From a virus, in the IMG/VR virus record IMGVR_UViG_3300025030_000222, positions 1 to 41,381 of that record: a stretch of 41,381 bases of DNA. One strand, written 5' to 3'. The notes below the pieces were generated by a model. That model was not told the origin of the DNA and did not search any database. It was given only the letters and a program-made list of their open reading frames with translations. How positions within the stretch are numbered: position 1 is the first letter of the stretch; each line of letters opens with the position of its first letter. Both the position numbers and the translations under genes were made by a program. Below are positions 1 through 41,381 of the stretch, piece after piece.

Positions 1-219
1 TACCTCTACTGGGTCCTTCTTTACGTGCTCCCAGTTATTACCTACCCACTTCATGGCTGCGTGATACGCAGAACCAATGAGTAACGCTTGGGACGGTGCT
101 TCGGGTTTGATGCCGTAGTCCATCGCTCGATATTTGAACCAACCACTCTTCGGGCAGGTACGAAACGCCGTAACACTACTATGCGTCTCGCCATGCGAGA
201 TAGCTACTTCAGTAGTCAA
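1..219 (-). CDS. PD-(D/E)XK (RecB/Cas4-like) nuclease, N-terminal part
   Basis: Partial gene leaving the window at its left edge. I translated the minus strand by hand; the open frame starts at a TTG at 219 with AGAAGGGA six bases upstream. The first residues read VTAFRTCPKSGWFKYRA and then a G-S-A-Y-H motif about 25 residues later. This is the usual N-terminal pattern of the RecB/Cas4-like PDDEXK_1 family (S..R.CP..W.Y...., then G..H). The catalytic D/E-x-K residues lie outside the window. It follows the SNF2 helicase and probably acts with it in phage DNA replication or recombination. The frame stays open upstream into the helicase gene, so the start is inferred from the ribosome binding site. 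The family call rests on about 70 residues. Confidence 0.6.
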   Translation of the reverse strand, partial: MTTEVAISHGETHSSVTAFRTCPKSGWFKYRAMDYGIKPEAPSQALLIGSAYHAAMKWVGNNWEHVKKDPVEV

Positions 220-264
220 ATGTGATCCCTTCTGTCCCGAGAGAGCAAGTCTCTCAGGGCTTCT

Positions 265-293
265 AATATACTCCTCAGGTCTAATAGACGCAA
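265..293 (-). promoter_or_regulatory. Putative leftward promoter with operator-like palindrome
   Basis: Read on the minus strand: -35 TTGCGT (293-288), 17-base spacer, -10 TATATT (270-265). An 11-bp palindrome GTCTATTAGAC (289-279) sits inside the spacer, as in the right-arm promoters. It lies in the C-terminal coding region of the helicase gene and 40-50 bases upstream of the nuclease start at 219. The -10-to-palindrome distance is 8 instead of 7 bases, so this member is the least certain. Confidence 0.45.
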
Positions 294-301
294 GAAAAAA
301 G

Positions 302-1630
302 CTAGCGGTTTTGTCGTTGTCCGACGAGCCGTCTAAAAGTGTCCATGAAGTCGCGTTGTGTCTTTAGGCCATCAAGTACGTCGCGATCAAGGGTCTCTCG
401 GGACACGAGGTCTACTACCCTGACGATTCGTTTTTGTGGCGGTCTGGATAGTCTACGGATGGCTTGAAACCGTTGCATGGCAGTAGGTGGTTGTGAGTGG
501 AAGAAACAATGGCGCGCCTCGTGGGCATGCCACCCGGCGGTCTTCGCACTTTGACAAACGAGTACTGCACCTGTGGTCTCGCGCCATCTCTGAAGTAGCT
601 TGCCCATGCTCTCAGTCATTCCACCTACAGCGATCATCACCGGCCGCCCCGTCTCGGCGGTTATTACCTCCGACAGTCCAAAGATTTCTGGGCGGAACCA
701 ACCATAGACGATGATCTTTTCGTCGTCTCCTATGAGCTTTATCTGATTCACGAGTTCCCTGGTCTTTGGGAATCCTGGATCGAACTGTCCCTCGAACACA
801 CCACTTGATGCTTGGAGAGTCCGAAGGTACTTGACCCCAGCCCCTAATATTTCTTCTTCTCCACTCTGCCATTCATCAACGATGAGATCGTACCTCTCTT
901 TATCTTCGTCTCGTAGCTTGACTGAGATCGTAGAGTACACAGGATCGGGGACTCCTGTGTATCCCTTGATGTCTTGGTCGTGGGCAATGGAGCAGCAGGA
1001 CGAAATCTTTCTAGCAACTTCTTTGTCGGCTCCTGACCGAACCAGCCAGCCGAACCCCGCTGGATGTGGGATCATGTAAGTGTGATTGAACCCACTCGAA
1101 CTCTTCCCCAACGATTCCCCCAGGTCCACGAATCTGACCAGGGAGAACACATCCTTCAGGGCCTTTCGTGTGGGCCAAGGGGACAACACAAACCTGTGTT
1201 TGGCGTCTTCCATGTAGGTTTGTACGGCTTGAGTAGTCTTCGCCGCGGGATTTGATATTCTCCACGCCTCGTCAAGAACGACGGTTTTGAATCCTCGGGA
1301 TGCAATCATCCCACGAGAAGCATAGAAGCTCTCATAGTTGATTACGCATACCCCTGCACAGAGAGTCACTTCATGGGCACGCTTCTTTGCGCTAACCGCT
1401 ACCGCTGTGCGTACTCGCACACCAGGTAGCCACTTTTGCATCTCTACAGGCCACACTTCGTATTGTTCTACAACCGTAAGGATCAAAACGGGGTAGGCTT
1501 CTCTGCCTAGTTGCTTCAAGATTTCGCAGATGATCCGGCTTTTGCCTGAGCCTGGGGGATGGAATATCCCCGCGGAGCCCCTATGAATCCCGAGGGTTAT
1601 TGCGTCTTTCTGGTGAGCCCAAAGCGACAC
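302..1630 (-). CDS. SNF2-family DEAD/H-box DNA helicase
   Basis: A 442-residue superfamily 2 ATPase of the short phage SNF2 type, expected to remodel or unwind DNA during phage replication or recombination. Visible motifs: an N-terminal Q-like motif (LWAHQKDAI), Walker A PPGSGKS (residues 25-31), Walker B DEAW (120-123), a motif III equivalent LSPWPTRK near residue 150, and a C-terminal helicase lobe ending with the motif VI-like AIRRLSRPPQKR near residue 400. Length fits phage SNF2 proteins, which lack the insertions of eukaryotic remodelers. It overlaps the preceding gene by 50 bases and precedes the nuclease gene, a pairing that suggests a joint role. The ATG start places the Q motif at the extreme N terminus. 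Confidence 0.85.
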   Translation of the reverse strand: MSLWAHQKDAITLGIHRGSAGIFHPPGSGKSRIICEILKQLGREAYPVLILTVVEQYEVWPVEMQKWLPGVRVRTAVAVSAKKRAHEVTLCAGVCVINYESFYASRGMIASRGFKTVVLDEAWRISNPAAKTTQAVQTYMEDAKHRFVLSPWPTRKALKDVFSLVRFVDLGESLGKSSSGFNHTYMIPHPAGFGWLVRSGADKEVARKISSCCSIAHDQDIKGYTGVPDPVYSTISVKLRDEDKERYDLIVDEWQSGEEEILGAGVKYLRTLQASSGVFEGQFDPGFPKTRELVNQIKLIGDDEKIIVYGWFRPEIFGLSEVITAETGRPVMIAVGGMTESMGKLLQRWRETTGAVLVCQSAKTAGWHAHEARHCFFHSQPPTAMQRFQAIRRLSRPPQKRIVRVVDLVSRETLDRDVLDGLKTQRDFMDTFRRLVGQRQNR

Positions 1631-1919
1631 GTAATTTCTCCCGTAGTTCTCCGACTTCAGCCAGTAAAGACGCCACTTTATTTTGGAGGGACTCTAAACC
1701 ATCCTGCATTGCTAAGTAGGTCGCCCGAGGGATGGTAATGGTTTCTGGCCCTCGAAGTTCTATGAGCCCGATCAACTGTGCGAGTTCTAGTTTGTCCTCT
1801 GTGGACGTGGTGTCCAGCTTCAAAGCACGTTTGGCCTCCTGTAGAACACGCGGGGTCGCTGTTCCCCAACCGCGCTTAACAATTTCTTGCAACACGGCTA
1901 CTAGGTTGGGGGGGGGCAC
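1581..1919 (-). CDS. Unknown coiled-coil protein
   Basis: 112 residues from a GTG start (1919) preceded by AAGGA. Not recognised. The C-terminal part (about residues 75-105) has a heptad-like pattern ending KVASLLAEVGELREKL, predicting a coiled coil, and the end is basic. The 3' end overlaps the helicase start by 50 bases, so translation is probably coupled. The start codon is immediately followed by a run of nine C (minus strand) that is also the tail of the upstream small gene. A one-base slip there would join the two genes into one protein of about 168 residues. Confidence 0.6.
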   Translation of the reverse strand: MPPPNLVAVLQEIVKRGWGTATPRVLQEAKRALKLDTTSTEDKLELAQLIGLIELRGPETITIPRATYLAMQDGLESLQNKVASLLAEVGELREKLRVALGSPERRNNPRDS

Positions 1920-2074
1920 GACAGTCCTTGGAACAACTCGTACACTTTTTCTTCTTGTGGTTCTACCTCCGCCTCATGTTCTTCCACAATGCGGAGTAGC
2001 TTATCTGCGTAAGCTCTAGTCATGGGGTCGTCTTTCGCTGCGCAAAGAATATCTCTAAGACGTACAAGGTTCAA
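1901..2074 (-). CDS. Small acidic helical protein, ends on a C9 run
   Basis: 57 residues from a TTG start at 2074 with a strong AAAAGGAG six bases upstream. The product is helical and glutamate-rich (RIVEEHEAEVEPQEEKVYEL). The last codons lie in a CCCCCCCCC homopolymer and the frame stops a few codons later, inside the next gene. No family is recognised. The overlap with the following gene, in a frame offset by one base at the homopolymer, suggests either programmed frameshifting or an indel in one true gene. Confidence 0.55.
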   Translation of the reverse strand: MNLVRLRDILCAAKDDPMTRAYADKLLRIVEEHEAEVEPQEEKVYELFQGLSCPPPT

Positions 2075-2099
2075 GCAAGACTCCTTTTGTTAGGGTACA

Positions 2100-2759
2100 T
2101 CAGACCATCACGCCACGGCGAGGAGTGATTCCGGCGGTTTGGATTTCAGGCCCTGATAGTTGGATTTTCCGCCGCACAACTTGGCCCATGTCGATCTTCA
2201 CATCTAACGTGGAGACCCTTCGTTGTACCTCCAAGCGATCAATCTGCTGAAGTTGCGCGCCCCCGATCAGTTCCTGAAGTGCCTCGCGGGTTTCCTTGGC
2301 AAGTACCGGGCAGTTGGCCAAGTTATCAAGCATTTCTAGCCCCCTCATTGAAAGGTCTTTGGCTCTTCCAAGAGGAAGCCGACCGAGTTGATTCTTGATT
2401 CGATCCACCCAGTCTGCTACGTCCACGGGGACTTCGGATTCGATGACGAACTCCGTTACGGTGACTCGAACATCTTCCCGCGTGGCCAACTCCGAAAGGA
2501 GTTTGGTACCGTCTCCGCTGCGATTGAGAATGAAGGTTCCGGGGATAGGTCCAGAGACGAACCTCTCCCGAAACTCCTTCCGAATACGGGCGTCTTCTGC
2601 CTGACGATCCTTCACTACCGACGCACTGTCAGCATTGATGAAATGAGTACCCAACCCTCGAATGATCTTTTCGGACTTGATGATGTCCAACCCCAGATCC
2701 TTGGGGCGGTTCTTCTCACTCTCGTGTTTGAACGAGATAGACAGATGGCCAATGTACAT
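2100..2759 (-). CDS. Conserved phage-type protein of unknown function
   Basis: 219 residues, start ATG preceded by GAAGGGA. Soluble, mixed alpha/beta, no membrane segment or signal peptide. Features seen: a charged N-terminal half (KDRQAEDARIRKEFRERF), then a probably helical middle, and a basic C terminus. No catalytic motif is evident and I do not recognise the family. It lies between the zinc-ribbon gene and the small acidic gene in the same leftward operon as the AAA+ ATPase, so a role as a partner in the ATPase cluster is possible but only inferred. Confidence 0.7.
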   Translation of the reverse strand: MYIGHLSISFKHESEKNRPKDLGLDIIKSEKIIRGLGTHFINADSASVVKDRQAEDARIRKEFRERFVSGPIPGTFILNRSGDGTKLLSELATREDVRVTVTEFVIESEVPVDVADWVDRIKNQLGRLPLGRAKDLSMRGLEMLDNLANCPVLAKETREALQELIGGAQLQQIDRLEVQRRVSTLDVKIDMGQVVRRKIQLSGPEIQTAGITPRRGVMV

Positions 2760-2785
2760 TTATTTCCCTTCTGTTATAGTAACCG

Positions 2786-3073
2786 TTACTTCTTTTTTAC
2801 GGCCCCTTTGCCTTTACAGGTGGGGCATACTACCAACGACTTCCCCGTCTGGACAGTTTTGGCAAAAGCTCTCCCAGTTGTTTCGTATCTACACATGAAA
2901 CAGACTACTTTATCGTCATCGTGTAGAGCGACACAGTGTTCGTATGAACCTTTGGGCGCCCCATAGGTCCAAAAGTCCCCAGCTTTGGCTCTGCACTTGG
3001 GACACTTGAACTCCTTGATCCGTGGTTGATATGTGGTGTGTTTCGTAGGACAAAAATGAATATGCTTACGCAT
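2786..3073 (-). CDS. Small zinc-ribbon protein
   Basis: 95 residues with three CxxC pairs: CPKC (near residue 24), CFMC (near 58) and CPTC followed by KGKG (near 83), a rubredoxin/DnaJ-like knuckle arrangement that should bind one or two zinc ions. The N terminus is basic and His-rich. Its start overlaps the end of the upstream gene by 8 bases (ATGCGTAA), so the two are probably translated together. Small zinc proteins are frequent in this arm; specific partner unknown. Confidence 0.7.
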   Translation of the reverse strand: MRKHIHFCPTKHTTYQPRIKEFKCPKCRAKAGDFWTYGAPKGSYEHCVALHDDDKVVCFMCRYETTGRAFAKTVQTGKSLVVCPTCKGKGAVKKK

Positions 3074-3263
3074 GGATGTGTGTCCCCTCTCCGTGGTGGT
3101 GATCTACTCCGGCAATGTGTCTTTCTTTTACTGTCCCTAGTGTTTTGGCCAGGGCCAGGGTCAAGTCCGCCAAACGATCCGCGTCCACCTTTTTGGTGAC
3201 GCCTTCGGGCAAACGAATCGTAGCTTCACCATCTCCTGAAAACTCGATTACGAATTTCTTCAT
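3066..3263 (-). CDS. DUF2997-like small protein with His-rich tail
   Basis: 65 residues; I chose the internal ATG at 3263 (MKKFVIEFSGDGEATI) because it has GGAGAAAA upstream and overlaps the preceding stop as ATGA. The beginning, a two-strand sheet of the form I-E-F-x-x-D-G-E, followed by a helix ending ALAKTLG and a V-K-E-R-H stretch, resembles DUF2997, a family found beside Ycf46-type AAA+ ATPases. The tail HIAGVDHHHGEGTHIHA is unusually histidine-rich and could bind metal. Assignment to DUF2997 is by eye and needs a profile search. Confidence 0.6.
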   Translation of the reverse strand: MKKFVIEFSGDGEATIRLPEGVTKKVDADRLADLTLALAKTLGTVKERHIAGVDHHHGEGTHIHA

Positions 3264-3400
3264 AGGATTTTCTCCAAGTATGTATGTTCGGTGGTGCCGA
3301 CGGCGCGAAACAGTGTGCAACACGAGTTACATACCATGTCTCCATCGTCACCATCCCAAAGGACGAGGCCGTCACAGTGTTCTATGGGGCATGGAATCAC
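3260..3400 (-). CDS. 46-residue Cys-rich (zinc finger) protein
   Basis: Found by hand: a GTG at 3400 overlaps the stop of the upstream gene (GTGA) and its own TGA overlaps the ATG of the next gene (ATGA), so it is coupled at both ends. The product contains CPIEHC near residue 4 and CNSCC near residue 24, a plausible single zinc-binding knuckle, with acidic residues between. No family recognised. It fills an otherwise unexplained 130-base gap exactly, which supports it being real. Confidence 0.6.
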   Translation of the reverse strand: MIPCPIEHCDGLVLWDGDDGDMVCNSCCTLFRAVGTTEHTYLEKIL

Positions 3401-3621
3401 TGGGACACCTGTACTGTTAGCTTGTTTCCATCGCGCACGATAAAAGCTCCGGGAGCCAAGGTGAGTAGGGCCGTTCTGGCTTTCAGTACTCCGGCTTCTA
3501 TCCGTACTCTTCGCGCGTCGTCAACTGACAACGATCCCTCAAGAGGTAGTCCTAAGAGCCTTCGGGCTTCTTGATTCGTTCGGGTGTTTTCAAGAATGAC
3601 TATTCGTGTGTAGCACGCCAT
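3397..3621 (-). CDS. Small unknown protein of the AAA+ cluster
   Basis: 74 residues from ATG 3621 (MACYTRIVILENTRTNQ), preceded by GAGAGG; longer upstream starts run into the ATPase gene and lack a binding site. The N terminus begins with Met-Ala-Cys and a strand, followed by a helix-rich middle and a C-terminal sheet (AFIVRDGNKLTVQV). It directly follows the Ycf46-like ATPase gene (11 bases) and is coupled (GTGA) to the zinc-knuckle gene. It may be a substrate-binding accessory of the ATPase, by analogy with the small DUFs next to ycf46 in bacteria; this is inference. Confidence 0.65.
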   Translation of the reverse strand: MACYTRIVILENTRTNQEARRLLGLPLEGSLSVDDARRVRIEAGVLKARTALLTLAPGAFIVRDGNKLTVQVSQ

Positions 3622-3631
3622 GTCTTTCCTC

Positions 3632-5077
3632 TCAGCCGACCAGAGTTTTCCGGCCGATGGTTGCAGGTTCAAATTTTGTATCAGAAGCACTCACTGTCCG
3701 CCCACGAGCCCAGTCCTCAAGGGCCTTGATCTCAGTGCTCATGGTCTTGGATAGGGGGACAGTCTTATGGATTGCGGCCAGTACGTCTGTCTCGGTAGCC
3801 TTATCCCCACGGGCGAACGCGGTGAACATGCCGTCAATTACGACCTGTTCAATCTCTGCGCCTGAGAATCCCCCAGATGCCGTAGCCAAACGGATACTAT
3901 CTATAGACAGGTTTCGTTTTGCCAGATGGACTTTGAAGATTTCTGTTCGATCTGGTTCGCTTGGTAGTCCGACATAGAATATCTCGTCGAATCTCCCTTT
4001 GCGTAGTAGCTCAGGACGAAGTTTACTTACGTCGTTTGCTGTAGCAACGACGAACACGGGTTTGATTTTATCCTGCAACCAAGTGAGAATCGAACCGATC
4101 ACTCGGGAAGATGTCCCTCCGTCCAACCCACCTTGAGAGCCGAAGGCTTTCTCTAGTTCGTCTATCCACAGGACGCATGGTGCGCATGCTTCAGCCGCGT
4201 CAATAGTCATCCGAGTTTGCGACTCGGACTGTCCCACCAAGGAACCAAACAATCTCCCTGCGTCCAGACGTAACAAAGGCAGCCCCCAAGAATACGCAAT
4301 GAACTTGGACGTAAGCGATTTGCCGGTTCCCGGAGGTCCTAGAATCAAAACCCCACGCGGTTCTGGTAGTCCGGCCTCGCGGGCTTTGGGGTTGTTGAAT
4401 GCCTTACCCCGAGAATCTGTCCATCGTATTAGTGCTTTTGACCCTCCTACGGACGCTGTGGTAGTCGGGATAAACTGCAAGGCCCCTTGCAGTCTGTCCG
4501 TGACCCTACGAGCCTTCTCATTACCAATCCATATGGGGTCAAGTGTTGTCTTCTCGATCCACGAACGTGCAAACAATCTTGCCGCCTCATGTCGAGGTAG
4601 CCCCAAAGCTCCGTAGGCCGGAGCATCTTCGGTACTCTGATCTCCTACAGCCTCCCGGAAACTGGTTAGTTCGGCCATCATCTCCGGGAATCCCGGTAAT
4701 TCAGGGCGAACTATTTCCACATCTCCGATGATCCCAGGAGGGATGACCGTCCCTGGTTGTTCAATCATCACTAGCCTAGATGGACTATCCTTTTGACTCA
4801 ATGACACTTGACGTATTAGTCTACATACCATCGGGTTAGCACCGAACAGTAGTAGCAGGTCAAGGGTAATGAGGAAGCCGCTTTTGGTTTCCAGGTCTTG
4901 TAGGGCGTCAAGGATGTTGGGGTTAGACCCCGAGATGGTCTTTAGCTCCCCTTTACCGGCGCTGAAGGCGGTCATCACGCTCTCTACAACTTGCAGAGTC
5001 AGGACCTCATCAGGGTCTTGAATGACGATGACCTTGGCTCCTGCACGTAATCTGTTAGCGATGGTATATTTCATCAC
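3632..5077 (-). CDS. Ycf46-type AAA+ ATPase
   Basis: 481 residues. The C-terminal half is a classic AAA+ module closest to Ycf46/FtsH/Cdc48: Walker A GPPGTGKS near residue 250, the following LPLLRLDAGRLFGSLVG, Walker B VLWIDELEKAF near 305, sensor 1 ATANDV, and the second region of homology with arginine finger (RPELLRKGRFDEIF) near 360. The N-terminal 230 residues contain the degenerate P-loop-like domain typical of Ycf46 (IVIQDPDEVLTL, later LPGFPEM). Ycf46 proteins are of uncertain role, in chloroplasts and cyanobacteria linked to photosystem and carbon regulation; a phage role could be protein remodelling. The preceding gene stop and this start overlap (ATGA). Neighbouring small genes look like the usual DUF partners. 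Confidence 0.85.
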   Translation of the reverse strand: MMKYTIANRLRAGAKVIVIQDPDEVLTLQVVESVMTAFSAGKGELKTISGSNPNILDALQDLETKSGFLITLDLLLLFGANPMVCRLIRQVSLSQKDSPSRLVMIEQPGTVIPPGIIGDVEIVRPELPGFPEMMAELTSFREAVGDQSTEDAPAYGALGLPRHEAARLFARSWIEKTTLDPIWIGNEKARRVTDRLQGALQFIPTTTASVGGSKALIRWTDSRGKAFNNPKAREAGLPEPRGVLILGPPGTGKSLTSKFIAYSWGLPLLRLDAGRLFGSLVGQSESQTRMTIDAAEACAPCVLWIDELEKAFGSQGGLDGGTSSRVIGSILTWLQDKIKPVFVVATANDVSKLRPELLRKGRFDEIFYVGLPSEPDRTEIFKVHLAKRNLSIDSIRLATASGGFSGAEIEQVVIDGMFTAFARGDKATETDVLAAIHKTVPLSKTMSTEIKALEDWARGRTVSASDTKFEPATIGRKTLVG

Positions 5078-5376
5078 GGCACCTCAGGGTCCGTGAAGGA
5101 CCTCCCCGTGACATGGATGTATTCTTTGTGATCCCCGAATCGATCTCTTGATAGTAGAGGAGCGAATAGATCCGCAGTCACTACGTACTCCCCCGTGTTG
5201 GGGATTCGGTAGTCGCAGTTGGGGGTGTCTAGCAGCGACCTTGCCAACCTTATGGCGGTAGGTTGATCCATAGTGAGGTTCACTTTGAGGACCCCCAACT
5301 TTAAGGCTATGATTATGTGTTTTACTGACCCATCGGGGTAGTTTCCTATGGTTTGAGTTGTCAGGCTTGCTTCCAT
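5074..5376 (-). CDS. Unknown protein, 100 residues
   Basis: Start ATG with an excellent AGGAGG upstream; its stop overlaps the ATPase start. Beta-rich N-terminal half (HIIIALKLGVLKVNLTM), then a helix ending in LLDTP, then a second sheet. No signal, membrane segment or catalytic motif is seen and the family is not recognised. Tight coupling to the ATPase suggests co-expression. Confidence 0.7.
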   Translation of the reverse strand: MEASLTTQTIGNYPDGSVKHIIIALKLGVLKVNLTMDQPTAIRLARSLLDTPNCDYRIPNTGEYVVTADLFAPLLSRDRFGDHKEYIHVTGRSFTDPEVP

Positions 5377-5442
5377 TAATACCTCCTATGTCCTATCAAT
5401 ACTTTCAACCGGCCCTTTAGCTGCTGATGATATTGTCCCTCA

Positions 5443-5670
5443 TCAGTAGCCCTCCCCATCGCTGAGGGATACGACTGAGTACCAGTCGCCCCCGCGGGGC
5501 TCTCGTTGTTGTTGCATTCGGATGGTTTTGGCCATCGACTTGCGGTTTGGCCAGACCTGATACACCACATCCATACTGCTACTTAGAGGCAGGGACTTCG
5601 TAGCGGTTCGTTCGGGGTGCTCAGGCTGGTGGGTAAACGACGCTGCCAGAGAAAGGGTGTACTTCTTCAT
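5443..5670 (-). CDS. Unknown small protein
   Basis: 75 residues starting MKKYTLSLAASF two bases after the previous gene ends; a moderate AGAGGC site lies upstream. Hydrophilic with a Ser-rich middle. The competing frame at 5376-5570 lacks a binding site and is treated as a shadow. Nothing else is evident in the 66 bases downstream. Confidence 0.55.
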   Translation of the reverse strand: MKKYTLSLAASFTHQPEHPERTATKSLPLSSSMDVVYQVWPNRKSMAKTIRMQQQREPRGGDWYSVVSLSDGEGY

Positions 5671-5672
5671 GG

Positions 5673-5864
5673 TTAGTACGCCTCTGTAGCCTTGATAGCT
5701 TTCAGGCGACTGCGGAGTTGCCGGAGTACTTGGTGGATGTCTTCTCTGCGCCGGCTATCTTCAGCCGGTTTTTCCGTCTGAAGAATCACGGTCCACACGG
5801 CCATCCAGTGCATGATCTCCATGCGTTCCTTTACGAGATCACGAAAGCCAATGATCTTGGCCAT
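5673..5864 (-). CDS. Unknown small helical protein
   Basis: 63 residues from ATG 5864 (MAKIIGFRDLVKERME), chosen because AAGGAAAA is upstream; the longer frame would run into the previous gene. Mostly helical and basic toward the C terminus (LRQLRSRLKAIK). No family recognised. It starts 15 bases after the zinc protein at 5879-6058 stops. Confidence 0.6.
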   Translation of the reverse strand: MAKIIGFRDLVKERMEIMHWMAVWTVILQTEKPAEDSRRREDIHQVLRQLRSRLKAIKATEAY

Positions 5865-5878
5865 GACATTTTCCTTTC

Positions 5879-6058
5879 TTATTCCTTGATATTGCAGTTT
5901 TTTTCGTCGCAGATGTCGCACGATCCTTGATGAACCCCATGACTCACAGGTCCCAAGGCTGGTAGAAACTCCAGGGTGTCGGGGTCCTCACAACAATCCA
6001 TGCAGAGGTTTGTGTAGCCTGAGATGTATGCGTGGGCATAGGTAATCACTTCTCTCAT
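5879..6058 (-). CDS. 59-residue zinc-knuckle protein
   Basis: Found by hand in the gap after the clamp gene: ATG at 6058 overlaps the clamp stop (ATGA). The product has CMDCC near residue 19 and CDIC near residue 47, giving a CxxC/CxxC zinc site, with acidic linkers. No family recognised. The exact coupling to the clamp gene and the fit between flanking genes support it. Confidence 0.6.
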   Translation of the reverse strand: MREVITYAHAYISGYTNLCMDCCEDPDTLEFLPALGPVSHGVHQGSCDICDEKNCNIKE

Positions 6059-7413
6059 AGGGTTTCCTCACCGATCATGTGTAGGTAGGCTTCGATGAAG
6101 TCTAGGTCCCCGTCGCACGATTTGCTAATCACGTCCATGGATGCTTCGGAGAGCTTCATGTTTTCATCTCGGAACTCCACGGTCAATTTTGGAGCTTTGT
6201 CGCATTGGGTACACCAAGTGGTATTCGCGTCTTGTAGTTTTTGTTTAAGCTGATTGTTGGCCCATGACCTTTCTTCTGCCAAGTAGCTCATAGTATCGAA
6301 GGGATCGACCCACCGTTTGTCACCACATTCGTGGGTGCGACTAGGGGGGAGATTCACTAGACTCCAGGTGTAGGTCCCAGCTTGCATGTTTACGGGCATA
6401 ATGACGGCCACGGAATCCGAACCCTTAAACACCAATGGGCCATCTGAATTGTTGAATTCAATATCCATGGACCCCCCGATGTCCAGAATGTCTATGAGAA
6501 AGTTGAGGTTATACGCCGCGAGGATTCGCCCAGTCGCAGTTGTCATCTCGGGCAACTGGGCAATCACGATGGGTCGTTCGGGTAGTTCACCCCCGCGTAT
6601 CTTAGCCCCTTCCGGGGTAATGAATAGTTCCCCGGTGGGGTTCCCATTAGACGATGAGAAACTAGGGTGTTTTTTCAGGTCGGCCAGCACCTTACTTACT
6701 TGAGCCGCGTCTGTTACAGTTCCCTGGATCTTAAATTGGGTAGGCACAACTCTGTGAACATCAGGGAATTCCCCGTCTAAACAACGGGTTTGCAATTGGA
6801 CTCCAGTAGCCGAAACACACAGTCCCACAGTGGTAGTTACTACCTTATCATTTTCTGTGACGGACTTGGTGATAAGCTGTAGCTCATCCAATCCGTACTT
6901 TATTGCTAGTTTACCTACCTGTGCGGGAATGATTGTCGTAGGATCTTGGAAGTCCTTTGACATAAACAGGTGCTTACCATCCGTACTGGCTACCCCTCCG
7001 GTATTCAGGTCTACGGCAATTCCTTGGAGGGCGTATCGCGATGGTTCCTTGGCAGGAAATCTCACGGCGTTACCCAGGTGGGTCATGCGTAGTTTTATCT
7101 TCTTAGACTCAGAAACTTCTGGCCAGACGGGAGTGGCATCCATTTGGACGACCTCAAGAGGAGCTGGTAGTGTGATCCCAAGAGTCTCGATGAGTAGTTT
7201 TCCCCCGTAGACTATCAGCGTACTTTTAGGCTTTAGAAACTTCGCCACGTTTTGTGGCAGAGCCCATGAACCTTCGATGTCCACGGAGATTTTCACCCAC
7301 GTCTCAAGATCCGTGGCGTAAAGAAACCCGTTGCTGATCCACAGGTAGTTAGTCCATTGGTTCTTCTTCCCCGCGACTGCACCTGCGAGGGCTAGTTTGG
7401 TTTTCCAGTTCAT
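6055..7413 (-). CDS. dnaN-like: Sliding clamp (DNA polymerase III beta-like) with C-terminal extension
   Basis: 452 residues. The first about 345 match the three-domain bacterial beta clamp: STDGKHLF (residues 143-150, equivalent to the ATDGHRL loop), DGEFPDVHRVVP (about 213-224), YNLNFLIDIL (301-310, equivalent to the strand before the protein-binding cleft) and the final IMP motif (338-340). The clamp encircles DNA and tethers the polymerase. Beyond it are about 105 extra residues with a CTQC pair and other cysteines, which ordinary clamps (about 370 residues) lack; this tail may bind zinc or a partner. SD TAGGAGA precedes the ATG. A phage-encoded beta-type clamp suggests its own replisome or capture of host polymerase. 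Confidence 0.85.
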   Translation of the reverse strand: MNWKTKLALAGAVAGKKNQWTNYLWISNGFLYATDLETWVKISVDIEGSWALPQNVAKFLKPKSTLIVYGGKLLIETLGITLPAPLEVVQMDATPVWPEVSESKKIKLRMTHLGNAVRFPAKEPSRYALQGIAVDLNTGGVASTDGKHLFMSKDFQDPTTIIPAQVGKLAIKYGLDELQLITKSVTENDKVVTTTVGLCVSATGVQLQTRCLDGEFPDVHRVVPTQFKIQGTVTDAAQVSKVLADLKKHPSFSSSNGNPTGELFITPEGAKIRGGELPERPIVIAQLPEMTTATGRILAAYNLNFLIDILDIGGSMDIEFNNSDGPLVFKGSDSVAVIMPVNMQAGTYTWSLVNLPPSRTHECGDKRWVDPFDTMSYLAEERSWANNQLKQKLQDANTTWCTQCDKAPKLTVEFRDENMKLSEASMDVISKSCDGDLDFIEAYLHMIGEETL

Positions 7414-7422
7414 CGAAGTCTC

Positions 7423-7479
7423 CTAGTTTATGAAAGTTTCAGCCGCCCTGATGGCGTTTCGATACGCTTGCCAACACAT
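7423..7479 (-). CDS. Possible leader peptide ahead of the clamp gene
   Basis: An 18-codon frame (MCWQAYRNAIRAAETFIN) whose stop lies inside the clamp ribosome-binding site. The same frame is open 12 codons further upstream with gene-like sequence (PNGFRWSPSL) but no start codon. It may be a translated short ORF coupled to the clamp or the remnant of a longer gene. Two other frames in this 97-base gap also give short peptides, so the call is weak. Confidence 0.3.
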   Translation of the reverse strand: MCWQAYRNAIRAAETFIN

Positions 7480-7510
7480 AAGGGATGGGCTCCATCTGAA
7501 CCCATTTGGT

Positions 7511-7954
7511 TTAAGTTAATGTAAGATTGTGAGCTGCGAGGACGGCGCGTATGAGCACCACGTCTCCCCATGTCAATCCTTGTAGGGGTTTAATGTTGTG
7601 GAGATCCCCATCCACAAGCTGTTCTGGTAGCATTTCGATGATGCTACATACGTCGAGAGCTAGAGTCTCGGTGCTTGAGAAGTATTTTAGTTTCTCAACG
7701 TAGGCCTCTGGCCTACCTTCGGGTCTCTTGTCCTGTATCTTATAGACAGCGCACCGTGCTACGCCGTCTTTTCCACCTGGGTGTCGGCACGCTTTTACAG
7801 CTCTGTTGAGGGCGACTCTTTCTTCCATGGTGAGGATGATCTTTACATCTGTGAGTAGCCCCCGTGAACGGATGCCTACAACGGCAAATGCCCGAGGGGT
7901 CCCAAGGCAATCTCGTACTATGACGGACGTGATGGAATATTTTGGTGCGTGCAT
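7511..7954 (-). CDS. Tandem paralog, copy 2 (unknown family)
   Basis: 147 residues from ATG 7954, which overlaps the stop of the upstream paralog (TGATG); a TTG at 7960 is an alternative. It aligns along its whole length with the upstream gene: T-S-V-I-V-R-D near the start, FAVVGI, DVKIILTME, GKDGVA, a KYF motif, and WGD near the end followed by AAHNLT. Function unknown; no catalytic motif stands out. The two are clearly a duplication that has since diverged. Confidence 0.75.
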   Translation of the reverse strand: MHAPKYSITSVIVRDCLGTPRAFAVVGIRSRGLLTDVKIILTMEERVALNRAVKACRHPGGKDGVARCAVYKIQDKRPEGRPEAYVEKLKYFSSTETLALDVCSIIEMLPEQLVDGDLHNIKPLQGLTWGDVVLIRAVLAAHNLTLT

Positions 7955-8424
7955 CAGCAAGCTCTTGAATTATCGTCCATTTTACCAGTCAAATTGTGTG
8001 CTGCCTGGACCGCTTGGATAAACGTGACATCCCCCCAACACAGCCCTGGTATCGGGGCTTCATTGAGCGGTCCCCCCACTGTAAGTTGGGAGGGAAACCT
8101 GTGGATCATGTCGGAAACTTCTACGGCCAGAGTCTCGCCATTGTTGAAGTACTTTGATGGTTCGACTGACACTTCGAGGCCGCCGTCGTATCTACGGTCT
8201 CGGATCTGAAACACTTTGGTACACCAAGCAATGCCGTCTTTCCCGTCGGGGAATCCAGAATTCTTTGCCGCTCGGTCTAGCTCCATCCGATGCTCCATTG
8301 TCAACACGATTTTGACATCTGAAAGACACCTCTTCGACTTGATTCCTACAACGGCAAATGCGTGAGGTACTCCAAGGACATCCCGAACTACAACGGATGT
8401 CAGATGGTATTTTGCAGGCTTCAT
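7954..8424 (-). CDS. Tandem paralog, copy 1 (unknown family)
   Basis: 156 residues. Shares with copy 2 the blocks TSVVVRDVLG, AFAVVGIKS, DVKIVLTMEHR, GKDGIAWC, KYF and CWGDV plus the final AAHNLT; the C terminus has about a dozen extra residues. Probably a small alpha/beta fold. Family not recognised. The pair sits directly upstream of the clamp gene, so a replication-linked role is possible. Confidence 0.75.
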   Translation of the reverse strand: MKPAKYHLTSVVVRDVLGVPHAFAVVGIKSKRCLSDVKIVLTMEHRMELDRAAKNSGFPDGKDGIAWCTKVFQIRDRRYDGGLEVSVEPSKYFNNGETLAVEVSDMIHRFPSQLTVGGPLNEAPIPGLCWGDVTFIQAVQAAHNLTGKMDDNSRAC

Positions 8425-8453
8425 TTATTCTCTCGATTCGTCCTTGAACTAGG

Positions 8454-8663
8454 TTAGAATGCTCCCGAAGTTTCGTCGAACGTCATGGATGAGAAATCTT
8501 TACTGGCCTCCTCTGCATGTCCACACGCAGAAGCGTAAATGGTTTTTGAATCGGGATAGTAGAAACATCTCTCCCCACGTTTGATCTTTTGTGTACACTC
8601 CTTGTGCATACACTGTCCGTCGAACCGGGCTTCGAGCCAATAGGGGGATCTGGATCTACGCAT
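8454..8663 (-). CDS. Small zinc-binding protein
   Basis: 69 residues from ATG 8663 (MRRSRSPYWLEARFDGQC). It has the pattern YW.EAR..G.C...C...I..GER.FYYP....Y...CGH, common in phage genomes and reminiscent of a PARP-type or treble-clef zinc finger, with cysteines near 18, 23, 33 and 46. Longer upstream starts overlap the preceding gene in another frame and are rejected. Likely nucleic acid or protein binding; unproven. Confidence 0.65.
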   Translation of the reverse strand: MRRSRSPYWLEARFDGQCMHKECTQKIKRGERCFYYPDSKTIYASACGHAEEASKDFSSMTFDETSGAF

Positions 8664-8686
8664 CTTTGGGTTCTTTTGAAACGCGG

Positions 8687-8860
8687 TTATCCCGTGGCCT
8701 CTCGATTCATCTTTGTAGCAACGCACTCTGCCAATGATTTGTCGTCGTAGTCGGTAGTTGGAATCACGGCAAGAATCATAGTTCCTTGACGTTCGCAGAT
8801 TCGGTAGATCGTACCCGGACCAGGCCATTTATCTAATTCTTTGACGAAGAAACGATCCAT
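8687..8860 (-). CDS. Unknown small protein
   Basis: 57 residues from ATG 8860 (MDRFFVKELDKWPGPGTIY) with GAGGAGG seven bases upstream, the strongest binding site nearby. Probably a compact alpha/beta fold; no motif recognised. It occupies the frame overlapping the longer reading frame at 8454-8828, whose N-terminal part is therefore treated as spurious. Confidence 0.65.
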   Translation of the reverse strand: MDRFFVKELDKWPGPGTIYRICERQGTMILAVIPTTDYDDKSLAECVATKMNREATG

Positions 8861-8896
8861 TAGAACCTCCTCAGTTTTTGTCAAAAACGGCTTCCT

Positions 8897-9373
8897 TCAT
8901 GGCTCCTCCGTTTTGCGGTTTCTATCCCAAGGTAGTCTTTCTTGCCCGGCAGGGACGTAGATGATTTCCCCCTCGCACCTATCCCTATCTAGGGTTCCTA
9001 GCCATAACCCGCACTTGATTGGGGGACACGTAGGGGTTAATTCATCAGTGTCCCCACAAACTTTGCATGTGGGGATGTACAATTTCTGGGCGGGAGCTAC
9101 ACGACAAATGAATTCGTAGAGTTCCTGTATTTCTTGGTCCCCTACGAAGGCAGGCTCTCCGCACGAACACCGATTACATTCCGCACAGGGGTATTCTTGA
9201 CATTTGGAACACGAGTTATTCGACTCGTATAGCGCTGCGTCGATCCGTAGGTACAACAATAGCCATAGGCGTCTGTCGGTCCCATTCAAGGTGGCCCTCA
9301 CATTTTCTTTGGTTATGGTAGGGCGAGCGGTCTTCAACAGGCGAACTATGTCGTCAACACTGAAATCTTTCAT
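8897..9373 (-). CDS. Cys-rich protein with zinc clusters
   Basis: 158 residues from ATG 9373 (MKDFSVDDIVRLL), preceded by CAGAGG. An N-terminal helical part is followed by a dense cysteine cluster CSKCQEYPCAECNRCSCGE (about residues 58-76), then CKVCGD near 107 and further single cysteines. This suggests several zinc-binding knuckles. Family not recognised. The longer frame upstream overlaps the kinase gene and has low-complexity sequence, so it was trimmed. Confidence 0.65.
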   Translation of the reverse strand: MKDFSVDDIVRLLKTARPTITKENVRATLNGTDRRLWLLLYLRIDAALYESNNSCSKCQEYPCAECNRCSCGEPAFVGDQEIQELYEFICRVAPAQKLYIPTCKVCGDTDELTPTCPPIKCGLWLGTLDRDRCEGEIIYVPAGQERLPWDRNRKTEEP

Positions 9374-9375
9374 AT

Positions 9376-9762
9376 TTACCTCTGTTGAAATGGCTCCCAT
9401 CGGGTCTTCATTTCCGCGATCTTTTCGTCCGGGGCTCCGTGGATATTTTGGTACTTCCCGTTGGCCACGAGTACGGTGACGGGTACCTCGTGTTTGGTGG
9501 CCAGGTCCAGGTATGGCTGCATCTCCCACATTTGGACGAACGTATTTGAGACGATCACGGACTTACCCCGCCGCAACCAGTTGTCCGTCTGTCTTCGACA
9601 CCACGCACGAGCCTTGGAAAGTTTGGGGGAATCAGAACCGTGTAGGGGGGACCAGAACATATCCGTCTCGATATGAACCGCACCCATTTTCAGGGCCAGT
9701 TCTTTGGCCTTCGTGCTTTTTCCCGATCCGGGGAGACCTCGGATAAGGATCAGTTCGATCAT
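9376..9762 (-). CDS. P-loop kinase, AAA_33 / polynucleotide-kinase type
   Basis: 128 residues from ATG 9762, with CGGGAG six bases upstream. Walker A GLPGSGKST at residues 9-17, followed by the ETDMFW region (a lid or substrate segment typical of AAA_33 kinases, which keep D after the first helix), VIVSNTF as the second strand motif, and a C-terminal strand followed by a lid-like helix. Similar small phage proteins are called polynucleotide kinase or ATP-binding protein; substrate is not predictable. It may phosphorylate nucleic acid ends or nucleotides. It precedes the cysteine-rich gene by two bases. Confidence 0.75.
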   Translation of the reverse strand: MIELILIRGLPGSGKSTKAKELALKMGAVHIETDMFWSPLHGSDSPKLSKARAWCRRQTDNWLRRGKSVIVSNTFVQMWEMQPYLDLATKHEVPVTVLVANGKYQNIHGAPDEKIAEMKTRWEPFQQR

Positions 9763-9778
9763 TTGCATCTCCCGTGGT

Positions 9779-10030
9779 TTACAGACATGAAGCCTTCCTC
9801 TTTGTTTGTAGCATTTGATACAAGTTTCCACGTAAGTACGCATTCGTCAGGTCTAGTGCGAGACCTGGACTTATGTAGTCCATCATGCAAAGATCAACCA
9901 TTGCTTTTCGCATGTCTTGGTTGATCTCACACACCTGATGGACCCGGCGAACGATGTCTTTCCGCCGGAGGAAAGTTTCATCGAACACAGGTTCAAGCCC
10001 TTCCATGAAAGATACGTAAGCGGTGTTCAC
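9779..10030 (-). CDS. Unknown small helical protein
   Basis: 83 residues. The start is a GTG at 10030 overlapping the stop of the upstream gene (GTGA), with GAGG just upstream; an ATG at 10006 is the alternative. All-helical, with a KDIVRRVHQVCEIN segment and several Met. No family recognised. Confidence 0.55.
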   Translation of the reverse strand: MNTAYVSFMEGLEPVFDETFLRRKDIVRRVHQVCEINQDMRKAMVDLCMMDYISPGLALDLTNAYLRGNLYQMLQTKRKASCL

Positions 10031-10416
10031 AGGTCCTCTGCCGGCAAGTCCGCGATGCAAGCATCCACCACTATCCTAACGACCTCGTTGTCCACCCCTC
10101 GGGTTTCAAGGTCGGACCCCACTTGCTTGATGCTCTCGATCAGGGTCTCTCGGTCGTCGATCACATACCCTGTGCGGGCTGTGTGGCCGTTTTCTCCCTG
10201 CCAGTTTGTAGAGTACGAGTACACGCCGTAAACAATTACTCGGCCGTCTTCATGCCGCCGCACTCGGATGTTCAGCTCGGTCGTGCGATTCGACTGGAAC
10301 TCGTACTGACCATCGAAATCCTTGTGTTGCCCATGAGCTATGATGGGCCACTCCTCTTCTTGGATCTTTACGGGTGCGCGGTCTGTCAACGTGATCGTAC
10401 GCTTTTTGGTTTCCAT
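10027..10416 (-). CDS. Conserved protein of unknown function (TLTDRAPVKI family)
   Basis: 129 residues. The order TLTDRAPVKI, EEWPIIA, N-R-T, a beta-strand with RVRRHEDGRVIVYGVY and then W-Q-G-E is a pattern I recognise from many small phage and plasmid proteins without a known role. Expected to be a compact beta-rich protein. SD is weak. Its stop is coupled to the following GTG-start gene. Confidence 0.75.
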   Translation of the reverse strand: METKKRTITLTDRAPVKIQEEEWPIIAHGQHKDFDGQYEFQSNRTTELNIRVRRHEDGRVIVYGVYSYSTNWQGENGHTARTGYVIDDRETLIESIKQVGSDLETRGVDNEVVRIVVDACIADLPAEDL

Positions 10417-10455
10417 GGTAATGCCTTTCGTAGTGCCGCGTGGTTTAGCGGCGGG

Positions 10456-10779
10456 TTAACTTTCCTTCAGGAACTGTAGATTGGTAGTTGCCACATGAGA
10501 TCCAGGACACGCCACCGGGCTTGCTCTTTTGTCAGGTCCCGCCCCAATAAACTCTTTCCGAAGCCTTTCGTGGAAAGACTCTTGGCTATCGTCTCCAGAT
10601 ACTAACCAGTCGATTCTTTGGGCGTAGATTTCTGCCTGCCTGAGAAATTTCACGCCTTCCCGGAATCTCTCGATGGTTTCGTCGGAATACCGCCCGTTAT
10701 TGTGGGTGATCAGACGCTCTATCTCGCGGGCGATTTCGCCTATCTTGTACTGGTCGTAATCGAAGTGACCACCACTCAT
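10456..10779 (-). CDS. MSGGHFDY-type conserved phage protein
   Basis: 107 residues. The N terminus MSGGHFDYDQYKIGEIAREI, the YSDET, the Q-R-I-D-W-L and the SGDDSQESFHERL patterns define a small family widespread in phages and prophages, function unknown, mostly helical. The usual length is near 90, so the last 20 residues (VACPGSHVATTNLQFLK) look like an extension. Its ATG overlaps the end of the upstream gene (ATGA). Confidence 0.8.
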   Translation of the reverse strand: MSGGHFDYDQYKIGEIAREIERLITHNNGRYSDETIERFREGVKFLRQAEIYAQRIDWLVSGDDSQESFHERLRKEFIGAGPDKRASPVACPGSHVATTNLQFLKES

Positions 10780-10961
10780 TGAATTCCCTCAAGGTCATAC
10801 CGCAACCTGGCTGCGGTCTTGACTCGAATCTGCCGGCCAGTCTGGAGATTCCTACCGACCCAGCCACAGAGGTAGTGTGTCCCCTCTAGTTTGACGGGTC
10901 GGATGTCCCGGCCAACCCGAACGGCATACACATGGCCAAGCACAACGTTTTCCTTTTTCAT
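10776..10961 (-). CDS. Small SH3-like beta protein
   Basis: 61 residues from ATG 10961, overlapping the previous stop (TGATG). The pattern GHVYAVRVGRDIRPVKL, then GW-GRN-TGR and KTAARLR is typical of small barrel proteins found in phages and mobile elements; role unknown. Coupled at both ends, strengthening the call. Confidence 0.7.
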   Translation of the reverse strand: MKKENVVLGHVYAVRVGRDIRPVKLEGTHYLCGWVGRNLQTGRQIRVKTAARLRYDLEGIQ

Positions 10962-11344
10962 CACTCTTCCTTCTCCAACGAGATGTGATACCGTCTCCCT
11001 ACTGGGAGCGGTTTATCAGTTTTCTTATTTAGAGAGTTGTTGTTTCCTAGCTCATTCAAGGGCTGGACCACTTTACTTTCTTGTTTCCTTGAGGGCCGGA
11101 CCACTTTACTTTCTTGGATGTATAGGGGAACCATCTGGACTGTCTTTTCAGGCTGCCGTTCTTTCAATTGTTCTAACTCTTTCCTCAGATACTTGATTTC
11201 ATCGAGCAGTGGTCTCTGCGATGAACCCCCTCCGCAAACGACGCGGCAACAGTCCAGACAGTGTTCTTCTCTAGTCCGAAAGTTTCTGCATATCGGGTCG
11301 CCAGGTAACAGCCTATGGCCGCACCATGTGTAGTCCTGGTCCAT
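10961..11344 (-). CDS. Cys-containing protein with coiled coil and internal repeat
   Basis: 127 residues. N-terminal cysteines (C8, C19, C29, C32, C33, C37) may form a zinc site. A coiled-coil segment (EIKYLRKELEQLKE) follows near residue 50, then a duplicated block QESKVV-R/Q-P at about 77 and 88, visible as a near-identical 30-bp DNA repeat. Then comes an Asn/Lys-rich linker. Resembles small phage adaptor or DNA-binding proteins but no family is recognised. Confidence 0.65.
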   Translation of the reverse strand: MDQDYTWCGHRLLPGDPICRNFRTREEHCLDCCRVVCGGGSSQRPLLDEIKYLRKELEQLKERQPEKTVQMVPLYIQESKVVRPSRKQESKVVQPLNELGNNNSLNKKTDKPLPVGRRYHISLEKEE

Positions 11345-11348
11345 TGAC

Positions 11349-12011
11349 CTACGAGTCGTAGTCTCCGTCCCGAACGAACGTGACGAACTCTTCTTCGGTC
11401 ATGGTTTCCCACTTCCTACGACCCGCAGCTTGGATCAACGGACCCTCTGTAATGATTACCGCTCGGAGGTTCTTCCCCAAGAACCTATCGATGGTATTCA
11501 GGAACTTGTGGTGAGTCTGAAAGTTGAATTCGTAGTCCACGAATGGGAGGACGAAGATCGGTGTGCGGTATTTCCTCCGTTGCCAGTCTCTTTGGAGGTC
11601 ATTCATGACGAGCTTGAAGGTTGTCGGTAGGCCGACCCTACAGTTCTCGGCCCTGATGACCTCGTAGGCATACGGGTCTGGGTCCAGCTCTCCGGCACGT
11701 TGTCTGACGTTACCGTCGCATGCAAGCGCAGCGGTAGCCATGAGTACACTTAGCCTCTGGAGCGTCTCCATCGAGTCTCGTGCAGGACGACCCATCTCTA
11801 CGAAGTCGTCGATATCTTCATCGTAACGGTCTCTACGGCCACTTCCGTAAGGGTCTCGGGGATCTCTGTTTTCTAGCATTGAGGCATATGCATCCTCGAT
11901 GCGTACCAGCAGAGAAACCACGGGGTTCCCCGACTCGGGGAAATCAGAAACTTCCTCCAACGGGACCACTACGTCGCGAGCGATGTTTTCTGCTTTCGGT
12001 AGATACTTCAT
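11349..12011 (-). CDS. Unknown protein, 220 residues
   Basis: Start ATG with the site AGAGGACATGT upstream. Helical N-terminal half with a charged DPRDPYGSGRRDRYDEDID stretch (about 50-70), then MATAALACDGN, and a C-terminal half with beta character (PIFVLPFVDYEF, NLRAVIITEGP). No motif allows a family. It is the largest unassigned gene of the arm and sits upstream of the Cys-containing gene by four bases, presumably one operon. Confidence 0.7.
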   Translation of the reverse strand: MKYLPKAENIARDVVVPLEEVSDFPESGNPVVSLLVRIEDAYASMLENRDPRDPYGSGRRDRYDEDIDDFVEMGRPARDSMETLQRLSVLMATAALACDGNVRQRAGELDPDPYAYEVIRAENCRVGLPTTFKLVMNDLQRDWQRRKYRTPIFVLPFVDYEFNFQTHHKFLNTIDRFLGKNLRAVIITEGPLIQAAGRRKWETMTEEEFVTFVRDGDYDS

Positions 12012-12034
12012 ACATGTCCTCTCTTGTTACAAGT

Positions 12035-12337
12035 TTATCTCAAGGCCCCTGACTTCTTCGTCCGTGTTATCGTGGTCCCCCCACGAGGCCCAAGTTTGAG
12101 GGCATATTCGTAGTGGTTGCCTTTGGAGTCTTCGGCCCATGCCGACGAACCAATGCTTTCTTCTTTCCACCTACGAGTTATTTCCTGCCGCGCGGCAGTT
12201 CGCGCGAGCTTAGCCGTTGGAAACCACCTAACCTCTCCTCTCGATAACTTGCAAGCAAACATCTTGTCGTTCGCCTTTGCGAACTTTACCCTTCTCAAGA
12301 TGCTTGGGCAGTCCTGATTGGTGTTGGATTTTTTCAT
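12035..12337 (-). CDS. Small basic protein, unknown
   Basis: 100 residues, strongly basic (RRVKFAKANDKMF and RTKKSGALR), preceded by GGAGA. May bind nucleic acid; no motif is recognised. Immediately upstream, the plus-strand gene 12418-12852 is transcribed divergently, with an 80-base shared intergenic region. Confidence 0.65.
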   Translation of the reverse strand: MKKSNTNQDCPSILRRVKFAKANDKMFACKLSRGEVRWFPTAKLARTAARQEITRRWKEESIGSSAWAEDSKGNHYEYALKLGPRGGTTITRTKKSGALR

Positions 12338-12417
12338 TGTTAATCTCCGTTCAAAAGAGGCTTCCAGGTTTCTTTATTCCGAATCTCTGGTATGTTGTGG
12401 GTCAGAGGAGACCTACT

Positions 12418-12852
12418 ATGACCCTTCGAGACGATGTAGTAACTCTGAACTCCGCCCTGTGCAAGCTGTCGGATGTTTGTAGTAGCCGTCCATCTGGGGC
12501 GGACTTCTCATGGATACGGTTGCCCCCGAGAGAGCGTACCCCTGTAGGGGAGTCCCGTCTGGTGCGCAACGGCATTGTAGTCTTCGCAGAGCACACCCTT
12601 CCCAATGGTGGGAATCTGTACTCGGAGACGGTGGATAAATGGCTCAACACCGTCCCCCATACGCAAACCTCAAGGCTTCTGGTGGAAGCAAAGAACCTTG
12701 TCTCCAAAGCTGTGTCCTTGGGACTAATACCCAAGGAAACCCCTATACCCCTAGTTGTTCAGCCGAAGGAAACAGCACCCACCAGAATTTCTGGGAGACT
12801 GCCGAGGAAGCTACAAACACCAGGTCCAGAAGATACTTCTATGGATCCCTAA
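12418..12852 (+). CDS. Unknown gene on the opposite strand of the left arm
   Basis: 144 residues, the only rightward gene in the left arm. ATG 12418 is preceded by AGAGGAG, and a possible -10 TATGTT (12391-12396) follows CTCTGG, as in the right-arm promoters. The C-terminal third is Pro-rich. It is divergent from the gene at 12035 and converges on the 12839 gene with a 14-base tail overlap. Such a lone, inverted gene is the usual position of a moron (independently expressed accessory gene). No family is recognised. Confidence 0.55.
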   Translation: MTLRDDVVTLNSALCKLSDVCSSRPSGADFSWIRLPPRERTPVGESRLVRNGIVVFAEHTLPNGGNLYSETVDKWLNTVPHTQTSRLLVEAKNLVSKAVSLGLIPKETPIPLVVQPKETAPTRISGRLPRKLQTPGPEDTSMDP

Positions 12853-13075
12853 GGGCCTCTTGGACTCGTGCCACACGGTGATGTGCAGCGGACTCTCTGA
12901 TTGTGGCTTCGGTCGCGTCGTCGAGAGAGCCCGCGTCGTCCAACAGATTTGCCATGGCGCGGGCGTATTCCCCGTACAACACGGCTTTTTTCAGGGCTAG
13001 CTCCGCGTCTTTTAACTCTGCGAGTAGGGCATGTTTCCGAGCCTCGTTGCGGTCTTTCATGCGTAAAACGTCCAT
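12839..13075 (-). CDS. Helical Ala-rich small protein
   Basis: 78 residues from ATG 13075 (MDVLRMKDRNEARKHALL) with AAAGGG seven bases upstream. Likely coiled coil throughout (LLAELKDAELALKKAVLYGEYARAM without prolines). No family recognised. The overlapping reading frame at 12849-13229 is Arg/Ser-rich and rejected. Confidence 0.55.
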   Translation of the reverse strand: MDVLRMKDRNEARKHALLAELKDAELALKKAVLYGEYARAMANLLDDAGSLDDATEATIRESAAHHRVARVQEALRDP

Positions 13076-13119
13076 GCGTGTACCCTTTGCGGTAGCTAGT
13101 GGCAAGATCCCGGCTGAAG

Positions 13120-13473
13120 CTAAAGCGTCTTGGAGGCCGGGGGACTCCGCCGTTGGTAGGTTTGTCGATGGTGGATAGCCGAACGTACGTAGCAGCTATC
13201 ATCATTCGCGAGACGGGTGAGCAAATCACCCGGTAGGTCCTTCCGGTTAGCGACCGCAGTTCTGATGTTGTGGTTCTTGTCCGAGGCTAGGAGGACGAAT
13301 ACCTCGTACGGCATGTTCCGCCGGTGGTCTACCCACCACGAACGATAGGCTGGACTTGCCGCCGCCAACGCGTCGGTCTCAGACATCGATGTGTCTAGGG
13401 CATCGGTTCGCCCTAGGACCCCTTCGCAATCTATCCAGGTTTGTGCCATCTCGATCATCTCCCGTATGGTCAT
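13120..13473 (-). CDS. LRV/HEAT-like repeat protein
   Basis: About 117 residues. The segment LLASDKNHNIRTAVANRK followed by DLPGDLLTRLANDDSCYVR is the leucine-rich-variant repeat pattern (LA.D....R.AVA....LP..LL..LA.D....VR), a helical protein-binding repeat. The start region is duplicated: the same CGGGAGATGATCGAGATG string occurs twice in tandem, giving two equivalent start sites (13473 and 13449). The duplicated block sits next to the tRNA gene. Confidence 0.6.
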   Translation of the reverse strand: MTIREMIEMAQTWIDCEGVLGRTDALDTSMSETDALAAASPAYRSWWVDHRRNMPYEVFVLLASDKNHNIRTAVANRKDLPGDLLTRLANDDSCYVRSAIHHRQTYQRRSPPASKTL

Positions 13474-13517
13474 CTCGATCATCTCCCGTTAGGTTGTCCA
13501 TAGCACTCCTCAATGGT

Positions 13518-13594
13518 TGGTAGGCGACGAAGGACTTGAACCTTCAACCCCCAGCTTGTAATGCTGGTGCTCTAGCCAATTGAGCTAGCCGCCT
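13518..13594 (-). tRNA. tRNA-Val (anticodon UAC)
   Basis: Canonical cloverleaf on the minus strand: acceptor AGGCGGC/GTCGCCT (one G-U), D arm GCTC/GAGC, anticodon stem CCAGC/GCTGG with loop ATTACAA (U33, anticodon UAC, reading GUA), five-base variable loop, T stem GAAGG/CCTTC with loop TTCAAGT, discriminator A and encoded CCA (13520-13518). It is the only complete tRNA seen and is the reference for judging the D-armless relatives at 14106-16045. Confidence 0.93.
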
Positions 13595-13794
13595 ATAATA
13601 AACGGGAGTTGGCCAGACTGTCATTAGCATGCTACTTTTGGCCGACTATTAAGGACTACCTAAACCGTTGTATCGCTTCATCGGCAGCTTTCGCGGCCTC
13701 TGTTGGGTTTTTGGTATGCTGTTCGTCAAACCAATTTCACAGCAACCATCTCGGCGGTTGAACCGTGGCCAACTCCCTATAAGCCTTTAATCAT

Positions 13795-14013
13795 CCGCCT
13801 CTTTAGGCGGGTGTATCTTCCCCCACTATATGTGGGGGTGCAGCCTCATTCCATGCCTCCTTCGAGGTTGCCTCCGCAACCTCCATCTAACTACGCGGGG
13901 ATACGGAATCTCTGGACACCAACGATCCGCCCTTGCTCGCGGTCTGGTTGGGTTAAAGCAAAGGCGGATACCTCCAGGCTTGCAGGTAGCCTGGAGGTTT
14001 CAGGCGGTCCGCC
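13795..14013 (-). other. Hairpin-dense structured segment
   Basis: No gene is supported in 13595-13952. Perfect hairpins follow one another: CCGCCT/AGGCGG (13795-13810), CCCCCAC/GTGGGGG (13820-13838), GAGGTTGC/GCAACCTC (13864-13883), an outer ATCCGCC/GGCGGAT (13925-13969), then CCTCCAGGC/GCCTGGAGG (13971-13997) and GGCGGTCCGCC (14003-14013). None is followed by a T run on either strand, so these are not simple terminators. A structured RNA in the leftward transcript is the likeliest reading; strand of action is inferred. Confidence 0.5.
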
Positions 14014-14453
14014 ACGCCACCCTTCAACCACAGGGGTCGGCCTGCAACGGTCGCGGCCCTCGAGGCGTTCCCAAGAGAGTTATGTAGCCCTCTCAGAAAC
14101 ACTTTTGGTCGGCCGGCTCCGATTTGAACGGAGCTACCCAGATGCACGGAGGCTATCATCCCCGTGTTCTCAGCCGAAGTCCCAAGTGTCTCTGTTGAGA
14201 GGCAGAGGCGCTTGGGGTTGGGGACCATAGACGATTTTAGTTCGTCCTGGTCTCTGTCCAGGGGTAGGGAAGTATTCCCCATAGTAGGTCCGCAATCCAT
14301 TGTTGCCCTACATAGCTCTTGTTCCTTCGCGTACTTTATCGCGTTTTTCTTGTCGCGAAAGTGCGGGTGGTATTCATGGGGCTGAATGGGATTTCTCCCA
14401 TCCTCCCAGACTAGGAAACTACCACAGTACGTGCACCTAGATATTTTGTACAT
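13953..14453 (-). CDS. Small zinc-motif protein, 3' end uncertain
   Basis: About 166 residues from ATG 14453 (MYKISRCTYCGSFLVWEDG), preceded by AGAGAG; an earlier ATG at 14489 is possible. A CTYCG knuckle and a His-rich PHEYHPHF segment suggest zinc binding. Only the first about 95 residues look like protein sequence; the rest reads through the tRNA-like gene at 14106-14176 and the hairpins, so the C terminus may be spurious or the gene may be broken by insertion of the RNA element. Confidence 0.45.
   Translation of the reverse strand: MYKISRCTYCGSFLVWEDGRNPIQPHEYHPHFRDKKNAIKYAKEQELCRATMDCGPTMGNTSLPLDRDQDELKSSMVPNPKRLCLSTETLGTSAENTGMIASVHLGSSVQIGAGRPKVFLRGLHNSLGNASRAATVAGRPLWLKGGVADRLKPPGYLQAWRYPPLL
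14106..14176 (-). tRNA. D-armless tRNA-like gene 1 (loop reads GAU, Ile)
   Basis: 71 bases with CCA. Acceptor CGGCTGA/CCGGCCG (one G-U, one end mismatch), discriminator A, CCA encoded. T stem CTCCG/CGGAG with loop TTCAAAT. Three bases after the acceptor begins an extended stem CACGGGG/CC(U)CCGTG with a bulged U closing a 7-base loop ATGATAG (U33, GAU, A37). An 11-base connector links it to the T stem. No D arm is possible: the segment between acceptor and anticodon-like stem is only 3 bases. Not a standard tRNA; could be a real reduced tRNA or a mimic. Confidence 0.65.
14181..14216. other. 14-bp hairpin flanking tRNA-like gene 1
   Basis: Arms 14181-14194 and 14203-14216 pair over 14 positions with two G-U pairs in plus-strand RNA (two C-A mismatches in minus-strand RNA), 8-base loop. 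It lies four bases upstream of the 5' end of tRNA-like gene 1 and may serve as a processing or transcription signal. Other tRNA-like genes here also have a hairpin just 5'. Confidence 0.5.
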
Positions 14454-14496
14454 TGGGCTCTCTCTAACGCGGTCGGGGGGATTACTCATCTCCCCG

Positions 14497-14664
14497 CTAA
14501 GCGTCGATCCGTTCGTTCTGGTCAAAGACCCATGCCTCACTGGCGGTCCAGGAAGACTTCGGCAAGGACTCGAAGTCCTCGCGGGTCATGAGGAACCCAT
14601 CGTTGTCGGCCTCCCAGGGCCTCATGGAGACACCAAAGTTGGTGTAGTGGCAGTAGTTTTTCAT
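14497..14664 (-). CDS. 55-residue unknown protein
   Basis: Found by hand on the minus strand: ATG 14664, MKNYCHYTNFGVSMRPW, ending in DQNERIDA. AGAGAAA lies upstream. Codon use and the aromatic/acidic composition (DNDGFLMTREDFESLPKS) look like true protein. It starts 25 bases after the end of the gene at 14689, whose product also begins MKNY. No family recognised. Confidence 0.6.
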   Translation of the reverse strand: MKNYCHYTNFGVSMRPWEADNDGFLMTREDFESLPKSSWTASEAWVFDQNERIDA

Positions 14665-14688
14665 ATTATTTCTCTTTGGCTTCGCGCG

Positions 14689-21571: not shown

Positions 21572-21805
21572 ATGGACAAAACTTGTGCACCTACCCAACA
21601 GGCAGCCATACGTTGGGCGATGGGTGTTGTTCGCGACGCCAAAGAACAAGGAGCCCCGAGTTACGACGCCCGAGTGGCGTTGGCATCGGGGCACACGATG
21701 AGAGTCTCCTTTCGCGGGAATGAGCCCATAAAGACGAAAGTAACACCCGGATGGCCTACCCGCGGGCATGTGTTCGGTGGCCCAAAAGCGTGCAAGGCAC
21801 TGTAA
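21572..21805 (+). CDS. Unknown small protein
   Basis: 77 residues, ATG 21572 with GGGG upstream. Basic helical N-terminal half and a Gly-rich C-terminal half (GWPTRGHVFGGPKACKAL). No motif recognised. Confidence 0.55.
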   Translation: MDKTCAPTQQAAIRWAMGVVRDAKEQGAPSYDARVALASGHTMRVSFRGNEPIKTKVTPGWPTRGHVFGGPKACKAL

Positions 21806-21833
21806 TGAAACATAACCATTGGCTATGAGAACT

Positions 21834-22526
21834 ATGTCTAGTCTGTACCTTTCCATTGACCTGGACGTTTTTGCTTGTGCTGTTGGGACTCACTTTTTGG
21901 TAGACAGGATGAAGCCGCACTTCGACCGGATCATGGGGGAGGTTGTGCGTCGGGACACCGCGGAGAGACGAGTAAAAGTTGTCATGTCCCATGAGAAACT
22001 GTTACCAGCGATCAACAGGTCTGGGTGTACAGAGCTGTGGAACGTGGACTACCACTCAGACCTGGAGAACGCAGTTGACACCATACAGGAACCCTGGCGG
22101 TGCGATGAAGTGGACTGCGGAACTTGGGTAAGTTTCGTTCACTGGCGCAAAACAGGTAAGTTCGTATGGGTCCAGCCTCATGGATCAAGCTGGAATAATA
22201 GAAACGAAGGCCGATGTGACTCTCACAGATGCCTACCCGACGGCAACCCTTTCATTCAAACAGACCTGACGGACTGGTCTCGGACGAAGGTACACAATCT
22301 GTCTATCACAATACCGTGGTCAAAGGTAACGCATGTGGGCATAGCCGGGAGTCCAGACTACACCTGTCTGGATTGTTTGAAGAAACTTGTCGCGGAGGCG
22401 TCACCTGAAATACAAACTTGGTTCAAGAGAAAGACGGTGTTTCTACGTGCGTCTCAATGGTTGCATACCAATTCAAAAATCCTACGCACACCGTGTCTTT
22501 TGAGTAGCGCGTCCCAAATTTGTTGA
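21834..22526 (+). CDS. UPF0489-like (arginase-fold) protein
   Basis: 230 residues. Blocks: YLSIDLDVFACAVG (start of strand 1 with D), VVMSHEKLLPAIN, WNVDYHSDL (strongly D/H-rich, typical of the metal site), DCGTWVSFVHWRKTG and a Cys-rich region (CDEVDCG, CDSHRC, CLDC). The arrangement resembles UPF0489 and related arginase-fold proteins. Metal-dependent hydrolase activity is a family-level guess. Start ATG 21834 preferred, GAGAAC just upstream; the last 30 residues look less ordered. Confidence 0.55.
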   Translation: MSSLYLSIDLDVFACAVGTHFLVDRMKPHFDRIMGEVVRRDTAERRVKVVMSHEKLLPAINRSGCTELWNVDYHSDLENAVDTIQEPWRCDEVDCGTWVSFVHWRKTGKFVWVQPHGSSWNNRNEGRCDSHRCLPDGNPFIQTDLTDWSRTKVHNLSITIPWSKVTHVGIAGSPDYTCLDCLKKLVAEASPEIQTWFKRKTVFLRASQWLHTNSKILRTPCLLSSASQIC

Positions 22527-22553
22527 CACCGTGAAAAGAGAGTGAAATAACCA

Positions 22554-22802
22554 ATGGGTGAACAAAATAAAACGATATGTAAATACTGTTATCATTGGAT
22601 GGGTATCGCGGAAACCTGGGTGCAAGGGGAAGGGATACACTTTGGTGTGTGCCGACGATACCCCCCAACCCGCGGAATAAGCTCACGAGAAACCGCAAGA
22701 TGTCTGCCTGAAAGTACACATGCCGGGAATCTTTTTCCCGAAACCCCAGCGAATCAAACCTGTGGAGAATTCAAACAGAAAGCAGAAGAGGAAACTACCT
22801 AG
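22554..22802 (+). CDS. Zinc-binding small protein
   Basis: 82 residues: CKYCYHW near residue 9, then VCRRYPP near 33, and TCGEFK near 69. This C..C...W, C.RYPP, CGEF pattern is common among small phage proteins. Likely one zinc. The SD is weak. Ends 26 bases before the tandem operators. Confidence 0.65.
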   Translation: MGEQNKTICKYCYHWMGIAETWVQGEGIHFGVCRRYPPTRGISSRETARCLPESTHAGNLFPETPANQTCGEFKQKAEEETT

Positions 22803-22828
22803 AAACATCCCGCCGTTATCATCTGATA

Positions 22829-22876
22829 CATCTATTAGATTTTCTTCTTTGCATCTATTAGGTCTTCTGGTACAAT
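22829..22876 (+). promoter_or_regulatory. Rightward promoter with tandem operators
   Basis: Operators CATCTATTAGAT (22829-22840) and CATCTATTAGGT (22852-22863), 23-bp period, same as at 19620. The second is in the spacer of TTTGCA (22848-22853), 17 bases, TACAAT (22871-22876). Six bases later is the ATG of the lipoprotein gene (leaderless). A third, partial copy (TCTATTAGC, about 22891-22899) lies inside that gene. Confidence 0.8.
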
Positions 22877-22882
22877 AGTCCC

Positions 22883-23470
22883 ATGATAAATCTATTAGCT
22901 CCAGCGATGGGTTTCTGGGCATTTCTTCTTCAGGGCTGCGTGACGCATCGACTGAATGTGGACCCCGTGGGGGTGCGGGGCCGGTTGCTTTCTCCTGCTG
23001 GTTGGGTAGCCAGCAATGATCCCGCAGAGGTGGTGGGATGGGGTCCTCTGGGTTTAGTTGGGTACCCGCCTCTAACCATCAAGAACACGGTAGGCGAATC
23101 TCTGTTGTATTTCTGTACGGATACTAGCGGGATATTTCGGGCGTTTGTTTATTTTCCTGAGCAGGACGCCATATTGACGTTTGACACTCGGGTTGCCTAT
23201 AGACTGTCCACCGATGAAGAGCATTGGTTCAAGTTGGCTTTGAATGAAAAGATCCAACTCGGGATGCCGGAGTCGTGGCTTTACTTATCTTGGGGCAGAC
23301 CCCATGACATAAACAAGTCGATAGGCCCTTGGGGCGTACACAAACAATTGGTCTTCAGGGTGTACGGCACTACCTACTGGCCAGCCGGCAACAGTAGTGT
23401 CAACTACAACGTGTATAACGACCACTACGTCTACATTGAGAATGGTGTGGTTTCATCTTGGCAGGACTAG
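22883..23470 (+). CDS. Candidate lipoprotein, leaderless gene
   Basis: 195 residues. MINLLAPAMGFWAFLLQGC gives a hydrophobic signal ending in a lipobox-like LQGC (Cys19), followed by a beta-rich, Trp/Tyr-rich domain (YWPAGNSSVNYNVYNDHY). Export and lipidation at the cell envelope are likely if the host is Gram-negative. The ATG is exactly at the predicted transcription start, so no ribosome site exists. Such repressor-controlled envelope genes often block superinfection; that is inference. It is not a recognised family. Confidence 0.6.
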   Translation: MINLLAPAMGFWAFLLQGCVTHRLNVDPVGVRGRLLSPAGWVASNDPAEVVGWGPLGLVGYPPLTIKNTVGESLLYFCTDTSGIFRAFVYFPEQDAILTFDTRVAYRLSTDEEHWFKLALNEKIQLGMPESWLYLSWGRPHDINKSIGPWGVHKQLVFRVYGTTYWPAGNSSVNYNVYNDHYVYIENGVVSSWQD

Positions 23471-23522
23471 CTAAGAGAGTAGTCTACCTTTAGGGGTTTA
23501 TGACGGGTGTACCTGTAGTTTG

Positions 23523-23720
23523 ATGAAAGAGTCCATACAACTGTCGATACTTGTGATCCGGGATCCCATTGAGCCACGCGATGTACTTGCGAGGAGAAAG
23601 TGGTTCAAGTACAACCAGTTTGTAGACTCTTGTGTTTACACGAAGCCAGCTAAGGTGTCTAACACCCTATGGGAGCTAGAAATAGTTAGGACCATCTACG
23701 CAGATGCCTCCACCCAATAA
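23523..23720 (+). CDS. Unknown small protein
   Basis: 65 residues from ATG 23523 (a TTG precedes it in frame). Strand-rich N terminus (IQLSILVIRDPIEP) with a charged middle. No ribosome-binding site is obvious and no family is recognised. The call rests on coding-like sequence and position in the operon. Confidence 0.45.
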   Translation: MKESIQLSILVIRDPIEPRDVLARRKWFKYNQFVDSCVYTKPAKVSNTLWELEIVRTIYADASTQ

Positions 23721-23736
23721 ATCGTAGGACCTCTTT

Positions 23737-23940
23737 ATGCCGCATGCTCGCAAAGTTTACGACGCTGTGATTTCGTGTGGAGTGTCTTTGAGTCCTGTGA
23801 CGATGACTTCCAGGCGAGTAGTTCAAGTCATCAGGGATCGCTATCGAGGTGGGGAGTCTGTCACGTCTTTGGCGAGGGACTACGGACTTTCTATCCGTAG
23901 AATACGGATCGTAATTCAAACCGTTCGGAAAGGCAGGTAG
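23737..23940 (+). CDS. Small HTH DNA-binding protein
   Basis: 67 residues, ATG 23737 with AGGA upstream. A resolvase/sigma-like helix-turn-helix: VIRDRYRGGESVTSLARDYGLSIRRI (about residues 31-56), with the S-x-x-x-L-A-R-D-Y-G-L-S motif. Could be a regulator; one candidate for binding the CATCTATTAGAT operator, though there is no direct evidence. Confidence 0.65.
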   Translation: MPHARKVYDAVISCGVSLSPVTMTSRRVVQVIRDRYRGGESVTSLARDYGLSIRRIRIVIQTVRKGR

Positions 23941-23942
23941 TA

Positions 23943-24029
23943 ATGGATGCTGCTGACATTCGTACTGTACGTTGGTCCGACGGGGTGCATGAACACTCCG
24001 TTGTGCTGGTAAAGTGCGAGGGTTTGTAA
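23943..24029 (+). CDS. 28-residue possible peptide
   Basis: ATG 23943, immediately after the previous stop, MDAADIRTVRWSDGVHEHSV and eight more residues. Weak evidence: no strong ribosome site, only position and composition. The rest of this 140-base gap (to 24081) holds no other supported gene. Confidence 0.3.
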   Translation: MDAADIRTVRWSDGVHEHSVVLVKCEGL

Positions 24030-24081
24030 CGTTTCCAAGCACCCTGTAACCATTGAACTTCAGCAATAGGTACGCCATATA

Positions 24082-24750
24082 ATGTCTACCAAGTTTGTAA
24101 CAGGCGATTTGTTTTTCTACCCAGGTTTACGGGCTTGGGCTCATGGTTGCAACTGTTCTGGATACATGAGGGCAGGAGTTGCGGTAGAGTTTCGTGCTCG
24201 GTTTCCGGGAATGTATCAGGCATACCAAGAGGTATGCCATAAGAGGGAGTTCAAGTTAGGAAGTGTTTTTAGTTGGGGAGCTAGGGTCTTACCACGACAC
24301 CCGGAGGTAGCTGTTTACAACCTTGGGACTCAGTTGACACCCGGTCCACATGCAGAGTTGTCGGCGATAGAACAGTCAGTAACTCTGATGACAAAACAGG
24401 CTTTGGATTCTGGTGTGGACCGGATCGGACTACCGAGAATCGGATCTGGCTTAGGAGGTCTAGTTTGGAGGGACGTGAAGGATGTGTTGTCTCGTATTGG
24501 GGAAAACACCGACGTAGAACTAGTGGTGTTTGAAGAGTACCAACCGATTGGCCCCCTGTTAACTAGCAAACATTTGCTGGACTTGGGGGTTGATGACTCT
24601 GAGGTGGCTAAATTTCTTTGTCGGTGGGGAAATGGCATGCCCGTATTCCGAGACACTTTCGACCCCCATTACTGGATAACCGCTTGGACAAAGCTGTACT
24701 GCGCAAAAGACGAAATCAGGACGCAGATGAAGACACATCAGGATGAGTAA
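24082..24750 (+). CDS. Macrodomain protein (ADP-ribose glycohydrolase, TARG1/DarG-like)
   Basis: 222 residues. The first about 150 are a macrodomain: FVTGDLFF (residues 5-12), AHGCNCSGYMRAGVA (20-34, the N at 24 and GVA contact ADP-ribose), YNLGTQ, and RIGLPRIGSGLGGL (about 113-126, phosphate loop). This subgroup removes ADP-ribose from protein or DNA. The C-terminal 60 residues are extra. Its stop overlaps the following methyltransferase start by 8 bases (ATGAGTAA). Reversal of host ADP-ribosylation defence such as DarT is a plausible role. SD is weak. Confidence 0.75.
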   Translation: MSTKFVTGDLFFYPGLRAWAHGCNCSGYMRAGVAVEFRARFPGMYQAYQEVCHKREFKLGSVFSWGARVLPRHPEVAVYNLGTQLTPGPHAELSAIEQSVTLMTKQALDSGVDRIGLPRIGSGLGGLVWRDVKDVLSRIGENTDVELVVFEEYQPIGPLLTSKHLLDLGVDDSEVAKFLCRWGNGMPVFRDTFDPHYWITAWTKLYCAKDEIRTQMKTHQDE

Positions 24751-25603
24751 TCCCGCAGGTGGTCATATTAGCATTCGCAATGAGGACTGCCTGATTGGTA
24801 TGTCCAAGATTCCAACGGAGTCTGTGTCGGTAGTAGTTACATCGCCTCCATACAACATTGGAATTTCTTATGGGGTGTACAAGGACGCGCTTCCTGCTGT
24901 TTCGTATGGGGTCTTTATGGATAGGTGGACGAGAAATACTCTGCGTGTGTTGGAGCAAGAAGGCTCAGTGTTTTTGAATCTTGGGTCCCGACCCCAAGAT
25001 CCAGGATTTCCGTTTAGAGTATTGGATATTGTGACGGCTGGAAAAAGGTTTAAGTTGCAGAACGTCATTCATTGGATCAAGTCCATCACAATAGAAGACG
25101 ATCCAGACTCCGAGTATGCGCGTAAGCCGCCTTTGTCTACGGGACACTTCAAGCCCATCAACAGTCCAAGATACTTGAATGACTGTCACGAGTACATCTT
25201 TCACCTTACCAAGACAGGTAATGTCCCTTTGGATCGACTGGCTGTTGGAGTGCCGTATACGGACAAGTCCAACTTGAAGCGCGGGACCAGGGGCAAACAT
25301 GGGGACGTGCGGTGTAGGGGTAACAACTGGTTCATTCCCTACCCGACCATCAAAGAACGGAAGACCGACCGACCTCACCCGGCGAGTTTTCCCGCGAGGC
25401 TACCGGAGATGTGTATCCGTCTTCACGGAGTCGAACGCACGAAACTGGTTCTGGACCCCTTCATGGGGATTGGGTCTACAGCCTTGGCGTGTCAAAAACT
25501 AGGCGTACCCTGTATAGGTTTCGACATCGACAAAGACTACTGCGAGACCACCAAACACAGACTTGCCCAAAAGGACAGCGATATCACAGTTGACATCTAT
25601 TAG
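24743..25603 (+). CDS. Beta-class N4/N6 DNA methyltransferase
   Basis: 286 residues. Motif IV TSPPYN at residues 33-38 comes before motif I DPFMGIGST (238-246) and a motif X-like segment IGFDIDKDYC, so it is the permuted (beta) amino-methyltransferase class. TSPP favours N4-cytosine, but the class also includes N6-adenine enzymes. The gap region (about 60-200) should hold the recognition domain (SEYARKPPLSTGHF). A restriction partner is absent, so it is probably a solitary, protective or regulatory methylase. Its stop falls inside an operator-promoter (25590-25618). Confidence 0.85.
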   Translation: MSNPAGGHISIRNEDCLIGMSKIPTESVSVVVTSPPYNIGISYGVYKDALPAVSYGVFMDRWTRNTLRVLEQEGSVFLNLGSRPQDPGFPFRVLDIVTAGKRFKLQNVIHWIKSITIEDDPDSEYARKPPLSTGHFKPINSPRYLNDCHEYIFHLTKTGNVPLDRLAVGVPYTDKSNLKRGTRGKHGDVRCRGNNWFIPYPTIKERKTDRPHPASFPARLPEMCIRLHGVERTKLVLDPFMGIGSTALACQKLGVPCIGFDIDKDYCETTKHRLAQKDSDITVDIY

Positions 25604-25618
25604 ATCGCAATGAGGATT
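25590..25618 (+). promoter_or_regulatory. Promoter with operator
   Basis: TTGACA (25590-25595), 17-base spacer containing CATCTATTAGAT (25594-25605), -10 AGGATT (25613-25618). It overlaps the end of the methyltransferase gene. The -10 is poor, so it may be weak or regulated. Reads into the gene at 25659. Confidence 0.6.
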
Positions 25619-25658
25619 GTTTGCCCGGCATGCTCAAGATGTAAGGAGGGGTTACGAA

Positions 25659-25925
25659 GTGTCTAAGCAAGGAAAATTGGCATATGAACGAGCGAAGAAG
25701 CTACTCAAACATGATCCGCAGAAGCGAAGCATGGTTTCCTTACAGGAGGCTGCGCTTTGGGATGTTACCAACGCGATAGAAAAGGCGCGGGCACTCTACG
25801 AGAAATACGACGCCACGGGGGATGGCACTGACAAAATGAACGCGCTTCTCATAGTAGCAAAGTGTTTTCGCGCAAAGCTACATAGTCGTGCCGACGAAGT
25901 TATGCCAGACATACTAGAAGGCTAA
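25659..25925 (+). CDS. Helical small protein
   Basis: 88 residues from GTG 25659, with AAGGAGG nine bases upstream; TTG 25617 is an alternative. Almost all helical (KLAYERAKKLLKHD, AIEKARALYEKY), charged, no family recognised. First gene of the transcript from the promoter at 25590. Confidence 0.6.
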   Translation: MSKQGKLAYERAKKLLKHDPQKRSMVSLQEAALWDVTNAIEKARALYEKYDATGDGTDKMNALLIVAKCFRAKLHSRADEVMPDILEG

Positions 25926-25942
25926 GTCACCCCCAAATATGG

Positions 25943-25971
25943 TTGACATCTAATAGATGGCATGGTAGCAT
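25943..25971 (+). promoter_or_regulatory. Promoter with operator
   Basis: TTGACA (25943-25948), 17-base spacer with CATCTAATAGAT (25947-25958, central base exchanged), -10 TAGCAT (25966-25971). It lies 85 bases upstream of thyX, and the intervening region is gene-free. Confidence 0.65.
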
Positions 25972-26055
25972 CTAGCTATAGGCATCTACAAGTGTAGAGG
26001 GACTACTGGCACGTCGCCATACTTAGCCCAAAAGAATAAGGAATAACCTACTACG

Positions 26056-26817
26056 ATGCATAACGTAACACCGAAGGTCTATTTGATCGCCAAGCCCGCA
26101 GTAATCGAAGACGGGCTAGCTGCATATCTGAGCCACATTGGGGCTTCAGCATGGAAGACTGATGCAGCAGAGGGAGAACGCCTGATTGAGATCATGGCCA
26201 GGGGTTGTTACCGCAGTTTCGGTGCTGGTCTCAACCCGAATGTCACCAAGGTCCGTGAAGGCATTGCGGACTACCTGGCCAACATCCTTAAGGTCAAACA
26301 TGAGTCCGTGTTGGAACACGCTTGCTATTCGTTCATGTTCTGTGATGTGTCCAGAGTCTTTACGCATGAGCTTGTGCGCCATCGTGTGGGCTGTGCTATA
26401 TCTCAGGAGTCTTTACGCTACGTGCGATTGGAAGACCTTGGACAGTGGTTGCCGGACTGCATACGAGATGACCCTGAGATGGTTGATCTGTTCAAGGATA
26501 CATTCGAGCACTTGGAGAAACTGCAAAAGCAGATGGCGGAGCACTTCGGATTAGACGATCCTGGTAAACCGTTTGCCAAAAAGAAAGAAGTTACCAGCGC
26601 GATGCGGAGGATTGCGCCTATTGGATTGGCTACGAACATAGGTTGGTCTGCCAATATCCGCACGCTGCGTCATGTGATTGCCATGCGAACTTCTTTGGCT
26701 GCGGAGGAGGAGATCCGATTGGTATTCGATGAAGTAGCCCAGATCATGCAGCAAGAAGCCCCTCACGCCTTTGGGGACTTCAAGCGATCCGACGACGGGG
26801 AATGGACCACAGAATGA
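26056..26817 (+). CDS. thyX: Flavin-dependent thymidylate synthase ThyX
   Basis: 253 residues; makes dTMP from dUMP with FAD, NADPH and methylene-THF, for phage DNA synthesis. Signatures: HESVLEH (92-98 region), DVSRVFTHELVRHR (96-110) and SQESLRY (116-122). The usual ThyX motif is RHR-x7-S; here RHR (108-110) to Ser119 gives x8, a one-residue longer loop. The later NIRTLRHVIAMR block (about residues 200-212) contains the typical N-x-R-x-x-x-H region. Coupled to the next gene (ATGA). The upstream operator suggests repressor control. Confidence 0.9.
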   Translation: MHNVTPKVYLIAKPAVIEDGLAAYLSHIGASAWKTDAAEGERLIEIMARGCYRSFGAGLNPNVTKVREGIADYLANILKVKHESVLEHACYSFMFCDVSRVFTHELVRHRVGCAISQESLRYVRLEDLGQWLPDCIRDDPEMVDLFKDTFEHLEKLQKQMAEHFGLDDPGKPFAKKKEVTSAMRRIAPIGLATNIGWSANIRTLRHVIAMRTSLAAEEEIRLVFDEVAQIMQQEAPHAFGDFKRSDDGEWTTE

Positions 26818-27317
26818 AACCCAAATTAAAACCAAAGTCGAAACCCAATTCTACTTCGAGTGCTTATATCGTTGCCGCGCTTGTTAAAGTAGGAGTGACG
26901 ATTTCAAGTGTTAGCATCGACGGTAACTATGCCAGAGGCGTGATGATATGCAGGACAGTCAAGGGGTTCAATTATCGTAAAGCATCCTGTAGATATCCCT
27001 GGAGCACTATAAAGTGGTTCGCCAGTGATTCTGGGGGCGGGGATGGAGAAGGCAATGGGCAGTATAGTTTCCATATTGATCTCGGCAAACTACCGAAGAC
27101 CGTCAGAAAGAAGATATTGAGTGCGTGGGCCGCCATAAATACTGCTGAATACACAACTGAGTACGCCAAGGCGACACGTACAAGGTTTGCGCACGAGGCA
27201 ATGACTAAAGCGCAGGATGAACAATCAAAGGAGTGGGGTCTTAAGGAGATGCAGGAAAATCTATCCGCGGCGAATAAAAAGTTTTGGAATTTCTTCGCCG
27301 ATGGATGCGGGTCGTAG
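26814..27317 (+). CDS. Unknown basic protein
   Basis: 167 residues from ATG 26814, overlapping the thyX stop (ATGA). Starts with a Lys/Pro/Ser-rich tail (KPKLKPKSKPNSTSS), then a beta-rich domain, a Gly-rich loop and a helical charged C terminus (EMQENLSAANKKFWNFF). Family not recognised. The basic tail suggests nucleic-acid contact. Confidence 0.6.
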   Translation: MKPKLKPKSKPNSTSSAYIVAALVKVGVTISSVSIDGNYARGVMICRTVKGFNYRKASCRYPWSTIKWFASDSGGGDGEGNGQYSFHIDLGKLPKTVRKKILSAWAAINTAEYTTEYAKATRTRFAHEAMTKAQDEQSKEWGLKEMQENLSAANKKFWNFFADGCGS

Positions 27318-27405
27318 CATACATAGTGCAAGATGCTCAAGGTAATTGGGTGTAGGGTAAGGGCGTGGTCTGTAATCCGAAGAAGAAGGGAAAGAAGATA
27401 AAGGT

Positions 27406-27672
27406 ATGAGTCGTTTTCGTCGTGGGGAGGACAGAGTAGCGACTGGTAGACGCTTTTACGATCTGTTGTGTTATTGTTGTGGAGATCCGAGACAAGAGAT
27501 TACCCGCGTGGACCTGGGTAACGGAGAATACTTTGAGTATGTATCGGAGCCAACGACAAAGCAGCTTTCGGACAGAGATAGACTCGCGGAGGAACACACA
27601 AATGGCGATCGCGTTATTCACTTATGTAATCGTTGTAGGTTTCCGACTGTACAAGACTACAAATCAGAATGA
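27406..27672 (+). CDS. Small zinc-binding protein
   Basis: 88 residues, ATG 27406, SD AAAGGT. CYCCGD near residue 22 and LCNRCRFP near 73 form a CxxC/CxxC site; the rest is charged. Family not recognised. The 88-base gap upstream contains only three very short frames. Confidence 0.55.
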   Translation: MSRFRRGEDRVATGRRFYDLLCYCCGDPRQEITRVDLGNGEYFEYVSEPTTKQLSDRDRLAEEHTNGDRVIHLCNRCRFPTVQDYKSE

Positions 27673-27681
27673 AATCTGGGC

Positions 27682-27885
27682 ATGAACAGTCAATGTGAAG
27701 GGGAAGGTGAGGATGGACGGTTGTGTGGCGCCGTGTGGCCAGACACGAGACTTGTAAGAGCGACATCATTTGCTTGCGTGTCCTTGTGCGCACGCTGCAC
27801 GGAGCGTTGGTTTGCATATGGATGGCTGATGAAGCCTATCCAATACGTACCTCTAAGAGATGGGGAAGTGGGGATTGAGGTATGA
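27682..27885 (+). CDS. Small Cys-rich protein
   Basis: 67 residues from ATG 27682. C5, C15 and CVSLCARC near residue 32 make a plausible zinc site; then WFAYGW. The end overlaps the following short frame (ATGA). No ribosome site is strong. Family not recognised. Confidence 0.5.
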   Translation: MNSQCEGEGEDGRLCGAVWPDTRLVRATSFACVSLCARCTERWFAYGWLMKPIQYVPLRDGEVGIEV

Positions 27886-28149
27886 AATTGACCGCGGTGT
27901 TTTCGTCCCGCTACCCCGTCGGGAAGGAGGTCGAAGCATGAATGAGAACTGCGACGATGATGGATCTTAGGTAGTCAGAGAGACCATCAGCATGAACGAC
28001 AGCGAAAGTAAGGTTGTGTATCGGCTGCTATGCCGAGTAGCTGGTGGCTGCGTGGGCACTGGTGGATGCGTTCTTGCATGAGAAGATGATGATCGAGGCA
28101 TGAGGTATTTTCGGCGCATCACCGTTGTGCAGGTTGGGTAGGTGTCGTA
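27882..28149 (+). other. Chain of micro-ORFs with recurring junction motif
   Basis: The 264 bases between genes hold only very short frames: 27882-27941 (19 residues, ATGA overlap with the previous stop), 27938-27970 (10 residues, ATGA overlap again), 27992-28081 (29 residues) and a 13-residue frame near 28100. The junctions repeat a similar string (GGTCGAAGCATGA, GATCGAGGCATGA), which recurs before the true gene at 28943. They may be decayed gene remnants that kept their coupled start signals, or translated regulatory peptides. Confidence 0.35.
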
Positions 28150-28383
28150 ATGGCAAGAGAAGAAAAATACGGCAAGGTTACGTTTGAGCACGGGGACATC
28201 CCTGACGATGAACTGGTGTTTGTACTGCGTGCGCAGGACATCCTAGCCCCTGCTACGGTAGCTTTCTACGCCATGCTCCGGGAAACTACTGTTGGGTGTT
28301 TTAAGGGCCAAAACATTGGTCTGCGTATACGATCCATCGCGGATGAGATGGCGAAACATCCCAGAAGAAAGATGCCGGACTAG
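28150..28383 (+). CDS. Conserved small phage protein
   Basis: 77 residues. HGDIPDDELVFVLRAQDILAPATV is a recognisable pattern of a small phage family (GDIP.DEPVFVLRAQD). Mixed alpha/beta, function unknown. SD weak. Confidence 0.7.
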   Translation: MAREEKYGKVTFEHGDIPDDELVFVLRAQDILAPATVAFYAMLRETTVGCFKGQNIGLRIRSIADEMAKHPRRKMPD

Positions 28384-28392
28384 GGGTAATGA

Positions 28393-28455
28393 ATGCAATC
28401 TATTGAGAACATCATTTGTCCCAAGGGGGTGGATTTACTTAAGGTCGGGGTATGA
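28393..28455 (+). CDS. 20-residue possible peptide
   Basis: ATG 28393 to TGA overlapping the ATG of the next gene (ATGA), MQSIENIICPKGVDLLKVGV. Coupling is the only evidence. Confidence 0.3.
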   Translation: MQSIENIICPKGVDLLKVGV

Positions 28456-28946
28456 AGCAACTTCGCAGCATCACGGTGGATCGGGTGATGTCGTGGTCGC
28501 CGTGTCCAGACTGGAAACGCAAGCGGGTGGTGGACGCTTTCGGCGGTCGTAAGAGCATGACGCCATTGGAGGTCCTCTCGTTGGAGAACGTTGAACCACA
28601 GGATCGTCTTTGGGTAGTGTTGCGTGAGGAGATCATCCCCACGCGCGAGCTGCGACTGATCGCGTGTTGGTGTGCGAAGCGGGCGCTTGATCGTGAGCGA
28701 TCTGCTGGGCGCGAGCCTGACCCGCGGAGTTGGGATGCCGTTCGGGTAGCGAGGCGGCATGCGCACGGGCAAGCTACGGTGGAGGAACTTGTCGCCGCCT
28801 GGGACGCCTCCTGGGACGCCGCCAGGGACGCCGCCGGGGCCGCCGCCAGGGGCGCCGCCGGGGACGCCGCCGGGGACGCCGCCGAGTGCGAGAAAATCCT
28901 AGCGCATGTCCGGCGCGTGTTGAGGCGGCTGGAGGTCGAGGCATGA
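28452..28946 (+). CDS. Ala-rich repeat phage protein
   Basis: 164 residues, ATG coupled to the preceding frame (ATGA). CPDWKRKRVVDAFGGRKSMT and then PQDRLWVVLRE match a widespread phage family (CP.W...R....FGG...). The C-terminal half holds a DAA-type alanine repeat (DASWDAARDAAGAAARGAAG, then more) coded by GGACGCCGCC-like DNA repeats (28803-28887), which probably form a long helix. Function unknown. Confidence 0.7.
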   Translation: MKQLRSITVDRVMSWSPCPDWKRKRVVDAFGGRKSMTPLEVLSLENVEPQDRLWVVLREEIIPTRELRLIACWCAKRALDRERSAGREPDPRSWDAVRVARRHAHGQATVEELVAAWDASWDAARDAAGAAARGAAGDAAGDAAECEKILAHVRRVLRRLEVEA

Positions 28947-29353
28947 GATGCAATAAGATGTTCGCGTGCCCGCCTCTGGACGCGGATCGGCTGGTCCATC
29001 GCGACGCAGACGCAGCCATCGAGGCGTATCTCGACGGGGTGAACACATTCCCGGAGACAGTGCAGGTGCAGGCGTATGTGCCAAAGGAAATTGAGGAGGA
29101 GCACGTCAAGTGGATCGCAGACGACACGGTAGACTACCTGCTGGGCAGGATCGACGAGGATTTTGGCGATCCCGACGAGGCCACTGAGGCATCCGTCATC
29201 TGGCGGTCATTGGCGTTGGACTTCGTTCGGGCTGTCCTAGAGACCTATTATGTCGGGTCCTACGTCCCCCAGGGAGAGCCTGTGACGGTGGACGTTTTGG
29301 CGTGGATCTCAACCCACCGGCCCGACTGGAACCGTGTGGCCGAAGGGGTATGA
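28943..29353 (+). CDS. Unknown acidic protein
   Basis: 136 residues from ATG 28943, overlapping the previous stop (ATGA) with GGAGG upstream; the longer open frame from 28730 is antisense-like repeat and rejected. Acidic, with long helices (KEIEEEHVKWIADDTVDYLL). No family recognised. Confidence 0.65.
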   Translation: MRCNKMFACPPLDADRLVHRDADAAIEAYLDGVNTFPETVQVQAYVPKEIEEEHVKWIADDTVDYLLGRIDEDFGDPDEATEASVIWRSLALDFVRAVLETYYVGSYVPQGEPVTVDVLAWISTHRPDWNRVAEGV

Positions 29354-29368
29354 GTAGGGATAACAACT

Positions 29369-30277
29369 ATGAGTCATGTAGATAAAAAACAACTAGGATA
29401 TGTAGCCCCGTGCAATGTGGTGGATCATCCCAAGCACTACAACGCCCATCCTTCTGGTGTGGAGTGCATCGATGTGGTCGAGCACATGAGTTTCAATCTG
29501 GGGAATGCTGTGAAATATTTGTATAGAAGTCCGTATAAACACTCCGATCCAGTACTTGATTTACAGAAATCTCTCTGGTATATTAAAAGGGAGATTACTC
29601 GGAGATTAAAAAATGGAACGTTGGAGGATCTATCCCTTGGATCGGAGATATTGGGTGTCAAATATGGGGAAGGTGATGAACGCAGAAACACTGCGTGTTC
29701 GGAAGCAGGTGATGTTAAAGAACGGATACATGACCCTGACATTCCCCCCCATAAGAGACCTACAACATACTTGCAAAACCAACAAGGTGAAGTGCCGATA
29801 CGTTCACAGGATGGTGTTAGAGACTTGGGTGGGTCCATGCCTAGAGAATCAGGAGTCGTCTCATCTGAACGGGATTCGACAGGACAATCGGATTTCAAAT
29901 CTAAAGTACGAATCAAGGAAAGCGAATCACCAAAGAATGATCCAACACAAAACGGACTACAACGGGATACGAAATCCAGCGGCGAAGTTGGCATGGGCCT
30001 CAGTAGACACCATACGAGTGTCGGGAAAGTCCGAGGTTCAGTTAGCTACGACGTGGGGGGTATCCCGTGCGACTGTAGGACGAATAAAGAGAAACGAGAG
30101 TTGGAATCCAAAATACAGGCCGTAGTGGACGCAATGCCTTCTAGTCTCCTATCGAACAGCATTCGTTATCTGTTTTTATCGGACCTTTGTGGTCGATGTA
30201 CCGATAAAATAGGATCTATTGAAGACCTACAAAAAGCAGCGTGGTACTTGGCCCGAGAACTACAAAGGTTGTCGTGA
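29369..30277 (+). CDS. DUF3310 protein with duplicated half and dual-coded middle
   Basis: 302 residues. The first about 80 are DUF3310: VDHPKHYNAHPSGVECIDVVE then GNAVKYLYRSP and LDLQKSLWYIKREI. A second, divergent copy follows at about 250-300 (NSIRYLFLSDLC, then IEDLQKAAWYLARELQ). Between them, about residues 90-240 are hydrophilic, low-complexity and lie over the HNH endonuclease gene in another frame. So the long frame keeps two domain copies with the homing gene between them. DUF3310 is of unknown role in phages, often near nucleotide genes. The middle is probably not meaningful protein. Confidence 0.75.
   Translation: MSHVDKKQLGYVAPCNVVDHPKHYNAHPSGVECIDVVEHMSFNLGNAVKYLYRSPYKHSDPVLDLQKSLWYIKREITRRLKNGTLEDLSLGSEILGVKYGEGDERRNTACSEAGDVKERIHDPDIPPHKRPTTYLQNQQGEVPIRSQDGVRDLGGSMPRESGVVSSERDSTGQSDFKSKVRIKESESPKNDPTQNGLQRDTKSSGEVGMGLSRHHTSVGKVRGSVSYDVGGIPCDCRTNKEKRELESKIQAVVDAMPSSLLSNSIRYLFLSDLCGRCTDKIGSIEDLQKAAWYLARELQRLS
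29613..30125 (+). CDS. HNH homing endonuclease (NUMOD4-HNH-HTH) inside the DUF3310 frame
   Basis: 170 residues in a different frame from the DUF3310 gene. NUMOD4-like start (WRIYPLDRRYWVSNMGKV), HNH core VHRM, then S-H-L-N-G, DNRISNLKY (about residues 65-105) and a C-terminal helix-turn-helix (LATTWGVSRATVGRIKRN, about 140-158), as in free-standing homing endonucleases. Catalytic His are present. It overlaps the middle of the 302-residue frame completely. This is expected to cut DNA of related phages lacking it. No intron-sized RNA flank is present. Confidence 0.85.
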   Translation: MERWRIYPLDRRYWVSNMGKVMNAETLRVRKQVMLKNGYMTLTFPPIRDLQHTCKTNKVKCRYVHRMVLETWVGPCLENQESSHLNGIRQDNRISNLKYESRKANHQRMIQHKTDYNGIRNPAAKLAWASVDTIRVSGKSEVQLATTWGVSRATVGRIKRNESWNPKYRP

Positions 30278-30531
30278 TGGATGAAAGTGATGTAGCCCCT
30301 GGCGACCTAGATACCGCCGTAGACTTCAAGTACTCTGCTTGGGGACGTACGAAAGACAAAAAGAAACGCAGGGGCAACCGAACCAATGGCTACGGAGAGA
30401 GTGGTGTACAACGTCTATTGCACAGACGATCTTCATGTTTGGATTGCGTGTTGATTGAAACCCCAAACCATATGACCATCAGGTTGTGCGAGAAGCATAT
30501 GCAGGTGTGTAGGATGGCGAGTGGTAGATGA
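30277..30531 (+). CDS. Small protein with zinc site
   Basis: 84 residues from ATG 30277 (TGATG overlap with the previous stop). CLDC near residue 54 and LCEKH near 70 form a probable C-C-C-H zinc site; the N-terminal part is Asp-rich then Lys-rich (GRTKDKKKRRGNRTNGYG). Coupled to the next gene (ATGA). Family not recognised. Confidence 0.6.
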   Translation: MDESDVAPGDLDTAVDFKYSAWGRTKDKKKRRGNRTNGYGESGVQRLLHRRSSCLDCVLIETPNHMTIRLCEKHMQVCRMASGR

Positions 30532-31388
30532 ACGTTGTTTGGAAAGTTAGTACCAAGGTCTATATCTCTGGGCCGATCACTGGCATCCCAGATGGAAATA
30601 AAGAAGCCTTCGAGGTAGCAGAAAGGGTGCTGCGGGAAAAAGGTTACGCGGTATTTAACCCTCGGCGGCATGTCCCCCAAGGTTTGGACTGGGCAACAGC
30701 AATGAGATCCGCGATCAAGTTGTTGTTGGAGTGCGACGCGATCTATCTGCTGAGTGATTGGTCTCACTCTAAGGGTGCGCAGGTAGAGTACGGACTTGCA
30801 AAGACATTGGGGATGACCATCATATTTCCAGGGACAGAAATACGCGGTAGGTGTTGTTCTGCCCCGTTGGTACAGCGATCACAAGAATATCCTGATGTAC
30901 GTCCGCTGTGTGCTGTGGCGGTTGGAGCTTATATGAAAACCTGGTTTAGTTTTAATGGTTATCAGGGCGCGTTCGACATACACACTACCGAGGCCGAGGC
31001 CAAGAAGGCAGCGAAAGATGCGCTCGATGGATGCAGGCCAGCATATCCAGACGATGGGTGGTCCGACGATGTTACGGAGAACATCTACTATGGCAGGATC
31101 GTTGGTCGAGTGATCGAAACAATGCACAAGGAAGTCCCTGTTGGTGTGACGGTAGACGATGATGGGATAGGATCGGATGGCGTAGATTATAGCGATATCC
31201 CATCCGGGGTGGATTGCCTAGTAGATTACGAGCTTTTTTCCGTAGATGGGTCATGTGTGGGTAGGGATGAGGAACTGCGCACCCGCATAGACCGGCTGGA
31301 GTCTATCATCTGGAAGAACCGCGACGCGATAGATTGGTCCGGGTTCCATGATGAAGAGCAAGCGATGCTGCGGGCGTTGCGAGGATGA
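30528..31388 (+). CDS. DUF4406 (nucleoside deoxyribosyltransferase-like) fusion protein
   Basis: 286 residues. About 1-105: DUF4406, related to nucleoside 2-deoxyribosyltransferases: KVYISGPITGIPDGNKEAF, GYAVFNPR, AIYLLSDWSHSKGAQVEYGLA. From about 137 a second domain MKTWFSFNGYQGAFDIHTTE then EAEAKKAAKDAL resembles other short phage proteins, so the gene looks like a fusion. The C-terminal 60 residues are acidic and helical. Enzyme activity is uncertain. The start overlaps the previous gene. Confidence 0.7.
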   Translation: MNVVWKVSTKVYISGPITGIPDGNKEAFEVAERVLREKGYAVFNPRRHVPQGLDWATAMRSAIKLLLECDAIYLLSDWSHSKGAQVEYGLAKTLGMTIIFPGTEIRGRCCSAPLVQRSQEYPDVRPLCAVAVGAYMKTWFSFNGYQGAFDIHTTEAEAKKAAKDALDGCRPAYPDDGWSDDVTENIYYGRIVGRVIETMHKEVPVGVTVDDDGIGSDGVDYSDIPSGVDCLVDYELFSVDGSCVGRDEELRTRIDRLESIIWKNRDAIDWSGFHDEEQAMLRALRG

Positions 31389-31456
31389 AAAGCGTTATGA
31401 CCGTCATCGCCGCCGGTGTCGGCCCACATGCCGTACAAATACGAGGTCGTGAGTAG
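31385..31456 (+). CDS. 23-residue possible peptide
   Basis: ATG overlapping the previous stop (ATGA), MKSVMTVIAAGVGPHAVQIR and three more residues; a hydrophobic start. Coupling is the only evidence. Confidence 0.3.
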   Translation: MKSVMTVIAAGVGPHAVQIRGRE

Positions 31457-31469
31457 GTAAACCGTCACA

Positions 31470-31682
31470 ATGCAAACATCTGACAACTCGGCATTCGTTG
31501 AACATATCTGTCTTCTTGGTCAACTACATGAGAAGATCCGGTGTGGTCAAGGGGACTCGGCAGAGGCGGACGCCATCCGTGATCTCATGGAGCAGTCGTG
31601 GCGATGTCTCTCCCCTCACGTACAGATGATTGTTCGAGGTATGAGCACAGACATAAATAACCTGCGTTTACAAAGTCGGTAG
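31470..31682 (+). CDS. Unknown small helical protein
   Basis: 70 residues. The GQGDSAEADAIRDLMEQSW core and following MSTDINNL match a small family I have seen in phages and Planctomycetes-like genomes, function unknown. No strong SD. Sits before the small terminase gene. Confidence 0.6.
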   Translation: MQTSDNSAFVEHICLLGQLHEKIRCGQGDSAEADAIRDLMEQSWRCLSPHVQMIVRGMSTDINNLRLQSR

Positions 31683-31690
31683 TCTCAAAA

Positions 31691-32341
31691 ATGGATTTAG
31701 AACGTCTTCACGAAGTGCAAGCTGACCAGCTTGCGTTACTTATTTCCAGAGGAAACACTCCTCAAGATGCAGGGCGCAAGCTAAGGTTCAATCGTAAACA
31801 CGTCAAAAAGCTACTTGGTATTCTTCGTGACCGTGCGGAGATGCCGGCGGTTGATCCTCATACAGCCTTTGCAGCCTACACCGCACATACCTCCCCAAGT
31901 GTACAGAGATTGAAGAAACTCTTGGACACTACCGATAGACTCGAAGCCGTGGACCCGGAGTTCGACACTGAGGTTACGGATACTGAAGAGTCTTATGAGG
32001 AATCGGGGGATGGAACTCGACCTATCAAGCGGGTCCGTAAAACCGTGAAGGCTGCTTATCGTGGTGGGTTGAATCCTGCTTTACGCCTTCAAGCCATGCG
32101 AGATTTGGCAGAGCATGCCAAGACTTGGATCGACATCGCGATTCAACTTGGAGTAGTTCAAACTCTCAAACCTCAACCCGCACAAACTCACGCGCACCTG
32201 CACCTGAATAAGATCGACGTGGACATGCAGCAAGTCCTCATTCAAGCTGTTCAGTCAGGGGACACCAGTGCTCTTGAGGCCCTGGCGCGTGGCGAAGCCC
32301 CTAAAGGAACAGTAGACCCACCAACACCGGAGGTAAAGTGA
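31691..32341 (+). CDS. terS-like: Terminase small subunit-like protein
   Basis: 216 residues. N-terminal helix-turn-helix-like segment (LISRGNTPQDAGRKLRFNRK, about 17-36), a helical middle, and a charged C-terminal tail. Position directly upstream of the large terminase and the DNA-binding N terminus suggest the small subunit, which recognises phage DNA ends and recruits the large subunit. The sequence match is not strong, so the call is contextual. Its end overlaps the next gene (GTGA). Confidence 0.5.
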   Translation: MDLERLHEVQADQLALLISRGNTPQDAGRKLRFNRKHVKKLLGILRDRAEMPAVDPHTAFAAYTAHTSPSVQRLKKLLDTTDRLEAVDPEFDTEVTDTEESYEESGDGTRPIKRVRKTVKAAYRGGLNPALRLQAMRDLAEHAKTWIDIAIQLGVVQTLKPQPAQTHAHLHLNKIDVDMQQVLIQAVQSGDTSALEALARGEAPKGTVDPPTPEVK

Positions 32342-32520
32342 CGAGCGACCACCAACTTTTTGCTATTCAGATTGAAGACATTATTCACAGTTTGAAAACT
32401 ACTACAGTGGACATCCCTCAACAGGCACGCCTGAATAGACTCCGGGCTGTACAGGATCAGATCAGCAGGTTGTGTCAGGCGCTTATGGCCTCGCTGCCTA
32501 GAGATGTCGTGTCGAAATAG
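32338..32520 (+). CDS. Unknown small protein of the packaging cluster
   Basis: 60 residues, GTG 32338 overlapping the previous stop (GTGA). Helical (HQLFAIQIEDIIHSLK). The end overlaps the next gene by one base. Function unknown. Confidence 0.55.
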   Translation: MTSDHQLFAIQIEDIIHSLKTTTVDIPQQARLNRLRAVQDQISRLCQALMASLPRDVVSK

Positions 32521-33353
32521 TGTCATCCCAGATTCAAGCTATAGCTCAGGCTCTTCTGAAAGAGTCCGACCCTCACGTCAGGCGTCGGATGATGGAAACC
32601 AGTAGTCGAGCGATCTACCTACCTCCGATCAAAGAGTTCATTACCTCACCCAACTATGCCAACTCCAAACTATGGCCGGCAGTAGCTAGGTTGCTTGAAC
32701 TCATCGACGATCCCAGGGTGAGAGAGTTCTATTTGGAACTAGCCAAAGGCAGCGGGAAATCGAGTGGGGCTGCGGCAGGTGTAGTCTACGCCGCTGCCAG
32801 ATTAGCAGCCCTCAAAGACCCCCATGAATACTTCGACATTGGAAAAATCAAACCCATTACATGCCTTACCTGTAGCACCAGCGAAACACAAGCAATCCAA
32901 ACCATCTTCGCGCAAGTGAAGTCTTGGGTCCGACAGAATCCATTTTTCATCGCGGCTCACCGTATGTGTGCCGAACGAGCGGAATTCCCTTTTAGTCCTG
33001 ATGATCCCAAGTATCCAGCGTACAAGATTCACACTACGGCCATCACAATCAGGCACTCTCCCGTATTCCCAGATGGACAGATTCAGATTCTCTGTGGTCA
33101 CGCCAAGAGTGAGGGCATGGACGGACATGATGTGTTCATGGCCATCATTGACGAGTCCAACAAACATGGACTATCGGAGGAATCCCCCCAAGCACAGAAG
33201 TTGGAGACTACTTTCAGGACCAGCGGATTCACCAGGTTTCCTAGCGATTACAAACTTGGGCTCATATCGAGTTCGGTATCTAAGCAGAGCCATTTGCGGA
33301 AAGAGGTAGACCGAATCTTCTCGGCCTCTCCCCCCCAGCTATTGTTTCATTGA
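32520..33353 (+). CDS. terL-N: Terminase large subunit, ATPase half (split gene)
   Basis: 277 residues from GTG 32520. Walker A ELAKGSGKSSG (GSGKS 77-81), motif CLTCST (about 115-120), Walker B VFMAIIDES (205-213, D211-E212) and the coupling motif region LGLISSSVSKQ (about 250). This is the complete motor domain but the frame stops after PPQLLFH, at the point where the nuclease lobe normally continues (GPTWE.NP). The matching nuclease lobe is 2.8 kb downstream at 36165. This may be a split gene producing two peptides, or two exons. A promoter starts at the last codons. Confidence 0.85.
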   Translation: MSSQIQAIAQALLKESDPHVRRRMMETSSRAIYLPPIKEFITSPNYANSKLWPAVARLLELIDDPRVREFYLELAKGSGKSSGAAAGVVYAAARLAALKDPHEYFDIGKIKPITCLTCSTSETQAIQTIFAQVKSWVRQNPFFIAAHRMCAERAEFPFSPDDPKYPAYKIHTTAITIRHSPVFPDGQIQILCGHAKSEGMDGHDVFMAIIDESNKHGLSEESPQAQKLETTFRTSGFTRFPSDYKLGLISSSVSKQSHLRKEVDRIFSASPPQLLFH

Positions 33354-33378
33354 CATCTATTAGATCGCGTGGTAGGAT
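33350..33378 (+). promoter_or_regulatory. Strong promoter with operator inside the split terminase
   Basis: TTGACA (33350-33355), 17-base spacer, -10 TAGGAT (33373-33378). CATCTATTAGAT (33354-33365) covers the end of the -35 and the spacer. The GTG at 33385 is six bases beyond the -10, at the predicted start, suggesting a leaderless transcript. Best -35 in the window. Confidence 0.8.
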
Positions 33379-33384
33379 GGATTT

Positions 33385-33597
33385 GTGACTGAGTTTCATC
33401 ATAAAGCGGTCCGACCTTTGGAGCATGGGTGGGTTCCTGTTCGTGATAGGGACAGAGGAAACCGCTACGACGAGGCTTCGGAGTCTAGCCCAGATCGAGA
33501 CTGGAAAGACCGGATGATTCCCATCTATGCTAGGCGGATGGAAAAAATCATAGATCGTTACGGAGTGGACATCCCGGCTTCTAACCGATTGGTGTGA
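33385..33597 (+). CDS. Unknown small protein, leaderless
   Basis: 70 residues from GTG 33385. Charged (HGWVPVRDRDRGNRYDEASE), soluble. No SD; the start coincides with the expected transcription start. No family recognised. First gene of the insert between the two terminase halves. Confidence 0.6.
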   Translation: MTEFHHKAVRPLEHGWVPVRDRDRGNRYDEASESSPDRDWKDRMIPIYARRMEKIIDRYGVDIPASNRLV

Positions 33598-33601
33598 ATT
33601 C

Positions 33602-33829
33602 GTGCAGACAATCCCTATAAAACTAGCGTTTCATGATTGGGTACGCGACGGGAAGAGTATTTACTCCACAGAGGAAGGCATTGAACTCAGCCTTGGAGAT
33701 TTTCATTCAGGAACAGTTTTCAATGGTGCTATTTGTTTGGACGACAACGGCATCCAAGAGATCCAGCGGGCAATTGCCCGGAAGGAGTACCCAACGTTCT
33801 TGATATTCTCACTTACGGTAAATCCGTAG
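33602..33829 (+). CDS. Conserved phage protein (FHDWVRDGKSIY family)
   Basis: 75 residues from GTG 33602. HDWVRDGKSIYSTEEGIELS followed by LGDFHSGTVFNGAI is a pattern I recognise from many phage and bacterial proteins without known role. Compact beta-rich fold. SD poor. Confidence 0.65.
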   Translation: MQTIPIKLAFHDWVRDGKSIYSTEEGIELSLGDFHSGTVFNGAICLDDNGIQEIQRAIARKEYPTFLIFSLTVNP

Positions 33830-33846
33830 GCTTACACTAGAAGCCT

Positions 33847-34449
33847 ATGTCGATGGATAATTCAGAGCGCAAAGCTCCTACGGGATTCATCGGTAACGTA
33901 AAGAGCAGAGACAAGATGGATCTGGGTTGGCAAACCCCACCCGAGCTTCTCTACCCTGTGGCTACGTACTTCGGGGGACAAATACCTTTCGATGTGTGTA
34001 CGACGAAGGACAACCCCGTCAATGCAGCAGAGTTCTGGACTCCTGATGTTAACGCCCTGAACTGCATCTGGCCCGGCAGTTGTTTTTGTAACCCACCGTA
34101 CGGGAAATCCATGAGAGCGTGGGTTGAGAAAGCGGTGGAACAATCATCCAGTGGTACTGAGATCATTCTTTTGTTATCCGCGGCTAGGTGGGAACAAGGG
34201 TGGTGGCAGGAGTTCATCTCGAAGGCTCGCCATGTATGCTTCATCCGAGGTCGGGTGAGTTTCATTCGCCCAGGTACTGGTGATCGGGTAAGTGGAAATA
34301 CTTATGCGAACATGTTTGTCGGCCTGGGTATTCGACGACAAGATGATTGGGTCGAGGCTTTCAAACAAGTAGGGCTCTGCATGTATTGGTCTTCATTGAA
34401 TGATGTTCCAACCCATACGGCTTATCAACAGTACCTTAAGAGAAGTTGA
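33847..34449 (+). CDS. Phage N6-adenine methyltransferase (Dam, PF05869-like)
   Basis: 200 residues. W-x-TPPELL (28-34), the conserved FDVCTT (48-53), AAEFWTPDVNAL and motif IV CNPPYG (81-86) define the phage Dam-like family. It methylates adenine, probably shielding phage DNA from host restriction. Moderate SD. The end overlaps the glycosyltransferase start by four bases. Confidence 0.88.
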   Translation: MSMDNSERKAPTGFIGNVKSRDKMDLGWQTPPELLYPVATYFGGQIPFDVCTTKDNPVNAAEFWTPDVNALNCIWPGSCFCNPPYGKSMRAWVEKAVEQSSSGTEIILLLSAARWEQGWWQEFISKARHVCFIRGRVSFIRPGTGDRVSGNTYANMFVGLGIRRQDDWVEAFKQVGLCMYWSSLNDVPTHTAYQQYLKRS

Positions 34450-35237
34450 TGAACATTTGTCTAGTGTGCGTGACCTACAACGGTCAAGACCGGGTGTCTC
34501 GAATGCTAAGGTCTCTACCCAACCCCAATTTGGCTGAGAAGTATCTGGACGGGGGGCCTGACCATATCGTGGTGTATTCAGATGGAGCAAACCCACCCTG
34601 CTTGGACTCATTAGAGATATCATACAAACTACGCTGTATAGACGGTGGGGATAACCGCGGAGTAGTTGAAGCCTACAATCGAGTCCTAGTAGGGTTCTCT
34701 CATAAGATTTCGTTCTTCAGGGACTTCATCGATGAAGCCTGGATACTTTTGGTAGACGATGATGTCGTGTTACCACCCAAGTTCTTCTATGTTCTCAGAA
34801 CTCTCATCTCTACTCTTGGAGATTGCGTGTTGTCGTGGAAGAGCACAACTAACCCGCCTGAAGTCCGTGGTGTAATAGAACTCGCAACCGAACTGGCGGG
34901 CTATACCTTTGCGTTTCCGTACAAATTCTTCTCACAACTAGATTTGGGGGGTAAAGGAGCATTTGATAGCGAAAACTTCCATCACTACTGCGGGGACTCC
35001 GACTTCGCCCGTAGAGTTATGCGCGATCTACATCGCCCGTGTTATCGGGTACACTATCCCCTGGTGATCCATGAGGAGCACGCAGCGGTAAGGGATAATC
35101 CCGAACTATTAGGCTCTGAGTGGGCAGTCCAAGATCGATGGAACTACAAAAAGAAGTGGGCCGACGTGAAAGAACGGGATCTTATCCGGTCCTTGCTAAA
35201 CGGAACATTACTGGACCAGAAAGAAGGTAGTCTATGA
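34446..35237 (+). CDS. Glycosyltransferase (GT2-like)
   Basis: 263 residues. NICLVCVTYNGQDRV starts a GT-A fold; GDNRGVVEAYNR (67-78) contacts nucleotide sugar; LLVDDDVV (100-107, DXD-type metal site); HHYCGDSDFARRVM and a later H-E-E-H. Could glycosylate hypermodified bases, virion protein or the host surface. With the Dam gene it makes a DNA-modification pair, which is suggestive but not proof. Coupled to the next gene (ATGA). Confidence 0.8.
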   Translation: MMNICLVCVTYNGQDRVSRMLRSLPNPNLAEKYLDGGPDHIVVYSDGANPPCLDSLEISYKLRCIDGGDNRGVVEAYNRVLVGFSHKISFFRDFIDEAWILLVDDDVVLPPKFFYVLRTLISTLGDCVLSWKSTTNPPEVRGVIELATELAGYTFAFPYKFFSQLDLGGKGAFDSENFHHYCGDSDFARRVMRDLHRPCYRVHYPLVIHEEHAAVRDNPELLGSEWAVQDRWNYKKKWADVKERDLIRSLLNGTLLDQKEGSL

Positions 35238-35431
35238 GCGACGGCAAGTATTCGTTGGATCAAGTTATGTCTGTGCTTGGATACGGACTCAACAAGTCCA
35301 CTGACCTGTACGAACAGATTGGATTATCTCGAATACCAGTTGGGACTAAACTCATATCGAGGGAAGTCATTGAAGACATTCTGGGTGCTACCTCTTCAAA
35401 TCCGATTGGTGTAGTAAGGACATTTGATTGA
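35234..35431 (+). CDS. Small HTH-like DNA-binding protein
   Basis: 65 residues, coupled start (ATGA). YSLDQVMSVLGYGLNKSTDLYEQ with a later VGTKLISREVIEDIL resembles a MerR/excisionase-type winged helix fold (Y-S..QV..., first helix pair, then beta hairpin and last helix). Candidate regulator within the insert. No specific family. Confidence 0.5.
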   Translation: MSDGKYSLDQVMSVLGYGLNKSTDLYEQIGLSRIPVGTKLISREVIEDILGATSSNPIGVVRTFD

Positions 35432-35655
35432 GTCGAAATGTTTATCTTTGGGATCAAGCGGTACGCGCTACGACCAATCGCGCTCTTGCGGGCTCGTGGT
35501 ATAAAGGTGCCCTAGCATACCTAACTAACGCAGCTAACCCATACCGGCGCGAACGCGAGACCAGCGGAGGAAATACTACATTTGCTAGAGCGTCCTGTCG
35601 TGCTTGGGAGAACGGGTACGCATTTGCAAATAAGCATCCTAGGACCAATAATTAA
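35428..35655 (+). CDS. Unknown small protein
   Basis: 75 residues from TTG 35428 overlapping the previous stop (TTGA). Pattern NPYRRERETSGGNTTFARAS then W-E-N-G-Y looks like a short phage family. Function unknown. Confidence 0.55.
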   Translation: MSRNVYLWDQAVRATTNRALAGSWYKGALAYLTNAANPYRRERETSGGNTTFARASCRAWENGYAFANKHPRTNN

Positions 35656-35766
35656 AACAGGTGCATATTTTGTGATAGCCCGCTAAGTAGTCAGATGAAA
35701 ACATTGCAAAGGATTATGGGTTAACGGTAAAAGAACTCCGTAAGCAGAGATGCAAAATACCTTAAC
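35656..35766 (+). other. Gap with possible HTH remnant
   Basis: No full gene. One frame (35690-35763 region) reads NIAKDYGLTVKELRKQRCKIP without a start codon, similar in style to the helix-turn-helix at 23737 (SLARDYGLS). Perhaps a decayed small gene. Confidence 0.3.
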
Positions 35767-36042
35767 ATGTTGTGTTTGAAATCCGCTCAAGTAGGTCAGG
35801 ATCTACCATCCTTCGTCATACCTGTCCCGTCAGAGCTATACGATAGTATTGTGGGCAGGAGATCGTTTTTCATAGGAGTACTACGGGACATTGCCAAGCA
35901 CTGTGGTGAAACTGTTTTCCCGATGATATTTGAATGTCCCAAAGGTTGCCGGGCAGTCATAGAGTCCCCCGACTCAATTCCCATCGATGACGTAAAGTGT
36001 CTACATGGGATATTCATCAGATTCGATCCTTTGGAGGGGTAA
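35767..36042 (+). CDS. Unknown small protein
   Basis: 91 residues, ATG 35767 without strong SD. FVIPVPSELYDSIVGRRSFF and later CPKGCRAVIESPD; a Cys pair is present. No family. Confidence 0.5.
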   Translation: MLCLKSAQVGQDLPSFVIPVPSELYDSIVGRRSFFIGVLRDIAKHCGETVFPMIFECPKGCRAVIESPDSIPIDDVKCLHGIFIRFDPLEG

Positions 36043-36043
36043 C

Positions 36044-36235
36044 ATGCTTCATGATCTCGCCAAGATTATAGAAGACGCTGTTCGTGCTGGTGCTGCTTAC
36101 GGAGATAAACGCGGTCGGCCAGGTCCCCACACGGAAACTTTCGAGGATGGGCTGTTGAAGGTCATTGATCGGGTGCGTGAACGATATATGGTGCAGCCTG
36201 CGCCTGGCATGGAATACGTCCATCGAAACGGTTGA
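36044..36235 (+). CDS. Unknown small protein, overlaps terminase nuclease half
   Basis: 63 residues from ATG 36044 with GGAGGGG upstream. Helical MLHDLAKIIEDAVRAGAAYG, then GRPGPH; a short phage family. It overlaps the start of the nuclease half in another frame, and could provide translational coupling for it. Confidence 0.55.
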   Translation: MLHDLAKIIEDAVRAGAAYGDKRGRPGPHTETFEDGLLKVIDRVRERYMVQPAPGMEYVHRNG

Positions 36236-37259
36236 CGTAGATCCAGAAACTCCTGCTACGTCTCTGAAACCGGAGTGGTTTTCGTCCAGGTACGCTATCC
36301 ACGAAGGTCGATTAGCTGTAACCGGACCCTTGTGGGAATTCAACCCCAGGTTCACTTGGGATCTGTTTCTAACTGCGTATCGACGTAATCCGGTAGAGGC
36401 GTTAATCAACCTAGCCAGTTACCCACCTACGAAGTCCAGGATCAAGTTCTACACAGACATCGAGCGGGTACGAATGTTGGTGGACAAGTCTCGCAAAGGA
36501 CACCCTATCAGGGAGGATTTGTCCTTTGAGAATTGGTTTCGTCCGAGACCTATGGCTAGTTACACGATGCACTTTGACTTGTCGGAGGTAAAAGACCCTA
36601 CGGCATGTGCCTTGGCTCATTGGTGTCATCAGTCCCAGCGGGTGTACCTAGACTTCGCATTGGAGATCCAACCCACTCCTGGAAACCCAGTACGCCTGAA
36701 GTCGATGGAGAATTTAGTACTGGCTCTTTTGGACCGGGGGTTTGACATCAGACAGGTCACTATGGACCTTTGGGGTTCTGCTGCGCTCAGACAAACTTTG
36801 GAGTCTCGTGGAATTGTAGCTATGCAGTACTCCGTAGATAGAACCACGGAAGCACATGAGACTCTGCATCATGCGATACACACGGGTCTGTTGAGTTTTT
36901 ATCCCTACGAACCCCTCCTTGTTTGTTTGGATGACCTGTACTGGTCAAAGGGTGGGCGAAAGATCGACCATAGACCAGGTGGTAAGAAAGACGTAGCTGA
37001 CGCGGCCGCGGGTGCGGTGCTGTGGGCTCTCAAACTTGAAGGGTTCAAAGAAGTCCCAGACATCGAAGTCCTATCTCTGGAAAGAACCCCGTCAGACGAC
37101 GAAGACCTAACTAATGACGACCTCTTGGAACTTCGCCCTATCCCCAAAACGTCAAGAAAACCAGGGGAGAACCCAGAAGGCGATGAATACTACGTCGAAG
37201 GGGACGACATGGATGAAGTCGATACCCTCGATGAAGACGATGACGGCTTGGCATACTGA
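36165..37259 (+). CDS. terL-C: Terminase large subunit, nuclease half (split gene)
   Basis: About 364 residues from TTG 36165 (GTG 36177 is also possible; no strong site). TGPLWEFNPR (53-62) is the motor/nuclease junction motif; the RNase H-like nuclease has HFDLSEVKD (136-144, D138 and D144), MDLWG (200-204, D201) and KKDVADA (274-280, D276 and D279). It ends in an acidic tail (DMDEVDTLDEDD). The region before GPLWE (about 50 residues) has no equivalent at the end of the ATPase half, so it may be a new N terminus. The two halves match one gene in order and motif content. Confidence 0.85.
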   Translation: MIGCVNDIWCSLRLAWNTSIETVDVDPETPATSLKPEWFSSRYAIHEGRLAVTGPLWEFNPRFTWDLFLTAYRRNPVEALINLASYPPTKSRIKFYTDIERVRMLVDKSRKGHPIREDLSFENWFRPRPMASYTMHFDLSEVKDPTACALAHWCHQSQRVYLDFALEIQPTPGNPVRLKSMENLVLALLDRGFDIRQVTMDLWGSAALRQTLESRGIVAMQYSVDRTTEAHETLHHAIHTGLLSFYPYEPLLVCLDDLYWSKGGRKIDHRPGGKKDVADAAAGAVLWALKLEGFKEVPDIEVLSLERTPSDDEDLTNDDLLELRPIPKTSRKPGENPEGDEYYVEGDDMDEVDTLDEDDDGLAY

Positions 37260-37288
37260 CTACCAGAAGAAAGTGATGAGGTAGTAAC

Positions 37289-37864
37289 GTGCGTGTCCTA
37301 GTTGCCTGTGAGTTTTCCGGCGTCGTCAGGGAGGCGTTTCGTCGGCGTGGTCACGACGCTTGGTCCTGCGATCTACTCCCGTCCGACATTCCGAGCGGGC
37401 AACATTTCGAGATGGACGTGCGAATGCTATTGCAGGGACCGCACGTTTGGGACTTGATGATTGCCCATCCACCATGTACCCATTTGGCCGTGTCTGGGGC
37501 TCGCTGGTTCAAAGAGAAACGAACTTTACAGGCCGAAGCCCTTGACTTCGTGCGAATACTATTAGATGCTCATATCCCGAGAATCGCGGTTGAGAACCCG
37601 GTTAGCATCATCAGCAGCCATATACGGAAGCCCGATCAAATCGTGCAGCCGTTCCACTTTGGCGATCCGTTTAGGAAAACGACATGCCTATGGTTGAAGG
37701 GCCTACCGTTGCTTAAACCGACGAACGATCTTGGAACTGGTGAGCAGGCGTGTTGGCAGGAATCGCCGCGCCCTGACCGTTGGAAGCGGCGAAGCCGCAC
37801 ATATTCAGGTTTCGCAGAGGCGATGGCCGAGCAATGGGGGGCTGATTTGGTAGGTGCGGGGTAG
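37289..37864 (+). CDS. C5-methyltransferase-like protein
   Basis: 191 residues from GTG 37289, SD GAGG. VACEFSGVVREAFRRRGHDA (motif I region), CDLLPSD, LMIAHPPCTHLAVSGARWF (motif IV-like with PC) and IAVENPVS (motif VI-like ENP) match the short phage C5-methylase-like family. Such proteins are often called DNA cytosine methyltransferase, but many lack the target-recognition part, and this one is short. An operator-like ACTATTAGATG occurs within the gene (37559-37569) but no promoter is attached. Confidence 0.7.
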   Translation: MRVLVACEFSGVVREAFRRRGHDAWSCDLLPSDIPSGQHFEMDVRMLLQGPHVWDLMIAHPPCTHLAVSGARWFKEKRTLQAEALDFVRILLDAHIPRIAVENPVSIISSHIRKPDQIVQPFHFGDPFRKTTCLWLKGLPLLKPTNDLGTGEQACWQESPRPDRWKRRSRTYSGFAEAMAEQWGADLVGAG

Positions 37865-37874
37865 GTGGTAGGAT
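37846..37874 (+). promoter_or_regulatory. Putative promoter without operator
   Basis: -35 TTTGGT (37846-37851), 17-base spacer, -10 TAGGAT (37869-37874), six bases before ATG 37881. Same -10 and start spacing as at 33350, but no CATCTATTAGAT sequence. Overlaps the preceding gene end. Confidence 0.5.
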
Positions 37875-37880
37875 ACCCCT

Positions 37881-37991
37881 ATGTGGGACGTGGCTTTGGG
37901 CGTAGTGTTTGTCGTTCTGATGATCTTTCTATGCCGTAGCGTAGGCAACGAATTGCGCAGAATTCATCATAGACGAAAACGCAGGCGGTAG
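37881..37991 (+). CDS. 36-residue single-pass membrane peptide
   Basis: Found by hand: ATG 37881, MWDVALGVVFVVLMIFLCR then a basic tail (HHRRKRRR). About 18 hydrophobic residues then positive residues gives a membrane segment with cytoplasmic tail. The ATG is six bases past a -10, so it may be leaderless. Function unknown; small phage membrane peptides can be holin-like or immunity factors. Confidence 0.5.
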   Translation: MWDVALGVVFVVLMIFLCRSVGNELRRIHHRRKRRR

Positions 37992-38034
37992 TTTTTACCT
38001 TGGATACTTTGTCCCTCGCCCCTAGACTTGGGGC

Positions 38035-39450
38035 ATGGGATTATGGCAGAGAGTTTTAAGTCTCTTCAAAAGTACATCGGACGACTTCCCGCCCGAGGCG
38101 TTCACCTTGGGTGGAGACGTAGACACACGTACCCAAGGCATGGCCGGTGTGGTCATGCGTACTATCTGGAGTTACGTAGCAATCCGAACGATTGTCAACA
38201 ACGCTCGGTCGATACCGATCACACCGCAGGTTATGACCAAGAGTGGTAACTACGTAGAGGTTGATACCGAAGATCCGTTGTATAAGTTGGTCTCTGATCC
38301 CAGTCCGTTTCAGATGTGGGATGACTTCATGGAGGCCACGATCTGTTACCTCAAGATATTTGGGGACGTTCCTATCCACGTACAACGGACTGGAGACGTG
38401 CCCACATCGTTTTATCCCATGAGGCCGGACCTCACAACCCTACAGGCATCCAAAGACAAAATCGTAGCAGGGTGGGAATTCGACCGCGGTGCTGGGCGGC
38501 CGGAACTATTCAAACCTACAGATATTGTGATGGTCCGAGAGTTCAACCCGGAACATCCGATTCGAGGGTATTCGTCTAGTCGAGCCGCGCAACAGAGTTT
38601 GTTAGCGGATTTTCACGCGGCAAAGTACAACGTCAGATTTTTCAGTAACCACGCTTTACCTGGGGTAGTTCTGCAGACAGAACAGAAGCTACCTGCAACC
38701 GTGCGTCGCCGACTGCGTGCAAACATGCGAGCGGCATTTGGTGGTAGCGACAAAGCTCACGGTCTGGCCATTCTCTCCAAGGGACTAAACATCAAAACCG
38801 TAACTCCTAGTCATAGGGACATGGATTTCGGTAACTTGATGCACGACGCAATGACCCGCACCCTGTTAGCCTTTGGTGTTCCGCCCGGAGTAGTGGGTAT
38901 CACGGCAGATTTGACGAACTCCAATCTACAAGAGCAGCGTCACTTGTTCCTGGTGAACACCCTTCAGCCCACTGTAGAAAACATCTTACAGAAGCTGAAC
39001 AGATTCATCTTCAACCCCATCGGCATGCGGCTCAAGCCCAACTTCGAGGGGGTGTTGATAAGTGCGCAGACTCTCCACGACCGCAAGATGGAACATCGCG
39101 GTATTTGGCGAGACGGTCTTATCACCAGAGACGAAGCACGAACAGCCCTTGGATTTCCCGTAATGGGGGGAACTGTTGGTGCAGAGCTATTTCCGATTAC
39201 GGCTAGTAAAGTAGCTAACCCTAGTCCCGAGCTAGGAGATACTCTGAACACCGAGGACCGTTTCACAGACAATCCCGACACAGGAGTAGATCCTACCCCT
39301 GCAAGTGTTGCTGACGATCCTACCGGGACTATCAAAACAGAGGACTGTCCAAGAATTCCCTTGCCTAATAGACTACCGTTCCAGTATTTCAATAAGCCAC
39401 AGAACGGCACCATGCCGCCTATACCGTCTTTTCAGTGGGCCTCAAGATGA
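38035..39450 (+). CDS. Portal protein (HK97-type)
   Basis: 471 residues. Typical HK97 portal: TIWSYVAIRTIVNNARSIP near residue 43, YLKIFGDVPI, AQQSLLADFHAAKYNVRFFS then HALPGVVLQTEQKL near 210, and LLAFGVPPGVVG near 285. It forms the dodecameric DNA channel at the head vertex. Ends with an acidic, Pro/Thr-rich tail. A GCCCC/GGGGC hairpin stands just before the start and there is no clean SD. Coupled to the next gene (ATGA). Confidence 0.9.
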   Translation: MGLWQRVLSLFKSTSDDFPPEAFTLGGDVDTRTQGMAGVVMRTIWSYVAIRTIVNNARSIPITPQVMTKSGNYVEVDTEDPLYKLVSDPSPFQMWDDFMEATICYLKIFGDVPIHVQRTGDVPTSFYPMRPDLTTLQASKDKIVAGWEFDRGAGRPELFKPTDIVMVREFNPEHPIRGYSSSRAAQQSLLADFHAAKYNVRFFSNHALPGVVLQTEQKLPATVRRRLRANMRAAFGGSDKAHGLAILSKGLNIKTVTPSHRDMDFGNLMHDAMTRTLLAFGVPPGVVGITADLTNSNLQEQRHLFLVNTLQPTVENILQKLNRFIFNPIGMRLKPNFEGVLISAQTLHDRKMEHRGIWRDGLITRDEARTALGFPVMGGTVGAELFPITASKVANPSPELGDTLNTEDRFTDNPDTGVDPTPASVADDPTGTIKTEDCPRIPLPNRLPFQYFNKPQNGTMPPIPSFQWASR

Positions 39451-41381
39451 ATAAATCCGTAGTACCGTTCAAGAGCTACCCACTAACACCCAAGGGCGCA
39501 TGGACATGGGATAGCAAAGTTCAAAACGCTATCATCAAGGTCGGGGGTTGGGGCCTGTACAAACAAGCCCATGCCTGGGCAAACGCAGAATCCCCCAATA
39601 TCAAGTCGTCGTACAAACTTCCTCACCACGAGATAATTGGTGGGGAACTATTTACAAAGTGGTCAGGTGTGAAAGCTGCTATGGGCGCCCTTCTAGGCGC
39701 CCGCGGGGGCACAGATATCCCCAGTGCCGACAAACAGACAGTCTATAACCACTTGGTAAAACACTACAAGGAGTTCGATAAGACTCCTCCAGAGTTCAAG
39801 AAGCACATTCTGATTGAGGCAGTATTCAAAACTCTAACTCATCTTGCCGATGGAGCCCTAGAAGTCGAAACTCCCTGGGGAAAATCCACCGTCGAGACCT
39901 GTTTCATGGACGGAGAAGTCGAAGACGGATCACTCGTATCCGTGGAACTCATTATTCCAGAAGATGGATCTCTGGAGAAATCTTTGACTTCCACGGATTT
40001 ATCTACCACAATGTCTTTTGCACAGGGGGAATCGGTAGTAGACGAAGTGTCAACTACTGAGACCCTACAAGGCGATGTGGAATCGGAGTTGTCTAAAATG
40101 CGTCGAGGTCCGAAACCGTCTGACAATGCTTTGGTAGCTTCTGCTAAGGAGTCTACGGACGGTGTTGTTGTTCTCTTGGGTAGGGCGTTGGGCGCTCGCC
40201 ACGATAAGCATCGGACTATTGCTTTTGACAGCCGTATGGACGAAACCCAGCGCGAGCATGTAGCTAGGAGTTTGGCGTGGGATGTTCCGGCTGCGCGTAA
40301 AGCCGCGGGTGGATTCATTTTGGACATCCATGAAGACCATACGTTTGCCGCCGACACATTTTATGTTCTCGATCCGGTCAAAGAGAGCGTGTTCTGTTCT
40401 GAGGACCCAGACCCAAAGACCAACGCCCAATCCAAGGACCCCGCCTCAGAACTAGACATGGCAGTCAAATCAGACACCAAGACCTTTTTTGTCGAGTTCA
40501 AGAAGGTTCTATCGGTTCCTGGAAAGGACATGATTATCCGTTCGGTGGCTTATCCCTCCGACCGGATCGATGCTCATGGGGAGTATGCTTCGTTTGCGGA
40601 TCTTGAGAAGGCGGCACACGAATTCAACATTCACTTCCGCGAGATCAACATCGAGCACACCGACCGCGAAGCGCCTGGGACTGCTGTGGCGGAGTCCTAT
40701 ATGGCCCGCAGCGCAGATGCGGAGATATCCGCGGACAAAGGTGATTGGTGTGTAGTTTTGCGGGTCAGCGACGAAGACACGAAGTCGGAAATTGCCGCGG
40801 GAGTATACAAGGGGCTGTCCATTCAAGGACGGTGCAAGAAACAACCTGGGATCTGCAAGGGCCAATCGGCTGTGCAGCTTACAGGGGTTACGATCAACAA
40901 GATATCTCTGGTTGAGAATCCGGCAACCAGACTCGCCTTTGTGGCGAAGAGAAAAGAAAGCGTCGGCCTACGCCCGGATACCGAGGCCGTTAAGAAAGGA
41001 CTGGTCATGGAAGAGTTGAAGAAACTCCTGGATCTTGTCCAGACGGCCACGGTCGATCTTGGTCGTCTGGTGAAGGCAGAGATTCCGGTGCAGGTGCCGG
41101 AGTTCCCATTCCAAGCGTCGGAAGGACCTGATGCCGCCAAGTCGTACATGATGCGATTGCAGATGTCGTTCTTGGCGAAGTTCTTGGGGAACATCAAGAC
41201 GAGTGTGGAGAACATCCAGAAGCAAGCGACTGATGCGGGCAAAGAGATTGAAACCCTTACGGGGCAGGTCTCGGAGAAGTCCGAACAGCTCGGCGCTTTG
41301 GGAGAACTCTGTCGCGAATACGAACGTCACCCCGACATCGATGCCATCCGCCAGATGATCATCGGCGAGAAAGCTCCCGCC
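39447..41381 (+). CDS. Prohead protease fusion protein, partial
   Basis: At least 645 residues, open to the window end (translated by hand). Residues about 1-120 contain SSYKLPHHEIIGGELFTKW, GARGG, then YNHLVKHYKEFDKTPPEF, an N-terminal module also found on other phage protease/head proteins. From about 362: MIIRSVAYPSDRIDAHGEYA, HTDREAPGTAVAESYM, LSIQGRCKK and SLVENPAT fit the XkdF-like (U35_2) prohead protease. The tail (about 515-645) is a charged coiled coil, as in scaffold segments. It probably also contributes scaffold. Start overlaps the portal stop. Confidence 0.8.
   Translation, partial: MNKSVVPFKSYPLTPKGAWTWDSKVQNAIIKVGGWGLYKQAHAWANAESPNIKSSYKLPHHEIIGGELFTKWSGVKAAMGALLGARGGTDIPSADKQTVYNHLVKHYKEFDKTPPEFKKHILIEAVFKTLTHLADGALEVETPWGKSTVETCFMDGEVEDGSLVSVELIIPEDGSLEKSLTSTDLSTTMSFAQGESVVDEVSTTETLQGDVESELSKMRRGPKPSDNALVASAKESTDGVVVLLGRALGARHDKHRTIAFDSRMDETQREHVARSLAWDVPAARKAAGGFILDIHEDHTFAADTFYVLDPVKESVFCSEDPDPKTNAQSKDPASELDMAVKSDTKTFFVEFKKVLSVPGKDMIIRSVAYPSDRIDAHGEYASFADLEKAAHEFNIHFREINIEHTDREAPGTAVAESYMARSADAEISADKGDWCVVLRVSDEDTKSEIAAGVYKGLSIQGRCKKQPGICKGQSAVQLTGVTINKISLVENPATRLAFVAKRKESVGLRPDTEAVKKGLVMEELKKLLDLVQTATVDLGRLVKAEIPVQVPEFPFQASEGPDAAKSYMMRLQMSFLAKFLGNIKTSVENIQKQATDAGKEIETLTGQVSEKSEQLGALGELCREYERHPDIDAIRQMIIGEKAPA

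Follow-up and report, generated by a model that had tools for sequence, protein, structure and literature searches.

How viral packaging motors couple their ATPase and nuclease domains is a matter of debate, and the locus described here raises the question of whether a large terminase (TerL) can function when these domains are encoded by separate genes. We analyzed a 41,381-nt uncultured phage record (the window) in which the two domains do not occur on one polypeptide; instead, they are encoded by two TerL ORFs, and the 2.8 kb that separates these holds eight further ORFs, all on the same strand. We find that this two-chain TerL is real and heritable, and, judging from sequence, it is probably functional. 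The best explanation, which we hold with a probability of roughly 85%, is an inherited two-chain TerL that reassembles noncovalently, the slot between its genes collecting accessory genes.

Agreement among contigs

An enclosing 89,268-nt IMG/VR record, which is classed as linear and may be incomplete, is colinear with the window over the whole region and contains both junctions. Over 16.8 kb, the two records differ by no mismatch and by one 11-nt indel near position 28,932, far from the region. A third contig, from another metagenome, spans positions 34481 to 41364 and includes the right junction; over these 6,884 nt it shows 2 mismatches. Near-identical genomes are present in three assemblies. 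An HMM trained on 66 relatives together with six reference phages recognized exactly two TerL ORFs in the 89-kb record, which match complementary parts of the model (positions 79–253 and 296–577). Neither this record nor the window record contained a second TerL, and phrog_9 searches matched one place per record. The original prediction, which described a terL split by an accessory module, would have had to be abandoned in the face of an assembly artifact or a second terL; both were checked, the contigs agree, and no other TerL is present. The split is carried only by metagenome or uncultured-phage contigs, which is what an artifact or chimera would have in its favor. However, both junctions occur on the 89-kb contig, the right junction recurs on the third contig, and relatives are broken at the same place; the agreeing contigs already refute this reading. 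The ORF directly upstream of the ATPase half, assigned mainly by synteny as the probable small terminase, has a weak HTH_23 match (E 0.005, below the cut-off) and gave no match in a PHROG search (Table 1).

Table 1. Coordinates of features at the split terL locus of the window
Feature	Position	Strand	Evidence or remark
Probable small terminase	31691..32341	+	Mainly synteny, directly upstream of terL
TerL chain 1: ATPase core (NsubI) without C-terminal lid part	32520..33353	+	HMM, fold
Candidate sigma-70-like promoter, TTGACA-17-TAGGAT	33350..33378	+	Exact pattern, 0.01 expected by chance
Operator-like palindrome ATCTATTAGAT in promoter spacer	33355..33365	.	
ORF, 70 aa	33385..33597	+	No assigned family
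ORF, 75 aa	33602..33829	+	No assigned family
Dam-like DNA N6-adenine methyltransferase	33847..34449	+	PF05869, E 3e-26; phrog_111, E 3e-36
Probable GT2 glycosyltransferase	34446..35237	+	PF13641, E 0.0012, below cut-off
ORF, 65 aa	35234..35431	+	No assigned family
ORF, 75 aa	35428..35655	+	No assigned family
ORF, 91 aa	35767..36042	+	No assigned family
ORF, 63 aa	36044..36235	+	GGAGGGG ribosome-binding site; overlaps nuclease chain start
TerL chain 2: C-terminal lid part, hinge, RNase H-like nuclease	36165..37259	+	HMM, fold, acidic residues
Second DNA methyltransferase	37289..37864	+	phrog_757, E 9e-67; between terL and portal
Portal protein	38035..39450	+	PF04860, E 6.5e-52

Two intact halves divided inside the ATPase domain

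The ORF for the ATPase half (chain 1) starts with GTG, encodes 277 aa, and ends with SPPQLLFH followed by TGA. It matches the intact-TerL HMM over positions 79–253 (E 3e-26) and keeps the Walker A sequence GSGKS and the catalytic glutamate, with GSGKS and DE invariant. The ORF for the nuclease half (chain 2) is open from 36159, has candidate starts at TTG 36165 and GTG 36177, and ends at 37259; it matches the same HMM over positions 296–577 (E 2e-47), and its residues D138, D201, and D276 are invariant. GPLWEFNP in chain 2 corresponds to the TWE.NP motif, the next in intact TerLs. The original prediction had the ATPase half end at PPQLLFH and the conserved part of the nuclease half begin at GPLWEFNPR, and its coordinates and motif assignments for both halves proved correct. 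The start of chain 2 lacks a strong ribosome-binding site, and we assume that its translation is coupled to that of the overlapping 63-aa ORF.

Because a PDB sequence search with profiles of the halves gave no terminase match, we compared the folds of predicted models (mean pLDDT of 76 for chain 1 and 73 for chain 2). In these comparisons, residues 31–277 of the chain 1 model align to residues 107–312 of T4 gp17 (Z 16.4) and to residues 4–218 of P74-26 (Z 17.7), whereas residues 93–293 of the chain 2 model align to residues 361–561 of gp17 (Z 15.5); chain 2 also matches the G20c nuclease (Z 17). Chain 1 thus has an ASCE ATPase core with Walker A and catalytic glutamate (T4, P74-26, and HK97 fold matches, Z 16–18), and chain 2 has an RNase H-like nuclease with three catalytic acids (G20c, HK97, and T4 fold matches, Z 15–17).

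Since chain 1 aligns up to T4 residue 312 and the nuclease of chain 2 from T4 residue 361, these model fold matches place the break at about gp17 312/313, inside the ATPase domain. We take this position to be approximately the end of NsubI and the beginning of the C-terminal part of NsubII (the lid). Given a break inside the ATPase domain, the remainder of the lid (about T4 313–360) is on chain 2, on one chain with the hinge and nuclease. The break falls between the coupling motif and the TWE.NP motif, in a nonconserved linker whose length differs from one intact relative to another, and neither domain lacks a conserved segment there. In D6E, the corresponding lid stretch holds Y213, which contacts the P-loop arginine (PMC5727402). 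T4 gp17 that was cut at its linker, at another position than the break described here, kept ATPase and nuclease activity while translocation was abolished (PMC3012670); by analogy, this result counts against a functional split, as it shows that a cut is not automatically tolerated.

The same break in diverged relatives

Searches with profiles of the halves recovered 198 loci in which both halves occupy one ORF, so that relatives with an intact gene, a check that had been proposed, do exist. L118 and L119, which matched the ATPase half best, are both broken at the same place as the window TerL. This TerL family with this break was found in six uncultured-phage contigs from IMG/VR, which form three groups (L119; L118, L215, and L216; L214 and L217), and the window shares 26–28% identity with these same-site relatives. 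As in the window, the break in L118, L119, and L214 lies between the coupling and TWE.NP motifs. Unlike the window, these relatives have no large module, and one or two ORFs separate the halves, with gaps of 718 nt in L119, 205 nt in L118, and 186 nt in L214. The L119 gap contains two ORFs, one with IF2_N and FlgM-like matches, and those of L118 and L214 contain one conserved 71–73-aa ORF that overlaps or abuts both halves. For the L118/L214 gap ORF, pS is 0.82 and pN is 0.16, that is, synonymous changes are saturated and nonsynonymous changes few; this gap is therefore protein-coding, with no space left for an intron. The nuclease chains resemble one another in their N-terminal extensions (SLxPExx..Y), and in all four lineages (window, L119, L118, and L214) the nuclease start codon overlaps the preceding ORF.

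Comparison of L118 with L119 gave dN/dS values of 0.13 (ATPase chain) and 0.19 (nuclease chain), indicating purifying selection; these values refer to distant relatives only, because no diverged member of the immediate lineage of the window TerL, which is itself a very long branch, was among the relatives found. When 64 TerLs were placed on a tree, the four that are split at this site, which may share one origin, fell on one side of a branch, but with a support of 13 and a very long branch leading to the window.

Other relatives are divided differently. In the uncultured phages L233–L235, two ORFs encode TerL, a DnaQ-like exonuclease and a DUF4031 gene lie between these ORFs, and the break is later in the lid than in the window. 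A single clade of all split TerLs, uniting L233–L235 with the others, was rejected (p-AU 0.0036), with long branches as a caveat. L197 has a nuclease half alone, with no ATPase half in the preceding 2.2 kb of its contig, and we assigned it to no class; in the genome contigs searched, no relative of the ATPase half was confirmed. The relative L052 carries an intein in the P-loop. In every split TerL whose sequence was examined, the break is in the lid region.

Since the split recurs in relatives whose cargo is different or almost absent, the break is probably older than the cargo of the window. The original prediction of a terL split by a 2.8-kb module thus describes what is present, but it is doubtful as history. 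Its suggestion that two proteins might reassemble is well supported: diverged relatives keep the break, both halves are intact, and selection is purifying. As the arrangement is also found in distant relatives, it seems to be a functioning, inherited design, not a broken gene.

The module between the two chains

Apart from one 111-nt gap and three gaps of at most 31 nt, the insert is occupied by ORFs. The eight genes originally proposed are present as ORFs, but mostly without known families. The methyltransferase that had been recognized among them is a solid assignment; the glycosyltransferase is a weaker one, at 19.4 bits against a 27-bit cut-off, which we grade as probable, and this ORF has a distant paralog in the 89-kb record. 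Of four insert ORFs compared with phage records, only the Dam-like ORF had convincing relatives. Among the eight ORFs, we recognized no transposase and, as regards a homing endonuclease of the mobE type, no HNH, GIY-YIG, or LAGLIDADG family. A comparison of the two junctions for direct or inverted repeats found no shared word of at least 8 nt (chance mean 6.9). A likeness of the form TTGAC...AGATC between the left junction and position 36231 was dropped because the frames differ.

The TGA stop codon of the ATPase half lies inside the −35 box of the candidate promoter. An operator-promoter had been proposed to begin within the last codons of this half; the pattern is indeed there, but its activity is predicted from the consensus match. 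The palindrome ATCTATTAGAT in the spacer also occurs at 19174, 19621, 19644, 22830, 25595, and 25948, and the copies at 25590 and 25943 are likewise accompanied by a TTGACA box. The motif ATCTAWTAGAT occurs seven times in the window, among other places upstream of thyX, and TTGACATCTAWTAGAT, allowing up to three mismatches, was observed 10 times against 0.56 expected. As the operator motif recurs in the window, including before thyX, the accessory genes probably belong to an early or middle regulon that could be expressed apart from the late genes.

Alternative explanations

The eight ORFs might instead lie within a self-splicing intron whose removal joins the halves in the RNA, a possibility that the original prediction had raised and for which the terL of Jug phages, spliced in metatranscriptomes, is a precedent (PMC12363816). 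Rfam scans of the window, the insert, and the relatives gave no relevant match, and between 32500 and 37300 no group I or group II intron was found at E ≤ 5, although divergent subtypes could escape the general models. The insert is mostly filled with ORFs, and in L214 and L118 one conserved protein gene takes up the entire gap (186–205 nt) and overlaps or abuts each half. Moreover, the break lies in a nonconserved linker, whereas the intein of L052 sits in the P-loop. Splicing is thus unsupported, and we consider it very unlikely. As regards a split intein, chain 1 stops directly after extein-like sequence, and neither chain matched an intein family.

A recent mobile accessory module could also have disrupted terL and left a defective phage. 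The ATPase stop codon being part of the promoter of the module fits this reading, as does the presence of mobile elements, namely an HNH gene (29613–30125) and, in the 89-kb record, a TnpB-like ORF. Set against these observations, near-identical genomes occur in three assemblies, the active sites are intact with no conserved domain segment lost, diverged phages with other contents carry the same break, and the module has neither a recognized endonuclease or transposase nor a shared flanking repeat; we give a recent disruption little credence. It is similarly improbable that there is no single motor, with chain 1 (or a host or helper protein) packaging DNA and chain 2 acting as a separately expressed, free cutting nuclease. 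The T4 domains do keep their own activities when split (PMC3012670), and a separate predicted promoter lies between the genes, but chain 2 retains the piece of the lid with which the ATPase domain is completed, and a free nuclease would have no use for it.

Proposed two-chain terminase

In the favored explanation of an inherited, reassembling TerL, the large terminase would be made as two separately translated proteins. Chain 1 would provide the nucleotide-binding ATPase core, and chain 2 the C-terminal part of the lid (transmission) subdomain, the hinge, and the RuvC/RNase H-like nuclease. In this model, the lid piece carried by chain 2 would bind to chain 1, completing the ATPase domain of an assembly that would package DNA, while the path from lid through hinge to nuclease remains covalent. 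The break probably goes back to an ancestor, and the slot between the genes would tolerate accessory genes, in the window eight ORFs with an operator-promoter of the type found before thyX. More tentatively, and as a possibility we think rather unlikely, the lid would consist of two polypeptides, so that ATP-driven force passes across a noncovalent joint, and the operator-promoter would allow the amount of nuclease chain to be set separately from that of the ATPase chain.

In several lineages, natural TerLs are broken at defined lid loops, which shows where a cut is tolerated in evolution; such TerLs are ready-made tests of whether the lid–hinge–nuclease connection, and not the core–lid connection, must be covalent. 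Pipelines that demand one full-length TerL marker will misjudge phages with a split TerL.

Comparison with known systems

The isolated Arthrobacter cluster AT phages KellEzio, Kitkat, BeatusComedenti, and DanielleIgnace have an annotated two-gene TerL, in which separate ATPase and nuclease genes with three to six unrelated genes between them are followed by the portal gene (PMC5513430). KellEzio has five genes between gp4 (ATPase) and gp10 (nuclease), and DanielleIgnace has three. In the window, too, separate ATPase and nuclease genes with other genes between them precede the portal gene, but the cluster AT TerL is not detectably related to it by HMM (KellEzio gp4 and gp10 gave no match to the HMM of the window TerL family at E ≤ 10), its cargo differs (RusA and others), and its break is in a different loop further downstream, after the RRYAAEFHP strand. 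Cluster AY phages (BlueShadow), compared here by their published description, also encode the ATPase and nuclease in two ORFs, as adjacent genes 2 and 3 with no cargo reported (PMC12820723). The two-gene TerLs of isolated phages indicate that a phage can form plaques with TerL encoded by two genes. In the genes-in-pieces of T4-like phages (Aeh1 nrdA with mobE, for ribonucleotide reductase, and gp43A/B of phage 25, for DNA polymerase), an essential enzyme is likewise split and reassembles into an active form from two chains (PMC2988022); there the insert is a homing endonuclease, whereas none was recognized in the insert of the window. The terL of Jug phages is in pieces like that of the window, but it is split by group I introns whose splicing was seen in metatranscriptomes (PMC12363816), and none was found in the window. 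The two-gene TerL is a kind already known from annotations; the TerL family of the window, its break site, and its regulated module are new.

TerL genes of relatives and an ORF within a longer ORF

TerL searches returned relative loci in which the gene is interrupted or incomplete; these are listed below with one ORF lying inside a longer ORF and one between TerL halves. The ATPase half was not found in the 2.2 kb of contig upstream of the nuclease-only TerL ORF of L197, a locus that is possibly another split TerL. In the window, the HNH ORF may represent a homing-endonuclease insertion.

Coordinates of TerL-associated features and of the nested and enclosing ORFs
Feature	Location	Remarks
TerL gene with intein-like insertion	L052 1920-4814	Insertion within P-loop
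TerL gene with intein-like insertion	L006 1-3500	
TerL ORF, nuclease only	L197 2293-3273	Precedes portal-like gene
ORF between TerL halves	L119 (uncultured-phage contig) 6133-6492	Matches IF2_N and FlgM (anti-sigma-28)
NUMOD4/HNH homing endonuclease ORF	Window 29613-30125	Out of frame within longer ORF 29369-30277
Longer ORF enclosing HNH ORF	Window 29369-30277	DUF3310 domain first; second DUF3310-like stretch at end

The 89-kb record and a repeated palindrome

The 89-kb record, an IMG/VR contig enclosing the split-TerL region, differs from the window by a 46-nt indel (window 7471-7516) and by an 11-nt indel at an alanine-rich repeat (window ~28932). Among its head genes (L109-L113, reverse-complement 84613-86948), translations inspected by eye included a TnpB/OrfB-like ORF and an additional glycosyltransferase-like ORF; the record carries several other glycosyltransferase-like ORFs besides the latter.

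The palindrome ATCTAWTAGAT occurs in the window at 19174, 19621, 19644, 22830, 25595, 25948, and 33355, with some copies in tandem at a spacing of 23 nt. These sites likely constitute an operator regulon.
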